Assembly: GCF_003568865.1 (NCBI RefSeq)
Contig: NZ_CP031115.1
Span: 248,001 to 312,000, forward strand
Reading direction: 5' to 3'
DNA: 64,000 nucleotides
Source: Rubrobacter indicoceani
GTDB taxonomy: Bacteria; Actinomycetota; Rubrobacteria; Rubrobacterales; Rubrobacteraceae
A model generated the notes under the pieces. The model was not told the DNA's origin. It saw only the letters and a program-made list of their open reading frames with translations, and made no database searches. The position numbers and the translations under genes were made by a program. Positions 1-64,000 of the stretch are shown piece by piece (within the stretch, counting starts at the first letter, position 1; every line of letters begins with the position of its first letter).

Positions 1-1
1 C

Positions 2-775
2 GTGCAGTGCAGCGTCGTTTCAGCAGGTTCTGCGCCAAGCTTCGGGGCGTGCTCCGGCGGAGCCGGTTCACACTCCGTGACAAACAGGCCAGAGGGGAGC
101 TACACCTTCACCGTAAAAGCGCGCGACAACGGAGGATTGGAGAGCACTAGGAGTCGGGAGTTCTTCATTGACGCGACGCCGCCGCAGACGACGATCACCT
201 CCGGCCCCGCAGACGGAGAAAGGACCAACCAGACCACTCTTACGTGGAACTTCTCTTCCTCGGAGACGGGCTCAACCTTTCAGTGCCGCATCTACCCCGC
301 TGCGCTGACCCCACCCGCCTTCTCTGAGTGCTCTGGTAGCGGAACCCATACTGCGAGCGGCTTCTCTTCGGGCACCTATACCTTCGAAGTGCGCGCTACT
401 GATACGGTCGGCAATACCGACATCACCTCGGCCAAGCGAACCATCACAGTAGACACGGTGAACCCCGGGGTGAGTAGCGTCACGCCGGCTCACCTTGAAA
501 AGAAGGTTGCACCAACGGCCAACGTTACCGCCACCTTCTCTGAGGCGATGAATGCAAATACCCTGAACAAAACGACCTTCAAGCTCGTCAGAAAGGGAAC
601 TCGCACCGCCGTCGGGGCCGGGGTAAGCCTAGCCGGCAACCGAGCTGTCCTCAATCCGAATCGTAACCTCGTGCGCGGGGCGACCTACACCGCTACGGTG
701 ACGACCGGAGCGCGAGACCTTGCAGGCAACCCGCTGAGCGCGTCAAAGACCTGGACCTTTACGGTCAAGAAGTAG
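2..775 (+). CDS. Secreted Ig-like repeat protein, 3' part only
   Basis: The frame is open at the window edge, so only the C-terminal 257 residues are seen. It begins inside a repeat of the FQC-S-x-D type (QCSVVSAG, later FQCRIYPA) that is common in actinobacterial extracellular proteins. It then holds a second such repeat (about residues 70-150) and a final SbsA/Big_5-type Ig-like domain (about 155-255) with the usual TATFSEAMN start and ending in TWTFTVKK. Such domains pack as beta-sandwich rods on secreted or surface proteins. No anchor is seen at the C-terminus. The first visible GTG is unlikely to be the real start. The family is clear but the function is unknown. Confidence 0.8.
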   Translation: MQCSVVSAGSAPSFGACSGGAGSHSVTNRPEGSYTFTVKARDNGGLESTRSREFFIDATPPQTTITSGPADGERTNQTTLTWNFSSSETGSTFQCRIYPAALTPPAFSECSGSGTHTASGFSSGTYTFEVRATDTVGNTDITSAKRTITVDTVNPGVSSVTPAHLEKKVAPTANVTATFSEAMNANTLNKTTFKLVRKGTRTAVGAGVSLAGNRAVLNPNRNLVRGATYTATVTTGARDLAGNPLSASKTWTFTVKK

Positions 776-785
776 ACTGCAAAAA

Positions 786-1064
786 TCAGCCTGGTGCACA
801 CCCGGCGATTTTTCGAGCGACGTCCGAAGCCGAGCAGTAGGTCACGAGCAGCGCGAAACACCCGGCTGAGACGATCCCCCAGCTCCTGAGAGGTCTTCCG
901 CGAGCGGCCTTGACGACGAGGACTATGCCAACAACGAAGAGAGCCAGGATGGAGACGAAAAACCAGAGTGGGCTGAGAAAGATCAGGATCAGAACGGCGA
1001 GAAGCGCGATGATGGCTTTCACGATCAGCGACAGCGACGAAAACCAACTCCACAATCTACCCAC
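786..1064 (-). CDS. Small hypothetical membrane protein
   Basis: A 92-residue protein with a GTG start. It has a very hydrophobic stretch over about residues 12-50 (two closely spaced membrane segments), a short basic loop (KAARGRP), and a third hydrophobic stretch near 62-77. It lies tail-to-tail with the Ig-like gene. I recognise no family. The amphipathic layout and an uninterrupted frame in high-GC DNA make it plausible, but there is no strong ribosome binding site. Confidence 0.5.
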   Translation of the reverse strand: MGRLWSWFSSLSLIVKAIIALLAVLILIFLSPLWFFVSILALFVVGIVLVVKAARGRPLRSWGIVSAGCFALLVTYCSASDVARKIAGCAPG

Positions 1065-1162
1065 GATGCCCCCGAATCAGGTGGTGATGAACTGTACCCC
1101 ACCGGCATCATAGACATGAAAGAACGCTTACGTCAACGGTGAGCCTCCAGTAGACTTCCGGT

Positions 1163-1402
1163 ATGGCGAGAGCAAACGGGGGAGGTTCGGAACCTAAAGA
1201 ACGCAAGGATGGCCGTTGGCAATCGAATTACACGGTCTACATAGACGGTGTACCGAAGCTCAGGAGCGTATACGCTAGGAACAAGAGTGAGTGCCGAAAA
1301 AAGCTCATGGCCAAGCTCGCTGAGCGCGACGGGGGACTCGTCCTTCAAGCGTCGTCAGGTAGCCGGGCATGTTGTCATGGATTTGCAGCTTGCCGGATGT
1401 GA
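1163..1402 (+). pseudogene. Truncated tyrosine-integrase N-terminus (arm-binding domain)
   Basis: Residues 1-60 (to about base 1342) match the arm-type DNA-binding domain at the start of Tn916-like and phage tyrosine recombinases: ERKDGRWQSNYTV, a strand-turn-strand core, then a basic helix ending KLAERDGG. After this the frame runs about 20 meaningless codons antisense to the HNH gene. The core-binding and catalytic R-HxxR-Y domains are absent, so it cannot recombine DNA. The break coincides with the 3' end of the convergent HNH gene, which suggests that one deletion joined the two. It marks one edge of a former mobile island. Confidence 0.7.
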
Positions 1403-2234
1403 TCACCTCGTAGCGTTCGGAGACGCTCATCATCCCGCTGTCGAACGTCCAGTGACACGTCCGGCACAGAGCGAGTCCGTTGACGGGACGGTCGTCCCCT
1501 GAAAGGCTCCATGCCTTGATATGTGCTGCTTCGGCGAGGGTGTGTCCCTCGGGGGTTCGTACCCGGATGCCGCAAAGCGTGCAGCGGTTAGCGTATGCCA
1601 TGATGACCGCTCTGCGAAAGCCCTGATCCCGGACGGCGGGCAGGTACTCCTCTTCGACTGCGATGGATTCCCGCGCTTCCGGGTCTTGCGGGTGCCTGAG
1701 AAGCTCCTCGCCGTACAGAAAGGCCTTGCGGTTGATAAGGCTCTGCTGGCAGATATCCTGTCTTGCCGAAGGTGTGAAACAAGTCTCTATCAGGGTTGAG
1801 CGGAGGTACTCGCGGCTGGCGCTGTCTTGCACGAGATCATAAAGATCCTCATCGAGAACGGCCCCGCGAACACACGCCCGGAGTCGGGAGACGCTGTTCT
1901 CGGCGTGGTCCGACTCCCGTTCTCTTCCCGAGACGAGGGACAGGTGCCAGAAACCTTCGCTCTTCAAACGCACGAACGGCATGGCGAGGGTGCTCGGCTT
2001 CGTGAACGGGATGGAACGCTCCCAGTAACGCTCGTAGAACTCGATCAGCTCGTCCGTGGCTTCTATGAAATTCGTCCCGATCTGGTTGAGTTCGATGAGA
2101 TCCAGAACAGAGAGGAGCAGGATCGGTTTCTGCGGAGCTTTGTGCAGAGTTCTTTCGGGCCATTTTGCCCTGTTCCCCGACCTGTTGAGGTTCGAGAAGC
2201 ATTTTTCGTAGTGTCGTATATGCTTATCGCTCAA
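1305..2234 (-). CDS. Phosphorothioate-binding-type (SBD) HNH restriction endonuclease
   Basis: A 309-residue protein read from a TTG at 2234 that overlaps the TGA of the dndC stub; no ATG lies nearby. Residues about 1-150 resemble the sulfur-binding domain of SprMcrA/ScoMcrA-type enzymes (APQKPILLLSVLDLIE, then MPFVRLKSEGFWHL). The C-terminal part is a McrA-like HNH nuclease with C218-x2-C221, AAHI (H238), NGLALC and CxxCH..FD (N252, C257, C260, H261). Family knowledge: such enzymes cut DNA carrying phosphorothioate or, in some members, 5-methylcytosine. The last ten or so residues are antisense to the integrase relic, so the native C-terminus was replaced, but the nuclease core is complete. 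It could still be active. An unusual start and island decay leave expression uncertain. Confidence 0.75.
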   Translation of the reverse strand: MSDKHIRHYEKCFSNLNRSGNRAKWPERTLHKAPQKPILLLSVLDLIELNQIGTNFIEATDELIEFYERYWERSIPFTKPSTLAMPFVRLKSEGFWHLSLVSGRERESDHAENSVSRLRACVRGAVLDEDLYDLVQDSASREYLRSTLIETCFTPSARQDICQQSLINRKAFLYGEELLRHPQDPEARESIAVEEEYLPAVRDQGFRRAVIMAYANRCTLCGIRVRTPEGHTLAEAAHIKAWSLSGDDRPVNGLALCRTCHWTFDSGMMSVSERYEVITSGKLQIHDNMPGYLTTLEGRVPRRAQRAWP

Positions 2235-2485
2235 AAGACGGGCGTTTCCACCTTCGTGTCCGACGCGATAACGAACACCGGCTTCCAGCGGTCTTCCACC
2301 GGCGATCCTTCGAAGGCTTTCCATACGATCTGAAGCACGGTGGTCGAGTCTTTGCCACCGCTGTAGCCGATCACCCACGGCTGAGGATTGCTTTTGTACA
2401 ACTGCCGCACTTCTCTGTAAATATCCTGCATAGTGCGGGAATCGAAGACCGATATTTCCTTTGGTGGTCCGAAATCGACCGTCAT
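2231..2485 (-). pseudogene. dndC: dndC N-terminal fragment (DNA phosphorothioation)
   Basis: 84 residues that match the start of DndC, the PAPS-reductase-like ATPase of the Dnd DNA phosphorothioation system. It has PWVIGYSGGKDSTTVLQ (PP-loop SGGKDS) followed by a VFVIASDTKVETPV strand. DndC is normally about 500 residues; here the frame stops at 2231-2233 just after the first beta-alpha units. The rest of dndC, dndD and dndE are missing, and the HNH reading frame starts at once. The direction (dnd genes, then the nuclease) matches known Dnd-linked restriction loci. I infer a single deletion that fused the dndC 5' end to the nuclease gene. Confidence 0.8.
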
Positions 2486-2804
2486 GGAAGGATCTCACTC
2501 TTCCTGAATCTGTTGTGGGGTGGCGGATACAGGGGAGCGACACCCTCGGCGGGCTCCGAACCTGATCTGTGAGGGTCTGGTTTCAAACGGGGATGCCTCG
2601 CCACGGTCCATCCTCCCGCGTGCCATGGTGCGCTCGCCATTGCCCGAAGATTATAGAGGAGTGTGTCTCGAAGATCGAGGCAGATCACACCGGCTCGTAC
2701 TCGCTGTTTTCTCTACGGGATCTATTCGCCTATAACCGGGCGCTGTTATGGGTAAAGGGTCTCTGAAAGGCAGGTTCTACGGATATCTACGAACAGGAGG
2801 GCCA
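2486..2804. other. Unassigned stretch upstream of the dndC stub
   Basis: About 320 bases with no convincing gene. On the minus strand a frame (2482-2688) ends with an ATGA overlap on the dndC start, as a former upstream dnd gene would, but its residues match nothing I know. On the plus strand a 65-codon frame (2569-2766) has a plausible C-terminal part (CPKIIEECVSKIEADHTGSY). Either could be a relic of the same island. The DUF2231 ribosome binding site closes the region. Confidence 0.3.
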
Positions 2805-3263
2805 ATGCCCCGGGTCAGCGTGATGGGACACCCCGTACATCCAATACTTCAGGCGATACCTTCCGCCGTTCTTCCGGCCTCGACCGTCTTTGACGTGCTG
2901 GCCCGCGTAAGCGAGAGCGACGAGGAGGGCTTCAGCAAGGCCGCGCACTACACTCTGGTCTTCGGCCTTGCGGGGGCTGCGGGGGCCGCCGCAACCGGCA
3001 TCCTTGATTACTACGAAATAGAAAACCGGCCCGTCCGGCGGGTTGCGCTCTACCACGGCCTTGCGAACGTGGCTTTGATCTCCTGCTACACGGCGTGCCT
3101 TGTGCGGCGGCGCAGGAGCAAGCGGGCGGACAACAAGGGGCTGGTGCTCTCAAGCCTGGGGGCGTCCCTGATCGGCCTCTCCGGCTACCTCGGCGGGGAA
3201 CTCGTATACGAACACGGCGTCCGGGTCGGCGAGGATGCCGATGGCATTCCCGGCGCGGCCTAG
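2805..3263 (+). CDS. DUF2231 family membrane protein
   Basis: A 152-residue protein. The start chosen is the ATG at 2805 because a perfect AGGAGG lies at 2795-2800; a longer frame from 2748 has no such site. It opens with GHPVHPILQAIP, the hallmark of DUF2231 membrane proteins, and has about four hydrophobic segments (residues 13-30, 47-66, 82-100, 115-133). DUF2231 proteins are small integral membrane proteins, some with redox or haem partners; the function here is unknown. It is followed by another small membrane protein on the same strand. Confidence 0.8.
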   Translation: MPRVSVMGHPVHPILQAIPSAVLPASTVFDVLARVSESDEEGFSKAAHYTLVFGLAGAAGAAATGILDYYEIENRPVRRVALYHGLANVALISCYTACLVRRRRSKRADNKGLVLSSLGASLIGLSGYLGGELVYEHGVRVGEDADGIPGAA

Positions 3264-3338
3264 GGCGTCTGAACCTGAAGGTGTCGAAGAGGCGCGCACC
3301 CACACAAAGCGGATACTCGATAGAAGATTGGTGAAGCA

Positions 3339-3677
3339 GTGGATAACAGAGAAGACACGAAAAGCAAAAGTGGCGGACACCGCAAAGGGACGGCCAGAGT
3401 TCTTGCGGCGGTGAGCTTCGTCCTTATAGCGTTCGGCCTGATCGTCTCCTTCACGAGCGGCGGGGCGAGCATCGTGCCCGGGTTTCTCGCAATAGTCTGC
3501 GGCGTCCTGGCCTACGCGCTCGGCTCCAACAGGCTCGGTCCCCTGGCCATCGCTCTTGGCGTGATCGTCGCCTTCTTCGGGCTGGCCGCCAGCCAGGGTC
3601 TCGTACCCGGGCTCCAGGCAACGGACCACTCCTACCCGGAGAACATCCCCGAACAGCAGAGCGGCGAAGGCAACTGA
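3339..3677 (+). CDS. Small hypothetical membrane protein
   Basis: 112 residues from a GTG. A charged N-terminus (residues 1-18, rich in K, R, D) is followed by three hydrophobic segments (about 20-40, 44-62, 66-84) and a polar tail ending PEQQSGEGN. I recognise no family. It sits 75 bases after the DUF2231 gene on the same strand and directly before a strong terminator, so it probably closes a two-gene unit. Confidence 0.65.
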   Translation: MDNREDTKSKSGGHRKGTARVLAAVSFVLIAFGLIVSFTSGGASIVPGFLAIVCGVLAYALGSNRLGPLAIALGVIVAFFGLAASQGLVPGLQATDHSYPENIPEQQSGEGN

Positions 3678-3684
3678 GGGACGG

Positions 3685-3724
3685 AAAAAGCCCCGCACCT
3701 TTCCGGGATGCGGGGCTTCTTTTA
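3685..3724. terminator. Intrinsic terminator between convergent genes
   Basis: A perfect 10-bp stem (AAGCCCCGCA at 3688-3697 with TGCGGGGCTT at 3709-3718) is preceded by an A-run and followed by a T-rich stretch. It can stop transcription from both the small membrane-protein gene and the convergent cyclophilin gene. Confidence 0.85.
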
Positions 3725-3747
3725 CAGGCTTTGCGGGTGGTGAGGGG

Positions 3748-4260
3748 CTAGGATTCCTCGATCTCGACGCTCTGTATCGCATCGCCGGGGTTCGGGTCAC
3801 GCTGCGGGTCACGTTCGCGGATCGCAAGCACGGTGTCCATGCCCTCGACGACCTCCCCGAAGACGGCGTGCTTGCCGTCAAGCCAGGGGGTCGCTACGTG
3901 CGTGATAAAGAACTGTGAGCCGCCCGTGTTCGGGCCGGCGTTCGCCATCGAGAACAGGCCGGGTTTGTCGTGCTTGAGCGAGGGGTGGAACTCGTCCGGG
4001 ATGCGGTAGCCGGGACCGCCCGTCCCCGTTCCGGTCGGGTCGCCGCCCTGCACCATGAAGTCCGGGATGACGCGGTGAAACGTAGTCCCGTCAAAGTAGC
4101 CGTCCCGCGCCAGAAAGACGAAGTTGTTGACCGTTACCGGGGCTTCTTCGGCGAAGAGCCGCGCCTTTATGTCGCCGCGCTCGGTGTGGATGGTCGCGGT
4201 GTAGGTCTTGCCCGCTTCCAGCTGCATCTCCGGCGGGTTGCTGTATGCGTTTGCTGGCAT
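3748..4260 (-). CDS. Cyclophilin-type peptidyl-prolyl cis-trans isomerase
   Basis: 170 residues with no signal peptide, so probably cytoplasmic. It speeds cis-trans isomerisation of Xaa-Pro bonds. Cyclophilin signatures are present: [14 protein letters not shown] (residues 61-74, catalytic R63 and Q71), GSQFFIT (114-120) and a late H131 in GKHAVFGEV. The length is normal for single-domain bacterial cyclophilins. It is monocistronic, with a shared terminator downstream. Confidence 0.95.
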
Positions 4261-4412
4261 GTTTACGCTCCTGCTGTTGTTTTCATTTATCTGCCAGACA
4301 AGTATAAGGAAGTTCCCGTCAAACGCAGAGCCGCCGGATTAACCGCCTCTTTGAGCGGGCAACTATCCCGGGCAGGCTCTCATTACCTCTACGAAAACCG
4401 AAAGGGGAGACT

Positions 4413-5396
4413 ATGCAATATCGCAGGCTGGGGGGCACGGGACTACAGGTGTCGGAACTCTGCCTCGGGACGATGACGTTCGGCAACGAAGCCGACGAGG
4501 CGACGGCCAGGGAGATCACGGACGGGTTTATCGAGGCCGGGGGCAACTTTCTAGATACGGCGAACGTCTACTCCCGGGGCGTATCGGAGGAGATCACGGG
4601 CCGCGTCCTCGCCGGACACGACCGCGAGGACTACGTTCTTGCAACGAAGTTCCGCTTCCCGATGGGCGACGGGCCGAACAGCTCCGGCGCATCCAGAAAG
4701 CACGTCCTGGCGGCGTGCGACGCGAGCCTCAAGCGGCTCGGGACGGACTACATAGACCTGTATCAGATCCACTGCTGGGACGCCTCCACACCGCTGGAGG
4801 AGACGCTCTCTGCGCTTACGGACCTTGTCGAGAGCGGCAAGGTCCGGTACCTCGGAGCGTCGAACTTCACGGCCTGGCAGATAGAGAAATCCATTCGCAT
4901 AAGCGAGCGCGAAGGCTTCGCCCGCTTTAACTGTCTTCAGCCGCAGTACTCCCTGATCGTACGAGACATCGAGCACGAGATAGTCCCCGTCTGCAGGGAG
5001 GAAGAACTCGGGATCATCCCCTGGAGTCCTCTGGCCGGCGGCTTCCTGACGGGCAAGTACCCCCGCAGGGACGCGCCGCCCGAAGGGACCCGCATGGCCG
5101 ACTGGGGCGACACCTGGAAGCGACACGCCACCGAGGCCAAATTCGACGCTGTGGACAAGCTGAAGAGGGTAGCGAAAGATAAAGGCAAGGAGCCGGCGCA
5201 GGTCGCGCTCAACTGGGTGAAGGACCGCCCCGGCGTTACGGCCCCGATCATCGGCGCAAGGAACATCGAGCAACTCAGAGGCAACCTCGCCTCTACCGGA
5301 TGGTCGCTCGACGAAAGCGAAAAAGATACGCTTGAAGAAGCCACCGCGCTGCCGTACACGTACCCGTACGGCATGATCGCGGGCGCAAACTCCTGA
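4413..5396 (+). CDS. Aldo/keto reductase
   Basis: 327 residues; the ATG at 4413 follows a good GAAAGGGGAG site. It is a (beta/alpha)8 NADPH-dependent oxidoreductase of the AKR superfamily. The catalytic tetrad is visible: D48 and Y53 (FLDTANVYSRG), K79 (ATKF) and H120 (YQIHCWD). Cofactor-binding SNFTAWQ and NIEQLRGNL motifs lie further on. It belongs to the Tas/YhdN-like group that reduces small aldehydes and ketones; the substrate cannot be told from sequence. It stands alone and has its own terminator. Confidence 0.93.
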   Translation: MQYRRLGGTGLQVSELCLGTMTFGNEADEATAREITDGFIEAGGNFLDTANVYSRGVSEEITGRVLAGHDREDYVLATKFRFPMGDGPNSSGASRKHVLAACDASLKRLGTDYIDLYQIHCWDASTPLEETLSALTDLVESGKVRYLGASNFTAWQIEKSIRISEREGFARFNCLQPQYSLIVRDIEHEIVPVCREEELGIIPWSPLAGGFLTGKYPRRDAPPEGTRMADWGDTWKRHATEAKFDAVDKLKRVAKDKGKEPAQVALNWVKDRPGVTAPIIGARNIEQLRGNLASTGWSLDESEKDTLEEATALPYTYPYGMIAGANS

Positions 5397-5405
5397 TCGC
5401 GAAAA

Positions 5406-5441
5406 AGGCCGGGTCTCGAAAAAACGAGATCCGGCCTCTCT
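5406..5441. terminator. Intrinsic terminator after the aldo/keto reductase gene
   Basis: A 12-bp stem with one G-U pair (5407-5418 with 5425-5436) around a six-A loop. It follows an A-run and precedes a T/C-rich tract, and serves the aldo/keto reductase gene and probably the convergent M42 peptidase gene. Confidence 0.8.
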
Positions 5442-5462
5442 GCTCTGTTTTCCGGGCGAGGC

Positions 5463-6515
5463 TTACAGCGCGTAGTCTCCGGTGTGCGCCTCTTCGAGGT
5501 ACTTCGCAAGCAAGGTGATGCACGCCTGTACATCTTCGGCGTTGACCATCTCGTTGACGGAGTGGACGTAGCGGCAGGGGATGGAGAGCGTTATGGAGGG
5601 AGCGCCGCCGTTCTGGCGCTGGACGCCGCCCGCGTCGGTGCCGCCGCGAGGCAGGATCTCCATCTGGTGCGGGATTTCTTCGCGCTCGGCGATGGAGCGG
5701 AAATGCTCGACGAGCTTCGGGTGGCAGATAAGGCTTCCGTCCATGATCTTGATCGCCGCCCCGCCCCCGAGCTTGCTGATCTCATCCTGGCCGCCCCCGC
5801 CCGGCACGTCGAGCGCGAGCGTGATGTCCAGCGCGACCACGATGTCCGGCTTTATGGATGATCCGCTCGCGACCGCGCCCCGAAGCCCGACCTCTTCCTG
5901 CGAGGTCGCAACGGCGTAGATGTTCGCTTCGTTGGACTCCATCGCCTTCAGGGCCTCGTACATCACGAAAAGCCCGATGCGGTCGTCCATCGCCTTGCCG
6001 ATGTAGTTCTCCCCGACCTTCTCTAACGTCCGGTCCATCGTGACGTAATCCCCGACGCGCACCCTGTCTTTCACTTCATCGGCGCTCAGGCCGAGGTCTA
6101 CAAAGAACTCCTGCGCCTTCGGCATCTTGTTCGCCTCGTCCCCGGCGACGTGCGGCGGCTTGCGGGCCGGCTGGAGCGCGCCGCGCAGGGACTCGCCCTT
6201 GCTCGTTGTTACGATCACGCGCTGCGAGACCATGTTCGCCGGGTCGTGACCGCCGAGGGTCTGGAGGCGCAGGAATCCCTTCTCGTCTATGTACTTGACG
6301 ATAAAACCGATCTCATCCATGTGCGCCGCGACCATTACCTTCGGTGCGCCGTCCCGCCCCTTTTTCGTGGCGATGACGCTGCCGAGCGCGTCGGTCTTTA
6401 CCCTGTCCGAGAGCGGGGCGAGAACTTCGCGGGCGATCTCCCGCTGCTTCTCCTCCCGACCCGGTACGGACGGCGTCTCTACAAGCCTTCTGAGCAGCTT
6501 TTCGTCTACAGGCAA
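5463..6515 (-). CDS. M42 family metalloaminopeptidase
   Basis: A 350-residue tetrahedral-aminopeptidase-type enzyme. The TTG at 6515 is chosen because GGGGGA precedes it and the length then matches the family; the frame runs further up without similarity. Dinuclear metal ligands are visible: H65 and D67 (AAHMDEIG), D177 (KAMDDR), E207/E208 (SQEEVG), D230 (VALDIT) and a late H in YVHS. M42 enzymes assemble as dodecamers and trim N-terminal residues from peptides in the cytoplasm. It stands 106 bases after the phosphatidylcholine synthase gene on the same strand. Confidence 0.93.
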   Translation of the reverse strand: MPVDEKLLRRLVETPSVPGREEKQREIAREVLAPLSDRVKTDALGSVIATKKGRDGAPKVMVAAHMDEIGFIVKYIDEKGFLRLQTLGGHDPANMVSQRVIVTTSKGESLRGALQPARKPPHVAGDEANKMPKAQEFFVDLGLSADEVKDRVRVGDYVTMDRTLEKVGENYIGKAMDDRIGLFVMYEALKAMESNEANIYAVATSQEEVGLRGAVASGSSIKPDIVVALDITLALDVPGGGGQDEISKLGGGAAIKIMDGSLICHPKLVEHFRSIAEREEIPHQMEILPRGGTDAGGVQRQNGGAPSITLSIPCRYVHSVNEMVNAEDVQACITLLAKYLEEAHTGDYAL

Positions 6516-6621
6516 AACGTCTCCCCCGATATCTAAGGCCGGTGAACTGTAAACGCAGGATAGCACTTCGCCTCGAGGGTTCCGTAAAAGAGACGGGGTC
6601 CGACGGAGAGCCTCCCTGCGG

Positions 6622-7431
6622 CTAGTCGAGGGCTTCGCCTTCCTCCATGCGGCGTTCGTCGAGGACCATTTTCCCATGCAGGAAGAGGCTCAGGCCGAAG
6701 TAGTAGAAGAGGTAGGCGATGGAGAAGCCAAGGATAAGCGGGTGCGGGTCCGGCAGCTGCAGCAGGATAATGGCGTAGGCGACAAGCCAGAGCGCGCTCA
6801 AAAGCAGCGAGAGCTTCCGGAAGGCGACGGTCCGGGTCGGGTAGATGTAGCGTATCGGCACAAAGACAAAAAGCGAGCAGCCGATAACGAGCGCGGCCAG
6901 AGCGCCGGGGTTCATCTCGAAGACGATGGCGTAGAAGGCCAGCACGTTGAAGTAGCTCGGGAAGCCGAGAAAGAAGTGGTCGTCGGTCTTTGCGTCCACC
7001 CGGCAGAACTGATAGCTCGACGCGAGCAGCGGAACCGCCGCCACGACGAGCCCGAGGTTGCCGGCCGGAAAGAACCCGCCGCTCCAGAGCAGGGCCACCG
7101 GCGCAAAAACATAGGTTACGTAGTCAACGATGTTGTCGAGCATCGCCCCGTCGAAGAAGGGAAGAGCCTCGCTGACGCGGAACCGCCTGGCCAGCAACCC
7201 GTCGGTCGAGTCTATAACAAGGGTGGCGAGCATAAGCCAGAGCGCGGTCTCCACCTGCCCCTGAAACGCGGCGGCGAGTATGAGCATGGCAAGCACGACC
7301 CCGCTTGCGGTGTAGAGATGAACCCCTACGGCCTTGAGCCGGAACCAGGGCGGGGTATCTTCCCCCTCCCGAAGCTCGGGCCTTACATCGTCTTCGTGTC
7401 TGTCGTGTCTGTCCGGTTCCTCGCTTCTCAT
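6622..7431 (-). CDS. pcs: Phosphatidylcholine synthase (CDP-alcohol phosphatidyltransferase)
   Basis: 269 residues from the ATG at 7431, which has GTGGGGA upstream; an ATG 15 bases earlier lacks a site. It is an integral membrane protein with about eight hydrophobic segments. The CDP-alcohol motif reads D77-G-x2-A-R-x12-G95-x3-D99-x3-D103. The 12-residue gap, in place of the usual 8, is the published hallmark of bacterial Pcs, which condenses choline with CDP-diacylglycerol to make phosphatidylcholine in one step. The polar N-terminus (residues 1-28) is extra. A second, methylation route is encoded at 26-28 kb. Confidence 0.85.
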   Translation of the reverse strand: MRSEEPDRHDRHEDDVRPELREGEDTPPWFRLKAVGVHLYTASGVVLAMLILAAAFQGQVETALWLMLATLVIDSTDGLLARRFRVSEALPFFDGAMLDNIVDYVTYVFAPVALLWSGGFFPAGNLGLVVAAVPLLASSYQFCRVDAKTDDHFFLGFPSYFNVLAFYAIVFEMNPGALAALVIGCSLFVFVPIRYIYPTRTVAFRKLSLLLSALWLVAYAIILLQLPDPHPLILGFSIAYLFYYFGLSLFLHGKMVLDERRMEEGEALD

Positions 7432-7606
7432 ATATCCCCACATCATACCAGCGCGCGGGGCTTACTCTAGAGCGACCCGCCACAACCCTTCCCGTAACCG
7501 TACAAAAGGGTACGATGCGCGTTGGGGGTGGGATCACACCCGCTGCCTCTCGTAGGGCTTGCTTCTACACAGAAAAACACAGGGGAACAAAGAGGACGGG
7601 GGACTT

Positions 7607-8116
7607 ATGACTCTGGAGCGTTCGGGCGGGTACGAAGCGCAGGACGCGGGCTACCGCGAGAAAGTGAAGGGCGGCTTTGAAAAGCAGACGTTCATGAAGA
7701 CCATCGGGGCGACGCTCGAGGCGGTGAGGCCGGGGTATTGTGAGGTACACCTCCCCTTCCGCAAAGACCTGTGCCAGCACACGGGCTTTATCCACGCCGG
7801 GGTGACGACAACGATCTCGGACAACGCCTGCGGCTTTGCCGCCCTGACCCTGATGCCCCCGGACTCCGAGGTCCTCTCGGTGGAGTTCAAGATGAACCTG
7901 CTGCGCCCGGCCATCGGGGAGAAGCTTGTTGCCCGCGCCACCGTCGTCAAGCCGGGCAAGACGGTAACGGTCGTTCAGGCCGAGGTCGCAGCCGTCTCCG
8001 GCGGCGGGGAGAAGCCCTGCGGTTTCATGGTCGCTACGATGATGCGCCTCGAAGTGCCGGAAGGGTCCTCCGGCCCGGAGAACGCCGCTGCGGAACTCAA
8101 AGAACCGGCGGGCTAG
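7607..8116 (+). CDS. PaaI-type hotdog thioesterase
   Basis: 169 residues from the ATG at 7607, with GAGGACGGGGG upstream; an earlier TTG frame start is rejected. It is a hotdog-fold acyl-CoA thioesterase of the PaaI/YdiI group: a helix preceded by GFIHAGVTTTISDNACG (the HAG/HGG-like active-site turn), then SVEFKMNLLRPA and a long beta strand with TVVQAEVAAV. It would hydrolyse aromatic or medium-chain acyl-CoA. It overlaps the stop of the convergent small winged-helix gene by four bases. Confidence 0.88.
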   Translation: MTLERSGGYEAQDAGYREKVKGGFEKQTFMKTIGATLEAVRPGYCEVHLPFRKDLCQHTGFIHAGVTTTISDNACGFAALTLMPPDSEVLSVEFKMNLLRPAIGEKLVARATVVKPGKTVTVVQAEVAAVSGGGEKPCGFMVATMMRLEVPEGSSGPENAAAELKEPAG

Positions 8117-8328
8117 TCCCCGAGCCGGTAGAGGGGTTTGTCCGGGCGACCCTCGTCGCTTCTGACCACCTCGATGCGGCCTTCGGAGGCGAGCTCGTCG
8201 AGGGCGGTTTTTATCTCCCGCTTGTCCCTTCCAAGGATGCGCTGCCAGTCGGAGGTGGAGTACAGGACCCCGTTCGGGATGGCCTGTAGGACTTTCAGGA
8301 TCTTGCCCTTCGTGTCCTGCTCTTCCAT
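8113..8328 (-). CDS. Small winged-helix-like protein
   Basis: 71 residues. The pattern is helix, helix (STSDWQRILGRDKREIKTAL), then a two-strand wing (GRIEVVRSDEGRPDKPLYRL), as expected for a minimal winged helix. It lies 13 bases after the trpS start region on the same strand and could be transcribed upstream-to-downstream with trpS. No specific family is recognised, so DNA binding is an inference from the fold pattern. Confidence 0.6.
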   Translation of the reverse strand: MEEQDTKGKILKVLQAIPNGVLYSTSDWQRILGRDKREIKTALDELASEGRIEVVRSDEGRPDKPLYRLGD

Positions 8329-8341
8329 GGATAGAATCCTC

Positions 8342-9337
8342 TCAGCCGAGGCCCATTCTGGACCGGGCGTCTCGCAGTACAGGGGCCGATGCTTCCCGGG
8401 CCTTTTCGGAACCCGCCGCCAGCAGGGAATCCAGCTCCGCCGGGTCCGAGAGCAGCTCCAGCGCCCGGGTCCGGATCGGCGCGAGCGCCTCCGCGACGGC
8501 GTCTCCGAGGTCGCGCTTGAGATCCCCGTAACCCCGGCCCTCGTACTCGTCTTCGAGCTCCGGGATCGTCCTGCCCGTCGTCGCCGAATATATGTCGAGC
8601 AGGTTGGTTATGGCGGGTTTGTCCGCCGTAGCCGTTACCTCCGAGCCGGAGTCCGTCTTTGCGCGCCGGACCTTCTTTCTTATCACGTCCGGCTCGTCGA
8701 GTATGGCGATGTAGTGGCCCGGAGAACCGGCGGATTTGCTCATCTTTACGGTCGGGTCGTCCAGCCCCATCACCCGCGCCCCGGCGGAGAGGATCATCGG
8801 CTTCGGCACTACAAAGGTCTCCCCGTAAGTGTGGTTGAAGCGCCGGGCTATGGTGCGCGAAAGCTCCAGGTGCTGGCGCTGGTCGTCCCCGACCGGGACA
8901 AGGTCGGCGTTGTACAGGAGTATGTCCGCGGCCATCAGGACCGGGTACGTGAAAAGCCCCGCGCTCGCGGAATCGGACCCGCCGCGCACGGTCTTGTCCT
9001 TGAACTGCGTCATCCGCGAAAGCTCCCCGAACCGCGCCACGCAGTTCAGAAGCCACGCAAGTTCGGTATGACCCGGCACCGCGCTCTGGCGGAAGATAGT
9101 GCAGTGCCTCGGATCGAGGCCGACCGCGAGGTAGATCGCGGCGACCTCCCGGATCTTCTCGGCCAGAACCTTCGGGTCCTGCGGCACCGTAATGGCGTGC
9201 AGGTCCACGATGCAGAAAAAGTTCTCGTTCTCCTGCTGAACCGCAACCCAGTTCTTGAGCGCCCCGAGGTAATTGCCGATGGTCAGGTTGCCGCTCGGCT
9301 GTATCCCCGAGAAGACCCTTTGTTTCTGATCAGACAT
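8342..9337 (-). CDS. trpS: Tryptophanyl-tRNA synthetase
   Basis: A 331-residue class I aminoacyl-tRNA synthetase that charges tRNA-Trp. The HIGH-equivalent is PSGNLTIGNYLG (residues 14-25) and the KMSKS loop is KMSKS at 198-202. It has the typical GDDQRQHLELSR motif at 150-161. The length is normal for bacterial TrpRS. There is no sign of a T-box leader. A perfect TATAAT box lies about 105 bases upstream. Confidence 0.97.
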   Translation of the reverse strand: MSDQKQRVFSGIQPSGNLTIGNYLGALKNWVAVQQENENFFCIVDLHAITVPQDPKVLAEKIREVAAIYLAVGLDPRHCTIFRQSAVPGHTELAWLLNCVARFGELSRMTQFKDKTVRGGSDSASAGLFTYPVLMAADILLYNADLVPVGDDQRQHLELSRTIARRFNHTYGETFVVPKPMILSAGARVMGLDDPTVKMSKSAGSPGHYIAILDEPDVIRKKVRRAKTDSGSEVTATADKPAITNLLDIYSATTGRTIPELEDEYEGRGYGDLKRDLGDAVAEALAPIRTRALELLSDPAELDSLLAAGSEKAREASAPVLRDARSRMGLG

Positions 9338-9442
9338 GCTTGCTCAACCCTGTGCCTCTCACCTAAGTCTTTGCCGACCCGGGGCCCGCGCTGCCCCGAC
9401 CGCGAAACCGGGAGCCGCCACGCCCCCGAACCAACAGCCGGG

Positions 9443-9448
9443 ATTATA
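9443..9448 (-). promoter_or_regulatory. Putative trpS promoter, -10 box
   Basis: A perfect TATAAT on the minus strand, about 105 bases before the trpS start; the matching -35 is weak (TTCGTC at a long spacing). The remainder of 9338-9660 is C-rich with no gene and no recognisable leader RNA. Confidence 0.45.
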
Positions 9449-9660
9449 GCCGCGACCCGCAGGCCCGGACGAACCCCGCCCGAAAGTGATAGCTCTCACC
9501 CCAAAAACCAGAGATGCAGTTGTACTCTGCAGAAGCCGATATATGCTTTATGCACATACTCTGGACACCGACGGCGCGGCTTGGCTCGGGGGTTCGGGGC
9601 TGTTGCGGCCGGGACGGTCAGTGGGTCCCTTTGGAGTTTTTCGTTAAGGAGCGGGTTTTT

Positions 9661-9996
9661 TTGGAGATGGATCTCACCAGCGCAGGGGGTTTGGGCCCGG
9701 TGGACCTCTGGGAGTTTTTCGATGCGCCGCACATCGCCGCCGTCGGGAACCCGCGGGTGTTCGCCGGTTTCGTGCGCTCGGCCTCGACCGGGGAGGTGGC
9801 GTTCTCTTCGATGTTCGGCACGATCGTGGCTCGCGCCCACGGACCCGGCGGCGGGAAAGTAACCTTTAACGCCGTCCGCTCCTACCTTGACCCCGAGGAT
9901 TACGATCATCTACTGCTCGCTTTTAGAGAGGCACGTAAACGGGGCAAGGTCCGGGAGACCGCAAGGGCGGAACAGAAACTCCAGAGAAGCATCTAG
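9661..9996 (+). CDS. Hypothetical protein
   Basis: 111 residues from a TTG at 9661, chosen because AAGGAG lies nine bases upstream. The frame is open from 9514, but the upstream residues look non-coding and no ribosome site precedes that ATG. Visible features: LWEFFDAPHIAAVGNPRVFAG, then two predicted strands, and a C-terminal amphipathic, basic helix (LLLAFREARKRGKVRETARAEQKLQ). I recognise no family. It stands alone between trpS and the regulator gene. Confidence 0.5.
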   Translation: MEMDLTSAGGLGPVDLWEFFDAPHIAAVGNPRVFAGFVRSASTGEVAFSSMFGTIVARAHGPGGGKVTFNAVRSYLDPEDYDHLLLAFREARKRGKVRETARAEQKLQRSI

Positions 9997-10068
9997 CCCC
10001 GTTTAAAGAAGGGCCGGAGTTCACGCCCGGCGTGTTACCGCGTTCGGGCAGGCGCACCGGGAAAAGCC

Positions 10069-10743
10069 CTAGAGCGAGCCCTCTATCCTTCGGGCCGCCG
10101 CCATGACCGCCTCTGCGAGCCGCTCCCCCGGACGCTCCCCGAGGCGGGAGATCGGCCCGCTCACCGACACGGCGGCCACGAGTTCTCCGTCCCCACCGAA
10201 CACCGGCGCGCTGACGCTCGCCACCCCGGCTTCCCGCTCCGCGACGCTCCCGGCCCAGCCGCGCTCCCGCACTTCAGGCAGACCCCTTAAAACCTTCCCC
10301 GCCGAGCCCAGCTCCAGCGGCAGCACCGAGCCGACCGCAACTGTTGTCTTCAGACCCGTCTTTCTCTCGGACGCGGCCACGCAAACGCGGCCGTCCCCCT
10401 CTCGCAGGTACAACTGAGCACTCTCATCCACCTCATCCCGGAGCCGCACCAGCACCGGACGCGCGGCCTCGATGAGATCCGGCCTCCCCCCGACCATGTT
10501 CCCCCAGCCCAGAAGCCGCGAACCAAGCGCGTACCGACCGTCCCGCCTCGCAACCAGATGATGCTTCTCCAGCGCCGCCAGCAGACGATGCGCCGTCGGC
10601 CTCGGCAACCCCGTCCCCGCTACCACCTCCCCGAGCGTCGCCGGACCCTCCGCCAGCCGCGAAAGAATCGCCACCGACCGATCCAGAACCCCGACCCCGC
10701 TCGTCGACTTGCCTTTCCCGAGGTTTTCGTCTAGGATGTCCAT
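10069..10743 (-). CDS. ndgR: IclR-family regulator, NdgR/LtbR-like
   Basis: 224 residues. The N-terminal winged helix-turn-helix (residues about 17-70: SGVGVLDRSVAIL, then GLPRPTAHRLLAALEKHHLV) is followed by an IclR effector domain with ESAQLYLREGDGRVCVAASE and EREAGVASVSAPVF. These strings are close to NdgR of Streptomyces and LtbR of corynebacteria, which sit beside leuCD and control leucine and other amino-acid genes. Here it is divergent from a methyltransferase gene that leads into leuCD. The shared 53-base intergenic space holds a palindrome that may be its operator. Confidence 0.85.
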   Translation of the reverse strand: MDILDENLGKGKSTSGVGVLDRSVAILSRLAEGPATLGEVVAGTGLPRPTAHRLLAALEKHHLVARRDGRYALGSRLLGWGNMVGGRPDLIEAARPVLVRLRDEVDESAQLYLREGDGRVCVAASERKTGLKTTVAVGSVLPLELGSAGKVLRGLPEVRERGWAGSVAEREAGVASVSAPVFGGDGELVAAVSVSGPISRLGERPGERLAEAVMAAARRIEGSL

Positions 10744-10758
10744 CGAATGAACACGTTA

Positions 10759-10773
10759 TCTCAAATAGTGAGA
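10759..10773. promoter_or_regulatory. Candidate NdgR operator palindrome
   Basis: A perfect inverted repeat, TCTCA-N5-TGAGA, lies midway in the 53-base gap between the regulator gene and the methyltransferase-leuCD unit. Its size and position suit dimer binding that would control both directions. Assignment to this regulator is inference. Confidence 0.5.
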
Positions 10774-10796
10774 CAAGGCAAGTATGGTGTAGCGGC

Positions 10797-11606
10797 ATGA
10801 GCCTTGAATGGAACGCGGTTTTCTACGAGCGGCTCGCCGACCCGATGACGCGGTGGGGTGAGGCGTTTCTGGATCGGGTGGAGTTGCGGGGCGACGAGTA
10901 CGTGCTCGATGCGGGTTGTGGGACGGGACGGGTAACGGAGAAGCTTCTGGAGCGGCTTCCGAACGGGAGGGTTCTTGCGGTGGATGGCTCCGGTGCGATG
11001 GTGGAGGCGGCTCGGGAGCGGTTTGCCGGGGACGACCGGGTATCGTTTCTGCGGCGGGACCTGCTCGAGCTCCGGGTAGCCGAGCCCGTGGACCTTATAT
11101 TCTCCACCGCGACTTTTCACTGGATCCCGGCCCACGACAGGCTTTTCGCCCGGCTTTTCGACGCTCTGAAGCCCGGCGGCAGGCTTGCGGCTCAGTGCGG
11201 CGGTGAGGGGAACATCTCGCGGGTCGATGAAGCGACGCGGAGAGTGATGGAGCAGGAGCGTTTCGCGCCGTACTTTGAGGGCTGGACGGATGAGAAACTC
11301 TACGCCGGTGCCGAAGACACCGAGCGGCGGCTGGTTGAGGCGGGCTTCGAAGGTGCCGGGGCGTGGCTTCAGCCTGAGCCCACGCCCTTTGCGGGCGTCG
11401 AGCACCTCGCGGATTACCTGAGGACGATCATCCTCAGGAGCCACGTTCTCGTGCTGCCCGAGGAGCCCGACCGCGACGCCTTCGCCCGGGCCGTTGCGCT
11501 GGAGATGGACGGACGGGACGGCCCGCTGCTGGCGGACTACGTCCGAATCAACCTGCTGGCACGAAAACCCGTGCAGACCGCGTCACAGCAAATGATCAAC
11601 ACATAA
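10797..11606 (+). CDS. Class I methyltransferase, trans-aconitate methyltransferase-like
   Basis: 269 residues with a Rossmann SAM-binding fold: motif [13 protein letters not shown] (about 40-51), an acidic end of strand 2 ([14 protein letters not shown]), and motif [21 protein letters not shown], followed by LKPGGRLA. The N-terminal [18 protein letters not shown] and the FHW loop resemble Tam, which methyl-esterifies trans-aconitate. It lies 19 bases before leuC, directly under the regulator-operator region, so it is the first gene of the leuCD unit. Family knowledge: the yeast enzyme Tmt1 methylates both trans-aconitate and 3-isopropylmalate. A leucine-pathway intermediate as substrate is inference. 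Confidence 0.8.
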
Positions 11607-11625
11607 AAACAGACGGAGGAGCGTT

Positions 11626-13038
11626 ATGAGCGACGGAAACAGACCAAAGACGATGGCGGAGAAAGTCTGGGAGCGGCACGTCGTGCGGAGCTCCGAAGGC
11701 GAGCCGGACCTGCTCTACATAGACCTTCACATGGTGCATGAAGTAACGAGCCCGCAGGCGTTCGAGGCGCTCAGGCTGGCGGGTCGGAAGGTGCGGAGGC
11801 CGGACCTCACGGTAGCCACGATGGACCACAACGTCCCGACCTCGGACTTCGGGGTTCCGGTCAAGGACAGGATAAGCGCAAAGCAGATGGATGCGATGCA
11901 GACAAACGCCGACGAGTTCGGCATAGAGCTTCACGGCTGGGGCAGCCGGGGGCAGGGAATAGTACACGTCATCGGGCCGGAGATGGGCCTGACCCAGCCC
12001 GGCATGACGATAGTCTGCGGGGACAGCCACACCGCCACGCACGGCGCGTTCGGGGCGCTCGCCTTCGGCATCGGCACCAGCGAGGTCGAGCACGTTCTGG
12101 CCACCCAGACCCTGCCGCAGCGCCGGCCGAAAACCATGGCCGTCACCATTGAGGGCGATCTGCCCGAGGACGTAACCGCCAAAGACCTTATGCTCGGCAT
12201 CCTGAACAGGATAGGTACGGGCGGCGGCGTCGGGTACATCATCGAATACCGGGGCGAGGCCATAAGAGACCTCTCGATGGAGGGGCGCATGACCATCTGC
12301 AACATGACGATAGAAGGCGGTGGTCGGGCCGGGATGATCGCCCCCGACGAAACGACCTTCGAGTACGTGAAGGGTCGCCAGCACGCCCCGAAGGGGGCCG
12401 ACTGGGACATCGCGGTTTCGGAGTGGAAGAACCTCAGGACGGACACGGGGGCCGAGTTCGACAAGGAAGTCGTTATCCGGGCCGAAGAACTCGTTCCGTT
12501 TGTATCGTGGGGGACGACCCCGGCGCAGACCGTCGGGCTGGACGGGGAGGTTCCGGAGCCCGAGAACGACGGCCACGAGCGAGCGCTCAAGTACATGGAC
12601 CTCAAAGCCGGAACCGCCATACGCGACATCGAGGTGGATACCGTGTTTCTCGGTTCCTGCACCAACGGGCGCATAGAGGACCTGCGGGCGGCGGCGAAGG
12701 TGCTGGAAGGTCAGAAAGTCAAGGAAGGACTGCGGGCTATGGTGGTGCCGGGTTCGATGCGGGTGAAGCTTCAGGCCGAAGAGGAGGGTCTGGACGAGAT
12801 CTTCAGAAACGCGGGCTTTGACTGGCGGAACGCGGGATGCTCCATGTGCCTCGGCATGAACCCGGACATCCTCTCGCCGGGCGAACGCTGCGCGTCCACG
12901 TCCAACCGGAACTTTGAAGGCAGACAGGGCCGGGGCGGGCGGACGCACCTCGTCAGCCCGGCCGTAGCGGCGGCGACGGCGGTCGTCGGGCGGTTCGCCG
13001 CGCCGAGCGACCTCGAAGTCATGACGGAGGTTAAATAG
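11626..13038 (+). CDS. leuC: 3-isopropylmalate dehydratase large subunit
   Basis: 470 residues; ATG with GGAGGAG upstream. It is the iron-sulfur subunit of isopropylmalate isomerase, which turns 2-isopropylmalate into 3-isopropylmalate in leucine synthesis together with LeuD. The 4Fe-4S ligands are C345 (GSCTNGR), C405 and C408 ([12 protein letters not shown]). Aconitase-family signatures such as [14 protein letters not shown] and [16 protein letters not shown] are intact. Its TAG shares a base with the GTG of leuD, so the two are translationally coupled. Confidence 0.97.
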
Positions 13039-13625
13039 TGGAAGCCGTAAAAGCAGTCTCGGGCAAGGCCATGCCGCTCGGGTTCTCGGACGTCGATACG
13101 GACCAGATAGTAGCCTCGGACGCCCTCAAGCGCATCGAGCGCACCGGCTTCGGGGAGTTTCTCTTCGCCGAGTGGAAGGAAGACCCGGACTTTGTAATGA
13201 ACAAACCCGAGCACCAGGGCGCGGTCGTCCTGATCGCCGGAGAGAACTTCGGGTGCGGCTCGAGCCGGGAACACGCGGTGTGGGCCGTGCATCAGGCCGG
13301 GTTCGGGGCCGTTATCGCGCCGTCCTTCGCCGACATCTTCAAGAACAACTGCACAAAGAACGGTCTGCTCACGGTGGAGCTGCCCGGAGAAACCGTCGAG
13401 GCCCTTCTTGAATCCATCCGGCAGGACCCGGAAGCGGAGGTGAAGGTGGACCTTGAAGGCCAGACGGTCAGCGGCCCCGGTATCAACGAGCAGTTCATCG
13501 TCGATGCCTCTACCAGACACCGGCTGCTCAACGGCCTCGACGACGTGGGCCTCACGCTCAACGACGAGGACCATATAGCGAAGTTCGAGAAGAGCCGCCC
13601 GGAATACCTGCCGAGCGTGCTTTAG
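13038..13625 (+). CDS. leuD: 3-isopropylmalate dehydratase small subunit
   Basis: 195 residues from a GTG that overlaps the leuC stop by one base. It provides the swivelling domain of isopropylmalate isomerase. Signatures seen: DVDTDQIVASDALKRIERTG near the N-terminus and the substrate loop GENFGCGSSREHAVWA, then APSFADIFKNNCTKNG. The length is typical. It is the last gene of the unit; it faces the SRA-HNH gene tail-to-tail with 12 bases between and no obvious terminator. Confidence 0.97.
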   Translation: MEAVKAVSGKAMPLGFSDVDTDQIVASDALKRIERTGFGEFLFAEWKEDPDFVMNKPEHQGAVVLIAGENFGCGSSREHAVWAVHQAGFGAVIAPSFADIFKNNCTKNGLLTVELPGETVEALLESIRQDPEAEVKVDLEGQTVSGPGINEQFIVDASTRHRLLNGLDDVGLTLNDEDHIAKFEKSRPEYLPSVL

Positions 13626-13637
13626 CCAGCCAACGTT

Positions 13638-14537
13638 CTATGGGTCGGTCAGGTAGTGTTCTCGGTGGTACCTGAGGAACTCCCGGCCGATCCCGTGCTT
13701 GCGATGAACCCAAAGGTCTCCGGTAGCGCCGATCAGGGAAAGATTCTTCTCTACAGAGATAGCTCCATTGTCGAAAAGCACGTGGTGGTTCGGGCACAGG
13801 CAGATCATGTTTCCGATCACGTCTGGTCCATAGTGGGGAGATCCCAGCGGTCGTATGTGTGCGGCTTCAGCGTATGGTCCGGCCGGACATTCCAACCGCA
13901 CGGAACACATCTGGCAGGAGTACTTGTAAAGTCTTTTGAGCGATACGGCGAGTAATGTATTCCTAACGATACGAGCGGTTGTTTGCTCGCGGTGGCGTCC
14001 CGCCGGCACATTGTAGGCTCCCTGCTCTTCGGAGACGGCTCCAGGTTCTTCTCTTTGCCTGTTTGAGATCGAAGGTATCTCTACAAGCCGGAACCTCCAT
14101 ACCCTGAAACCCGAGCGTCCCGGTTCGTGCCAGTACTTCTCGACGAGATAGAGGCCATCGTAGCTGTAGCCGTATGGCGGAGAGTGGACGAAATCATGAG
14201 TAGAACCCCGTATAACCCGCACCGGAAGACCGTTCATGCAACTGAATGCGAGCGCCCGGTTCCTTCCTGCGAACGGCTGGTCGTGTGTCTGAGTACCGGT
14301 TTGCTGGTCTCTACCGCCAGATCCGGTGTAGATGATGAGATCACCGTGATCTTCATCATCCTCGTAGCCTCCCGAAAGGACGATAGAGTCCGCGCCCTCG
14401 GTGGCGCTTCCGGAGATGCCAGCTTGAAGAGGACGGTGCACGCCGGTCTCATGCAGTTCTGCGCGGTCTGCAAAGATGCTTCCGGGAGGGTGTCCAGGGA
14501 TATCTCCGAAGATGCGATCCGTCATGCCGGCCATCAT
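13638..14537 (-). CDS. SRA (YDG) - HNH modification-dependent restriction endonuclease
   Basis: 299 residues. The N-terminal SRA/YDG domain (about 8-155) begins RIFGDIPGHPPGSIF and HRPLQAGISG and holds SYDGLY (YDG 126-128); this fold flips out 5-methylcytosine or related bases. The C-terminal HNH domain has C208-x2-C211, AAHIRP (H227), GNMICLCPNHH (C248, H251) and FD (255-256). The order SRA-HNH matches type IV enzymes such as TagI and ScoA3IV. The start may be the ATG at 14537 (GAAGAG upstream) or 14525. Codon use is less GC-rich than in its neighbours, which suggests transfer. No partner methylase is in the window, as expected for type IV. Confidence 0.85.
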   Translation of the reverse strand: MMAGMTDRIFGDIPGHPPGSIFADRAELHETGVHRPLQAGISGSATEGADSIVLSGGYEDDEDHGDLIIYTGSGGRDQQTGTQTHDQPFAGRNRALAFSCMNGLPVRVIRGSTHDFVHSPPYGYSYDGLYLVEKYWHEPGRSGFRVWRFRLVEIPSISNRQREEPGAVSEEQGAYNVPAGRHREQTTARIVRNTLLAVSLKRLYKYSCQMCSVRLECPAGPYAEAAHIRPLGSPHYGPDVIGNMICLCPNHHVLFDNGAISVEKNLSLIGATGDLWVHRKHGIGREFLRYHREHYLTDP

Positions 14538-14547
14538 ACCGTTCTCT

Positions 14548-14769
14548 TCAGAGCTCCAGCAACGCTATAGTCGCCGAACCCCAAAGAGACAAAGATCCAA
14601 GCGAGGTTTCGTACGTTGCCTGCCCTGTGTCCAGCATTCCGAAGAAATCACTCCGGCTCATGGTCAAGGAGACAAGCGGGGCTTTCAGGTCGCTGCGGGT
14701 CCCGGGTCTTTTTGGTTCAAGGCGTTGTGGTGCGTATTGGGTTGAAGATAGATCGGTTGCGCGAGGCAC
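14548..14769 (-). CDS. Possible small ORF upstream of the SRA-HNH gene
   Basis: 73 codons ending 11 bases before the SRA-HNH start. Only the second half looks protein-like (SRSDFFGMLDTGQATYETSL). No ribosome site or family was seen. The rest of the 14538-14974 interval shows nothing recognisable except the ribosome site of the terpene synthase. It may be a relic or non-coding. Confidence 0.25.
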   Translation of the reverse strand: MPRATDLSSTQYAPQRLEPKRPGTRSDLKAPLVSLTMSRSDFFGMLDTGQATYETSLGSLSLWGSATIALLEL

Positions 14770-14974
14770 TCTTCTTTCTTGACCGGACTTCCGGCAGTTT
14801 CAAACCGTTCGGGTCCGAGCCGGACGCCGGGGTTTCGGACGAACACCGTGCTTTTTCCGGTGGGTTTGCGCGTAGGTACGATCAGGGAGATACTTCGCCC
14901 TGTGGCGGCGGTTGGCGGGAGATGATCGGCGTCGCGGTCCTGTCAGCCCTGATAGACATCCGGGGGAATTGAAT

Positions 14975-15979
14975 ATGTCTGAGTCGCGGGTCGAGTTCGT
15001 TGAGGTTCCGGGGATCGTGTGCGGGCTGGAGAAAAGGATCAGTCCCCATGCAGCCGAGGTCCAGGAACTGCACGTGCGCTGGTGCGAGAGGCACGGTGTG
15101 TACGACTCGGAGAAGATACGCAGGGTGTTTATCGCGATGGACATAGGGAACCTCGCGTCGAGGATGTACCCCTCCGGGCGGCTGGAGGATGTGCAGTTGA
15201 TCGCGGACTGGTCGGCGTGGCTGCTCCTGCGCGACGACCGCTGGGATGTTACGGAGAGCCTCGCCGAGTGGGAGCGTCTGGCCAACCGGGACCGGGCCTA
15301 CATACGCCTCATGCGTCGAGGGAACCGGGCTTCGGCGAACGGCCCCGAAGACTCCGGGGACGCGCTCTACCGCGGACTGCAGGACCTCTGCGAGCGGACC
15401 CGGAGGCGGGCGCTGGAGAACTCCGTCGGGGACCCGATCAACGGCGCGTTCCTCAAGACGATGGCAGAGTTCTTTCGTGGAAGCGTGCGGCAGTCTTTCC
15501 TGCAGAGACGGGGCGAGACCCCGTCCCTTCTCGAGTACACCGAGCTTCGCCGGATAACGGGCGGCCTCGACATCCTGACCCACACGCTCGCCGCGACCGA
15601 CGGTATATCCCTCTCCGGGGGGGCGCTCTCCGGTACGCTCGTCGAGCGGCTCAGGCTCGCAGCGGACAACGTCTGCTGCTGGCACAACGACCTTGTCTCG
15701 CTGAACAAGGAGCTTGCGGGCGGCGAGGTCAACAACCTCTCCATCGTCCTCGCCGAAGACCCGTCCGTGCCGTGCGCGAGCGTGCGCGAGGGGCTGGACC
15801 TCGCGGTGAAGATGGTCTACGACGAGCAGGCCGAGTTCGAGCGGGTAAAAACGCTCCTTCTGGAGCGGGGCGGTCCGCAAGCCGCGACCGTAAAGTGGTA
15901 CATCGGGATGCTGGAGGAGCGCATCAGCGGCATAATCTCCTGGCAGGAACGCTGCGCCCGCTACCAGGGCTTCGTCTGA
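14975..15979 (+). CDS. Class I terpene synthase (cyclase)
   Basis: 334 residues from the ATG at 14975, preceded by CGGGGGAA. It has the all-alpha bacterial terpene-cyclase layout. The first metal motif is D87-D-R-W-D91 (DDxxD) and the second is N238-D-L-V-S242-L-N-K-E246 (NDxxSxxxE); both bind the magnesium ions that ionise a prenyl diphosphate. The late RY pair (ARYQGF at the C-terminus) is also typical. The size suits a sesquiterpene or monoterpene cyclase; the product cannot be read from sequence. No prenyltransferase or P450 is adjacent, so it depends on FPP or GPP made elsewhere. Confidence 0.9.
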   Translation: MSESRVEFVEVPGIVCGLEKRISPHAAEVQELHVRWCERHGVYDSEKIRRVFIAMDIGNLASRMYPSGRLEDVQLIADWSAWLLLRDDRWDVTESLAEWERLANRDRAYIRLMRRGNRASANGPEDSGDALYRGLQDLCERTRRRALENSVGDPINGAFLKTMAEFFRGSVRQSFLQRRGETPSLLEYTELRRITGGLDILTHTLAATDGISLSGGALSGTLVERLRLAADNVCCWHNDLVSLNKELAGGEVNNLSIVLAEDPSVPCASVREGLDLAVKMVYDEQAEFERVKTLLLERGGPQAATVKWYIGMLEERISGIISWQERCARYQGFV

Positions 15980-16065
15980 GCTCTCGACGTCTTCTAAAGG
16001 TTTCTCTTATAAAAGCCGATAAAAAAGAACCGGATCCGGAGAAGTCTGGTTTCTGACCCTTTGGG

Positions 16066-18105
16066 TTGAAGTGTGATCGAGGAGCCCTTATAGATACTTC
16101 GCAAAGAAAAAGTCGCAGCCCCGGTAAGCGCGGAGCCTTCTCTTTACAAAGAGGGATCTTCGAAAGCCTGGTCGAGAACCTCAATATTGATGCGGATGGA
16201 CCCCTGGACAGGGTGAAATCCCAAATTCAGTATCTGAGGCAGATTATGGACGTTCTCAGCTTCTCCGGGTTCGGCTTCACGCTGTTCTTCGTAGCCGTTT
16301 ACAGTGTCTCGCGAGACCCGGCGTATCTGCAAATGGCGGGCTCCGTGATGGGTTTCTCTGTTCTCATCATGCTGTCGCGGCAGTATCTGAAACAGGGAAG
16401 CGTTCAGAAGGCGGTTTTGATCACCTGCGGAGCAATACTGATCATCAGCCTGATAGTCCTTGCTATCTCCCCGATCATGTTTCCGGCAATTGCTATAACG
16501 CCGCTTGTCTGTGTAGGTGTTGCTCTGCCGTACGCAAACGAGCTTCCCTTGAAGATTCTTATAGCAGCGGCGTGGGTGGCGACCACTATTGCGGCTATCA
16601 CGGGGGCTTGGGTGTTTGTCCGCTCTCCGGGCAACCTGTTCTCCCTTTTTGATGTAGCCGCTGTAGCTACAACCCTCGCGATGGCCGCGGCTCTCCTGCT
16701 GCTGCTTCTATGGCAGTTTCGCGGACGTATTCTGAACAGCCTTTCGAAAGCCAGAGCCGCCGAGGCCCGGCTCAGGCATGAGGCCCGCTACGATTCCCTG
16801 ACCGGGCTCGCCAACCGGACGCTTCTCTCAGAGAAGCTTTCCGAAATCTTCGCCCTCGAAGCCGCCCGGGCGGCTTCGAGGGCGCTGCTGTTTCTGGATG
16901 TGGACCGCTTCAAGTACGTCAACGACTCGCTTGGTCACGGCATGGGTGACGAGCTGCTCAAGGTGGTTGCAGAGCGGCTTCGGTGGAGCCTCCGGGAGGC
17001 GGACATCATAGCCCGCATGGGCGGCGATGAGTTTGTCGTGGTCATAGAGGAGACCAGCTCCGGACATGCTCAGCGGGCGGCCCGGCGGGTGCAGGAGGTT
17101 CTGAGCACCCCGATGAAGGTACACGGCCACGAGTTGTACGTAACCGTCTCCACCGGGGTCGTGGAGGGCCTTGCGGGCTATGACGAGCCGGACGACGCCA
17201 TACGCGATGCCGACATAGCGATGTACCGGGCCAAGGAGCAGGGGAAGTCGCGGTATGTGATCTTCGACGAGAAGATGCGCCATGCGGCGGCCTCGCTCCT
17301 CAAGCTCGAGAACGACCTCAGGCGGGCTGTCGAGCAGGGGGAGTTCGTCGTTCACTACCAGCCCGTCGTCTGGCTTGCGAGCGGCAGCATCTCGGGTTTC
17401 GAGGCGCTCGTGCGCTGGAGACACCCCGAGCGGGGCCTGCTCTACCCGGATACCTTTATGAAGCTCGCCGAGGAGACCGGTATGGTCCACAAAATAGACC
17501 GCCTGGTCCTCGGGGAGGCGTGCCGGAAGATCGCCCGCTGGCGCGAGGAATACCGTGACCCCTTTCCCCCCAGCATAAGCGTCAACCTCTCGCCGGCGGG
17601 CCTGGCCCGCCCCGATCTTATCCGGGAGGTGAGCAACGTTCTGATGGAGACGCGGCTTCCGGGACACGCCCTGATCATAGAACTCACCGAGAGCGCGGTC
17701 ATGGAGGATGCCGAAGCCTCGATGACCGCGCTGCACCGGCTCAGGCAGCTCGGCGTCCGGATACACGTGGACGACTTCGGCACTGGCTACTCCTCCCTGC
17801 AACTCCTGCACCGGCTCCCGGTCGACGCGCTCAAGATAGACAAATCCTTTGTCAGCGGCACCGGACCCGAAGACCCCAACGGCCTTTCGAGGGGCGTGAT
17901 GGGCGAGAACGCCGAGATAGTCCAGACGATCCTCACGATGGCCCACGCCCTCGGGATGGAGGTCGTCGGGGAAGGCGTGGAGACCGAAGAACACCTCGAA
18001 GTGCTCCGGGAGATGGGCTGTGATCACGTCCAGGGCTACCATTTCTCAAGGCCCGTAACCGCTGAGAGAGCCGTCGCCATCCTCGCCGCCGAGCCTGTCT
18101 GGTAG
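16066..18105 (+). CDS. Membrane GGDEF-EAL c-di-GMP protein
   Basis: 679 residues with a tentative TTG start. Six or so hydrophobic segments fill about residues 60-220 and may act as a membrane sensor. A GGDEF domain follows (MGGDEF, GGDEF at 319-323), then an EAL domain with EAL (446-448), ELTES (E539), DDFGTGYSSL (D569, D570) and KIDKSFV. Both catalytic motifs are intact, so it could make and degrade cyclic di-GMP; which activity dominates is unknown. It stands 86 bases after the terpene synthase gene on the same strand, but a link in function is not evident. The start is uncertain because no clear ribosome site is seen. Confidence 0.9.
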   Translation: MKCDRGALIDTSQRKSRSPGKRGAFSLQRGIFESLVENLNIDADGPLDRVKSQIQYLRQIMDVLSFSGFGFTLFFVAVYSVSRDPAYLQMAGSVMGFSVLIMLSRQYLKQGSVQKAVLITCGAILIISLIVLAISPIMFPAIAITPLVCVGVALPYANELPLKILIAAAWVATTIAAITGAWVFVRSPGNLFSLFDVAAVATTLAMAAALLLLLLWQFRGRILNSLSKARAAEARLRHEARYDSLTGLANRTLLSEKLSEIFALEAARAASRALLFLDVDRFKYVNDSLGHGMGDELLKVVAERLRWSLREADIIARMGGDEFVVVIEETSSGHAQRAARRVQEVLSTPMKVHGHELYVTVSTGVVEGLAGYDEPDDAIRDADIAMYRAKEQGKSRYVIFDEKMRHAAASLLKLENDLRRAVEQGEFVVHYQPVVWLASGSISGFEALVRWRHPERGLLYPDTFMKLAEETGMVHKIDRLVLGEACRKIARWREEYRDPFPPSISVNLSPAGLARPDLIREVSNVLMETRLPGHALIIELTESAVMEDAEASMTALHRLRQLGVRIHVDDFGTGYSSLQLLHRLPVDALKIDKSFVSGTGPEDPNGLSRGVMGENAEIVQTILTMAHALGMEVVGEGVETEEHLEVLREMGCDHVQGYHFSRPVTAERAVAILAAEPVW

Positions 18106-18229
18106 CCAAAACTCCTTGAAGTAGTTCGAGTCCGGGGCAGCCAGGGATGCATCGTACATGTACCCTTCTCTTCTCGCTACGATCACTTTCCGGTGCATGG
18201 TTTCCGATCCGAAGGGCATCAACGGGACG

Positions 18230-19143
18230 ATTGAGGTTGCGGTCATGATGCAAGACCAGGACGGCCTGAACTGGTCGCTCTGGAAGCGTATAGCCCGGAA
18301 GGTCGAGAACTCGGGCTTCGCCGGCCTCTGCCGCTCAGACCGTTCCACCAGCCCGGACGGCCCGCTCGGGGATAACCAGGAACTCTGGTCATCGCTGCTC
18401 TGGCTTGCGGACAACACCGAGCGCGTAGAGATCGGGCCGCTCGGGAGCCCGCTCTCTTTTCGCGACCCTCGCATAACCGCCGGGCCCACGCCGCCGTTGA
18501 TGACCTCTCCGGTGGTCGTCTCCTTCTCGGGGCCGGGGCGGTCTGGCCCGCGAACACGAGGCTTTCGGCTTCGACCTTCTTGAGACCGCCGAATGCTTAT
18601 CACGCTTCGAAAAGGGGCTGGAGGTTGTCACCCGGCTTCTGCGCTCCGACGGACCGGCCTCTTTCTCCGGAGATTTCTACCGGCCTTCAGGGTCCGGGAT
18701 CTCGCCTCGCGGTGCGTCCGCCGGTTTATCGGCCCTCGTTTGTCGGCGGCAACGGTCCGTGCCGGACGCTACCGCTCGTTGTCCGCTTCGCCGACGAGCG
18801 GAACGCTGTTTTCCTGAATGCCGCAAGGTTCGCCGAGCTCTCCGCGGAGCTGGACGGTCTGCCGACGCAGAGGAGTCGGGGACCGTCCCCCATCCGTCGC
18901 ACCCTGATGACCCGTGCTTTCTACAGTCGGGATGCCGCCGAGGTAGAGGCCGTTTTTCGGGGAAGAGACCGCAGAGAACTGCGTGACGAGGGTCTTCCCG
19001 TCTGGGCGACGGACGACGTTGCGGAGCAGCTCGGCAGGCTCGAAGAAGCGGGGGTCGAGCGGGTGATGTTACAGTGAATGGAGACAGAAGACCTCGGGCG
19101 ACTGGAAGCCATCGCCCTGGAGGTTCCGACGCTTCCTGGATAA
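18230..19143 (+). pseudogene. Frameshifted LLM-class F420-dependent oxidoreductase
   Basis: Pieces of one luciferase-like flavin/F420 oxidoreductase run in order through all three frames. Frame a gives EVAVMMQDQDGLNWSLWKRI and ENSGFAGLCRSD (to about 18480). A second frame gives AVDDLSGGRLLLGAGA. A third gives REHEAFGFDLLETAE and LEVVTRLLRSDGPASFSGDF (to about 18700). The 3' part, FVGGNGPCRTLPLVVRFADE to GVERVMLQ, ends at a TGA where the family has Trp, and sequence similarity resumes after it to 19143. At least three shifts and one stop make it non-functional. Its downstream neighbour is intact. Confidence 0.85.
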
Positions 19144-19223
19144 GGCCGTTTTGCCCGGCCCGAAGAGGGTAAGAGCGTCTGTATCGAGCGGGAACGCGTA
19201 GGCCGAGCCTGAGAGGAGCGACG

Positions 19224-19982
19224 TTGGCCAAGAAAGATAAGGAAAAGAAGGACAAGGAAAAGAAAGCGGCGAAAAAGGAAGCCGGGAAGCCCACCGGAAA
19301 AGGCCCGAAAGGCAAGCCGAAGGCCGGACCGAAAGAACTCGAGAAGCTGGAGCGCAGGGTAGAGGATCAGGCCTCCGACGTCAGGAAGCTTAAGAAGACC
19401 GTCAAGGATCTGAACGGGAAAAACAAAAAGCTGTCCAAGGCCGTAAAGAAGCTTCGCAAGGAACAGGCGAAATCTTGGGACAAGCTCGTCGCCCTTCTCG
19501 AAGAGCCGGAACTCGACGAAGAAGAACTCGAAGAGATCGAAGAAATCCTCGACGACCTCGAAGAACAGGCCGAAGCCTCCGGCTCAGACGACGCCTCCGA
19601 AACCGAAGATGCCCTGACCGAGATGGAGTTCGAGCCTTCCGGCTCGCCCGAAGCGGATGAACCCGACTCGGACGCACCTGACGGGAGCATGATCTCGGCC
19701 TTCGCCCGGGATGGGGCGCTCGGGGATGAGGCGCCCGAGCCTGATGCGACCGACTCGAACGAAGCCGCCGGGAGCATAGTTTCGGCGTTTGCCCGGGGCG
19801 AGACCGTCGAGGGTGAGCCCCCCGGGACATCCACCGAATCGCTGGATGACGTGGAGCCCGACGTTACGGTAGCTGCGGCCCGCAAGGCCGAGGAGCTGGG
19901 TGTGGACCTCGACTCCGTTGAAGGAACGGGCGTGTCGGGGAGGATCACGGTAAAGGACGTGGAGCAGGCCGCCTCCGGCTAG
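19224..19982 (+). CDS. Lysine-rich coiled-coil protein with C-terminal E3-binding domain
   Basis: 252 residues from a TTG with GAGAGGAG upstream. Order: a Lys-rich, Gly/Pro-spaced N-terminus (1-37); a basic coiled coil (38-85); a very acidic segment (93-150); two near-identical repeats, DGSMISAFARDG (153-164) and AGSIVSAFARGE (182-193), in acidic linkers; and a peripheral-subunit-binding (E3-binding) domain at 214-249 (VAAARKAEELGVDLDSV, then GTGVSGRITVKDV). That last domain normally occurs in the E2 subunits of 2-oxoacid dehydrogenases and binds E1/E3. No lipoyl or acyltransferase domain is present. A role as an adaptor or nucleoid/ribosome-associated protein is only inference. Confidence 0.75.
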   Translation: MAKKDKEKKDKEKKAAKKEAGKPTGKGPKGKPKAGPKELEKLERRVEDQASDVRKLKKTVKDLNGKNKKLSKAVKKLRKEQAKSWDKLVALLEEPELDEEELEEIEEILDDLEEQAEASGSDDASETEDALTEMEFEPSGSPEADEPDSDAPDGSMISAFARDGALGDEAPEPDATDSNEAAGSIVSAFARGETVEGEPPGTSTESLDDVEPDVTVAAARKAEELGVDLDSVEGTGVSGRITVKDVEQAASG

Positions 19983-20008
19983 AGACCGGCAGGACTTTCG
20001 TCTGCCTG

Positions 20009-20048
20009 CGAGGTCCGGGGGTTTGCCGGGGCCGGACCTCGCTTTTCT
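20009..20048. terminator. Intrinsic terminator between convergent genes
   Basis: A 10-bp GC-rich stem (20009-20018 with 20032-20041) is followed by CTTTTCTC. It lies between the E3-binding-domain gene and the convergent DUF427 gene. Confidence 0.75.
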
Positions 20049-20056
20049 CGGCTCTT

Positions 20057-20848
20057 CTAACCGCCGACCGCTACCTCGACGCCCTCGGCCCCGTCGTTGA
20101 AGCAGAGGTGATCCTCCACCCTCGCCGCCTCGCTGAACGGGTCGGGGTATGACCACGCCGCGTCCCGGACCACCACTCCGCCGGCTTTAACGGTGTAGTA
20201 CGAGGCGACGCCCTTGTACGGGCAGACGGTTCTTGTCTCCGTCGCCGAGAGGGCGTCCCGGTCAACGTCGGAGCGCGGTATGTAGTAGCGGGCCGGAAAG
20301 CCGGTCTCGAAAAGAACCGTCGGGTTCCGGGACTTCGCTACGACCTCGCCCCCGACCCTGACCTCCACGGAGCTTGAACCCTTGAGCACGTCCATGCGAT
20401 GGTACGGGTCGCGGGGGTGGCCGAGTATCTCTTCTTCCTCCTCCATCCAGCGCTCCATCCGCCCGAAGTAGAAAGCGTAGTATCCCTCCAGATAAACCGC
20501 GTCCGGTCCCGGGTTCGGGTACGTCCACAGGATGTTCTCCCCGCCTTCGCCGGGGAACGTGTAGTAGACGGCATCCCCCTTGAACGGACAGTAGGTTGTA
20601 TGATCCGAGGGTTCCGCAAGGTCCAGCCGGACATCCTTCTCCGGGAAGTAGTAGACGGGCATGATGGCGGTCTCGTGCAGGAGCTTTGTCTGACGACTGT
20701 CCGCCACGACCTCCCCGCCGAAGTACGCCCGGACCCGCTTCGGGCTCTCTTCGAAGTAGAGCGTGTGCGGCTTGAGAGCCTTCGGGTCGAAGTTGAAATC
20801 ACCGCCGCGCTTCGGGCCGAACGGGCCTTTGCCAACCGCTAGAGACAT
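20057..20848 (-). CDS. Tandem DUF427 protein
   Basis: 263 residues holding two DUF427 units, about 33-120 and 158-245. Each has the family pattern of a beta strand with VRAYFGGEVVADS / VEVRVGGEVVAKS, then a PVYYFPEKDVR / ARYYIPRSDVD strand, then TYCPFKGDAVYYTF / TVCPYKGVASYYTV, and finally a W-x-YP-x-P motif. DUF427 proteins are small cytoplasmic proteins of unknown biochemistry; two-domain forms are common in actinobacteria. It is monocistronic. Confidence 0.9.
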   Translation of the reverse strand: MSLAVGKGPFGPKRGGDFNFDPKALKPHTLYFEESPKRVRAYFGGEVVADSRQTKLLHETAIMPVYYFPEKDVRLDLAEPSDHTTYCPFKGDAVYYTFPGEGGENILWTYPNPGPDAVYLEGYYAFYFGRMERWMEEEEEILGHPRDPYHRMDVLKGSSSVEVRVGGEVVAKSRNPTVLFETGFPARYYIPRSDVDRDALSATETRTVCPYKGVASYYTVKAGGVVVRDAAWSYPDPFSEAARVEDHLCFNDGAEGVEVAVGG

Positions 20849-20893
20849 GTGGGGTTCCTTTCGAATCTTCTTTGCCCGGACAGACCGAGGTTA

Positions 20894-21161
20894 TCATTCC
20901 GGCACCGGCGAAGGTGCTAACCGCCGAACAGCAAACGCCTGAGCCGCGCCCAGAGAACGTTGACCGGCTCGGAGCCTCCGGAGGTTTCGAGAAAGGACGT
21001 CGTGCAGGGCCCGGTGTTCCTCCCGGCAGTCGCCGCAGTGGTCCAGGTGCCGCCTCACGAGCGGCATCGTGGTGGCGGCGTCAAGCCCGACAAGCTCGTT
21101 ACCTATCTGATGCGTCGCGGAGCATCCGGGCGAGTTTTCCGAGGTCTTCGGGGTTCAGCAC
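20894..21161 (-). pseudogene. Anti-sigma factor (zf-HC2) relic
   Basis: Read on the minus strand, a GTG at 21161 opens VLNPEDLGKLARMLRD and hits a stop. In a shifted frame the text continues ELVGLDAATTMPLVRRHL and then DHCGDCREEHRALHDVL to a TGA at 20894. HLDHCGDC is the HxxxCxxC zinc motif of small anti-sigma factors. The product is split by a frameshift and lacks a membrane segment. It follows the sigma-factor relic in the order expected for a sigma/anti-sigma operon. Confidence 0.6.
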
Positions 21162-21255
21162 CGTGTCGAATCTTCTTTTATCTTTCGTCTTCAGCCGCTC
21201 TCTTTGAGGTCAGACGTCTTGCGGGGGCGGAGTCTTACGCCGCGCCGTCCGGCCT

Positions 21256-21480
21256 TTATTCCGGAGCCTCCCTGATCATCTCCCTCGCCGAGGGCCCCTC
21301 GGCCTCGATGCGCTTTTTAAGCCGCTTTCTTGCGTCGCGGAGCAGCTTGAAGAGCGCCCTGGTTTATGTCCAGCCGGTGGACTGCTTCTGTGAGCGGTAT
21401 CCCCTCGAACATGATCGCGACCATCGTCCGACGCTGATTTTCGGTGAGTTCTTCGTCTACAGAAGTTCTCAGTTATCCCC
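21256..21480 (-). pseudogene. ECF sigma factor region 4 relic
   Basis: On the minus strand, VDEELTENQRRTMVAIMFEG and IPLTEAVHRLDINQGAL are followed, after a one-base shift, by FKLLRDARKRLKKRIEAEG and a stop at 21256. This is the C-terminal helix-turn-helix (region 4) of an ECF-type sigma factor. No region 2 is recognisable upstream. Together with the downstream zinc-motif relic it shows a former sigma/anti-sigma pair. Confidence 0.65.
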
Positions 21481-21865
21481 TGACTTTCCGTGAGCGGGAT
21501 CTCCTGCCTCCGCAGGCAGGGAAAGAAGAGCACAGGTGGTTTCCGGTCTGGATCGTCGTGAGGGCGTTCGGAGAAGCGCCCTTTCGGGTAAAGCAGCGGC
21601 TATCTTGGGGGACCTGTAGAGAGTGAAGGCCCGGTTCGCGGTACGCGCTGAGGAGGTTCCCGAAGCCGGGCGGCATGTCCGAGGTGCTTGGCTTGCGGAC
21701 TGGCGTAGCTGCTCTTTGTCGCACCCTCGGAAACGCACCCGACGGGCGGGACGGGGTTTCAGATCACCCCGGTCCTTGCCGCGGTCTGATTCCCGACCCG
21801 GGGCAACGACGAAGCTCGCGCAACCGCCGATACCGCAGGCCGCCCGTGACGGCCCGACAGAACGG
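21481..21865. other. Decayed stretch, no gene recognised
   Basis: This 385-base interval lies where the 5' half of the sigma-factor gene should be. Frames are open on both strands but none gives a recognisable sigma region 2 or any other family. It is probably degraded sequence from the same operon. Confidence 0.4.
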
Positions 21866-22315
21866 CTACAGGGATGCGGCGTCCGAGAGGATCTCATCCG
21901 CGTGGGTCTCGGGGGAGACCTGCGGGTAGGACCTGGCCACCGTTCCGTTGGCGGAGAGCAGGAACGTAACGCGCCGGGCCCGGCCTTTCTCGCTCAGGAC
22001 GCCGAGCAACTCGGAAGCCCGACCTTCTTTATCGGTGAGGAGCGGGAAGTTCAGGCCGTGCTTCTCGCGGAACTTCCGGTGTGACTCCGGCGAGTCAAGG
22101 GAGACGCCGTAGACCCTGATCCCGGCCGAATCGTAGTCGCCTATGCGGTCCCGGAAGGCGCAGGCTTCTTTGGTGCAGCCGGGGGTGTCGTCCTTTGGAT
22201 AGAAGTACAGAACGGTCTTCTGCCCGGCGAGATCCGCGGAGGAGAAGGTGCCTCCGTCCTCGGTGATAAAGTCTACGTCCGGTAGCGACTGGCCCTGCTG
22301 TGGTAGGTCTGCCAT
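21866..22315 (-). CDS. bcp: Peroxiredoxin, BCP/PrxQ type
   Basis: 149 residues from the ATG at 22315; a longer open frame upstream is antisense to the permease gene and is not coding. It is a thiol-dependent peroxidase. The peroxidatic Cys is C47 in YFYPKDDTPGCTKEAC, with the resolving Cys C52 five residues later, as in E. coli BCP. VYGVSLDSPESHRKFREKHG and FPLLTD motifs follow. It reduces H2O2 and organic peroxides in the cytoplasm using thioredoxin-type donors. It is divergent from the APC permease gene across 150 bases. Confidence 0.95.
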   Translation of the reverse strand: MADLPQQGQSLPDVDFITEDGGTFSSADLAGQKTVLYFYPKDDTPGCTKEACAFRDRIGDYDSAGIRVYGVSLDSPESHRKFREKHGLNFPLLTDKEGRASELLGVLSEKGRARRVTFLLSANGTVARSYPQVSPETHADEILSDAASL

Positions 22316-22465
22316 CTCTTCGGAGTCTCCTTTGCGAGTGCGTAACGGTTCGATGCTGCAGATACTAACCCCCGGAAGGTGCGTGACAATCGTCGGATGT
22401 GTGGTTTTATCTGCGCCTGGCGATAATTCCGACAAAATTAGTAGGATTAAGGAACGGTAGCGGTC

Positions 22466-23791
22466 GTGAGAGAGCAGCTTAACAGGGTCTTGAAGACCCC
22501 GGAGATCCTTTTTATCGGGGTAAACGGGGTGATAGGGGGCGGCATCTTCCTGCTGCCCGGTCAGGTGGCGGGGCTGGCCGGGCCGAACGCGGTGTGGGCG
22601 TATCTGGCGGCCGGGGTGATGGTCATGCTTATAGGGCTGGCCTTTGCGGAGCTCGGCGGGCGTTTCGACCGGACGGGCGGTCCGTCGGTCTACGCCGAGG
22701 AGGCGATGGGGAAGACGGTCGGTTTCACGGTCGGGTGGTCCGTCTGGCTGACTTACGTTATCGGGTGGGGGGTTTTGTCCGACGGTTTCGTGAGCTACCT
22801 CGGGAGCGTGTGGCCGGGGATTGTGCCTTACGAAAACGCCGTCATCATCGGGCTTGTCCTCTTGCTGTGCCTGCTCAACACGCTCGGGGTGCGCTTCGGG
22901 ACGCGTCTTATACAGGTTTTCACCGTCTCCAAGCTGGTGCCGCTTCTGGTGCTGGTCGTGGCGGGCCTGACGTTTGCGGGCGCGCCGGGAAACGCGACGC
23001 TCGGCCTCGTGCCGGAGGGTTCGGGGGGGTTCTTTGCGGCGGTGCTGATCATTATCTTTGCCTACGGCGGCTTCGAGGCGACGGCCATCCCGGCCGGGGA
23101 GATGGTCAACCCGAGGCGCACCATCGCCATAGCGACGATCGGGACGCTCGGGGCGGTAACGGTCTTCTACATGCTCATCCAGTACACGGCCATGCGGATA
23201 GAACCGGGCCTCGCAGACGCCGAGTCGCCGCTTGCCGCCGTCGGAGGGCTGATGTTCGCCGGAGGGCTTCTCTTTATGACCATCGGTGCGCTTATCTCCA
23301 TCGCCGGGACCAAGAGCGGCGTCGCCTTCGTCGCCCCGCGCGGCCTCTACGCGCTCTCCCAAGACGGCATGCTCCCGGGTTTTCTCGGGCGGGTCAGCCC
23401 GCGCTTCAAGACCCCGGTTGTCTCGATCTGGATGACGGGCGCCGTCGTTATCGTGCTGGCCGTTACCGGGACCTTCGCGACGCTCATTCTCCTGAACGTT
23501 GCGGCGAGGCTCTATCAGTACCTGATGGTGTGTATCTCGGCGGCGATCATCCGCGTCAGGGACGGCGAGCCCGGGGACGCCACCGAGGGGCCGAACGCCG
23601 GACGCCGCTTCAGCCTGCCGCTTGGCCCGGTTATCCCCGTCGTCGCCGCGCTTATGTGCCTCTACCTGCTCGCCTTCGAGCAGGAGCCGATGAACCTGCT
23701 GGCGACCGTCGCCGCGCTCGCCGTCGGCCTCGCGCTCTACGCCGCGGCCCGCGCGACCCGCAGCACCACCAGCGAAGACAGTCAGGAGTAG
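22466..23791 (+). CDS. APC-family amino acid permease
   Basis: 441 residues from a GTG. Twelve or so membrane segments are visible. The first has the APC signature GVNGVIGGGIFLLPG (TM1 glycine-rich break), and TM6 has IIIFAYGGFEATAIPAGEM with the usual FxGFE-type break for substrate binding. This is a proton- or exchange-driven amino acid or amine carrier; the substrate is not predictable. The OsmC gene starts two bases after its stop, so both are probably one transcript. Confidence 0.92.
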   Translation: MREQLNRVLKTPEILFIGVNGVIGGGIFLLPGQVAGLAGPNAVWAYLAAGVMVMLIGLAFAELGGRFDRTGGPSVYAEEAMGKTVGFTVGWSVWLTYVIGWGVLSDGFVSYLGSVWPGIVPYENAVIIGLVLLLCLLNTLGVRFGTRLIQVFTVSKLVPLLVLVVAGLTFAGAPGNATLGLVPEGSGGFFAAVLIIIFAYGGFEATAIPAGEMVNPRRTIAIATIGTLGAVTVFYMLIQYTAMRIEPGLADAESPLAAVGGLMFAGGLLFMTIGALISIAGTKSGVAFVAPRGLYALSQDGMLPGFLGRVSPRFKTPVVSIWMTGAVVIVLAVTGTFATLILLNVAARLYQYLMVCISAAIIRVRDGEPGDATEGPNAGRRFSLPLGPVIPVVAALMCLYLLAFEQEPMNLLATVAALAVGLALYAAARATRSTTSEDSQE

Positions 23792-23793
23792 AC

Positions 23794-24219
23794 ATGACCG
23801 AAGAGAACAGGACGACCATCCACGTGGAACGCCTGGCCGGAAAGCGTTACGCCGCCACGAACAGCGGCAGGGACCGGCTCCTTGTAGATGCAACGAGCCC
23901 GGAGGAGGGCGTCTCCGTCGGGATGCGCCCGATGGAGGCTCTTCTCGCCTCGCTCGGGGCCTGCTCCGCCCTCGACGTGATGGAGGTCCTTGAGAAACGC
24001 CGCACCCCGCCCGACTTCTACCGCGTCGAACTCGTCGGAGAACGCGCCGAAGAACACCCGCGCCGCTATATGAGGATCACCGTGAAGCACATCGTGAAGG
24101 GCGGCGGGGTCGAGGATAAGCACCTGCAGCGGGCGGTGAAGCTCTCGCACGAGAAATACTGCTCCGTGCACGCCTCGCTCAACGCCGAGATAGAGTTCGA
24201 GGCCGTTCTGGAGGGTTAG
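23794..24219 (+). CDS. OsmC-family peroxide reductase
   Basis: 141 residues from the ATG at 23794, with CAGGAG upstream. The two OsmC cysteines are present: C57 in LGACSALDV and C123 in KYCSVHASL, along with the RPMEALLASLGACS helix. OsmC/YhfA proteins reduce organic hydroperoxides; YhfA-like members also use other substrates. It lies directly after the permease gene and near the divergent BCP gene, so two thiol peroxidases are grouped here. Confidence 0.92.
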   Translation: MTEENRTTIHVERLAGKRYAATNSGRDRLLVDATSPEEGVSVGMRPMEALLASLGACSALDVMEVLEKRRTPPDFYRVELVGERAEEHPRRYMRITVKHIVKGGGVEDKHLQRAVKLSHEKYCSVHASLNAEIEFEAVLEG

Positions 24220-24301
24220 CGTACCCTGTGGTACCGGGCGGCTCCCCGGGAAGCGGTCGGGACGTCCTACTCCCGTTCGGAAAGATTCCCGGTGAGCGGG
24301 A

Positions 24302-25657
24302 TCAGCCGAGGGCGCGCAGGGCCGCCGGGACGATCACCGCCGGGCGGGCGAGCGTCGCCGGATGGGACAGGAGGTTCTTGACGGCGAGCAGGTCGCGCGC
24401 TGTTCTTTTGTCACGGGCGGCGGATTTCAAGACCTCGCCGGAGACGCGGTGGAGGTATCTTCCGAGCAGACCGAGCTCCTCCGGGCCCTTCGCCGCCCAC
24501 TGACGGTCGCTTGTCGTGGTGGTGCGCCAGGCCGGGGCGACGGCGCGCGTCTGCGTCCTCTGGAACCGCCGCTCGAAGCCTGGGCCGCCGTGAGCGAGCG
24601 CGGCCTCCAGAGCCTTCGCCGACATCGCCGCGAGCGTCATACCCTGGCCGTAAGAGGGGTTCAGAACGCAGGCCGCATCGCCCGCAACAACGAAACCGGC
24701 GGGCATGCGGGCGCGGTCGTAGCGACGCCGGCGGTTTGCGGTGCGCCGGTAGCCGTACACCGGAGAGACCGGCTCTGCGGCCCTGATGGCCTCGTAGAAG
24801 GCCGAGCTGTGAAGGCGAGCCGCGTACTCTTCAAAGGTGCCGCCAGCATCGTTGCCGGAGGGGGGCTGCACGTCTCCGATACCGATAAGAACCGCCGTCG
24901 TGAGGCCGCCCTCGACGGTTCGGAGCGTCCCGCCGCGAGGGTTCTCCGGCCAGTCGGGCAACACGGCGATGCTCTTCGGGGCCGTGCCCGGCGGGGTCCT
25001 GTACCAGCGGGTTGCGTAGCCGAGCCGGGCGTCGGTGACCTCTTCCGCGGGCGGCCGGTAGCCTAGCCTCTGCAGCCAGTGCGGGGTCCGCGAGGCGTTG
25101 CCACTCGCGTCTACGACAAGGTCGGACTCGGTCTCCCGCACAATCGCCGGGCTGTCCCGCAGCCGCGAACCGACCCCGTAGACCCGACCTTTGGAGTGGA
25201 GCAGGCCCGTGGCCTCGGTCCTCTCGATAAAAGAGACGTTTGCGAGTCCTTCCACCCGGCGGCGCACCTCGTACTCGAGCAGGGAGCGGCTCACGGCGCG
25301 GAGGGTTATGCCCGAGACGAAGCGCGGCAGGCGGCCCTCCGGAAAGACCGTCAGAAGGTCGCGGCCCTGATCCAGCAAAGGCCCGCCAAGCTCCGAGAGC
25401 CGGTCGTCCAGACCGGGAAAGAAGCCTTCGAGAAGCTCGCTGCCGCGCGACGTCAGGGTGTGCAGGTGCCTGCCCTGCGGGACGCCCCGGCGGTCGTGCG
25501 GACCGTCCGGGAGCCCGTCCCGATCAAGGATCAGGACCTCGGAGAAAACGTCCGAGAGAACCCGCGCGGCGAGCAGACCGCACATTCCGGCCCCGATGAC
25601 CAGGGCGCGGCTGCCGGCGGATGGGCCGCTTTTTGCGCTGGGTTTTCCGGGTTTCAT
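24302..25657 (-). CDS. FAD-dependent monooxygenase-like oxidoreductase
   Basis: 451 residues. The FAD-binding Rossmann motif is ALVIGAGMCGLLAARVL (about 18-34) and the second FAD motif is GDAACVLNPSYGQGM near 345, placing it with epoxidase/hydroxylase-like flavoproteins of the geranylgeranyl-reductase/squalene-epoxidase superfamily. The R-RGVPQGRHLHTL segment near 60 is typical of the group that includes polyether epoxidases. The substrate is unknown. It stands alone; the terpene synthase gene is 9 kb away, so a joint pathway is not supported. Confidence 0.85.
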   Translation of the reverse strand: MKPGKPSAKSGPSAGSRALVIGAGMCGLLAARVLSDVFSEVLILDRDGLPDGPHDRRGVPQGRHLHTLTSRGSELLEGFFPGLDDRLSELGGPLLDQGRDLLTVFPEGRLPRFVSGITLRAVSRSLLEYEVRRRVEGLANVSFIERTEATGLLHSKGRVYGVGSRLRDSPAIVRETESDLVVDASGNASRTPHWLQRLGYRPPAEEVTDARLGYATRWYRTPPGTAPKSIAVLPDWPENPRGGTLRTVEGGLTTAVLIGIGDVQPPSGNDAGGTFEEYAARLHSSAFYEAIRAAEPVSPVYGYRRTANRRRRYDRARMPAGFVVAGDAACVLNPSYGQGMTLAAMSAKALEAALAHGGPGFERRFQRTQTRAVAPAWRTTTTSDRQWAAKGPEELGLLGRYLHRVSGEVLKSAARDKRTARDLLAVKNLLSHPATLARPAVIVPAALRALG

Positions 25658-25750
25658 GGTCGGGATTCTAACCGCCGGAACGCCGCCGCCCCGCGAAGCC
25701 TCACACCTCGCCGAAGAACCTTCGGGTCCGGGGAGGCGCAGCGGGCTTGC

Positions 25751-26353
25751 TCAGGCCCGCAGGACAAAGAACTCGCGTTCGGGGTCGTGTGCAGTGTCCG
25801 GGTCGCCGTCAACGAGGAGGTCGGCCCGTTCGCGGGTGCGGGCCTCGTCGAACATCCGCAGTTCCTGATCCGCCCAGCGTTCCCAGTGAGGTCGGAAAGC
25901 CTCGCCGTCGCGCTCGATGCCGCGTTTCATCCGCAGGTCCCTCGGGGCTTCCACCCAGATCAGGAAAACCGGGTAGCCCCGCGCCGCGCCGCTGCCGACG
26001 CCCTCCACGATCAGCGTTCCGCACTCCGGGACGCTGTGCCACTCGGCGTACCTCCCGAGATCCCAGTTGAAGCGCCGGTAGCGGGCCGGACGATGTTCCA
26101 GGAGCGGCTCGAGTACCCACTCGACAAGCTTCGAGGTCGAATCCGCAAGCCCGTTCCAGCCGGGGTAGAGGTCGTCGAGGTGGACGGTCGGACAGACCAT
26201 CTGCGCCGCAAGCCGGGCTGCGAAGGTCGTCTTGCCGGAGCCGGACGGGCCGTCCACGCACACTACCTGCGTCGCGCCGAGGCGGGGGGCGGACGCCCGG
26301 ATGCGCCGGGCCAGGCCGGAGAAAGTGCGGGCATCATCCACGGGCTTCTCCAT
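25751..26353 (-). CDS. P-loop nucleoside kinase-like protein (uridine-kinase superfamily)
   Basis: 200 residues from the ATG at 26353. Walker A is GPSGSGKT (35-42). A HLDDLYPGWNGL strand gives the acidic residues typical of uridine/pantothenate-kinase-like enzymes, and LIVEGVGSG corresponds to the next core strand. It ends with REFFVLRA. Such proteins are widespread in actinobacteria beside cell-wall or lipid genes and phosphorylate nucleosides or related small molecules; the substrate here is unknown. It is divergent from the phospholipid methyltransferase operon. Confidence 0.8.
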   Translation of the reverse strand: MEKPVDDARTFSGLARRIRASAPRLGATQVVCVDGPSGSGKTTFAARLAAQMVCPTVHLDDLYPGWNGLADSTSKLVEWVLEPLLEHRPARYRRFNWDLGRYAEWHSVPECGTLIVEGVGSGAARGYPVFLIWVEAPRDLRMKRGIERDGEAFRPHWERWADQELRMFDEARTRERADLLVDGDPDTAHDPEREFFVLRA

Positions 26354-26459
26354 ACCGTAAAAGATAGCAGGCTCACGCACGCGCCCGTCAGAGCCCGACG
26401 GCTGGTGTAGAGTAAACGGCGTTTGTAGAGGCCACACGGAGACAGGTGAGAAAAGGACT

Positions 26460-27053
26460 TTGGAAAGGCTGGACCTTCGGCGGCGGATGCTCTTCGCGCT
26501 CTCGATGCTCAAAAACCCCCGGCAGGTCGGAGCCGTCTGGCCGACCTCGCGCCGCGCTGTTTCCGACCTTCTCGACATGAGCGACCTTTCACGGGCGCGA
26601 ACGGTGCTTGAGTTCGGGGTCGGGACCGGCGTCTATACAGCCGGGATACTGCAGAGGCTCTCCCAGAACGCCCGGCTTATCGCCTTCGAGGTGGACCACG
26701 AGCTCGCCGACCTTGTCTTCAGCAGAACCCCCGACCCGCGCCTCAGGGTCGTAAAAGACTCGGCCGAACGCGCCGGCGAATACCTCGGCGGCGGCCCGGC
26801 GGACGCGGTTGTGAGCAGCCTGCCGTTCACGACGCTGCCGCCTCCCGTCGGGCGAAACATCCTTGACCTTGTACCGGAGATACTCGCGCCGGACGGGGTG
26901 TTTCTGGTGCTCCAGTACTCGCGCGGCATCCAGGCCGACCTCGAGGCGCGCTTCGCTTCGGTCGAGCGGATAATTTCGCCGCTCAACGTGCCGCCCGCTT
27001 TTCTGTACCGCTGTATGGCCCCGCTTGGACCGGAGGAGGTCGATGCGCCGTGA
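26460..27053 (+). CDS. Phospholipid N-methyltransferase-like protein
   Basis: 197 residues from a TTG with GAGAAAAGGA upstream. The N-terminal FALSMLKNPRQVGAVWPTS motif and SAM motif I VLEFGVGTGVYT (49-60), followed by AFEVD and AVVSSLPFTTLP, match PmtA-type phosphatidylethanolamine methyltransferases, which descend from rRNA adenine dimethylases. It would convert phosphatidylethanolamine stepwise to phosphatidylcholine at the membrane. It overlaps psd, and psd overlaps pssA, so the order methylase-decarboxylase-synthase forms one operon for the whole route. Confidence 0.8.
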   Translation: MERLDLRRRMLFALSMLKNPRQVGAVWPTSRRAVSDLLDMSDLSRARTVLEFGVGTGVYTAGILQRLSQNARLIAFEVDHELADLVFSRTPDPRLRVVKDSAERAGEYLGGGPADAVVSSLPFTTLPPPVGRNILDLVPEILAPDGVFLVLQYSRGIQADLEARFASVERIISPLNVPPAFLYRCMAPLGPEEVDAP

Positions 27054-27724
27054 TGACCCGTAGAACCTGGAGCGTGGCACGGCGGTACTTTTTGCCGGTG
27101 TTCGCGGCTGGAGCCCTGCTGCGGCTTTTCGGGCGGCGGCGGCTCGGCGGGGCGGTCCTTGCCCTTGCGGCCTCCATCATCTTCTTTTTTCGCGACCCGG
27201 AGCGCGAGACGGCGCGGGGGGTTCTCTCCGTGTACGCCCCGGCGGACGGCCTCGTAACGGACGTTGAGGAGGTCGAAGACGCAACCCTCGGGCGGGCCGT
27301 CCGCATCAGCATCTTCCTGAACCTGCACAACGTGCACGTGGGCCGCGCACCGTTCGGCGGTCACATACGCAGCATGGAGGAGATAGAAGGCGGTTACGCC
27401 CCCGCGCTATTTGGCGGAAGCGGCGAGAACTACCGCATAAGGGCGGTTGTAGACGGGGAGTTCGGGGCATACGTGCTTGTTCAGAAGGCGGGTATGATCG
27501 CCCGACGGATAACCCCCTTTGTCCTGCCGGGCGACAGAGTGCGTTCCGGCGAACGGGTGTGTGTGATCCACTTCGGGAGCCGCACCGACGTGCTGTTTCC
27601 GAAGGGCTCGGTGGAGGCGCTGATCTCCGAAGGAGAACGCGTGAGAGCCGGTATGACCGAGATAGCCCGCTACCGGCCCGCCGGGGATGGAGACGCGCCT
27701 GACCGGCGGGCCCCCGGGTCTTGA
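27050..27724 (+). CDS. psd: Phosphatidylserine decarboxylase (short type)
   Basis: 224 residues; it overlaps the methyltransferase stop by four bases (GTG or the next ATG). One membrane stretch lies at about 33-48. The core reads FRDPERE, YAPADGLVTDVEEV and LNLHNVHVGRAPFGG. The self-cleavage site is HFGSRTDVLFP, where G176-S177 would give the pyruvoyl group on S177. It decarboxylates phosphatidylserine to phosphatidylethanolamine. The short form is typical of actinobacteria and of archaeal-like Psd. Confidence 0.92.
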   Translation: MMTRRTWSVARRYFLPVFAAGALLRLFGRRRLGGAVLALAASIIFFFRDPERETARGVLSVYAPADGLVTDVEEVEDATLGRAVRISIFLNLHNVHVGRAPFGGHIRSMEEIEGGYAPALFGGSGENYRIRAVVDGEFGAYVLVQKAGMIARRITPFVLPGDRVRSGERVCVIHFGSRTDVLFPKGSVEALISEGERVRAGMTEIARYRPAGDGDAPDRRAPGS

Positions 27725-28275
27725 ACGACCGGCGGCTTTTGACCCTGCCGAACCTCGCGACCTTCGGCAACCTCGCCGCCGGCTTCTCCGCGCTTGTCTT
27801 CGCGGCGCAGGGGGACTTCTCCCGAGCAGCCATTCTTGTCGGGGTGGCCGCCGTCTTTGACCTGCTCGACGGGATAATCGCCCGGCAGGCCGACGCCGGG
27901 AGCGAGTTCGGCGCGAACCTTGATTCCCTCGCCGACCTTGTATCCTTCGGGGTTGTCCCCGCGCTCGCTCTCTTTCTCTCTTCGCTCTCCGAGTTCGGCT
28001 CGTTCGGGGTTGCGGCGGCGGCTCTTTTCGTTGTTTCCGGGGCCGTCCGACTTGCCCGGTTTCCGCTCGTCAAGGACCACCGGGTCTTTGTGGGCCTCCC
28101 GATACCACCCGCCGGCCTTGTAGTCGTCTGCCTTGCCCTTTTCGGCCCGCCCCCCGCCGTCGCCCTCGCCACCGTTCTTGCTCTCGGCTTGCTGATGGTG
28201 AGCGTCTTCCCGTTCCCGACCCTCCGCAGCTTTCTCGACCGCCGGGGGGAAGACCGCGAGGGACGTCCCGAGTAG
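27721..28275 (+). CDS. pssA: CDP-diacylglycerol-serine O-phosphatidyltransferase
   Basis: 184 residues from a TTG that overlaps the psd stop. The CDP-alcohol phosphatidyltransferase motif is D50-G-x2-A-R-x8-G64-x3-D68-x3-D72, with the ordinary 8-residue gap. The protein has about six membrane segments and starts LTLPNLATFGNLAAGF, typical of PssA. It makes phosphatidylserine, the substrate of the adjacent decarboxylase. No clear terminator follows in the 146 bases before the next ribosome site. Confidence 0.93.
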   Translation: MNDRRLLTLPNLATFGNLAAGFSALVFAAQGDFSRAAILVGVAAVFDLLDGIIARQADAGSEFGANLDSLADLVSFGVVPALALFLSSLSEFGSFGVAAAALFVVSGAVRLARFPLVKDHRVFVGLPIPPAGLVVVCLALFGPPPAVALATVLALGLLMVSVFPFPTLRSFLDRRGEDREGRPE

Positions 28276-28421
28276 CTTCTGCGGAGCGGAATACCCGGCC
28301 CCGGAAACCAGAGCCACGACCGCTGCGTATACGGTTACAGTACGGGGTTGCACCTATGGTTGCATCTACATTCAGATGGAATATCCGGGTTGCGTGATGC
28401 ATAGTTAGCGGAGGAGCGGTA

Positions 28422-28493
28422 TGGGAAGAAGTCGGGCGATCTCTCCGGCAAGGGTAGTGGATCTCCAGGGGGTGTTGAGGAAGTGGACGTAGA
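28422..28493 (+). CDS. Leader micro-ORF before the SPFH genes
   Basis: A 23-codon frame with a strong GGAGGAG (28411-28417) four bases before its ATG. It ends eight bases beyond the GTG of the SPFH gene and is in another frame. It may feed ribosomes to the weak SPFH start by coupling. The alternative is a frameshift that cut off the original SPFH N-terminus. Confidence 0.35.
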
Positions 28494-30150
28494 ACAGCAG
28501 GTTCGCAGAGGGGTAAGGCGCGGGGTCGAGCGGGCGACCGGAGGCGACGGAAACGGGGCGGTCGAGCAGTTCCGGGTAAACGCCCAGGATTTCCTTTCGG
28601 CGCGGGAGCTCGGTGAGTCGGTCAGCACCCGCATCGAGGCCCATACGGTCCCGCTCGACGAGGCACAGGAGGTTCTCGGGCGCAGCTTCCCCGAACGCGC
28701 CGAGGGCGGACGGTACACCAACGTCATCTCCCCGGTGGTCATGCCGAAGTCCCGGCTTGCGCTGTGGCCGTTTATCGTGGCTTTCTTTGCCCTGCTGGGC
28801 CTTGTGGCGAGCGTCTTGGTGCTGCTTGCAACCGGACCGAACCCGGCTCTCGCCCTGCTCGGGCCGCACCTGTGGCTGCTGCTTCTGGTGTACGCGGCCT
28901 TCAGCTGGTGGCGGCGGTCGCTGGTGATGGTGCCGGAAGGCTCGGCCGCGCTCATCACGCGCTTCGGGAAGCTGGAGGAGGTCGCCGGACCGGGACGCAA
29001 GACGCTATTCTCGCCCTGGAAGCGGGTGAGTTATATAGTCAATACAACAAGAGAGTATCCTTACAACGCCCCTATTCGGGAGGCCCCGACAAGCGGACGG
29101 GTCAACGCGAGCGTGGACCTGTTCCTTCAGTTCAAGATCGAGAACCCGGCGGAGTTTATCTTTGCGCTGGGCGGGGTGAAGGGTTTCTCGGACAAGCTGG
29201 AGAACGCCATCAGCGAGGTAACGCGGACGATGATCTACGAACAGAGGGCCGAGGCTATTTACGACCTTGTCGGCGAGAGCACGAACATCTTTATCGAGGC
29301 GTTAAACCAGCAGTTTCTACCGGCGGTCAGGTTTATGAGCGCGAACATCACCCACGCGGAGCCGTCAAGCCAGGAGTACCGGATGGACCTCGCCTCGCCG
29401 GAGATGGTGCGCGTCGCAAAGGAGGCCTACACCTACGAGTACGAGCTTGGACTGAAAAAGCAGCAGAACGAGGGTGAGCTGAACCGCGAGCTTGCGTCGC
29501 TGAAAGAGACGCTCTCCGCGATACAGGCCGAGATAGCGACCTACCAGGCGCAGATGGACACCGCCCGCGAGCGGGAGACAAACCGGGCCAACGCCAGCGC
29601 GCGCCAGCGGATGGTCGAGGCCGAGAGCGAGGCGAAGGCCAACTCGGCGCTCCTAGAGGCTCAGGCTCTGGACATCCGCGCCGTGAGCGGGGCGACCGCG
29701 CCGGAGATACTTGAGTACCGCTTCCAGAACGAGGTTCTCGAGAGGCTCGAAGAAGTAGCACGGAACCTGCCGCAGGTTGTGCAGCTCGGAGGGGACGGGG
29801 AGCATCCGGTCGACTTTCTGGCGATCGCGAAGCGGATGGTCGGGAGCGGGGACGACCCGCTTTATTCGGCGGAGGATATGGAGATGATCCGGAGCCGCAT
29901 GTTCGAGATACAGGGCCGCATCGAGGGCCGGGAAGAAGAACTCACCGGGCTTCGAAGGGCGGATCAGGTCGAGGAAACGGAGCCGGACGCTGCAGGCTCC
30001 GACGCTGCCGAACAGGACGAGAAGATAGAGGAGATACGGCAGTCCGTAACCGACGAGGCCGTTCAGGAGCGGGTGGAGAATATCTCCCGCACCGGAAACA
30101 CAAAAGGCTCGAACGGGACCGGAAACTCCGAGCCGGGGGGTAACTCGTGA
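28483..30150 (+). CDS. SPFH (band 7) membrane protein 1
   Basis: 555 residues from a GTG. Order: a charged N-terminal region (1-90), two membrane segments (about 95-118 and 124-146), an SPFH domain (about 150-310: VPEGSAALITRFGKLEEVAG and VDLFLQFKIENPAEFIFALG), a long coiled coil (about 325-410), and an acidic tail. The layout is like HflK/flotillin proteins that form membrane cages. The next gene overlaps by four bases and encodes a second SPFH protein with the same two-segment hairpin, so they probably form a hetero-oligomer, as HflK and HflC do. The function is inferred. Confidence 0.85.
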   Translation: MDVEQQVRRGVRRGVERATGGDGNGAVEQFRVNAQDFLSARELGESVSTRIEAHTVPLDEAQEVLGRSFPERAEGGRYTNVISPVVMPKSRLALWPFIVAFFALLGLVASVLVLLATGPNPALALLGPHLWLLLLVYAAFSWWRRSLVMVPEGSAALITRFGKLEEVAGPGRKTLFSPWKRVSYIVNTTREYPYNAPIREAPTSGRVNASVDLFLQFKIENPAEFIFALGGVKGFSDKLENAISEVTRTMIYEQRAEAIYDLVGESTNIFIEALNQQFLPAVRFMSANITHAEPSSQEYRMDLASPEMVRVAKEAYTYEYELGLKKQQNEGELNRELASLKETLSAIQAEIATYQAQMDTARERETNRANASARQRMVEAESEAKANSALLEAQALDIRAVSGATAPEILEYRFQNEVLERLEEVARNLPQVVQLGGDGEHPVDFLAIAKRMVGSGDDPLYSAEDMEMIRSRMFEIQGRIEGREEELTGLRRADQVEETEPDAAGSDAAEQDEKIEEIRQSVTDEAVQERVENISRTGNTKGSNGTGNSEPGGNS

Positions 30151-31472
30151 GCGCGATGCAGGTCAGACAGTTCTCGAAGATAAAGGAAGTCGTCGCGGGG
30201 TGGTCTCAGATACAGGGCTTTCTGCGTGGCGGCGATGAGGGTACGCTGGTTCCGGTGGTCATACCGAAAGACCGCCGAAGGCTCGGGTGGGTCTTTCTGC
30301 TCGGCCTCGCGCTGTTCTTTGTCGGGGCGGGGGTGTTCTCGGGTAGCGGGGCGATTCTGGCTCTGGCCCTCTTTGTCACCGTTCTTCTCGTCCTCATCGC
30401 GGCGTTCTGGGCGTGGCGCGGGGCGATAGTCGAGATCGAACAGGGGACGACCGGCGTTCTGACGCGCTACGGGAAGATAGTCGGCACGCTCCCGCCGGGC
30501 CGACACTACCTCTGGTTTCCCTGGAGCAAGGTGGATTTCGTCGTGGATACCTCGACGGAGATTCCGTACCTCGCACCGGTCGTCTCCTGCCCGACGCAGG
30601 AGAACGTCCCCCTGAAGTCCATAGAGTTTTTTCTGAAGTTCAAGATAGACGACCCGGTAGCGTTCGTGCGGACCCTCGGCGCATCCAACTTCGACCTTGT
30701 ACTGTCGAGCGCGGTGCAGGACGCGATAAGGCAGCGGAGCCGGCTGGTGAAAACGGAACAGGCATACGACCTGCGCGGCTCTGACGTGGAAGACATGCGC
30801 GACACGCTCAACCGGCAGTTGGAGCGTTACGGCGTCCGGATACTCGGGGCGAACATCCCGGACGTGCAGCTACCGGATCAGTACCAGCAGCATCTGGCGA
30901 CCCGCGAGCGGGTGAGCAAGGAGCTTGCGGCGTACGAGCGGGAGTGGGAGCTTGTCCGCAAGCAGCGCATAGATACTTTGCTTATGGAGATAGAGCGGGC
31001 AAAGAAAGACCGCGAGGCGCGGCTCGTCGAGGTGAACGCGGCGAGGAACCGCGCCCGGCAGGACGTTGCGCGGATGCTGGAGGAGCGCGAGACGGAGGCC
31101 CAGAAGGTCCGGATGGAGATCGAGACCAAGGGCCGCACCGCGCTGATCGAAGCCGAGAACGAGGCGAAGGCTCTGACGCATCTCGGGCAGGCGTACCGTG
31201 ACAACCGGGCCGTCCTTCAGTACGAACTTGCAAGAAAGCGCGTCGCGGTCGGGGAGAAGCTGATGCAGAACGCTCCGCGGCCGGTGATCGTACAGGGCGC
31301 AGGTGCAGAGGGTTCTGCGCTGTCTACCCTGATGCTCGCGAGGATGCTGCCGGCGATGGAGCCTGCAAACGGCGGCAACGGCGCAAAGGGTGAGATCGGA
31401 CGCGTCCTGCAGACCGGGCGCGACCTCGAAGACGAGCTTCGGGAAAAAGCCGGGGGCGAGGAGCGACGTTAG
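30147..31472 (+). CDS. SPFH (band 7) membrane protein 2
   Basis: 441 residues, overlapping gene 1 by four bases (GTGA). Two membrane segments lie at about 50-66 and 71-90, then IEQGTTGVLTRYGKIVGTLP starts the SPFH domain (to about 255). A heptad-rich, Arg/Glu coiled coil follows (about 255-345), and a short Gly/Asn region before an acidic-basic end. It lacks the 50-residue N-terminal extension and long acidic tail of its partner. It stays close to the membrane and probably assembles with protein 1; no protease gene (such as ftsH) is adjacent. Confidence 0.85.
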   Translation: MSAMQVRQFSKIKEVVAGWSQIQGFLRGGDEGTLVPVVIPKDRRRLGWVFLLGLALFFVGAGVFSGSGAILALALFVTVLLVLIAAFWAWRGAIVEIEQGTTGVLTRYGKIVGTLPPGRHYLWFPWSKVDFVVDTSTEIPYLAPVVSCPTQENVPLKSIEFFLKFKIDDPVAFVRTLGASNFDLVLSSAVQDAIRQRSRLVKTEQAYDLRGSDVEDMRDTLNRQLERYGVRILGANIPDVQLPDQYQQHLATRERVSKELAAYEREWELVRKQRIDTLLMEIERAKKDREARLVEVNAARNRARQDVARMLEERETEAQKVRMEIETKGRTALIEAENEAKALTHLGQAYRDNRAVLQYELARKRVAVGEKLMQNAPRPVIVQGAGAEGSALSTLMLARMLPAMEPANGGNGAKGEIGRVLQTGRDLEDELREKAGGEERR

Positions 31473-31502
31473 TCCGGCGGGCTGGGTGAAGTCGGGCGTG
31501 GA

Positions 31503-32159
31503 TCAGAAGCGGCGAAGAGTCGACCCGGGGGTCGGGCCATCTGGATCTTCCCTGTTGCTTGGCCCGTCGGACAGCCCGCCTAGCAGCAGGAGAGAATACC
31601 CGAAGGAGATCCAGGCCACCGCCCCCGGCACGCCGGTCTGAAGCCCCGGAACCCCGAAGAGCAGCGTCTCCCACAAACCACCCGAGCCTAACTGCCCGAG
31701 GAGCGGAAGCTCCAGAAACGAAACCATAAAGAGCAGCAGCGCCCGCCCGAAAAGGATGTCCGAGCGGACAAGGGCGAAGGCGAAAAGCGCTACCCCGACC
31801 GGACGGACCCAGAGCGCAAGCACCGAGACCGCGAGGTACAGTCGGCCCGATTCCGCCCCGCTCAGGGACATGACCCCGTACACGACGAGGCTTACCAGCG
31901 AGAGCAGCACGACCGCCGCGCCGAGCGAAGCCCACAGCGACCCTTCCGCGCCGCCCTCGGATACTATGAGTGGATAGAGCCACAGTACGCTCGCGGTAAC
32001 GAGGACCGTCCCGATGACGCTCAGGGTAAAGAAAGCCGCCGGGAGCCAGCCGCCTGCAGCGAGAAAGGCAGACCAGAGCGCTGACGGCAGGAGCAGCACA
32101 CCCCCGACTATGGCGGCGTACCCCCCGACCCCCGGCACGCCCGAAGAAATCCCGTACAT
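31503..32159 (-). CDS. Hypothetical multi-pass membrane protein
   Basis: 218 residues with about six hydrophobic segments (near 13-32, 40-66, 77-98, 107-126, 133-150, 165-192). The ATG at 32159 opens MYGISSGVPGVGGYAAIVGG. The soluble C-terminus (GLSDGPSNREDPDGPTPGST) is short and polar. I recognise no family. It is tail-to-tail with the SPFH operon (30 bases between) and divergent from the terC leader. Confidence 0.65.
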   Translation of the reverse strand: MYGISSGVPGVGGYAAIVGGVLLLPSALWSAFLAAGGWLPAAFFTLSVIGTVLVTASVLWLYPLIVSEGGAEGSLWASLGAAVVLLSLVSLVVYGVMSLSGAESGRLYLAVSVLALWVRPVGVALFAFALVRSDILFGRALLLFMVSFLELPLLGQLGSGGLWETLLFGVPGLQTGVPGAVAWISFGYSLLLLGGLSDGPSNREDPDGPTPGSTLRRF

Positions 32160-32261
32160 GCAGCGCAGTCTAGCCCGACCCCGCCTACCGTGCCAACCCG
32201 CACCGCCGGGTATAAGACCCGGAAACGACCTTGAAAACAGTTTGTCTATTGGCTAGCATGT

Positions 32262-32385
32262 AGAAAGTTCGGGGAGTAACCGCCCGTGTTTGCGGGTTCG
32301 GCCGGTCGTCAGTACGAGGTTCGACCTCCGGTTGGTCGGGGCGCGCGCCGTTTGGCGTAAGCGTTGGATGAGACCGTTCGTTGTT
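32262..32385 (+). promoter_or_regulatory. yybP-ykoY (Mn2+) riboswitch candidate
   Basis: Conserved pieces of the yybP-ykoY aptamer occur in order with normal spacing: GGGGAGTAACCGCCCG (from 32271), GGTCGTCAGTACGAGG (from 32304) and GGATGAGACC (32366-32375). These are the two loop-side strands that build the Mn2+ pocket, plus the cross-strand arm. The outer P1 helix pairs only weakly by eye. The element precedes terC, a classical target of this riboswitch. Known members turn on metal-export genes when Mn2+ is high. Confidence 0.8.
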
Positions 32386-32393
32386 GGCAGCGT

Positions 32394-32427
32394 GCCGCGG
32401 CGATTCGGTTTCTCGCGGCCTTTCTTG
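32394..32427 (+). terminator. Probable riboswitch expression-platform terminator
   Basis: GCCGCG (32394-32399) pairs with CGCGGC (32414-32419), followed by CTTTCTT. It lies just after the aptamer and just before the ribosome site at 32429, as expected for a platform that ends transcription unless metal is bound. Confidence 0.55.
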
Positions 32428-32439
32428 CGGGAGGTGGTT

Positions 32440-32487
32440 ATGTCCGGGTTGGTTCTCTGGTCTGTAGCGGGGGCGTATCGTGGTTGA
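32440..32487 (+). CDS. Leader micro-ORF before terC
   Basis: A 15-codon frame with GGGAGG (32429-32434) five bases upstream of its ATG. Its TGA lies a few bases inside terC, in another frame, so ribosomes could reinitiate at the terC GTG. The peptide is hydrophobic and short. It may serve only as a translational feeder. Confidence 0.35.
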   Translation: MSGLVLWSVAGAYRG

Positions 32488-33397
32488 TTTTCCCCTCTGG
32501 GCCTGGGTCGGGTTCACGGCCTTTATCGTTTTGCTGCTCGTGGTGGATCTCCTTGTACTCGGTCGCGGGACCCGAGAGATATCTTTCCGGTTTGCGAGCG
32601 TTCTGAGCTTGTTCTGGATCGGGGTGGCCCTGATCTTCGGGGTGATCATATTCGTCTTTGCCGGGCCGGAGCGGGGCGGTGAGTATTTCGCGGGCTACAT
32701 CGTCGAGAAAAGCCTGTCGGTGGACAATGTCTTTGTTTTCGCGCTTATCTTCGGGTACTTTGCGGTTCCGGCGCGTTATCAGTATCGGGTGCTTCTGTGG
32801 GGGATCATCGGCGCGCTCGTCCTGCGGGGGGTCTTTATCCTTGTCGGGGCGGGGCTTCTGGAACGCTACGACTGGATGGTCTACGTGTTCGGGGTGTTCC
32901 TGATCTACACCGGAATAAGGATGGCCCTCCACGACAACGCCGAGGTCAACCCGGAGAAGAACCCCGTCCTCAGGCTTGTCCGGCGCGTAGTCCCGATGAC
33001 GGACGAATTCCAGGAAGAGAACTTTTTCGTGCGCCACAAGGGGAAGCTCCTTGCGACCCCGCTCTTTGCGGTGATAGTCGTTATAGGCACGACCGACGTG
33101 GTCTTCGCCGTTGACTCCATCCCGGCCATCTTCGCCATAACAAGCTCGGCGTTTATCGTGTGGAGCGCGAACGCCTTTGCGGTTCTCGGCCTCCGTCCGC
33201 TGTACTTCATGCTCGCCGGGATGATGGAGCGGTTCGTCTACCTGAGCGTCGGGCTCTCTATCATCCTTGTCTTTGTGGGGGTGAAGTTCATCTGGGGGGA
33301 TCTCTTCGGCAAGGTGCCGATCTCGGTCTCCCTTCCGTTTATCGCCCTTGTCGTCACAGGCTCCATCGCCGCCTCGCTCTGGAAGACGCGACGCTGA
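32480..33397 (+). CDS. TerC-family membrane protein (Alx-like)
   Basis: 305 residues; the GTG at 32480 is the only usable start because a stop lies 15 bases upstream in frame. Eight or nine membrane segments are visible. TerC hallmarks are EKSLSVDNVFVFALIF and GTTDVVFAVDSIPAIFAITS, whose buried acidic residues are thought to handle metal ions. Family knowledge: TerC/Alx/MeeF proteins export Mn2+ or load it into exported enzymes. The Mn2+-type riboswitch in its leader supports that role here. Confidence 0.93.
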   Translation: MVDFPLWAWVGFTAFIVLLLVVDLLVLGRGTREISFRFASVLSLFWIGVALIFGVIIFVFAGPERGGEYFAGYIVEKSLSVDNVFVFALIFGYFAVPARYQYRVLLWGIIGALVLRGVFILVGAGLLERYDWMVYVFGVFLIYTGIRMALHDNAEVNPEKNPVLRLVRRVVPMTDEFQEENFFVRHKGKLLATPLFAVIVVIGTTDVVFAVDSIPAIFAITSSAFIVWSANAFAVLGLRPLYFMLAGMMERFVYLSVGLSIILVFVGVKFIWGDLFGKVPISVSLPFIALVVTGSIAASLWKTRR

Positions 33398-33635
33398 AAG
33401 CCCGACACCCCGCACCGTGGAACAGGCTCATGCCGGAACGCTACACCGAACCCGGACCGAAAGGAACCCCCGGAAAAGAACGCTCTCCGTCGGGGTCAGA
33501 GATCCGGCATCGTCGTGAACGTTACGCCAGCCCGGTTTCCCGAGCGTATGTTTCGTGGTAAGTCTTTTGTACACAGACAACTCTATCCGGACCTGCACGA
33601 GCTTCGGAGAGCATCAAACGGGAGGTAACAGCATC

Positions 33636-34316
33636 TTGAACTCGCTTACAAACGGCAGGACAAAGTCCGCAGCCCTGTTCGGGGCCGCTCTTGCGGGCGT
33701 TCTCGTGATCGGAACTCCGGCAAACGCTCAGGACGGACAGACCGCCACAGCCGAGCTACGTACCGGAGAGGGTGAGCCGGTCGGGACGGCGCAGTTCGTC
33801 GAAACCCCCGGCGGGGTCGAGATCACGGTAAACGTAACGGGGAACGTCGCGCCCGGTGAGCGCGGCATGCACATCCACGAGTCCGGCGACCTCTCCGACC
33901 CGGCCTTCGAGAGCGCTGGGGATCACTTCAACCCCACGGACGCCGAACACGGCTTCGACAACTCGAACGGCCCCCACGCCGGAGACCTCGACAACATCAT
34001 CGTCGCGGAGGATGGAACGGCGTCTTACAGCTACCTGAACGACCGCATCACGCTCTCCGGAGGCGAGAACGCGATCCTCGACTCCGACGGCAGCTCGCTT
34101 ATCATCCACGATATGCCCGACGACTACACGACCGACGACGACCCGGAGACCGGCCCCGGTATGTCCGGCGACCGCGTGGCTGCCGGGGAGATAGAGGGAT
34201 CTGAGAGCCTCCCGGACACCGGCGGCCCGGCCCTGCTGGTCCCGGCGGGGGCGGCCCTCGCCGCGCTCGGCGCGGGAGCCTTGCTCTTTGTGCGGAGGCT
34301 TCGCGCCCGGGCATAG
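33636..34316 (+). CDS. Sortase-anchored Cu/Zn superoxide dismutase family protein
   Basis: 226 residues from a TTG with GGGAGGT upstream. A signal peptide (1-31, cleavage after ANA) is followed by a Cu/Zn-SOD domain (about 36-188). Metal ligands are intact: H79, H81, H97, H105, H114, D117 and H158; the active-site Arg is R180. The two usual disulfide cysteines are absent (L86 and A183), and the whole protein has no cysteine. The C-terminus is LPDTG (192-196), a hydrophobic stretch and an Arg-rich end, a sortase signal. It would dismutate superoxide at the cell wall. It is 238 bases after terC. Confidence 0.87.
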   Translation: MNSLTNGRTKSAALFGAALAGVLVIGTPANAQDGQTATAELRTGEGEPVGTAQFVETPGGVEITVNVTGNVAPGERGMHIHESGDLSDPAFESAGDHFNPTDAEHGFDNSNGPHAGDLDNIIVAEDGTASYSYLNDRITLSGGENAILDSDGSSLIIHDMPDDYTTDDDPETGPGMSGDRVAAGEIEGSESLPDTGGPALLVPAGAALAALGAGALLFVRRLRARA

Positions 34317-34386
34317 AAAAGCCTGCCGGAAGTGAAACGGCCTTTCCGACGCTGAAAGCCCGACCTGCGCGCCGTAGAATAAGCCC

Positions 34387-36735
34387 ATGTTAGGACGCTA
34401 CGCTGAACTCAAGGCACAGTTGCCGCCGGAGACGATACTTTTCTACCAGGTCGGGACCTTCTTCGAGACCTTCGAGGAGGATGCGAAGAAGCTCTCCAGA
34501 GCGCTCTCCATCCGCCTGACGAGCCGCGAGGCATCGGGCGAAGGCCGCGTTCCGCTTGCCGGGGTTCCGGCTCACTCCATAAAGGAACACACGGCATCTC
34601 TGCTGCGGCAGGGTTACTCCGTCGCGCTCGCCGAGCAGCGCCCGCACCCGACAAAGCCGAAGCAGTTCACGCGGGAGATCAGCCAGGTCCTGACGCCCGG
34701 AACGGTGATAGAGGACAACGTTCTTGCGGCCGGGCGGGCAAACTACCTCGCTGCTTTCGTCGTGCGCGACGGGAGGGCCGGGGTCGCGGTCGTCGAGGCG
34801 TCGACGGGCGAATTCACCGGGACGGAGGTGGAGGAGTCAGAGCTTGCCGCCGAGCTGGAACGTTGGTCGCCCAGAGAACTCGTCGTGCCGGAGAGGACCT
34901 CCGTCGAAGACCTGCCGAAGCTGGAGGCGAGGGTCAGCCCCGCGCCGCGCTGGACGTTCGAACCCTCCGCCGGGGAGCAGTCCCTCAGGCGACACTTCGG
35001 GGTGTCGAACCTGCGCGGGTTCGACCTTCAGAGCAGCCCCGCGCTGACCGGCGCGGCGGGGGCGCTACTACAGTACCTCGCGAGCCTGCGGGCCGGGGTG
35101 GCGCCGGATCAGCTTGTAACCTTTCGTCGCTACGAACCCGGACAGACGATGCTCCTCGACGCCGCCACGAAACGGAACCTCGGGCTGGAGGGGATCATCT
35201 CCACCACCGACCGCACGAAAACCGCGATGGGCGAACGCGCCCTGCGCCGCTGGATGGAGCGTCCGCTGCTCGACGCCGACCGCATAAACCAGCGCCTCGA
35301 CGCAGTATCGTCCCTGACCGCCGACTACATGATGCGGGAGGAGGCGCGGGAACTGCTCGCGCGCATCCCGGACATCGAGCGCATAGCGACAAGGATAGTA
35401 AGGCTCTCCGCAAGTCCGAACGACCTGCTCTCGCTGCGGGGGGCGCTCGAGGCGATAGGGCCGCTCAAGGGCGCGCTCTCGAGCGTCGAAAGCCCCCTTG
35501 TAAGCCGCGCGCTCTCGGCGATGGAGGAGCCCGAGGGGGTGGGGAAGCTTATAGCTCAGGCGATCAGCGAGGCAGACGGGGAGACCATCCGGGCCGGATA
35601 CTCGACCGACCTCGACGAAGCCCGCGAGTTTCGCGCCGGGGCGCACGAGTGGCTGACCCGCTTCGAGGCCGACGAGCGTGTGAAATCGGGCCTCAAGACG
35701 CTGAAGGTCGGCTACCGCGACGGCGAGGGCTACTTTATCGAGGTCGCGGGCCGGGAGGCGAGTTCGGTCCCGGCGAACTACGAGCACCGGAAGGCGCTCA
35801 AGCACAACGCCCGCTACGTAACGGTCGAGCTGAAGGAGCACGAATCAAGGATGCTCGGGGCGCGCGACGAGGTAGAACGGATAGAGCGTGAGATCCTGGC
35901 GGAGATCCGGGCCGCCGTCAGAGAGGTCGCCCCCGACCTGCAGCGCATCGCCCGGGCCATCGCCGTCGTGGACGTGCTGGCATCCTTCGCCGCGTGCGCG
36001 ACGGAGCTCAGGTACTGTCGCCCCGAGGTCAGCGAGAGGCGCGGCGTCCGGATCACCGGCGGTCGGCATCCGGTCGTGGAGGGGAACGCCAGGGTCCCGT
36101 TTGTCCCGAACGACTCGGAGGTGGACGGGCTCTCGCGGCTCCAGATCCTCACCGGCCCGAACATGGCCGGAAAGTCCGTCTATCTCAGGCAGGTCGCCAT
36201 CATCGCGCTTATGGCCCAGGTCGGATGCTACGTCCCCGCGGATTCGGCCACGCTCGGCGTGGTGGACCGCATCTTTACCCGCGTCGGGGCGGAGGACCGG
36301 CTCGCCTCGGGGGAATCCACCTTCATGGTCGAGATGACCGAGGCCGCGAGCATCCTGAACAGCGCGACGGAGCGCTCGCTCGTTATCCTCGACGAGGTCG
36401 GACGCGGCACGTCCACCTACGACGGGATGAGCCTCGCGTGGGCCATCGCCGAATACCTCCACGACGACGTACAGTCCCTGACGCTCTTCGCGACGCACTA
36501 CCACGAACTCACCCGCCTGGAGGAAACCCTGCCGGGCTGTCGAAACTACAAGGCGGCGGTCGAGGAGACCGGCGGAGAGATAGTCTTTCTCCACCGCATC
36601 GAGCCCGGGGCTGAGTCGTCATCCTACGGCGTTCACGTCGCGCGGCTGGCGGGCCTGCCGGGTCGGGTGACGGACCGGGCCGGGGAGATCCTCTCCCGCC
36701 TCGAATCCGAAGGCGTCAAGGACTTCGCCGGATAG
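34387..36735 (+). CDS. mutS: DNA mismatch repair protein MutS
   Basis: 782 residues. The mismatch-reading motif is F25-F-E27 in the N-terminal domain. The core lever/clamp domains lead to the ATPase: Walker A GPNMAGKS (590-597), then GAEDRLASGESTFMVEM, Walker B LVILDEVGRGTSTYDG and ATHYHEL. The protein ends soon after the dimer helices, without the long C-terminal tail of E. coli MutS. It recognises mismatches and recruits MutL, encoded next. Most actinobacteria lack MutS/MutL and use NucS, so the pair is informative about lineage. Confidence 0.95.
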   Translation: MLGRYAELKAQLPPETILFYQVGTFFETFEEDAKKLSRALSIRLTSREASGEGRVPLAGVPAHSIKEHTASLLRQGYSVALAEQRPHPTKPKQFTREISQVLTPGTVIEDNVLAAGRANYLAAFVVRDGRAGVAVVEASTGEFTGTEVEESELAAELERWSPRELVVPERTSVEDLPKLEARVSPAPRWTFEPSAGEQSLRRHFGVSNLRGFDLQSSPALTGAAGALLQYLASLRAGVAPDQLVTFRRYEPGQTMLLDAATKRNLGLEGIISTTDRTKTAMGERALRRWMERPLLDADRINQRLDAVSSLTADYMMREEARELLARIPDIERIATRIVRLSASPNDLLSLRGALEAIGPLKGALSSVESPLVSRALSAMEEPEGVGKLIAQAISEADGETIRAGYSTDLDEAREFRAGAHEWLTRFEADERVKSGLKTLKVGYRDGEGYFIEVAGREASSVPANYEHRKALKHNARYVTVELKEHESRMLGARDEVERIEREILAEIRAAVREVAPDLQRIARAIAVVDVLASFAACATELRYCRPEVSERRGVRITGGRHPVVEGNARVPFVPNDSEVDGLSRLQILTGPNMAGKSVYLRQVAIIALMAQVGCYVPADSATLGVVDRIFTRVGAEDRLASGESTFMVEMTEAASILNSATERSLVILDEVGRGTSTYDGMSLAWAIAEYLHDDVQSLTLFATHYHELTRLEETLPGCRNYKAAVEETGGEIVFLHRIEPGAESSSYGVHVARLAGLPGRVTDRAGEILSRLESEGVKDFAG

Positions 36736-36791
36736 CGTAGCAGTCCGAAACGGTGATAACATGAGCCCGTCTTATCATCCGGAGGAGCCTT

Positions 36792-36869
36792 ATGTCAGAC
36801 GCAGGCCACAGACCCGGGAGAAGCCCTCTAAGCCTTCTCGCCGTATCGCCGGAGGTCGGGGTCGCGTGA
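36792..36869 (+). CDS. Leader micro-ORF before mutL
   Basis: A 25-codon frame with CCGGAGGAG just before its ATG. Its TGA overlaps the mutL GTG as GTGA. The frame differs from mutL. It may couple mutL translation to an efficient start, as seen before the SPFH and terC genes. Confidence 0.35.
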   Translation: MSDAGHRPGRSPLSLLAVSPEVGVA

Positions 36870-38479
36870 GGCCGTTTCCTCGCCTGCTGGACGGCGGTTC
36901 TTACGTTGCGGAGGAGGCGACCGGGTACGGAAACCCGGAGGGCAGGATCAGGCTGCTGCCCGTCGAGGTGGCCCACCGGATAGCGGCCGGGGAGGTTATC
37001 GAGCGTCCGGCTTCGGCGGTCAAGGAGCTTCTGGAGAACTCGCTGGACGCGGGGGCCGGACGCGTCTCGGTCGAGGTTCTGGACGGTGGTGTTTCGCTTA
37101 TCCGGGTTACGGACGATGGTTCGGGGATGGGGCCAAAGGACGCGAGGTTGTCCGTCCGGCGGCACGCTACAAGCAAGATCTCTTCCGCAGACGACCTCGC
37201 CTCCGTCCTCTCGCTCGGCTTTCGGGGCGAGGCTCTGCACGCTATCGGGGCGGTGTCGTCGCTGACCCTGACAACCCGCGAACCCCTGTCCCGGACGGGG
37301 CTCCGGGTGCTGGTCGTGGCCGGAGAACCCGTTGCGGAGGAAGCCGCCGCGCACCCGCTCGGAACAACGGTGGAGGTGCGGGATCTGTTTCTGAACCTGC
37401 CCGTCCGGCGCGGGTTTCTCGGGACCGTTCGCTCCGAGACCAGCGCGGTGATCTCGGTTGTTCAGGGCCTCGCCCTCGGTCGTCCGGACGTCGGGTTCTC
37501 TCTGAAGGTGGACGGTCGCGAACAGCTCGCCCTGCCGCCGGCCGCAGAGCTGCGCGAAAGGATCGCGCAGGTTCACGGAACCCCGCTCGCAAGGTCGCTT
37601 ATCCCCCTCGGGGACGAGGTGGTCTCCGGCCTTGTAAGCCCGCTCGCCGTAAGCTTCCCGACCCGGCGTTACCTGCACGTCACGGTCAACGGACGTGTCG
37701 TGGAGCCGGACTTTTTCGCCCCGGCGGTTTCCAAGGCCTACGCCGACCTGCTCCCGAAGGGTCGGCACCCGGCGGCCTTTCTGCGTCTGGAGCCGGGGGC
37801 GGGCGAGGTGGACGTGAACGTGCATCCGGCGAAAAGCGCGGTGCGCCTGCGCGGCGGTCGTACGGCGTACCCGCTTGTCGTCGGGGCCATCCGGAACGCG
37901 CTCGCCCTCTGGAAAGCTCCGGACTCGCCGCAGCCCCAGCCGGAAAAGGAAGTGGGCCTCTCAGTTGTCGGGCAGTTCGCCGGGCGGCTTATCGTCGCCG
38001 CAGAGGGCGAAGAGCTGATCGTCCTGGATCAGCACGGCGCCCACGAGCGCATCCTCTACGAGAAGCTGTTGAGAAACCCGCGCCAGACCCCCGTGGAGCT
38101 TGCGAGCCCGGCAACGGCCCACCTCCCCGAGGACCTCGCCCCCGAAGTCTGGAACTACGAAGGCGAACTCGGGCAGCTCGGGTTCCGCTTCGAGCCGTTC
38201 GGGGTCTCGGCGGTGCGCCTGACCCACGCGCCGGAGACGGCGGGCGACGCACCGGAGGCTCTGAGCGCCGCCCTGACTGCGCTTGTCGGCGGGGAGGACC
38301 TCGCCAAAGAACTCGCCTGCAAAGGGTCGAAGCAGTTCGGTGACTCGCTCTCGGAGGCCGAGATGAGCGGGATACTCTCCGAGTGGCGGGCCTGCGAATT
38401 CCCCGAGGTCTGTCCGCACGGACGACCCATCGTGCGTCGCATAACGCTGGACGAACTGCTCAGGGGTTTCAGCCGGTAG
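36866..38479 (+). CDS. mutL: DNA mismatch repair endonuclease MutL
   Basis: 537 residues from a GTG with GGAGGT upstream; a longer frame from 36761 includes non-conserved residues. The N-terminal GHKL ATPase has AAGEVIERPASAVKELLENS and LGFRGEAL. The C-terminal endonuclease site is D388-QHGAHERILYE (DQHxxHE-x4-E) and CPHGRP at 516-521, so it is the nicking type found in bacteria without MutH. It works with MutS. A weak hairpin with a T-run follows at about 38498-38535. Confidence 0.93.
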   Translation: MRPFPRLLDGGSYVAEEATGYGNPEGRIRLLPVEVAHRIAAGEVIERPASAVKELLENSLDAGAGRVSVEVLDGGVSLIRVTDDGSGMGPKDARLSVRRHATSKISSADDLASVLSLGFRGEALHAIGAVSSLTLTTREPLSRTGLRVLVVAGEPVAEEAAAHPLGTTVEVRDLFLNLPVRRGFLGTVRSETSAVISVVQGLALGRPDVGFSLKVDGREQLALPPAAELRERIAQVHGTPLARSLIPLGDEVVSGLVSPLAVSFPTRRYLHVTVNGRVVEPDFFAPAVSKAYADLLPKGRHPAAFLRLEPGAGEVDVNVHPAKSAVRLRGGRTAYPLVVGAIRNALALWKAPDSPQPQPEKEVGLSVVGQFAGRLIVAAEGEELIVLDQHGAHERILYEKLLRNPRQTPVELASPATAHLPEDLAPEVWNYEGELGQLGFRFEPFGVSAVRLTHAPETAGDAPEALSAALTALVGGEDLAKELACKGSKQFGDSLSEAEMSGILSEWRACEFPEVCPHGRPIVRRITLDELLRGFSR

Positions 38480-38736
38480 GCCGGAGAGAGCGGCTCCCGC
38501 GCCCCGGTCGGGATGGAACGACCCGGGACGGACTTTTCTGGGAAAGCGTGAGCCTGCGGAACAGACCCGGAAAAGAAAGAAGCATGAAATCCACGGACGG
38601 CTCGCTCTCTGCCGGGAGCGCCGAGCCTCGTTGACCTCGCCGGAAACCGGCCCGGAGAGATGCCGCGCACCGGGTGTTTCTCCCGGTCGGCCCCGGTGAG
38701 TGGTCGCCGGACGAGCAGCGGGCAGGAAAACCGTCG

Positions 38737-38787
38737 GCTACTCGTTCGACGACCAGGGTGGGGTTGCTACTCGTCGTCGACCAGGGT
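38737..38787. repeat. Imperfect tandem repeat at the 3' end of a small gene
   Basis: A 22-23-base unit occurs at 38737-38759 and 38766-38787 with a seven-base gap. The second copy encodes the last residues and stop of the 52-residue gene; the first is a decayed duplicate just downstream of it. Confidence 0.7.
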
Positions 38788-38925
38788 CTGGCCGAGGTTC
38801 AGGATAGTCGGTGCCCAGAGCCCGACGAAGATCGCCAGCTCGCGGCGCCCGCTGCGATAGAGGGATATCGAAATCAGAATCGAAGCCAGGGTGGCCCCGA
38901 TGTAAACTGCTTTTCCGCTCTCCAT
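38767..38925 (-). CDS. Small membrane protein, 52 residues
   Basis: The ATG at 38925 has AAAGGAG eight bases upstream. The product starts MESGKAVYIGATLASILISI, then a basic turn (SLYRSGRREL), a second hydrophobic segment (AIFVGLWAPTILNLGQ) and an acidic end (LVDDE). Two short membrane helices, a good ribosome site and clean codon periodicity support it. It is divergent from the gamma-glutamyltransferase gene. The family is unknown. Confidence 0.7.
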   Translation of the reverse strand: MESGKAVYIGATLASILISISLYRSGRRELAIFVGLWAPTILNLGQTLVDDE

Positions 38926-39052
38926 ACGTTCGGCTCCTTTGTTGGCTGCTTTGCTGGCCTACGTTTACCCGCACCGTTGGTCTGTAAACTGTCGGTGGGA
39001 TGTATTGTGATCCCGTTTACCTCAAAGTCTGTTGGGAAACGGAAGGGGAGAT

Positions 39053-40699
39053 ATGTTCAGAAGCGACGGGGCGGGTGCTCTGGGCCGGAAGGCCGACCTG
39101 AGGCTCGCGAGGCCGGATGTCGGGGGGCGCTCGACCGTTTACGGTCTGAAGGGCGCGGTGGCGTGCGAACACCCGCAGGCCGCCCTCTCCGGTATACGCG
39201 CTCTGGAGGCGGGTGGAACCGCCGCCGACGCCTGCGTGGCGATGGCCGCCTGCATGGCCGTTCTGGCCCCGATGACGACCGGTATGGGCGGCGACGCTTT
39301 CCTTCTTCACTACGATGCAGAGACGGGCGAGGTGACCGGGGGCGACGGCTCCGGGCGCGCTCCGAAGGCAGCCGACGCTAAGAAGCTCCGGGACGCCGGG
39401 CTGCGCGAGATGCCCGAGCGCGGCGGTCTTTCGGTGACCGTGCCGGGGGCCGTAAGGCTCTGGGAGGACGCGGCGCGGAGGCTCGGGCGGCTCCCGCTCG
39501 CCGAGCTTCTTGAACCGGCGCGCCGGTACGCCGAGGAGGGTTTCCCGGTCGCCGACGTCGTGGCGCGGTACTGGTCGGTCGCAGTGGAGCTGCTCGGACG
39601 AAACGAGGCGGCATCAAGGGCTTTCCTGCCGGGCGGCGCGGCCCCGGTCGCGGGTGAGACGATGCGCCTGCCGGACATGGCCGCGACGCTGGAGAGGATC
39701 ATAGAGGGCGGGGCCGATGCGTTCTACGGCGGCGAGGTCGCCTCGCGCATCGTCCGGTCGGTCGGGGAGGAGGGCGGTTTTCTCTCTGTGGAAGACCTCG
39801 AAGACCACGAGACGCTCTGGGTGGACTCTATCTCGACGGACTACCGGGGCGTAACAGTTCACGAGCTGCCGCCGCCGGGTCAGGGGATAGCCGCGATAGA
39901 GCTATTAAACATCCTTGAGGGCTTCGATGCGGCGGGCTTCGACCCGCTCTCCGCCGAGAGGGTCCACCACGAGGTCGAGGCGAAGAAGCTGGCCTTCCGC
40001 GACCTGTTCGAGAAGGTCGGCGACCCGGACTTCTCGCACGTCCCGACCGAAGAGCTCGTGAGCAAGAGCTACGCCGCAAAGCTCCGCCGCGAGATAGACC
40101 CGAACCGGGCGAGCGTGGCAAACCACGGACCCGCGCTCGGCGACGATACAACGTACCTGTGCGCGGTGGACGCCGAGGGGAACGGCTGCTCGTTTATAAA
40201 CAGCGTCTACATGGGCTTCGGGAGCGGGGTCGTGGCCGGGGGTACGGGCGTCGCGCTGCAGAACCGGGGACACTCCTTCCGGCTCATCCCGGGGCATCCA
40301 AACGAGCTTGCACCGGGGAAAAGGCCGCTGCACACCATCATCCCCGGCCTCGCGACAAAAGACGGAGGCCTCTACGCGACCTTCGGCAACATGGGCGGGC
40401 CGATGCAGCCGCAGGGACACGCTCAGGTTGTCTCAAACCTCATGGACCACGGCCTGTCGGCGCAGGAGGCCGTGGACCATCCCCGCCACTTCCACGACCA
40501 CCTGGACGACACCCTGCTCGTCGAGGGGCGGTTGCCGGAGGCCGAGGTGGAGAAGCTCCGCCGGATGGGACACAACGTGGAGGTCGGCTCGGACTACATA
40601 ATCCCCGTCGGCGGGGCGCAGGTTATCGTCGTGGGTGAAAACGGGGTGCGCTCGGCGGGGAGCGACCCGCGCAAGGACGGATGCGCTCTGGCGCAGTAA
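39053..40699 (+). CDS. Gamma-glutamyltransferase family protein
   Basis: 548 residues from the ATG at 39053, which has GGAAGGGGAG upstream. This is an Ntn-hydrolase that autocleaves before its catalytic Thr; the predicted site is before T366 in LGDDTTYLCAVDAEGNG. The N-terminal VACEHPQAALSGIRALEAGG and GMGGDAFLLHYDAETG segments and the late FGNMGGPMQPQGHAQVV are family motifs. No signal peptide is seen, so it is probably cytoplasmic. It may hydrolyse gamma-glutamyl compounds or glutaryl-like amides; the substrate is unknown. Confidence 0.9.
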   Translation: MFRSDGAGALGRKADLRLARPDVGGRSTVYGLKGAVACEHPQAALSGIRALEAGGTAADACVAMAACMAVLAPMTTGMGGDAFLLHYDAETGEVTGGDGSGRAPKAADAKKLRDAGLREMPERGGLSVTVPGAVRLWEDAARRLGRLPLAELLEPARRYAEEGFPVADVVARYWSVAVELLGRNEAASRAFLPGGAAPVAGETMRLPDMAATLERIIEGGADAFYGGEVASRIVRSVGEEGGFLSVEDLEDHETLWVDSISTDYRGVTVHELPPPGQGIAAIELLNILEGFDAAGFDPLSAERVHHEVEAKKLAFRDLFEKVGDPDFSHVPTEELVSKSYAAKLRREIDPNRASVANHGPALGDDTTYLCAVDAEGNGCSFINSVYMGFGSGVVAGGTGVALQNRGHSFRLIPGHPNELAPGKRPLHTIIPGLATKDGGLYATFGNMGGPMQPQGHAQVVSNLMDHGLSAQEAVDHPRHFHDHLDDTLLVEGRLPEAEVEKLRRMGHNVEVGSDYIIPVGGAQVIVVGENGVRSAGSDPRKDGCALAQ

Positions 40700-40746
40700 A
40701 GTAGGCGGGCAAGTCCCGTCCAACTTCTGAAAGGAAACCCAGACCC

Positions 40747-41253
40747 ATGACTCCGGCACAGGCTACACCTGCCAGAAGGGTAGCGTTATCGGGGGTACTC
40801 GGTGCGCTGTACGTCGTGCTCTCGCTGCTCGTCGCGCCGTTCGCCTTCGGGCCGGTGCAGTTCCGTCTCGGGGAGGTCCTGAAGCCGCTTGTAATAAAGT
40901 ACCCTATCGCCATCCCCGCGCTCGGGATCGGGACGGCGATAGTCAACCTCTTCTCGCCGTTTATCGGGACGCTGGAGCTTCTTTTCATGCCGCTCGTGGA
41001 CATGACCGGCGGCGTTCTGTGCTGGTTTATCGCGAGCAGGGTTCCGGGGAAGGTCGGGACGTATCTGGCCTCTGTCGTCTACGCGCTCGTCATCTCCGCC
41101 GGGGTCGGGGTGGTGCTGACGGTCTTTGTGGGGCTGCCGTACCTCGTGGCCTTTGCCACGGTCGCGGTATCTGAGGTTATCCTTCTCGTCGTGGGCAACG
41201 CCGTTTTCGTGGAGCGGGTCTGGGACCGGCGTCACGGCCGGGGACCGGCCTGA
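40747..41253 (+). CDS. queT: QueT-type queuosine precursor transporter (ECF S component)
   Basis: 168 residues, ATG preceded by GAAAGGAAA. Five or six membrane segments. GPVQFRLGEVLKPL and ALGIGTAIVNLFSPFIG, followed by ELLFMPLVDMTGGVL, are typical of the QueT family, substrate-binding proteins of energy-coupling-factor transporters for queuosine precursors. The ECF ATPases are not here and are probably shared. It is upstream of the queF gene, with an Nramp-like transporter between. No recognisable preQ1 riboswitch precedes it. Confidence 0.8.
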   Translation: MTPAQATPARRVALSGVLGALYVVLSLLVAPFAFGPVQFRLGEVLKPLVIKYPIAIPALGIGTAIVNLFSPFIGTLELLFMPLVDMTGGVLCWFIASRVPGKVGTYLASVVYALVISAGVGVVLTVFVGLPYLVAFATVAVSEVILLVVGNAVFVERVWDRRHGRGPA

Positions 41254-41254
41254 T

Positions 41255-41341
41255 CTCCCGTTCCGCTCTCTGTCCCGTTTGAGTCTGAGCGGATTATTGC
41301 GTTTAATGCGGTTCTGAGCCGGGGGAGACGGGAACGGGGGA
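41255..41341 (+). promoter_or_regulatory. Leader hairpin that can hide the Nramp-like gene ribosome site
   Basis: Eleven bases after the queT stop (TCTCCCGTTCC, 41255-41265) can pair with GGAACGGGGGA (41331-41341), with one wobble pair. The right arm is the Shine-Dalgarno of the next ATG. A 65-base inner region could form further stems. This suggests translational control, for example by a ligand, a protein or temperature. Confidence 0.45.
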
Positions 41342-41345
41342 TCTT

Positions 41346-42638
41346 ATGTCCGAGGGGTCGGAGGTGCGGGGTCGTGGGGAGGTCCCCGCAAGCGGCGCGC
41401 CGCGAGGTTTCGCAAGGAGCCTCAAGTACGTCGGGCCGGGGCTGGTGGTCGCGGCGACGGGGGTCGGGGCGGGGGACATGGTCTCCTCGCTCTCGGCGGG
41501 TACCGGCTTCGGGACGGTGCTTGTCTGGGCCGTTGTTCTCGGCGCCGTTCTCAAGTTCGCCCTGACGGAGGGGCTCGGGCGCTGGTACATGGCGACGGGC
41601 CGCACCATCCTTGAAGGCTGGAAGTCGCTCGGGAAGTGGGCTACGGTGTACTTCGGGGTTTATCTCATGATCGTAACCTTCGTTTTCGGGGCCGCCGCCG
41701 TTTCGTCCTCCGCTCTTGCGGTAACGGCGATGCTCCCCGGTGTCCTGCCGCTCTGGGCGTGGGCCGTTCTGCACGGTGTCGCCGGGTTTCTGGTCGTCGG
41801 CTTCGGACGCTACAAGCTCTTCGAGCGGGTGATGGAGGTTTTCGTCGGCCTGATGTTTATCACGGTCGTAGGGCTTGCGGCGCTGCTCGCCCCGAACCTC
41901 GGGGAGCTTGCGCTCGGGACGGTCGTGCCGCGCATCCCAGACGGCTCGCTTCTCTACGCGCTTGCGATCATCGGCGGCGTCGGCGGGACGTTCACGCTCG
42001 CGTCGTACCCGTACTGGGCGAGGGAGCGGGGCTGGAGCCGGCCCGAGTGGATCCCGACCATGCGCGTGGATATCGGGGTCGGCTACGTCGTTACGGGGCT
42101 GTTCATGGTGGCTATGCTCGTGATCGGAGCGGAGCTGCTCTTTGCAAGCGGCGAGGGGATAGAGGGAGAGTCGGGCCTCGTGGCCCTTTCGGACCCGATC
42201 TCGGCCCGCTTCGGCGGCGTGGCCGGGGCGATGTTCCTTGTCGGATTCTGGGCCGCCGCGACCAGCTCCATCTTCGGGGCCTGGAACGGTGGGGCATACC
42301 TTTTCGCCGACCTCGTCAGAACCATGAAGAACGTCCCGGACGAACGCGCCGGGGAATACCTCTCCGAGAAAAGCCTCTGGTTCAGGGGCTTTCTTGCCTG
42401 GATGACCTTTCCGCCGATGGTGCTGCTCGCCCTCGGTCAGCCGGTCCTGCTCATTATAATCTACGCCTCGCTCGGGGCGTTGTTCATGCCGTTTCTCGCC
42501 CTGACCCTGCTCTGGCTCCTGAACTCCTCCCGGACGCCTCGGGAACACCGCAGCGGCTGGCTCTCGAACGTCGCGCTCGGCGGCTCGCTGCTACTCTTTG
42601 CGGTGCTTGGCGCAAACGAACTGACAGGAGCTTTATGA
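41346..42638 (+). CDS. Nramp-related transporter with non-canonical metal site
   Basis: 430 residues, eleven or so membrane segments. TM1 reads YVGPGLVVAATGVGAGDMVSS: the usual metal-binding DPGN is replaced by GAGD (41-44). TM6 reads IIGGVGGTFTLASYPYW instead of the canonical A-x-x-MPH motif. So the fold is Nramp but the transition-metal residues are absent, as in Mg2+-type or other Nramp-related carriers. It overlaps queF by four bases and follows queT, which suggests a role linked to queuosine synthesis or its cofactors. The substrate is open. Confidence 0.8.
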   Translation: MSEGSEVRGRGEVPASGAPRGFARSLKYVGPGLVVAATGVGAGDMVSSLSAGTGFGTVLVWAVVLGAVLKFALTEGLGRWYMATGRTILEGWKSLGKWATVYFGVYLMIVTFVFGAAAVSSSALAVTAMLPGVLPLWAWAVLHGVAGFLVVGFGRYKLFERVMEVFVGLMFITVVGLAALLAPNLGELALGTVVPRIPDGSLLYALAIIGGVGGTFTLASYPYWARERGWSRPEWIPTMRVDIGVGYVVTGLFMVAMLVIGAELLFASGEGIEGESGLVALSDPISARFGGVAGAMFLVGFWAAATSSIFGAWNGGAYLFADLVRTMKNVPDERAGEYLSEKSLWFRGFLAWMTFPPMVLLALGQPVLLIIIYASLGALFMPFLALTLLWLLNSSRTPREHRSGWLSNVALGGSLLLFAVLGANELTGAL

Positions 42639-43069
42639 TGTTGTCCGAAGATTTCGGCATACCAGACAGAGACGAACTCGCTCTTGGACGCAACACACGC
42701 GGCCCCATCTCCGCCGACGAGCTGGACACCGTACCCTGGAATCACCCCGGCGCGGATGCAACGGTGGAGTTCACGACCGACGAGCTGACGGCCTTCTGTC
42801 CCGTGACAAACCAGCCGGATTTCTACAGGCTGTCGGTGAAGTACCGCCCGGCAGAGAAGCTGCTCGAATCCAAGGCGATGAAGCTGTACCTGTGGGGTTT
42901 CCGCGACCGGGGGGCCTTTGCCGAAGACCTCGCCGCTACGCTGCTCGGGGACCTTTCAAAAGCCTGCGAGCCGGTCTGGATGGAGGTTGATCTCACCCAG
43001 CGGGTCCGGGGCGGACTGGAGATCCGGACGGTCGTACGCTACGCGGGGGCCGAGCAGCCCGGTGGCTAG
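42635..43069 (+). CDS. queF: NADPH-dependent 7-cyano-7-deazaguanine reductase
   Basis: 144 residues from an ATG that overlaps the transporter stop; CAGGAG lies upstream. QueF reduces preQ0 to preQ1 in queuosine synthesis. The catalytic Cys is C55 and the proton-donor Asp is D62 in FCPVTNQPDF; E78-SKAMKLYLWGFRDRGAFAE is the conserved substrate-binding segment. It is the short unimodular form. Its stop overlaps the convergent sulfotransferase gene by four bases. Confidence 0.95.
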   Translation: MMLSEDFGIPDRDELALGRNTRGPISADELDTVPWNHPGADATVEFTTDELTAFCPVTNQPDFYRLSVKYRPAEKLLESKAMKLYLWGFRDRGAFAEDLAATLLGDLSKACEPVWMEVDLTQRVRGGLEIRTVVRYAGAEQPGG

Positions 43070-44067
43070 GCTGTCGGCTCGGACAGCTTGTAGCCGAGCT
43101 TCCGCATCAGCGGAGCGAGCCTCTGCTCTACGCCCGCGACCTGCTCCGGGGTCAGGTCTTCGCGCCAGCCCTCTGACTTCGCCTTGCGGTAGAACTTGCC
43201 CTCGCCCTTTTTCTCCTGCGGGATGTTCTCCCACGAATGCCTGTCCACGACCCGCACAAGGGTCGCGTCGTCGAACGGAACGCCGAGCGTGGTGTACAGG
43301 CGACGCATCGCGCCGAGCGCGTCGCTGCGCAGCTCCTCGTAGCGGACCATCACCTTCGGCCCTACGTGAGCTTCATAGGCCAGCGCGGCTTCGGTGACTA
43401 TTCGGTTGTAGCGTTCGGCGTACTTGAGGGCCGTGGCTAGGTCTTCCCGGGATGCCTCGGACATCTGCGCGTTCACGGCCCCGAGGGTTCGCTTCTTCAA
43501 CGCCCGCTCGTGGCTCCACGAGCCCGGCTTCCTTGCGTCCATCCACGAGGCCACAACGTCCCTCGGGTCGCGGACTAGCAGGACCATCCGGCTCTCCGGG
43601 GTGGCTTCCTGGAGGATCTTCGCCCCGATGGAACCCGCAGGCTCCTTGATGACAAGGAAACCCCCGCGGACAATGCCCCCGAACCGGGCCACTGCCCCGT
43701 CCGCGACAAAGCCTCGGACGTTCTCGAGCCAGACGCTCCGGTAGCGGTTGGAGAAGATAAAGCCGACCCCCCCGCCGCCGCTCGTGCGTTTGAGGCCCAG
43801 ATGGTACGGGTCAAAGACCTTGCCGATGTTCGGCTCGAACCACACGGCCTGGTTCGGCATGTCCTGCATCATCGCGGCGAGCCACGTTGTACCGCTCCGG
43901 CCCCCGCCGAAAACCCAGATAAACCGCGAGATAAGGTCCTGTCTTCTGCGAAGATCCCTCAGGTGCCCGGCCTCCCGCCTGAGCTGTCGGACCTCGCGCG
44001 CGAGTCGGGCCTTTGTCCGGCCCCTGCCTTCGGGCGTGAGCAGAAGGGTCTTGAGCTCCGAGATCAT
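43066..44067 (-). CDS. Sulfotransferase family protein
   Basis: 333 residues. After a coiled-coil-like N-terminus (10-48), the PAPS 5'-phosphosulfate loop is FGGGRSGTTWLAAMM (53-67) and the 3'-phosphate motif is LLVRDPRDVVASWMD at about 180-195. It would transfer sulfate from PAPS to a sugar, lipid or other acceptor; the acceptor is unknown. It has no signal peptide. The next gene in its direction (upstream) is on the same strand. Confidence 0.85.
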   Translation of the reverse strand: MISELKTLLLTPEGRGRTKARLAREVRQLRREAGHLRDLRRRQDLISRFIWVFGGGRSGTTWLAAMMQDMPNQAVWFEPNIGKVFDPYHLGLKRTSGGGGVGFIFSNRYRSVWLENVRGFVADGAVARFGGIVRGGFLVIKEPAGSIGAKILQEATPESRMVLLVRDPRDVVASWMDARKPGSWSHERALKKRTLGAVNAQMSEASREDLATALKYAERYNRIVTEAALAYEAHVGPKVMVRYEELRSDALGAMRRLYTTLGVPFDDATLVRVVDRHSWENIPQEKKGEGKFYRKAKSEGWREDLTPEQVAGVEQRLAPLMRKLGYKLSEPTA

Positions 44068-44097
44068 GGCGCCCAGTATAAACGGTGCGATTCCGGA

Positions 44098-45009
44098 TTA
44101 CACCGGGTCGGACGGCGGCCTCTTTTCCGTTCCGCAACCGAGGTGTCCGGCGAAAAAGGCGTTGACGCGCCGGCTGTATTCCTCGCGGTCCCTGTAGTAG
44201 GAACCGACGTGTTCGGCCCCGGGGACCAGCCACAGCTCTTTTGGTTCTCCGGCGAGCCCGTACATCCTGCGGGAGTCCTCCGGGTCGGTCACCCTGTCTC
44301 CGTCGCCGTGGATGAACATAACCGGGCGCGGTGAGATACCCGCGACGCAGCGCACCGGCTCCACCTCTCTCGGGTCGTAGCCGAGAAACCGGCTGGCAAG
44401 GGTGTAGGCCGGAAGCTCCAGCGGCCCGACGTAGTCTCTGAGCCGGGCGCGCAGCAGGGCCGTCTGCGAGGCGAACGGCGAGTCCGCGACGACCGCCTCT
44501 ATCCTTGCGTCCCCGGCCGCGACCATCAGGGCCACCGCGCCGCCCATCGAGTACCCGAGAACGCCGAGCGGCGCCTCCGGATCCCGCAGGAGCGCGTACC
44601 CGACGGCGGCCTTTGCGTCGAGCCTTTCGTGGTAGCCGAGCGAGACACGGTCGCCCTCGGAGTCTCCGCGCCCCCGGTTGTCGAAGAGCAGCACGTTCGC
44701 CCCGCCGCGCCAGAGCGCCGCAGAGATGCCGAGGACGTGATGCCTTGCGCTGTTGTAGCCGCAGAGTACGATCACCGTTCGTCCGGCCCCCGGTTTCGGG
44801 AGCCACCAGCCGCCGAGCCGGAGCCCGTCCCCGGTTGTAAACGATACCTCCTCGTACGGGACGCCGAGTTCCCAGGGGGTGAGGAACTGCGTCTCGACCG
44901 GCGACGGGGTGGTCACCTGCCGGGCGGCCCTTCGGGCGGCCACCAGGGCCAGACCGGCGCCGGTCAGCATCACCCCGGTCCTGAGGGTCGGGGGTTTGAT
45001 CCGGGTCAT
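44098..45009 (-). CDS. Alpha/beta hydrolase, membrane-tethered
   Basis: 303 residues from an ATG at 45009; an upstream ATG at 45057 is also possible. An N-terminal hydrophobic segment (about 10-25) may anchor it. The alpha/beta core has VIVLCGYNSARHH, LLFDNRGRGDSEGD, the nucleophile elbow GYSMGG (S154), an acid in FIHGDGDRVTD and a His in GAEHVGSY. It resembles BAAT/YfhR-like serine hydrolases or prolyl-oligopeptidase-like esterases. The substrate is unknown. Confidence 0.85.
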   Translation of the reverse strand: MTRIKPPTLRTGVMLTGAGLALVAARRAARQVTTPSPVETQFLTPWELGVPYEEVSFTTGDGLRLGGWWLPKPGAGRTVIVLCGYNSARHHVLGISAALWRGGANVLLFDNRGRGDSEGDRVSLGYHERLDAKAAVGYALLRDPEAPLGVLGYSMGGAVALMVAAGDARIEAVVADSPFASQTALLRARLRDYVGPLELPAYTLASRFLGYDPREVEPVRCVAGISPRPVMFIHGDGDRVTDPEDSRRMYGLAGEPKELWLVPGAEHVGSYYRDREEYSRRVNAFFAGHLGCGTEKRPPSDPV

Positions 45010-45129
45010 GGCTCGGGAGCGTATTCTCACGTAAGCTATGTTAAAGCATGCGGGCATTAGCGGGGTACCGCCGACATCCCGCAGGGCTTGGAGGTCGGAG
45101 CAAACAACCGTTCGGGGAGTACGAAAGTC

Positions 45130-45915
45130 ATGGATACAAAGAGGGTTGAAAATAAAGGTCCTGACGGACCGAAAGGACCCGGCAGGAAGCTCGCGGTAAA
45201 CGAGACGCCGCCCGGTCAGTGGGCGATGGAGCTGGCCGGGATAGCGTTTTTCGGCGTTCTTTCCGGCTTTCTGGCGTGGCAGATGCTCCTCGGTGCGGCG
45301 GCGTTCGGGTACGTGTGGCTTGTGCCGGTCCTCGCCGTCTGCGCGTACCTCGCCGCCGACCTCGCCTCGGGGTTTGCACACTTCGCCCTCGACAACTTCG
45401 GGGATGAGGACACGCCGTTTCTCGGGCCGTATTTCATAAAGCCGTTCCGGGATCACCACGTTGACCCGAAGGGCATCACCCGCAACGATTTCGTGGACAC
45501 GAACGGCAACAACTGCCTGGCCACCATCCCGCCCATGCTCGCCGTCGTGCTTTTCGTGCCGGTTGCGACGACGCTCTGGGGGTACTTCTTCGGGGCGTTC
45601 TTCCTGTTTCTGTGCCTCGGGGTCTTTCTGACCAACCAGTTTCACAAGTGGGCGCACCTCGACGACCCGCCGAGGTTTGTAAAGGCCGTTCAGGGGACCG
45701 GCCTGATCCTCTCCAGAGAACACCACGACATCCACCACGAAAGCCCCTACGACACTTACTACTGCATCACCGTCGGGGTGTGGAACCCGCTCTTCGACCG
45801 CTTCAACCTTTTCGAGAGGACGGAGCGTTTTATCCGCCGCACCGTCCCCGGCTGCCACCCCGAACTCCGCTCCGAGCGCGAGGGGGCGCTCAACGAAACC
45901 CGTCAGGGGGGCTAG
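45130..45915 (+). CDS. CarF/PEDS1-type plasmanylethanolamine desaturase family protein
   Basis: 261 residues. Four membrane segments (about 32-52, 62-80, 135-150, 152-168) are interleaved with the family histidine clusters: AHFALDN (H84), RDHHVDP (H109, H110), FHKWAH (H172, H176) and REHHDIHH (H198, H199, H202, H203). SPYDTYYCITVGVWNPLFDR is another diagnostic string. Family knowledge: CarF (Myxococcus) and animal PEDS1/TMEM189 insert the vinyl-ether bond of plasmalogens using O2. All candidate metal-binding His are present. No ether-lipid gene is adjacent. Confidence 0.87.
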   Translation: MDTKRVENKGPDGPKGPGRKLAVNETPPGQWAMELAGIAFFGVLSGFLAWQMLLGAAAFGYVWLVPVLAVCAYLAADLASGFAHFALDNFGDEDTPFLGPYFIKPFRDHHVDPKGITRNDFVDTNGNNCLATIPPMLAVVLFVPVATTLWGYFFGAFFLFLCLGVFLTNQFHKWAHLDDPPRFVKAVQGTGLILSREHHDIHHESPYDTYYCITVGVWNPLFDRFNLFERTERFIRRTVPGCHPELRSEREGALNETRQGG

Positions 45916-46592
45916 ACGACCTCCACGTCGGTGTCGTCCACCTCGAGAACGCCGTCGAGGCCGAGGATCTCGGCCCTCAGAAGGTCGAGGTCGTCCTGAG
46001 TGCCGATGGTCCCGGCGAGGGCGATGACGCCTTCCGCCGATGAGACGACCTCCACCTCCGTGCCCTCAAGAAGCTCCAGCAGTTCCTCTACGTCGTCTTC
46101 AACGGTTTCGTTGTCCCTGAGCGCCGGGTCTACCTCCGCCTCGCCGGTCTCCGGGTCTACGTAGGCGTCGTTTCTCGGGTACCCGGAGTCCGGGGTGTCG
46201 GCCTCGTCCTGCCAGTCTTCGCGAGCGGCTTCTTCCGGGGGAGGCCCCTCGTTCTCTTCTTCCGGAACGGTAACGAACTGCCCTTCGCTCTCCGCGTCCT
46301 GCGGACCACCGTCCAACGTCCCGGACGGAGCGTAACCCTCCGGGGAGACCGCGTCTTCTACGTGATCTCCCGGCCCCTCGTTGGAGCGGTCGGCGTGGAA
46401 GGTAGCGAAGTCGGCGTCCCTGTCGGTCTCTACCGACCCCACCGGGACCTCGAACCGCTCGGAGCCGTCCGCTCGTTCGATAATGAAGTGCGTCGCCGCA
46501 CCGCTATCATCCGCCACGACCTCGGAGATGCGGCCGATCTCCCGCCCCTCCGCGTCGTTCGCCGTCATGCCGACCATGCTCCTTGCATCCAT
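45912..46592 (-). CDS. PRC-barrel and BON-like domain protein
   Basis: 226 residues. The N-terminal PRC-barrel (about 5-70) has GMTANDAEGREIGRISEVVAD and RFEVPVGSVE. A long acidic, proline-rich linker (70-175) follows. The C-terminal 45 residues (VEVVSSAEGVIALAGTI, then LGLDGVLEVDDTDVEVV) have the strand-helix-strand pattern of a BON domain, a lipid- or periplasm-associated fold. It overlaps the desaturase stop by four bases, convergent. It is cytoplasmic by sequence; the role is unknown. Confidence 0.8.
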   Translation of the reverse strand: MDARSMVGMTANDAEGREIGRISEVVADDSGAATHFIIERADGSERFEVPVGSVETDRDADFATFHADRSNEGPGDHVEDAVSPEGYAPSGTLDGGPQDAESEGQFVTVPEEENEGPPPEEAAREDWQDEADTPDSGYPRNDAYVDPETGEAEVDPALRDNETVEDDVEELLELLEGTEVEVVSSAEGVIALAGTIGTQDDLDLLRAEILGLDGVLEVDDTDVEVV

Positions 46593-46921
46593 GATGATCC
46601 TCTATCCACTCTGAAAAGCTTTCCACTGCGGGTTCTTGTTTCCCCGACCCGACGAATAGTAAAAGGCGCCGCCGAAGATCAGCCTCCGTCGAGCTCCTCT
46701 GAAAAAGACAACCGGCATGTGAGATAGTAAAGTAAAGACATTCAAAGACGCGAATGTAGAGCGCGGCGGAAGGGATACATGCTTCGTGAAGGCCGGAAAG
46801 GCGCTCGTGCCCCCTTACGTTTCAGCGGTCTTAGCATGATCCGGCTCCAAAAGAAGGCCGTCCCGACAGCGGGACGGAACGGTAAAACAAAGAAGTAGTA
46901 AAGGTATAAGGGAGGTCGAGG
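46593..46921. other. Intergenic region, one hairpin
   Basis: No gene is supported in this 329-base gap. It is A-rich near 46700-46760 and again at 46880-46905. A short perfect hairpin, CCGTCCC/GGGACGG, lies at 46858-46877, about 45 bases before the next start, whose ribosome site is GGGAGGT. Promoter elements are not clear. Confidence 0.4.
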
Positions 46922-49228
46922 ATGGACAGGGGCTTTGAGGCAGAGAGGTATCCTTCGGCGCTCTGGACGCCGGAGCGTCTGATGGAGCAGTCGCACTGGC
47001 TGATGCACATACCCTTTGCCTTTGCGCTGACGGACCTTTTCAGACCCGAGCGTTTCGTCGAGCTGGGCTCTCACCGGGGCGATTCGTACTTTGCGTTCTG
47101 TCAGGCGGTAGAAAAACTGAGCCTCAAGACCGAGTGCTACGCCGTGGACACCTGGGCCGGAGACCTGCACACGGGCGGCTACCCGGATGAGGTCTTCTCC
47201 AGCGTCGAAGCCTACAACAACCTGAAGTACTCGCGCTTCTCGACGCTTCTGCGGTGTCTCTTTGACGAGGCCCTCGACCGCTTCGAGGACGGCAGCGTGG
47301 ACCTGCTCCACATAGACGGCACGCACACTTACGAGGCCGTGCGCCACGATTTCGAGTCCTGGCTGCCCAAGATGAGCAGGCGGGGCATCATCCTCCTGCA
47401 CGACGTTGCGGAATTTCAGGACGACTTCGGGGTCTGGCGGTTCTGGGAGGAGGTTCGCAAAGAGTACCCGAGCTTTACGTTCTCCTTTGAGCACGGCCTC
47501 GGCGTTCTGGCGGTTGGCGATGACCTGCCGGAAGCTGCGCGGCTCTTCTTCAAGGACGACGCGCACGCCCCGGAGACCGTCCACTATTTCTCGATGCTCG
47601 GGGAGAGGGTCCGAGAGATGGCAGGGGCAAGAGACGAAAACGGAACGGTAGCTCCCCGAAACTCGCCCGGTGAACCTTTTGCGGGGGGGAACGACGAAAG
47701 TACCCTGCAGCAGACCGTCAGGCTTCTGGCCTTCTACCTGCCGCAGTTCTATCCCACGCCGGAGAACGACTCGTGGTGGGGCCGGGGGTTCACGGAGTGG
47801 ACAAACGTGGTGCAGGCGAAGCCGCTCTACGCGACACACGATCAGCCACGCATCCCGGCTGATCTGGGCTTCTACGACCTGAGGCTCGCTGAGGCTCGGG
47901 AGGCGCAGGCCAGCCTCGCCCGCGAGCACGGCATCTCCGGCTTCTGCTACTACCACTACTGGTTCAAGGGCAGGCGCATCCTGGAGCGCCCTTCAAGCGA
48001 GATGCTCCTCTCCGGCGAGCCGGACTTCCCCTTCTGTTTCTGCTGGGCCAACCACAGCTGGACCGCGCACTGGAACGACGGCATCGCCGATCGTTTTATA
48101 GAGCAGTCGTACAGCGACAAAGACGACCTTGAACACATCCGCTGGCTGCTGGAGGCATTCAAGGACAGCCGCTACATAAAGATAAACGGTCGCCCGCTAC
48201 TGCTCGTCTACATCGTTCAGGATCTCCCGGATGCAAAGAGGACTTTCGACCTGTGGCGGGAAGAGGCACGAAAGGCCGGCGTCGCCGAGCCGTACATCTG
48301 CAAGGTCGAGGCTATGGGCGACTTCGACGACCCCGGTGAGTCGGGTTGCGACGCTGCGGTGGAGTTTCCTCCTCACCCGACAGAGACAAGGGCTAAGACC
48401 CTCACCGGGACGGACGATCTCTATTCGAAAAACCATGTCTACAGCTACAAAGAGCTGGCAGGGACTTATATCAACCGGGAAAAGCCTTCCTTCAGGGTGT
48501 TCCCAACCGTTATGCCGTCGTTCGACAACACCCCGCGACACCGGGACGGCGGGGCGTCTCTTTTTCTGGGCTCCACACCAGAACTCTACGGAGGCTGGCT
48601 GGAAGCCTCCATCGAAAAAGCCCTTGCAAACCCGCCGGAGGAACGCCTAGTCTTTGTAAACGCCTGGAACGAGTGGGGGGAGGGAAACCACCTCGAACCC
48701 GATATAAAAAACGGAAGGGCTTACCTTGAGAGCATGCGTAAGGCTCTTGAGAAATCCGGAGTGAAACCGGGCACAGCGCAAACGACGGGCCGGAGCCCGG
48801 TGAAAGGATGGTCCCCGACGGTCGAGAACCGCTACGCTGACCTGCTCGCCAAACACGCCCTGCTTCAGCAGGAGATGCTCGAACGCCTCCGGGTGGAGGA
48901 GGATCTGATAATGCCTCCGAGGGTCAAGAAAGAGTACGAGACGAGCAGGCAACGGATCTCGGATCTTCAGGACGTAGTCCGTCTCAGAAACGAGGAGAAC
49001 AAACAGCTGATCCGGTGGCTGAGGGAGATCAACGGCGCTTCGCAGAACCTGTTCTCCTCCCGAAGCTGGAGGGTCGCCAACATCCTCGGCGCCGCCGCCC
49101 GACGCCTGGGACGACAACCGCACCTCGTAACATCCGCCAGGCGTATCCGTAAAGTTGCAAAAGAGTTTCGGGCCTGGAGCAAGAACCGTAGAGCCAGAAA
49201 CGCCGGAGCGAACAAGCCCCCCGTCTGA
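46922..49228 (+). CDS. Methyltransferase - WbsX (GH99-like) fusion for surface polysaccharide
   Basis: 768 residues, ATG with GGGAGG upstream. Residues about 40-210 form a class I methyltransferase-like domain (FVELGSHRGDSYFAFCQAV, VDLLHIDGTHTYEAVRHDF). About 262-620 is a WbsX/GH99-like domain: LLAFYLPQFYPTPENDSWWG, GFTEWTNV, GFCYYHYWFKG, FCFCWANHSWTAHWN and NAWNEWGEGNHLEPD. The last 130 residues are a coiled coil ending in basic residues. WbsX proteins occur in O-antigen and capsule loci and act on mannan-like or rhamnan glycans. No sugar genes are adjacent. Confidence 0.87.
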   Translation: MDRGFEAERYPSALWTPERLMEQSHWLMHIPFAFALTDLFRPERFVELGSHRGDSYFAFCQAVEKLSLKTECYAVDTWAGDLHTGGYPDEVFSSVEAYNNLKYSRFSTLLRCLFDEALDRFEDGSVDLLHIDGTHTYEAVRHDFESWLPKMSRRGIILLHDVAEFQDDFGVWRFWEEVRKEYPSFTFSFEHGLGVLAVGDDLPEAARLFFKDDAHAPETVHYFSMLGERVREMAGARDENGTVAPRNSPGEPFAGGNDESTLQQTVRLLAFYLPQFYPTPENDSWWGRGFTEWTNVVQAKPLYATHDQPRIPADLGFYDLRLAEAREAQASLAREHGISGFCYYHYWFKGRRILERPSSEMLLSGEPDFPFCFCWANHSWTAHWNDGIADRFIEQSYSDKDDLEHIRWLLEAFKDSRYIKINGRPLLLVYIVQDLPDAKRTFDLWREEARKAGVAEPYICKVEAMGDFDDPGESGCDAAVEFPPHPTETRAKTLTGTDDLYSKNHVYSYKELAGTYINREKPSFRVFPTVMPSFDNTPRHRDGGASLFLGSTPELYGGWLEASIEKALANPPEERLVFVNAWNEWGEGNHLEPDIKNGRAYLESMRKALEKSGVKPGTAQTTGRSPVKGWSPTVENRYADLLAKHALLQQEMLERLRVEEDLIMPPRVKKEYETSRQRISDLQDVVRLRNEENKQLIRWLREINGASQNLFSSRSWRVANILGAAARRLGRQPHLVTSARRIRKVAKEFRAWSKNRRARNAGANKPPV

Positions 49229-49432
49229 AGCAGGCACTCCCGCTTGCGCAGGGCCGGAACAAAGAGAACAGAAACCCCGCCCGTACCGGGAAAGAGCATC
49301 TGCCGGCCCAACTCCACTCCCGGTACTCCCCTACCTACACAGGCCGACCGAGGCCGGCCGAAACCCGGGGAGCTGCTCGCGCCCGAAGCAACCTTCCGCC
49401 CGATAACGCGTATCCCTGAAGACCCCGGAGCC

Positions 49433-49465
49433 CTTGCTTGATCTACGCAAAGCAAGTAATAAAAT
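49433..49465 (+). promoter_or_regulatory. Promoter with overlapping inverted repeat, clp gene
   Basis: TTGATC (49438-49443) and TAAAAT (49460-49465) are 16 bases apart and fit a sigma-A promoter. The inverted repeat CTTGCTT-N10-AAGCAAG (49433-49456) covers the -35 box and looks like a repressor site. It is near, but not identical to, the HAIR element (CTTGAGT-N7-ACTCAAG) bound by HspR. No CtsR or CIRCE box was found. The rest of 49229-49562 is empty of genes. Confidence 0.5.
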
Positions 49466-49562
49466 ATGAGCGTGAAAGACTTAGATATGAAGGTTATTCC
49501 AGAGGTATCCGGGGGAAAGAGTCTTTCTGTGATCACTATCAGGAGCGGTGTGGAGGTTTTAT

Positions 49563-52259
49563 ATGGTCTGTGAGAATTGTGGCATACGGCCGGCGAGCGT
49601 GCAGGTCTTTCGGCAGCAGGGGGGCGGGGCGGAGACGGCGTACTTATGCACTCAGTGTGCGAGGCGGCTCGGGATGATCGGCGGCGGGGGTTCGGGGGGC
49701 ATGAACCCGTTTGAGATGCTGCAGAACCTTCTGCACCAGCAGAACCAGTCAAGCGGCGGGAGCCTGTTCGAGGCGTTGACGCGGGAGGCTCAGGGGACGA
49801 TCATGCGCGCCCGCGAGTCCTCTGCCGGGACGACGGCGGAGGACGCCATCGGGACGGATCATCTGCTGGCCGGGATAGTAACCGGGGAGAGCGTGGCGAC
49901 GCAGGCGCTCGACCGGGCCGGGGCAGACCTCGCCGCGATGCGCGGGCGCTTCTCCGAAGACTTCGGAGACCCCGGCGAGCGGGTCTTCACCTTCACCCCG
50001 AGCGCAAAGCAGGCGCTTCAGCTCTCGTTTGCGGCGGCGCGTCAGATGGGTGCGGCTCAGGTCGGGAGCGAGCATCTGCTTCTGGGCCTGCTCGCCGAGG
50101 GCGACGGTAACGCCTACAGAATACTCCAGCAGAGCGGGGCGGGCGACGCCGACGCTCTGAGGCGCGAAATCCTGCGCCTGCTCCAACAGAGAGGGGATCA
50201 GATGGGACCTCAGCAGGGAACGCCCGGCGGCGGGACGGGGGCATACCCCGGTGGCGGGAACTCCGGCGGCGGACAGCAGCCGCCTTCGGACAGCAGGACT
50301 CCGACGCTGGATCAGGTCTCTCGCGACCTGACCGAAGCGGCTCGCAACGGTGAGCTCGACCCGGTTATAGGTCGGGCCGAGGAGATAGCCCGCGTCGTGC
50401 GGATTCTCTCCCGGCGCACCAAGAACAACCCGGTTCTTATAGGCGAAGCGGGGGTCGGCAAGACCGCCGTCGCCGAAGGGCTGGCGCAGCGCATAGTCTC
50501 CGAGGACATCCCCGAGAGCCTGCGCGGCAAGCGCGTGCTTTCGCTGGCCGTCGGGGATCTCGTCGCCGGGACGCGTTTCCGGGGGGACTTCGAGGAGCGC
50601 ATGCAGCAGATGCTCAAGGAGATCCAGCAGGAAGAAAAGAACATCGTCCTGTTTATAGACGAGCTTCACACCATCGTCGGGGCCGGCGGCGCGGACGGCG
50701 CGGTAAACGCATCGAACATGATCAAACCAGCCCTTGCAAGGGGCGAGCTTCAGGTCGTGGGCGCGACGACGCTCGACGAGTACCGCAGGCACATCGAGAA
50801 GGACCCGGCGCTCGAGCGGCGGTTCCAGCCCGTGGTGGTGGACGAGCCGACGGTCGAGGAGACGGTCGCCGTTCTCTTCGGGCTGCGCGACCGTTACGAG
50901 GCGCACCACCGTGTCCGAATCTCCGACGAGGCCATCGAAGCCGCCGCCGAGCTCTCGGACCGCTACATAAGCGACCGCTTCCTGCCGGACAAGGCCATTG
51001 ACCTTCTGGACGAAGCGGCGGCGGAGGTGCGGCTGCGCTCGACGGTGCCGCCGGTGGACTTCCGGCGCATCGAGGAGGAGATCTCCCTGCTCGAAAACGA
51101 GAAGGACGAGGCGGTGCGCGGCGAGGACTACGAGAAGGCCGCCGAACACAAGCAGAAGATAGAGCAGCTCAAGCTTGAGCTGAGCGAGCAGCAGACCGGC
51201 TGGGCCGGGCAGCGCGAGTCCAACTCGCCGGCGGTCTGCAAGGAGGACATCGCCCGCATCCTCGAGGAGTGGACGGGTGTCCCGGCGATGAACATCGTCG
51301 AGGAAGAGGCCGAGCGGCTGATGAACCTCGAAGGCGTCCTGCACGAGCGGGTCGTCGGTCAGGACGAGGCCGTAACGGCGGTCTCCGAGGCGATACGCCG
51401 TTCGCGGGCCGGGATCAAGGACCCGAAGCGCCCGGTCGGTTCGTTTATCTTTCTCGGGCCGACGGGCGTCGGGAAGACGGAGCTTGCGCGCACGCTGGCC
51501 GATTACCTCTTCGGGGATCAGGACGCCATGATCCGCATAGACATGTCCGAGTACCAGGAGAAGCACACGGTCAGCCGGCTCGTCGGCGCGCCTCCGGGCT
51601 ACGTCGGCTACGACGAGGCCGGGCAGTTGACGGAGCAGGTTCGTCGTCGTCCGTACTCGGTCGTTCTCTTCGATGAGATCGAAAAAGCCCACCCGGACGT
51701 GTTCAACACGCTTCTGCAAGTCCTCGACGACGGGCGGCTCACCGACGCTCAGGGCCGGACGGTCAACTTCGAGAACACGGTTATCATAATGACGAGCAAC
51801 GTCGGGAGCCAGCACCTCGTCTCGACCCGGCAGTTCGGGTTCACGTCTCAGGACGGCGCGGGCTTTGAGGAGACCGAGCGGCGGGCAAGGAACGCCCTGG
51901 AGCAGGCCTTCAGGCCGGAGTTCTTGAACCGGGTTGATGAGATCATCGTCTTCAAGCCGCTCTCCAAGGACGATGTGATCCAGATAGTGGATATCATGCT
52001 CGCTCGCCTGAACGCGAACCTGCGCGGCCAGAACATAACGGTCGAGGTCAGCCGGACGGCCAAAGAGCTGCTCGCCGAAGAGGGCTACGACCCGAAGTTC
52101 GGCGGCAGGCCGCTCGCACGGGCGATACGCCGCCTCATCGAGAACCCGCTCTCCGGCAGGCTTATAAACGGCGACTACAAGGAAGGCTCGACCATCCTCG
52201 TTGATCGCGACGAGGAGAGCGGAGAACTGACCTTCACCGCAAAGGAGAAGGTGTCGTAG
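49563..52259 (+). CDS. Clp ATPase with N-terminal zinc finger (ClpC/ClpE-like)
   Basis: 898 residues from the ATG at 49563 (GGAGG upstream). A four-Cys zinc finger opens the protein (C3, C6, C29, C32), as in ClpE and McsA. A Clp N domain (about 65-215), a Gly/Gln linker, AAA-1 with Walker A GEAGVGKT (about 294), a UVR-type coiled coil in the middle domain ([20 protein letters not shown]), AAA-2 with GPTGVGKT (about 632), and the ClpB D2-small domain follow. It unfolds proteins for ClpP or disaggregates them. A ClpP-docking (I/L)GF-like loop was not identified with confidence, so ClpP pairing is open. Confidence 0.93.
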
Positions 52260-52290
52260 AGATAAAATAACAGCTCAGCAACACGAACAG

Positions 52291-52328
52291 AGGCTCCCCG
52301 CAGACCTATCTCGGGGAGCCTCCTTTCA
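52291..52328. terminator. Intrinsic terminator after the clp gene
   Basis: A perfect 10-bp stem, AGGCTCCCCG (52291-52300) with CGGGGAGCCT (52312-52321), precedes CCTTTC. It lies between the clp gene and the convergent repeat-protein gene. Confidence 0.8.
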
Positions 52329-52361
52329 TGTCTTTCGAGACGGCTCCGGGTCCGTCTGCTT

Positions 52362-54365
52362 TTACTGCTTGACGGAGTTCCTTCCCGGTCCGCCGTTCAG
52401 GGTGTCCTGCCCCGGACCACCGCGCAGGGTGTCGTTCCCCGCGCCGCCGAGTATCGTGTCGTTGCCGGCCTCGCCGTAGAGGGCGTCCTTGCCGTCCTTG
52501 CCGTCTATCCGGTCGTCGCCGTTACCGCCTCGGACCTTGTCGTTGCCCGGGCCGCCCTCTATGCGGTCCGCGCCGTCCTCGCCGAAGATGGTGTCATTGC
52601 CCGATCCGCCACGAAGGACATCATCACCGCCACCGCCGTAGATTATGTCGTTACCGCCGAGGCCGCAGATCACGTCCCGTTCAGCAGTGCCGCGCAGGAT
52701 GTCGTTGCCGGGCGTGCCGGTTATCGTACAGGCGTTCGGGTCAACCGGAGCGGGGTCTGGATCACCACCGTCGTCGGGCGGAGGAAGCATCGCTTCATCG
52801 TCGTCTTCTATCGTACCGACGCCCTGTGCATCCGAGATGGTCGCGTTGGTCGAGTTCGAGAGGTTGACGGCGAAGGTCTCGGTGGCCTCGTCCACCTCGT
52901 CACCGTTTACGGGTACATCTATCTCCTTGCTCGTCTGGCCGGGATCGAAGGTGAGCGTCCCGTTTGTCTGCTGATAGTCGGCGGGGGAGGTCGCCGTGTC
53001 GTCGTCGGTTGCGTAGCTTACGCTTGAGGAGCCGCCGGTGTCGCCGGAGCGAGTAACGGTGAAGGTGGCGTTCGTGGTCCCGGCGTCGCCCTCGATGACG
53101 GTTGCGTCGTCTATGGAGAGGGTGGGCGTTCCGATCTCGTTATCGTCCTCCGCCGACTCACAGCCACCGTCGGCGGGGAAGTCGGTGTCGCCGTCGTCGT
53201 TATCCCGCCCGTCGGAGCACTCGGGAGGGAACACCGTGTTGTTCAAGAGGATGGAGACGGTGGCTCCGCTGAAGTTCGCGACGGCAAGGTCCGGTCTGGC
53301 GTCATTGTCGAAGTCCGCGCTCGTGAGATCCACGGGCAAGTCTCCCACCTCGAAGTTTGTGGCTGCGGCGAACGTGCCGTCGCCGTTCCCCTCCAGCACC
53401 GAGATGTTGTCGGAGTTCTGGTTCGTCACCGCGAGGTCCGGGACGCCGTCGCCGTTGAGGTCCCTGACTATGACCCGCGTGGGAACGCTTCCCACCGGGT
53501 AGGTAACGGCCGCGGCAAAGGTTCCGCCGCCGTCGCCGAGCAGCACCGAGACGTTGTCGGAACCCTGATTGACTGCGGCGAGGTCCGGGATGCCGTCGCC
53601 GTCGAAGTCGCCGTTTGCTATGCCGAATGGATTGCTGCCTCCTGTCGGGAAGTTCGCGGCGGCGGTGAAGGTTCCGTCGCCGTTACCAGTGAGGACGGAG
53701 ACAGTGTTGGAAAAAACGTCCGAAGTGGCGATGTCCGGCTCGTTGTCGCCGTTGAAGTCGGCGACCGTGATGTCCGAGGGACCATTGCCCGCTGGAAAGT
53801 TCGCGGCGGCGGTGAAGGTTCCGTCGCCATTGCCGAGCAGCACCGAGACGTTGTTGGAACTTCTGTTCGGCGTGGCGAGGTCGAGGTTGCCGTCTCCGTT
53901 GAAGTCCGCAGCAATGATGTCGTTGGTGTTCGCCCCCGTCGCGTAGTCCCGGGGTGTGGCGGCGGTAAAGGTCCCGTCGCCGTTGCCGAGCAGCACGGAA
54001 ACGCTGTTGCCGTTGAAGTTGCCGGTCGCGAGGTCGAGGTTGCCATCGCCGTCGAAGTCGCCGCTGACGATGCCCGTAGGAGTACTGCCAACCTCGTAGG
54101 TCACGCGAGCGCCGAAGGTTCCGTCGCCGTTGCCGGGCAGCACCGAGATGTTGTTTTCGCTTGAACTCGACACGGCGAGGTCGAGGTTGCCGTCGCCGTC
54201 GAAGTCGCCGCTGGTCACGTCGAAGGGACCGTCTCCGGCGGCGAAGTCCCTGGGAACGGCTGACTCGAAGGAGGGTGGAGCCGTCCACGCCGGACTCGCC
54301 GAAAGGAGGAGCGCGGCGAAAAAGATCAGCAACGCCCCCGCCACTTTCGATATGCCTGTTTTCAT
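52362..54365 (-). CDS. Secreted FG-GAP / Calx-beta / RTX repeat protein
   Basis: 667 residues from the ATG at 54365 (AAGGGAT upstream); an earlier ATG at 54404 is less likely. A signal peptide (KTGISKVAGALLIFFAALLL, cleaved near SPAWTA) is followed by seven FG-GAP/VCBS-like units (about 45-365; each with DFDGDGNLDLA and VLLGNGDGTF), a Calx-beta domain (about 405-515) and RTX-type calcium-binding nonapeptides (GGNDIIYGGGGDDVLRGG and on, about 560-660). FG-GAP folds as a beta-propeller; RTX repeats fold on calcium outside the cell. It is a surface or secreted adhesin-like protein. No type I exporter is adjacent. Confidence 0.9.
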   Translation of the reverse strand: MKTGISKVAGALLIFFAALLLSASPAWTAPPSFESAVPRDFAAGDGPFDVTSGDFDGDGNLDLAVSSSSENNISVLPGNGDGTFGARVTYEVGSTPTGIVSGDFDGDGNLDLATGNFNGNSVSVLLGNGDGTFTAATPRDYATGANTNDIIAADFNGDGNLDLATPNRSSNNVSVLLGNGDGTFTAAANFPAGNGPSDITVADFNGDNEPDIATSDVFSNTVSVLTGNGDGTFTAAANFPTGGSNPFGIANGDFDGDGIPDLAAVNQGSDNVSVLLGDGGGTFAAAVTYPVGSVPTRVIVRDLNGDGVPDLAVTNQNSDNISVLEGNGDGTFAAATNFEVGDLPVDLTSADFDNDARPDLAVANFSGATVSILLNNTVFPPECSDGRDNDDGDTDFPADGGCESAEDDNEIGTPTLSIDDATVIEGDAGTTNATFTVTRSGDTGGSSSVSYATDDDTATSPADYQQTNGTLTFDPGQTSKEIDVPVNGDEVDEATETFAVNLSNSTNATISDAQGVGTIEDDDEAMLPPPDDGGDPDPAPVDPNACTITGTPGNDILRGTAERDVICGLGGNDIIYGGGGDDVLRGGSGNDTIFGEDGADRIEGGPGNDKVRGGNGDDRIDGKDGKDALYGEAGNDTILGGAGNDTLRGGPGQDTLNGGPGRNSVKQ
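52371..52720 (-). repeat. RTX nonapeptide-coding repeats
   Basis: About a dozen in-frame copies of GGxGxDxxx units inside the secreted repeat protein. They are coding repeats with drifted DNA, not a CRISPR array. Confidence 0.8.
53230..54290 (-). repeat. FG-GAP-coding repeats
   Basis: Seven tandem units of about 150 bases, each encoding FDGDGNLDLA-like and LLGNGDGTF-like strings. DNA similarity between units is high, suggesting recent internal duplication or conversion. Confidence 0.8.
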
Positions 54366-54404
54366 ATCCCTTGCTTCTGGAATGCTCGTCTGAAACATAC
54401 TCAT

Positions 54405-54721
54405 ATGTCCGACGCCCTACCTCTCAGATAATGGTTCATGGCATCGGTCTCCCCGATATACCAGGCAGTATGGGACACCACACATGCGCCGTATATAACT
54501 CAATTGACGTAGTTTTTGTGGAAAAGATGCTTTCGATGACAAGGCCGGAAGCATGATCCATAAACAAATAAGCATGTCGGGGGTTGCGGGTGAGGGATGT
54601 TACGGCGTCGTTCCGAGCGGATGGAGTGGTGATAGTTCGGGAGCCAACCGCCGGGCCGCTCGGAAGGACGTTCGTTTTTCCGGACCTGGACGGTTATTCG
54701 GTAACGATACACGAAGGCTGA
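54405..54721. other. Intergenic region, no gene
   Basis: Relatively AT-rich at 54475-54570. No supported gene or RNA was found. It separates the repeat-protein gene, whose promoter probably lies here, from the EthD terminator. Confidence 0.4.
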
Positions 54722-54763
54722 AACCGAAGAGGCTCGGCTGCACGGTGTGGAGCCTCTTCGTTG
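54722..54763 (-). terminator. Terminator of the EthD / binding-protein unit
   Basis: A perfect 11-bp stem (CGAAGAGGCTC at 54725-54735 with GAGCCTCTTCG at 54750-54760). On the minus strand it is followed by GTTTC. It lies 7 bases after the EthD stop. Confidence 0.7.
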
Positions 54764-54769
54764 CGCGGA

Positions 54770-55084
54770 TCAGATTATTCTGACCTCCTCGATGATTGCA
54801 ACCTGGGTTCTCGGCTCTTCGGTGAAGTTGGCGGGATCCGCGACGGTGGCTCCGGCTTCGTCGGAGGCGAAGCCGTCGGTCATGGCCGGTTCGTTTTCGA
54901 AGGTGGGTTCGGCTACTCCGGCACAGGACGGAGTTTCCCCGGCGGGGTCTGTTGAGGCGTGGCTCCGGGTATAGGTGTTCGCGCCGGGGATCTTCCTTGC
55001 GAGGCCGGCTTGGGTGGTGCGCCGGTGGTCGCTGAACTCTTCGGTTGGCTTGTCCTGTTTTCTGTACAGGACAAAGACGAGCTT
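54770..55084 (-). CDS. EthD-family protein without a standard start codon
   Basis: About 104 residues on the minus strand: KLVFVLYRKQDKPTEEFSDH, GLARKIPGANTYTRSHASTD, and VADPANFTEEPRTQVAIIEE before a TGA at 54770. This matches small EthD (dimeric alpha-beta barrel) proteins. The opening Met is missing: upstream in frame there are only eight codons to a TAG, with no ATG, GTG or TTG. It is either a relic with a lost start or uses a rare start. It lies 35 bases after the frameshifted binding-protein gene on the same strand. Confidence 0.6.
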   Translation of the reverse strand, partial: KLVFVLYRKQDKPTEEFSDHRRTTQAGLARKIPGANTYTRSHASTDPAGETPSCAGVAEPTFENEPAMTDGFASDEAGATVADPANFTEEPRTQVAIIEEVRII

Positions 55085-55119
55085 TCGGCTTTGTCCGGGG
55101 GAATTCTATGCCCGCTCGA

Positions 55120-56129
55120 TCACGCTCGCTCGACCAGCTCCGCGACTTCGGGGACAAGGTTTTCGAGAAGGTACGGGGTCGAGAGAACGGTGTTGAAGGA
55201 AAGCGCGCCGTAGTTCTGGTCTTCGGGGTCTGAGAGGTAGACGACTCGGTCGTCCTGCACGTTCGGGAGCCGGCTGAAAAGTTCGTTTGCCCTGATGTCC
55301 TTTTCGTCCCGGGGGGTGGAGGCAAAGACGACGAGTACATCCGCGCCGCCGATGCTGCCGAATTCCTCTTCGCTGATCTCGACCGCGAAATTCTCCGAGT
55401 CCCCGGCGAGCGCGGCGACTGCCTCGTACACCGTGAAGCCGAGGTCGGTGAAGAAGCTCGTGCTGCGGTCCTTCCCGGTGTAGAAGTAGAACAGGCCCTC
55501 ACCCGCGCCGATCACGGCTATCGCCGCGCCCTCCAGCTGCGGGTACTCCTCGCGGGTCGTGGTGAACCGACTTTCGAGGTCGGAGATAAGCCTGTTCGCC
55601 TCCCTCTCACGCCCGAGAGCCTGCCCGATGATGCGGGTCTGATCCTGCCAGGGAACCCCGTAGTCAACCCACTCGTCGGACTTCGGGAGGGTCGGGGCGA
55701 TCCCGGAGAGCGTCCCGTAGTCCTGCTCGGTCATCCCGGAGTACAGCCCGACGATAAGGTCGGGGCTGACGCTCGCAACCGACTCGAAGTTGATGGAATC
55801 TGTCCCGGCGACCGTCTCTGGAGTCTGCTCCCCGAGTACTCGTACCCCCCGAACCACTCGCGGACCCCGACGAGCGCGCCCCCGACGGCGAGGATGGGGT
55901 CTTGATCCGTATACTCCACCGAGACGACGCGCTCCGGCCTGCCCTGAATCTCCGTCGTGCCGTACTTGTGTCTGATGGAGACGGCCTCCGAAGAACCGGA
56001 ACCACCGGAACCACCGCAACCCGCCGCGCCGAGCAGCAGGAGCGCCCCGCCACCGGCGAGAAACCTTCTGCGCGAAAAGCCCGGTGCGAAGGGCAGGACC
56101 CGTTCTGCTGCAAGAGTTCTCCTTTTCAA
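55120..56129 (-). pseudogene. Frameshifted iron-siderophore-type ABC binding lipoprotein
   Basis: Two overlapping frames make one periplasmic-binding-protein-like product (FepB/FecB family). Frame 1 (from a TTG at 56129) has a TAT-lipoprotein leader SRRRFLAGGGALLLLGAAGC and runs to VREWFGGYEYS. Frame 2 goes on with EQTPETVAGTDSINFESVAS, DLIVGLYSGMTEQDYGTL and the C-terminal lobe to 55120. The break is at a CCCC run (55830-55833), where one more C would restore the frame. It is a recent mutation or a sequencing error. It is a paralogue of the next gene. Confidence 0.8.
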
Positions 56130-56268
56130 AGGGTTCTCCTTTCCAGGCTGACCGGCATCCCGCAGAGCGGTCGCTTCGGTCTCCGGTACCGCAGAGAGCG
56201 GGTATACAGACCCGAACCCACCGAAAAAGGACCGGGGGAGCGTCGCGTGCTTCCGTTGCGTGCCGTCC

Positions 56269-57327
56269 CTACCCGGTCGTCTCCTCCAGCGTCGTCCGAC
56301 CGGAGCCTCCGGTCGCTTCGGCGAGCATGGGTACTATCTCATCGAGGGCGAAGGGGATGCTCAGGACGGTGTTCCAGCCGAAGGCCTCTTCGGTGTCGCC
56401 TTCGAGGAAAACGGCGCGGTCCTGTTGCATGACATCGAGTTGTTCGATAAGCGGCTCCGTCTCTATGGCCTCCCGGCCGCCTTCGGTGAAGGAGATCTGA
56501 TCCCACACAAGAACATCCCTGTCTAACAGCCCGACTTCTTCGCCGCTTATGTTGGCGAAGAATGAGTCGCCCGCAAGCTCCGTGAACTCCTCCGGTACGG
56601 TGAAGCCGAGCGAGGTGAAGAACCTTGAACGCGGGTCTTCCTCCGCAAACACCCCGAACGTCTCGCTCGAATAAGTCGCAACGGCGAGGCTCTGTCCCTC
56701 AAAGCCGGGGTTTGCGCTGCGGGCCTCCTCAAACTGCGCCTCCACGTCGGAGACCAGCTGCCCGGCCCGGTCTTCCCGCCCGAGAACCCGCCCGAGCATC
56801 CGGGTCGTCTCCTGCCAGGGCATCCCGTAGTCTATGTAGTCCGCCGACTGCGCGACCGTCGGGGCGATCTCCGAGAGCGTCTCGTAGTCCTGCTCGGTCA
56901 TCCCGGAGTACAGCCCGACTATAAGGTCCGGCTCAAGAGCGGCGATCGCCTCAAAGTTCAACCCCTCGGGCATGTTGAGCACCTCCGGCTCCGCACCACC
57001 CGCCGCATCTTCGGCCCAGGGGCGGATCACATCGTTCTCGTCCCCGTACCAGTACCGCGCAGCGACGGGCGAGACCCCGAGGGCGTAGAGGAAGTCGTGC
57101 TCCTGATAGCCGATGGAGACGACCCGCTGCGGCTCACCGCTTACCTCCGTCGAGCCGAACTTGTGCTCTATGGCCCTCGACCCGCCCGAAGAACCGGACT
57201 CACCGCCACCGGAAGCCTCCGAACCGCAACCCGCCGCCCCTAGCAGGATCAAACCCCCCGCACCGTAGAGAAACCGCCGCCTCGTAAACCCGAAGGCCCG
57301 CGACCCACCCGAAACATCCCTCCGCAA
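56269..57327 (-). CDS. Iron-siderophore-type ABC transporter binding lipoprotein
   Basis: 352 residues from a TTG. The leader FTRRRFLYGAGGLILLGAAG, followed by C, combines a twin-arginine motif with a lipobox. The body has the two lobes of the FepB/BtuF-type fold: RAIEHKFGSTEVSGEPQRVV, EPDLIVGLYSGMTEQDYETL and, in the second lobe, RAVFLEGDTEEAFGWNTVLS. It would capture a ferric siderophore or similar ligand outside the membrane. No permease or ATPase gene is in the window, so a remote transporter is implied. It is the first gene of a minus-strand unit with its paralogue and the EthD relic. Confidence 0.88.
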   Translation of the reverse strand: MRRDVSGGSRAFGFTRRRFLYGAGGLILLGAAGCGSEASGGGESGSSGGSRAIEHKFGSTEVSGEPQRVVSIGYQEHDFLYALGVSPVAARYWYGDENDVIRPWAEDAAGGAEPEVLNMPEGLNFEAIAALEPDLIVGLYSGMTEQDYETLSEIAPTVAQSADYIDYGMPWQETTRMLGRVLGREDRAGQLVSDVEAQFEEARSANPGFEGQSLAVATYSSETFGVFAEEDPRSRFFTSLGFTVPEEFTELAGDSFFANISGEEVGLLDRDVLVWDQISFTEGGREAIETEPLIEQLDVMQQDRAVFLEGDTEEAFGWNTVLSIPFALDEIVPMLAEATGGSGRTTLEETTG

Positions 57328-57409
57328 AACCCTACTCCAATCGTCTCGCTGAAAATACCGCCCGCAAGCGCCCGGCGAGCTTCCACCCGCCGGACCAAAG
57401 TCCTTAGCT

Positions 57410-57431
57410 TAATGATATTGAGTTGCATTTG
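57410..57431 (-). promoter_or_regulatory. Fur-like iron box upstream of the binding-protein gene
   Basis: TTAATGATATTGAGTTGCAT, read on the plus strand, resembles the AATGATA half of Fur sites and lies in a locally AT-rich patch 83 bases before the start. The match is partial, so this is a suggestion. Confidence 0.35.
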
Positions 57432-57542
57432 CTGTGATTCAGATCAAAGATGTCGGGTGAGGACGGCGGGCGAGACGACGCGAAGAGGCCCGGCTCCCAA
57501 AGACTGAGAAGCCGGGCCGGGGGTCTCTGTTTTCCGGTACGG

Positions 57543-58250
57543 CTAGCGCTTCTGGTACTGACCCTTGCCGAAGAGGGTGTCGCGGGTTTTATCGTCAAGG
57601 GTAAGGCCGGCTTCGGCGACCTCTTTGCCGCGCTCCATCGCCTTTTTGACGGCGGGGCGGTTCTCTACGCCCTCGTACCACTTCTTGAGGTTGGGGAAAT
57701 CGTCGAGGTTCTGGCCCTGGTTTTCGTGGTTGGTGAGCCAGGGCCAGGTCGCGATGTCGGCAATGGTGAACTCGTCGCCCGCGAGGTACGCCGACTGCCC
57801 GAGGCGCTTGTCTATAACGCCGTAGAGGCGGGCTGCTTCGTTGGTGTAGCGTTCGATAGCGTAGGGGAGCTTCTCGGGGGCGTACTGGCGAAAGTGGTGG
57901 TTCTGGCCGAGCATCGGCCCGACGCCGCCCATCTGGAACATGAGCCATTCAAGCGTGCGGTACTTCTCGCGCGGCTCCTGGGGAAAGAACCGGCCCGTTT
58001 TCTCCGCGAGGTAGATAAGTATGGCGCCGGACTCAAAGACGCTTATCGGTTCGCCGTCCGGGCCTTCGGGGTCCACGATGGCGGGCATCTTGTTGTTCGG
58101 GGAGATCTGGAGAAACGCCTCCTCGAACTGGTCGCCCTCTGCGATGTTGATCGGCTTGAAGCTGTACTCGAGGCCGGCCTCTTCGCAGAAGATCGAAACC
58201 TTGTTCCCGTTCGGGGTGGGCCAGAAATATATGTCTATCGGCTGTGCCAT
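57543..58250 (-). CDS. Glutathione S-transferase-like protein (YfcG/YghU-type)
   Basis: 235 residues, ATG preceded by AAGGAGC. The N-terminal thioredoxin-like domain has IYFWPTPNGNKVSIFCEEAG, with the TPN loop of nu-class GSTs (YfcG) that reduce disulfides, and SPNNKMPAIVDPEG followed by VFESGAILIYLAEKTG. The all-alpha C-terminal domain has FTIADIATWPWL. Actinobacteria usually lack glutathione, so the thiol used is uncertain. It is monocistronic. Confidence 0.92.
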   Translation of the reverse strand: MAQPIDIYFWPTPNGNKVSIFCEEAGLEYSFKPINIAEGDQFEEAFLQISPNNKMPAIVDPEGPDGEPISVFESGAILIYLAEKTGRFFPQEPREKYRTLEWLMFQMGGVGPMLGQNHHFRQYAPEKLPYAIERYTNEAARLYGVIDKRLGQSAYLAGDEFTIADIATWPWLTNHENQGQNLDDFPNLKKWYEGVENRPAVKKAMERGKEVAEAGLTLDDKTRDTLFGKGQYQKR

Positions 58251-58395
58251 GCTGCTCCTTGTCTTTCACGCTCTGAAACCATGCTTGCAAAATATCTTCT
58301 CTGCCCGCATATATTACCCTCACGACCGGCGGGTTAAGCGGGTCGCACACGACGGGCTCTGGATGCACGGTGGATCTGAAGCTGAACCCTGCAAC

Positions 58396-59151
58396 GGGCT
58401 GAACATTATCGGGGCCGGGTCTGGCCGGCCGGGGACGAGCCTCTCTGTTTCGGCCCGACTCATCATACGGAAGAGGCGATGAAGCCCACGCGCAACTCCG
58501 GGCGGACGGGCCGGACGCCGGGCGCTTCAACTGGGACGAAACCTCCGGGGCTGCGGCTCGGCCGTAGCCTGGCCCGCGAGCGCGTACCACCGCGAGCGCG
58601 TACCGTCGGGAACTCGCCGCAGAATACCCGGAGGCCGCGATCGTTCTGAGCATCTGCAGACCGGAACGCTGGCACGAAAGCGCGGCAAAGACCGTCCACG
58701 CCGTAAGCGAGGTCGTAAGCAAGGTCGCGCGCCGTTGCAGCCTCGCCGGAGCGGCCTCGAAGCTCGTGGCTCGCCTGCGGCGCGTCTCGCGGCTGACCGA
58801 CGGGATCATCCGTGACGGCGTCTTCGGCGGGGGCTTCGAAGACCGTGAGCACGCCACCCGCATCTTCCGAACGAACTTCGAAGAGGTAAAGCGAACCAGA
58901 ACCATCCCGCCCGAACGCCTCCTTACCTACACTACAGCGTGCGGCAGAGCCGGGGACCACCCTGCCGGTTTCTCTGGGCGAAGGCACCGGCCCATGAGTT
59001 CCCTCGGCCCAACGCCGCCGCGGCCTTCCGGCGGGGGGCACCTGTCCACCGGACGGCCTCCCTTATCGCTCCGCCTGCGGCGGTGTTCGCCCTCGGGTAC
59101 CTCGTCCTGCGGCCCCCGGGCCGGAGAAGGGCCCGAAAATCACTCATTTGA
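58396..59151 (+). pseudogene. Decayed sulfotransferase gene
   Basis: Fragments in order on the plus strand: LNIIGAGSGRPGT (P-loop region, normally GAGFGRTGT), a broken middle with a stop, then AYRRELAAEYPEAAIVLSIC, RPERWHESAAKTVHAVSEVV and GVFGGGFEDREHATRIFRTN, KRTRTIPPERLLTY, and after a frameshift near 58935 RGPPCRFLW, APAHEFPR and a C-terminal hydrophobic helix (SLIAPPAAVFALGYLVLR). This is the single-domain sulfotransferase family common in actinobacteria. Several shifts and stops make it dead. Confidence 0.75.
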
Positions 59152-59270
59152 GCGATGCCGGAAGAATACCCGTTCTGCAAAAATTTCCCCACAGGGCTCA
59201 TGCAAGGTGCGGACCTGAAGGGTGGGGATTCTGACGTATCCGCCCCGGCATGAGACGGAAAGGGAGAGAG

Positions 59271-60902
59271 ATGAAGTACCAGAATGTTTTCCTTGCCGCT
59301 TTTTTGACGCTGTTTCTGGGGGCGTGCAGCTTCCAGTTCGGCGGCCCCGGCGGAGACTCCGGCGGCGGGAGTTCCGACGGCGGAAGTTCCGGCGGCGGGG
59401 GTTCCGGTGGTGAAGCGACCGCCGGGGAGGCGGGGGCGATAGCCAGCCGCGAGGGCATCGAGAGCGGGACGGTTCAGATCTCCGCCGAGGGCAGCTTCGT
59501 GGACCCGGCCTCCGGCGAGCAGACCGACAGCGCGGGGAGCGGCTCGGGCTTTATCATAGACCCCTCCGGTATCGCCGTTACAAACAACCACGTCGTTACC
59601 GGCTCCGCGTTTCTCAACGTTTTCGTCGGCGGCTCCGACGAGCCGACAAACGCCCGGCTGCTCGGCGTCTCGGAGTGTTCGGACCTCGCCGTGATAGACC
59701 TTGAGGGCGAGGGATACCCGTATTTCGACTGGCACACCGGGGACATCGAGACCGGTCTCGATATCTACGCCGCCGGGTTCCCGCTCGGCGACCCGGAGTT
59801 CACCCTGACGCGGGGCATCGTCTCGAAGGCCGAGGCCGACGGCGAGACGGCCTGGGCTTCGGTGGACAACGTCATAGAGCACGACGCGACCATCAACCCC
59901 GGCAACTCCGGCGGGCCGCTCGTGGACGAGAACGGGAAGGTCGTGGGCATAAACTACGCCGGAAGCACCAACGACGTGGCGAGCGGCGAGGCAAACCAGT
60001 ATTTTGCGATCTCCGAAGCCGAAGCCCTCGACACCATCGAGCAGCTCAGGTCAGGGAAGAACGTCAACTCCATCGGCGTGAACGGCGAGGCCGTTATCGC
60101 CGAGGACGAATCGGTCTCGGGCGTCTACGTTTACTCGGTCGAGTCCGGGTCTCCGGCGGACCGGGCCGGGGTCCGGGGCGGCGACTTCATCACCCGCCTT
60201 GAGGGCAAGACCCTCGCCGACGACGGCACGATGGCCGACTACTGTGATGTTCTGAGATCCAACGCCGCCGAAGACACCCTCTCGCTCGAGGTCTACCGCT
60301 ACGAGACCGACGAGATCCTTGAAGGCCAGCTGAATGGACGCCCCCTCGAAGCAACCGGACCGTCGGAGCAGCCCGAACCGGAAGAGGCCGAAACCTCGGA
60401 CCCCGAAACCTCGGACGCCGAATCCGAGTACGTTGTCCTCACCGACGACGCCGAGACCCTTCAGGTGGAGATCCCGGGCAGCTGGACGGACACGAGCGGC
60501 TCCGGCTGGGAATATGAAGGTGAGACGGTCGGTTCAGCCGTCCGGGCCGCCCCGGACCTCGACGAATACCAGGAGACCTGGGAGACGCCGGGCATGTTCT
60601 TTGGAGCCTCGACCTCGCTTGCCTCGGAGTACACCCCCGATACCCTGCTCGATGAGTTCCAGTACGACGGCGAATGCGAAAAGGGCGAGCGGCTAGACTA
60701 CAGCGACCAGGCCTACACCGGGAAGTCCGAACAGTGGAACAACTGCGGCGGCACCGGAACAAGCTTCGCCGTAATAGCCGCCGTGCCGGAAGACGAGTCC
60801 TACATAACCTTTGTACAGGTGCAGGTGGTCTCCGAGCCCGACGCCGACGCCCTGACCCGGATCATGGAAACCTTTGTCGTCAGCGACCCGTCCGGCCTTT
60901 GA
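59271..60902 (+). CDS. HtrA-like serine protease lipoprotein with PsbP-like tail
   Basis: 543 residues, ATG with AAGGGAGAGAG upstream. Lipoprotein signal FLTLFLGAC (Cys19), then a Gly/Ser linker (24-50). The trypsin-like domain has H107 (TNNHVVTG), D138 (CSDLAVIDL) and S213 (NPGNSGGPLV), all intact. A PDZ domain follows (about 265-365: VYVYSVESGSPADRAGVRGG). After an acidic linker, about 385-540 resembles a PsbP-like beta-sandwich domain (VEIPGSWTDT at the start). It would degrade or trim misfolded exported proteins on the outer face of the membrane. Confidence 0.9.
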   Translation: MKYQNVFLAAFLTLFLGACSFQFGGPGGDSGGGSSDGGSSGGGGSGGEATAGEAGAIASREGIESGTVQISAEGSFVDPASGEQTDSAGSGSGFIIDPSGIAVTNNHVVTGSAFLNVFVGGSDEPTNARLLGVSECSDLAVIDLEGEGYPYFDWHTGDIETGLDIYAAGFPLGDPEFTLTRGIVSKAEADGETAWASVDNVIEHDATINPGNSGGPLVDENGKVVGINYAGSTNDVASGEANQYFAISEAEALDTIEQLRSGKNVNSIGVNGEAVIAEDESVSGVYVYSVESGSPADRAGVRGGDFITRLEGKTLADDGTMADYCDVLRSNAAEDTLSLEVYRYETDEILEGQLNGRPLEATGPSEQPEPEEAETSDPETSDAESEYVVLTDDAETLQVEIPGSWTDTSGSGWEYEGETVGSAVRAAPDLDEYQETWETPGMFFGASTSLASEYTPDTLLDEFQYDGECEKGERLDYSDQAYTGKSEQWNNCGGTGTSFAVIAAVPEDESYITFVQVQVVSEPDADALTRIMETFVVSDPSGL

Positions 60903-60910
60903 TCCGCGGC

Positions 60911-60959
60911 GGGCCGGTAGGAGGACCGTAAAGGCTACCCCCGGCCCTCCTACCGGCCC
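60911..60959. terminator. Long hairpin between convergent genes
   Basis: A perfect 14-bp GC-rich inverted repeat (60911-60924 with 60946-60959) between the protease and phosphorylase stops. It lacks a T-run, so it may act as an attenuator of read-through or as an mRNA stabiliser. Confidence 0.6.
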
Positions 60960-60968
60960 TCTCCGGCG

Positions 60969-63041
60969 TTACCTGACCGTAAGGCCCGGCGAGTAGAGCT
61001 TGTGTACGTAATCCTGCACCATCCGCTGCGTCGAGAAGACCGGCCCGACGGTGGTTATGGCCTCCTTCATAACATCCGTCCAGCCCTCGGAGATGCCCGA
61101 GGCGTCCCGCCTGTAGTAGAGCGGCACGAGCTCGTCCTCGAGTATGGAGTACAGCGACGCCACGTCTTCCGCGTCCTGCTCGGCCTCGGAAGCGAACTCC
61201 CGCTCCTCGCCTATCGCCCAGCCGTTTCTGCCGTTGTACGCCTCCGGCCACCAGCCGTCCAGCACCGAGAGGTTCGGGATGCCGTTCAGGGACGCCTTCT
61301 GTCCGCTCGTGCCGCTCGCCTCCAGCGGACGACGGGGGTTGTTCATCCACACGTCCACCCCCTGTACGAGATGCCGCGCTATATTCATGTCGTAATCTTC
61401 CAGAACAATGATATTGGTCTCTTCGGGCGCGCCGTAGAGTTCTTTCAGAAAAGCCTTGCCGGGCTGATCTGCGGGGTGGGCCTTTCCGGCAAAGACAAAC
61501 TGCACCGGGCGGTCGGCTCCGTTTGTGATCCTCTTCAGGCGTTCGGGGTCGGAGAGCAGGAGGGTCGCACGTTTGTAGGTGGCGAAGCGTCTTGCGAAGC
61601 CGATGATCAGGGCGTCCGGGTCGAGGGTCTGCTCCTTGCCGCCGGAGCGGGCGGCCTGAAGGCCGAGGCGGGCGTTTATAAAGGTCGTCATCTTGCGTTT
61701 GGTCCGGGCGTGGGTCTCCCAGAGTTCCTGCGCCGGGAGTTCCTCGACAAACGACCAGGCCGAGGGGGTTTCCGGCGCCTCGCGCCAGGCGCGACCGAGG
61801 GAGTTTCTGTTGAAAAGGGCGAACATCTCGGAGGAGAGCCAGCTCCAGGTATGGACGCCGTTTGTTATGTGGGTGATCCTCCGCCCGAACATCTCCGTCG
61901 AGACCTCGCCGTGGATGGCCGAGACGGCGTTTGTGGTGCGCGAGAGGTTCATGGCGAGGACGGTCATGTTGAAACGGTCGTCGCCCTCCTTCGACCCCAG
62001 CCGCCAGAAGTCGTGGCCGGTCGTGCCTATGGCCTCCGGCCAGCCGGTCATGAACTCCCAGAAAAGGTCGCCGGGGAAGGCATCGTGGCCCGCGGGGACG
62101 GGGGTGTGGGTGGTGAAGACCGTGCTGGTCTGGACCTCTTCGCGGGCCTCGTCGAAGGTGCGCCCGACGTTCACCAGCTCGCGCATCCGCTCGACGGAGA
62201 GAAAGGCCGCGTGGCCCTCGTTCATGTGGTAGACCGCCGGGGTCAGGCCCATGCGCTTGAGGGCGCGCACCCCGCCGATGCCGAGGACTATCTCCTGAGA
62301 TATCCGGGTCCGGCTGTCGCCGCCGTAGAGCCTGGAGGTGAGGTCGCGGTCCGCCTCGGAGTTCTGCGGTACGTTTGCATCGAGCAGCAGCACCGGGACC
62401 CGTCCGACCTCGATGCGCCAGACCTTCAGCCGGACCTCGCGGCCCGGCAGGTTCACCGTAACCGTAACCTCGCGCCCGAACTCGTCGAGCGCGGGGGAGA
62501 GCGGGCGGGAGTCCGGGTCGAACGGCTCGTAGACCTCCGACTGCTGCCCCGAGGCGTCAAGCCGCTGTCGGAAGTAACCCTGAGCGTAGAGCAGGCCCAC
62601 CGCGACAAGCGGGAAACCGAGGTCCGAGGCGCTTTTCACGTGATCCCCGGCCAGAACCCCGAGCCCCCCGGAGTAGACCGGGACCGACTCGTGCAGCCCG
62701 AACTCCGCCGAAAAGTACGCCACCCCGCCCGACTCCCGCGCCGCCGGATAGACGTGGTTTGTCCAGGTGTTCTGGCGGTTCAGGTACTTGTCGAGGTCGC
62801 CGACCGCCTCGTGGTAGGCCGCGACAAAGGCCGCGTCCTCGGCGGCGGCAAAGAGGTTCTCCGTCTCATCGAGGAGGCGCACCGGGTTGTGCTCCGTTTT
62901 CTCCCAGAGCTCCGAGTCGAGGCGTCGGAAAAGGTCGCGGGATTCGGGCCGCCAGCTCCACAGCAGGTTGCAGGCAAGCTCCGGGAGACGCGAGAGCCTC
63001 GGTGGAACGTTCCACGGCCTCTTGCTGGATTTTTTCGTCAA
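60969..63041 (-). CDS. glgP: Alpha-glucan (glycogen) phosphorylase
   Basis: 690 residues of the short, prokaryote-type GT35 phosphorylases. It cleaves alpha-1,4-glucan with phosphate to glucose-1-phosphate. The N-terminal part has VAYFSAEFGLHESVPVYSGG and LGVLAGDHVKSASDLG; the C-terminal part has FARRFATYKRATLL, FAGKAHPAD, then VDVWMNNPRRPLEASGTSGQ and KASLNGIPNLSVLDGWW, which contact the pyridoxal phosphate and phosphate. There is no sign of truncation. It has its own leader and is not with other glg genes. Confidence 0.95.
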   Translation of the reverse strand: MTKKSSKRPWNVPPRLSRLPELACNLLWSWRPESRDLFRRLDSELWEKTEHNPVRLLDETENLFAAAEDAAFVAAYHEAVGDLDKYLNRQNTWTNHVYPAARESGGVAYFSAEFGLHESVPVYSGGLGVLAGDHVKSASDLGFPLVAVGLLYAQGYFRQRLDASGQQSEVYEPFDPDSRPLSPALDEFGREVTVTVNLPGREVRLKVWRIEVGRVPVLLLDANVPQNSEADRDLTSRLYGGDSRTRISQEIVLGIGGVRALKRMGLTPAVYHMNEGHAAFLSVERMRELVNVGRTFDEAREEVQTSTVFTTHTPVPAGHDAFPGDLFWEFMTGWPEAIGTTGHDFWRLGSKEGDDRFNMTVLAMNLSRTTNAVSAIHGEVSTEMFGRRITHITNGVHTWSWLSSEMFALFNRNSLGRAWREAPETPSAWSFVEELPAQELWETHARTKRKMTTFINARLGLQAARSGGKEQTLDPDALIIGFARRFATYKRATLLLSDPERLKRITNGADRPVQFVFAGKAHPADQPGKAFLKELYGAPEETNIIVLEDYDMNIARHLVQGVDVWMNNPRRPLEASGTSGQKASLNGIPNLSVLDGWWPEAYNGRNGWAIGEEREFASEAEQDAEDVASLYSILEDELVPLYYRRDASGISEGWTDVMKEAITTVGPVFSTQRMVQDYVHKLYSPGLTVR

Positions 63042-63334
63042 GGAAGTCCCCCGATTCTCTTGCCTGGCTACGGATCATCGCGTGCGGCCGCGAGCGCTGC
63101 GGACCGCCGAATTTCAGCCGGTCTATTGTGGACCGGGCACCGTAGATTCTACGTAAATGGACGCACGACCTGCAAGCGTTCCGGGACTTTAGCATCGCAG
63201 AAGTGTTTACGGAGCGTGGCAGGACGCGCGGCGGGGCGTGCGGCGGGGTCTATGGCCGGCTGTTGCGCGGTGTGGTCGGCCGGTCTAACATGCCCCAAAC
63301 GGTCTCTCCGGTTACCCGAGAAGAGGAGCGCGGT

Positions 63335-64000
63335 TTGAGAGAGGGGTTGCGGAGGACCGCCGGCGATCTACGCCGGATCTTACTTTCGCACCTGCGGTTC
63401 GGTGCGGTCGCCTACGCGGTGCTGCTTATCTCGCTCGCCTTCACCGCGCTCGCGTATTTCTATGCAAGAGACAGCATCAGGGCCGAGGTCGAGGTGCGCT
63501 TTCAGGAGACGGTGCTGGTCTCCGAGAGGGCTCTGGAGCGCAGGACGAGCGCGTACCTCGACGCGCTCCTCGCCTCGCGGGCATTTCTGATCGTCTCGGG
63601 CGGCAGCGACTCCGAAGAGTGGGAGGAGTACGTCGACCGGCTGGACTTCGAAGAGCGTTACCGGGGGCTTCAGGCGATGGGGTACGTGCGCTGGATCTCC
63701 TCGGATGCCGAGCTTGCCGCCTACGAGCGTGAGGCCGAATCCGAAGCCGTACCCCGGCTCAGAACCTCCGGTCGCTCGGAGGTCGTTACCCCCGTCGAGT
63801 TCGCAAGCCCTTTAGACCTTGCGAGCGTGAACCTTCTCGGCGAGGACTTCCACTCCGAAGAAAACTACCGATCGGCCATGCGCACCGCCCTCGACACCGG
63901 GCAGCCGCAGGGGACCCCCCGTGAGAACGTCCTGGTCGAGAACCCCGAGGACGACGGCGCGGTCTTCTCCTACCAGCCCGGCTTTCTTATCTTTGTACCC
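63335..64000 (+). CDS. CHASE-domain membrane sensor, 5' part only
   Basis: 222 codons to the window edge from a TTG with GAAGAGGAG upstream. A short cytoplasmic start is followed by one membrane segment (about 27-45), then an extracytoplasmic CHASE domain (about 70 onward: EERYRGLQAMGYVRWISS, EVVTPVEFASPL). CHASE domains sense small ligands and normally precede a histidine kinase, GGDEF or cyclase domain, which must lie beyond the edge. Confidence 0.8.
   Translation, partial: MREGLRRTAGDLRRILLSHLRFGAVAYAVLLISLAFTALAYFYARDSIRAEVEVRFQETVLVSERALERRTSAYLDALLASRAFLIVSGGSDSEEWEEYVDRLDFEERYRGLQAMGYVRWISSDAELAAYEREAESEAVPRLRTSGRSEVVTPVEFASPLDLASVNLLGEDFHSEENYRSAMRTALDTGQPQGTPRENVLVENPEDDGAVFSYQPGFLIFVP

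What the first reader, a model, noticed from the sequence alone, without database searches (positions are those of the whole stretch)
1163..2485. Wreck of a DNA phosphorothioation (Dnd) island that kept its nuclease
A dndC stub (84 residues with the SGGKDS loop) is fused end-to-start to an SBD-type HNH nuclease, and an integrase stub closes the other end. The modification genes that would make phosphorothioate DNA are gone, yet the nuclease that would read this modification has a complete active site. Keeping the restriction half turns a self-marking system into a possible type IV defence against phosphorothioated foreign DNA.
Basis: partly seen in the sequence, partly recalled or inferred. 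Interest (0 to 1): 0.65.

Follow-up and report, generated by a model that had tools for sequence, protein, structure and literature searches.

The report
Clipped sulfur-DNA nuclease beside dndC fragment
At the worn right end of a mobile island in a Rubrobacter-like bacterium, a gene of a known type that cuts sulfur-tagged foreign DNA, here with its conserved tail missing, sits against a scrap of a gene that once helped to make such tags; it is a fossil of a known conflict rather than a new system.

Summary
Window 2231-2485 (minus) is an 84-codon N-terminal fragment of dndC. Window 1305-2234 (minus) encodes a sulfur-binding-domain/HNH nuclease whose TTG start overlaps the fragment's stop. Window 1163-1342 (plus) is the N-terminus of a tyrosine integrase. 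No other dndB, C, D or E was found in the 3.08-Mb genome. The catalytic H-N-H residues and the SBD fold are present. However, the nuclease is not whole: the last 26-28 residues, kept by 82 of 84 homologs, are missing at an illegitimate junction with the integrase. The interpretation needs changing. SBD-HNH enzymes are not the restriction half of Dnd (that is DndFGH/DndI). They cut phosphorothioated DNA and are known type IV enzymes incompatible with dnd. This one groups within a Rubrobacteraceae clade of solitary nucleases whose genomes have no dndC, so it was type IV before. The three pieces form the right end of a ~20-kb tRNA-Gln island absent from the sister genome. Best reading: a type IV gene and dnd debris joined by deletions, nuclease probably impaired. 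Similar dnd debris lies next to this nuclease in two Geobacter MAGs, a modest and testable lead.

The parts
1163..1342 (+). N-terminal ~60 codons of a tyrosine integrase (stub; frame runs on to 1402 through non-homologous sequence)
   Evidence: 80% identity to residues 1-60 of a full-length integrase at L145:10077-11264, which has PF00589 and a tRNA-Gln 3' fragment ~90 bp downstream
1338..1345 (.). junction between the integrase stub (plus) and the 3' end of the nuclease (minus); the two homologies overlap by about 8 bp
   Evidence: nuclease homology ends at R298 (codon 1338-1340); integrase homology ends near 1345
1305..2234 (-). SBD-HNH nuclease gene (PT-dependent type IV restriction enzyme kind), TTG start at 2234-2232, truncated at its C-terminus
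   Evidence: NF045808 8.2e-36 (123.6 bits, below the 180-bit cut-off, as for intact relatives at 132-134 bits), profile 12-258 of 284; model pLDDT 90.4; PDB matches
1737..2231 (-). sulfur-binding domain (residues 1-165); cavity positions by alignment to ScoMcrA: H116->Q34, R117->K35, Y164->M84, P165->P85, A168->R88
   Evidence: residue roles from PMC6224610
1338..1649 (-). HNH domain (residues 195-298) with C217/C220/C256/C259 and H237/N251/H260; lacks the last ~27 residues of the family
2231..2485 (-). N-terminal 84 codons of dndC with the SGGKDS PP-loop; stop overlaps the nuclease start (TTTTGAGC)
2486..2794 (.). unassigned stretch between dndC start and conserved chromosome; no dndB remnant found
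   Evidence: tblastn of DndB finds nothing; synteny with sister genome G001 begins at about 2795

Best explanation
This is the degraded right end of a ~20-kb genomic island that entered the chromosome at a tRNA-Gln gene. It holds three broken pieces: the first 60 codons of the island's tyrosine integrase, a PT-dependent type IV nuclease (SBD-HNH) missing its last ~27 residues, and the first 84 codons of a foreign dndC. The nuclease descends from a Rubrobacteraceae lineage of stand-alone type IV genes, not from the Dnd operon. Illegitimate deletions joined the pieces. An intact enzyme of this kind grips a phosphorothioate with its SBD and cuts nearby with its HNH domain, which kills cells carrying active dnd genes; the loss of dnd beside it is therefore the outcome expected from known incompatibility (inferred for this locus). 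The present copy is more likely impaired or dead than active (roughly 65:35), because a conserved C-terminal helix of the HNH domain is gone. Shown: identities, junctions, absence of dnd modification genes, truncation, island and clade. Inferred: order of events, incompatibility as cause, loss of activity.
For: DndC fragment and no dnd genes elsewhere. SBD fold: 8h0l Z 21.8; SprMcrA and ScoMcrA SBD Z ~14. Tail: of 84 homologs, 82 carry 26-34 residues after the LEGR position, one has 17 and one runs off its contig; also kept in E. coli and Azospirillum enzymes only 26-27% identical; profile search: 13 of 13 other Actinomycetota hits reach position 325-326 of 327, the window stops at 312. The tail is modelled as a confident helix (pLDDT 93-98) in the intact sister, and its HNH domain then aligns better to TagI (Z 13.4 v 9.8) and VcaM4I (11.5 v 7.7). 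Clade: ten Rubrobacteraceae members, support 1.0; 0 of the other 59 genomes searched has DndC. Island: tRNA-Gln at G000:C1:230368-230441; in sister G001 the same two flanks lie ~1 kb apart. The integrase kin sits beside a tRNA-Gln fragment. Incompatibility: dnd plus ScoMcrA kills cells, and S. lividans receiving sco4631 lost its dnd island in 10 of 10 cases (PMC3009677).
Against: The body of the nuclease shows no excess of substitutions: 18 departures from the outgroup majority in the HNH domain against 12-19 in intact clade members, so it may be recently truncated or still useful. An apparent acceleration against one sister vanished in that wider test. No attachment-site repeat was found at the right end, so the island boundary rests on synteny with one sister genome. 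Whether the tail is needed for activity is not tested. The dndC fragment could have arrived after the nuclease.
Confidence: 0.72

Rival explanations
1. One reading: the nuclease belonged to the Dnd island, was kept by selection after the modification genes were lost, and works today as a type IV defence against PT DNA.
For: It abuts a dndC fragment; Chloroflexota relatives (L024, L067, L138) sit beside dnd clusters; catalytic triad and SBD intact; body under normal constraint; short stop/start overlap could couple its translation to dndC's start.
Against: Groups with solitary Rubrobacteraceae nucleases; in dnd clusters the gene is on the strand opposite to dndC; conserved C-terminal helix missing; SBD-HNH enzymes are not Dnd restriction halves (PMC7461809, PMC3009677).
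Confidence: 0.17
2. Replacement: in a dnd-bearing ancestor, a type IV nuclease gene recombined into the dnd operon, destroying modification and installing anti-PT restriction in one event; only such disrupted recipients survive. (This is a sub-case of the best explanation that also fixes the order of events.)
For: Nuclease starts exactly where dndC homology stops. Two Geobacter MAGs have the same nuclease type next to a broken dndE: in L084 it abuts the C-terminal half of dndE followed by an intact dndA; in L135 a dndE N-terminal half runs into a dndA C-terminus one gene away; neither genome has dndC. Precedent of dnd loss under a type IV enzyme (PMC3009677).
Against: Only three cases, two in fragmented MAGs; event order unknown; defence islands collect scraps anyway.
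Confidence: 0.3
3. Chance neighbours: unrelated scraps accumulated in a decaying island, with no causal link between nuclease and dnd loss.
For: All three pieces are broken; island cargo is mixed (protease, glycosyltransferase, HTH).
Against: Same kind of debris recurs at two other SBD-HNH loci; known incompatibility.
Confidence: 0.35
4. Assembly artefact joining unrelated contigs.
For: Reads were not available; two abrupt junctions within 1 kb.
Against: Lies inside a 2.86-Mb contig of a 3-contig, 99.99% complete genome; overlap at one junction is typical of real illegitimate recombination.
Confidence: 0.04

Closest known systems
SBD-HNH PT-dependent restriction enzymes (EcoWI, SprMcrA, Bsp305I and relatives; NCBIfam NF045808)
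   Same: SBD followed by HNH, same fold, KP..LL and PF motifs, catalytic triad and zinc cysteines, solitary gene without dnd, often on mobile DNA
   Different: Lacks the C-terminal WHRxxVF segment; scores below the NF045808 cut-off, as do its intact relatives, so it is a divergent subfamily; Q and M at the H116 and Y164 positions
SBD-Hga1 (PDB 8h0l), sulfur-binding domain of Hahella ganghwensis
   Same: Closest solved SBD: Z 21.8, rmsd 1.6, 26-29% identity
   Different: Isolated domain in the PDB; has H rather than Q before the conserved K
ScoMcrA (Sco4631), type IV enzyme of Streptomyces coelicolor
   Same: SBD and HNH; known to kill cells that carry dndA-E; carried on an integrative island
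   Different: Has an extra SRA-like domain; intact; also cuts methylated DNA
Chloroflexota Dnd clusters with a co-encoded SBD-HNH gene (Chlorohelix plasmid L024, L067, L138)
   Same: Same nuclease subfamily next to dnd genes, and an integrase nearby in Chlorohelix
   Different: dnd genes intact, two DndB paralogs, nuclease on the opposite strand and intact

Membership tests
SBD-HNH PT-dependent type IV restriction enzyme (PTDR) | N-terminal sulfur-binding domain fold | tested here: met
   8h0l Z 21.8 over 145 residues; SprMcrA and ScoMcrA SBD Z 13.7-14.3; phmmer 1.6e-9
SBD-HNH PT-dependent type IV restriction enzyme (PTDR) | sulfur cavity: H116, R/K117, Y164, P165 of ScoMcrA | tested here: inconclusive
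   K35 and P85 kept; Q34 and M84 replace H and Y. Q34 is shared with the intact sister L060; Y164M strengthens binding in ScoMcrA (PMC6224610)
SBD-HNH PT-dependent type IV restriction enzyme (PTDR) | HNH catalytic triad and zinc ligands | tested here: met
   H237, N251, H260 invariant; C217, C220, C256, C259 kept
SBD-HNH PT-dependent type IV restriction enzyme (PTDR) | complete HNH domain including C-terminal WHRxxVF helix | tested here: not met
   about 27 residues missing; hence filed as a truncated gene of this kind, not as a working member
SBD-HNH PT-dependent type IV restriction enzyme (PTDR) | NF045808 curated cut-off (180 bits) | tested here: not met
   123.6 bits; intact relatives also score only 132-134, so the subfamily lies outside the model
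SBD-HNH PT-dependent type IV restriction enzyme (PTDR) | cleaves PT-DNA | not testable with these tools
   needs biochemistry
Dnd phosphorothioation system | dndC, dndD and dndE (with dndA/iscS, dndB) intact | tested here: not met
   only an 84-codon dndC fragment; no DndD or DndB in the genome; DndE search silent but its control was silent too
Dnd restriction half (DndFGH / DndI) | DUF262/DUF1524 (DndI) or DndFGH architecture | tested here: not met
   Pfam, PADLOC and structure give SBD + HNH_2 only
tRNA-integrating genomic island | empty site in a relative and integrase of matching target | tested here: met
tRNA-integrating genomic island | flanking direct repeats (attL/attR) | tested here: not met
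   no second copy of the tRNA-Gln 3' end in the island or at its right end; consistent with deletion of the right end

The most novel reading that the evidence does not exclude
SBD-HNH type IV genes repeatedly land in and replace dnd modification operons, so that a single recombination event both disarms the host's own PT marking and installs a weapon against it. Genomes would then carry a readable fossil record of the dnd/type IV conflict, with the window and two Geobacter loci as natural examples.
Probability: 0.22. Interest if true: 0.55.

Novelty: new member of a known kind. Interest (0 to 1): 0.33.

Why it matters
It is known from the laboratory that cells cannot keep both phosphorothioate modification and an SBD-HNH nuclease, and that dnd is what gives way. 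This locus, with the two Geobacter loci, suggests that the result of that conflict can be read in natural genomes, which would help to explain why dnd systems are so patchily distributed. It also warns that an open HNH frame with a complete catalytic triad is not proof of a working enzyme: here a conserved helix beyond the Pfam domain is missing.

Tried and rejected
Relaxed selection on the window's HNH domain: significant against the sister L060 with one outgroup (22 v 2), but not with a majority of ~75 outgroups; L060's HNH domain resembles other clade members, so the first result is probably confounded, and I do not use it. Attachment repeats: none. A dndB remnant upstream of dndC: none. 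Other dnd pieces in the 20-kb island: none. Q34 as a sign of decay: rejected, because the intact sister L060 has it too. Integrase stub against plasmids and PHROGs: no match; found only by searching relatives. The tRNA called at 29828 is not credible and unrelated. No paper on SBD-Hga was held in the library.

Full report
What is there. The window lies at G000:C1:248001-312000 of a 3.08-Mb, 3-contig genome whose relatives are Rubrobacteraceae. Reading the minus strand from 2485: ATG and 84 codons of dndC with SGGKDS, a TGA at 2233-2231, and an overlapping TTG (TTTTGAGC) that opens a 309-residue frame. The 84 residues match DndC at profile positions 3-62 of 447 and no further. The long frame is SBD then HNH: its model (mean pLDDT 90.4) matches the PT-DNA-bound SBD of Hga (Z 21.8, rmsd 1.6), SprMcrA and ScoMcrA (Z ~14), and its C-terminal half the HNH domains of TagI and VcaM4I. 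Aligned to ScoMcrA, the sulfur-cavity positions H116/R117/Y164/P165 are Q34/K35/M84/P85; K is the usual residue at 117 and Y164M strengthened binding in ScoMcrA (PMC6224610). Q34 is also found in the intact sister L060.

The nuclease is cut short. In relatives the protein continues after ...NLPGYLTNLEGR with about 27 residues ending WPDxxSLxWHRENVFR. In the window the frame goes LEGR-VPRRAQRAWP-stop, and those ten residues are the antisense of the integrase piece. Of 84 homologs, 82 keep a tail of 26-34 residues, one has 17 and one runs off its contig. The tail persists in E. coli and Azospirillum proteins with 26-27% identity, and 13 of 13 other Actinomycetota hits reach the end of the profile. 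In the intact sister it is a confident helix (pLDDT 93-98), and the structural match to TagI and VcaM4I extends through it (Z 13.4 and 11.5, against 9.8 and 7.7 for the window). So the active-site residues are complete but the domain is not. Against decay, the rest of the protein departs from the family no more than intact members do.

The island. The plus-strand frame at 1163 is 80% identical over 60 residues to the start of a full-length tyrosine integrase in another Rubrobacteraceae genome, which is followed about 90 bp downstream by the 3' part of a tRNA-Gln gene. In the window's genome a tRNA-Gln gene lies at G000:C1:230368-230441. In the sister genome G001 the genes to the left of this tRNA and to the right of window 2795 lie about 1 kb apart. 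About 20 kb is therefore inserted here, and the given finding is its right-hand end. The right attachment site, the rest of the integrase, the nuclease's tail and the rest of dndC are all missing, as expected from deletions; the integrase and nuclease homologies overlap by about 8 bp at 1338-1345.

Where the nuclease comes from. In a tree of 80-odd homologs it groups with L060 inside a ten-member Rubrobacteraceae clade (support 1.0). Apart from the window's own fragment, none of the 60 genomes searched has a DndC match. Among the 80 best loci from a collection of 84,980 species, only two Chloroflexota loci (L067, L138) have intact dnd genes near the nuclease, as does a Chlorohelix plasmid; there the nuclease faces dndB2 and is on the strand opposite to dndC where dndC is visible. 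Two Geobacter MAG loci have dnd debris: L084, where the nuclease abuts the C-terminal half of dndE followed by dndA; and L135, where a dndE N-terminal half runs into a dndA C-terminus. Neither of these genomes has DndC.

How it works, and why the pieces are together. From the literature, SBD-HNH enzymes bind the Rp phosphorothioate and cut nearby, restricting dnd+ plasmids (PMC7461809, PMC6224610). ScoMcrA with dndA-E kills the cell, and S. lividans receiving sco4631 lost its dnd island in 10 of 10 exconjugants (PMC3009677). Fewer than 3.6% of such genes lie near dnd genes, and broken dnd clusters were offered as one reason (PMC7461809). The window fits this: a type IV gene and a dead dnd gene side by side. 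That the nuclease caused the loss is inference. That it works today is doubtful.

Verdict. It is a truncated member of a known kind in a worn genomic island. The recurrence of dnd debris beside this nuclease is the one lead worth a survey.

Noticed in passing
L024:7989-15116; L067:3134-11596; L138:654-2744: Three Chloroflexota carry an intact SBD-HNH nuclease tail-to-tail with a second DndB paralog (L024 and L067 in a complete dndB-C-D-E-dndB2 cluster; L138 is cut off by its contig end after dndB2, but the genome has a DndC). Conserved co-occurrence of a PT-cutting nuclease with PT-making genes is unexpected and suggests a different target sequence or DndB-based control.
   Followed up: partly
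L084:5853-8245; L135:6613-9175: Geobacter MAGs in which the same nuclease type lies next to a broken dndE and dndA, with no DndC in either genome.
   Followed up: partly
window 13638-14537 (minus): A second HNH protein (299 aa) with a C-terminal RYHREHYL segment like the tail missing from the first; its HNH region resembles that of TagI-type modification-dependent enzymes by eye. Not classified here.
   Followed up: no
G000:C1:230441-250795, left of the window: The remaining ~18 kb of the tRNA-Gln island holds an RTX/beta-helix protein, a subtilase, a WbsX-type glycosyltransferase, an HTH regulator and several families without Pfam match.
   Followed up: partly
window 29828-29924: ARAGORN reports a tRNA without a readable anticodon; the sequence looks like coding DNA and the call is probably false.
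   Followed up: partly
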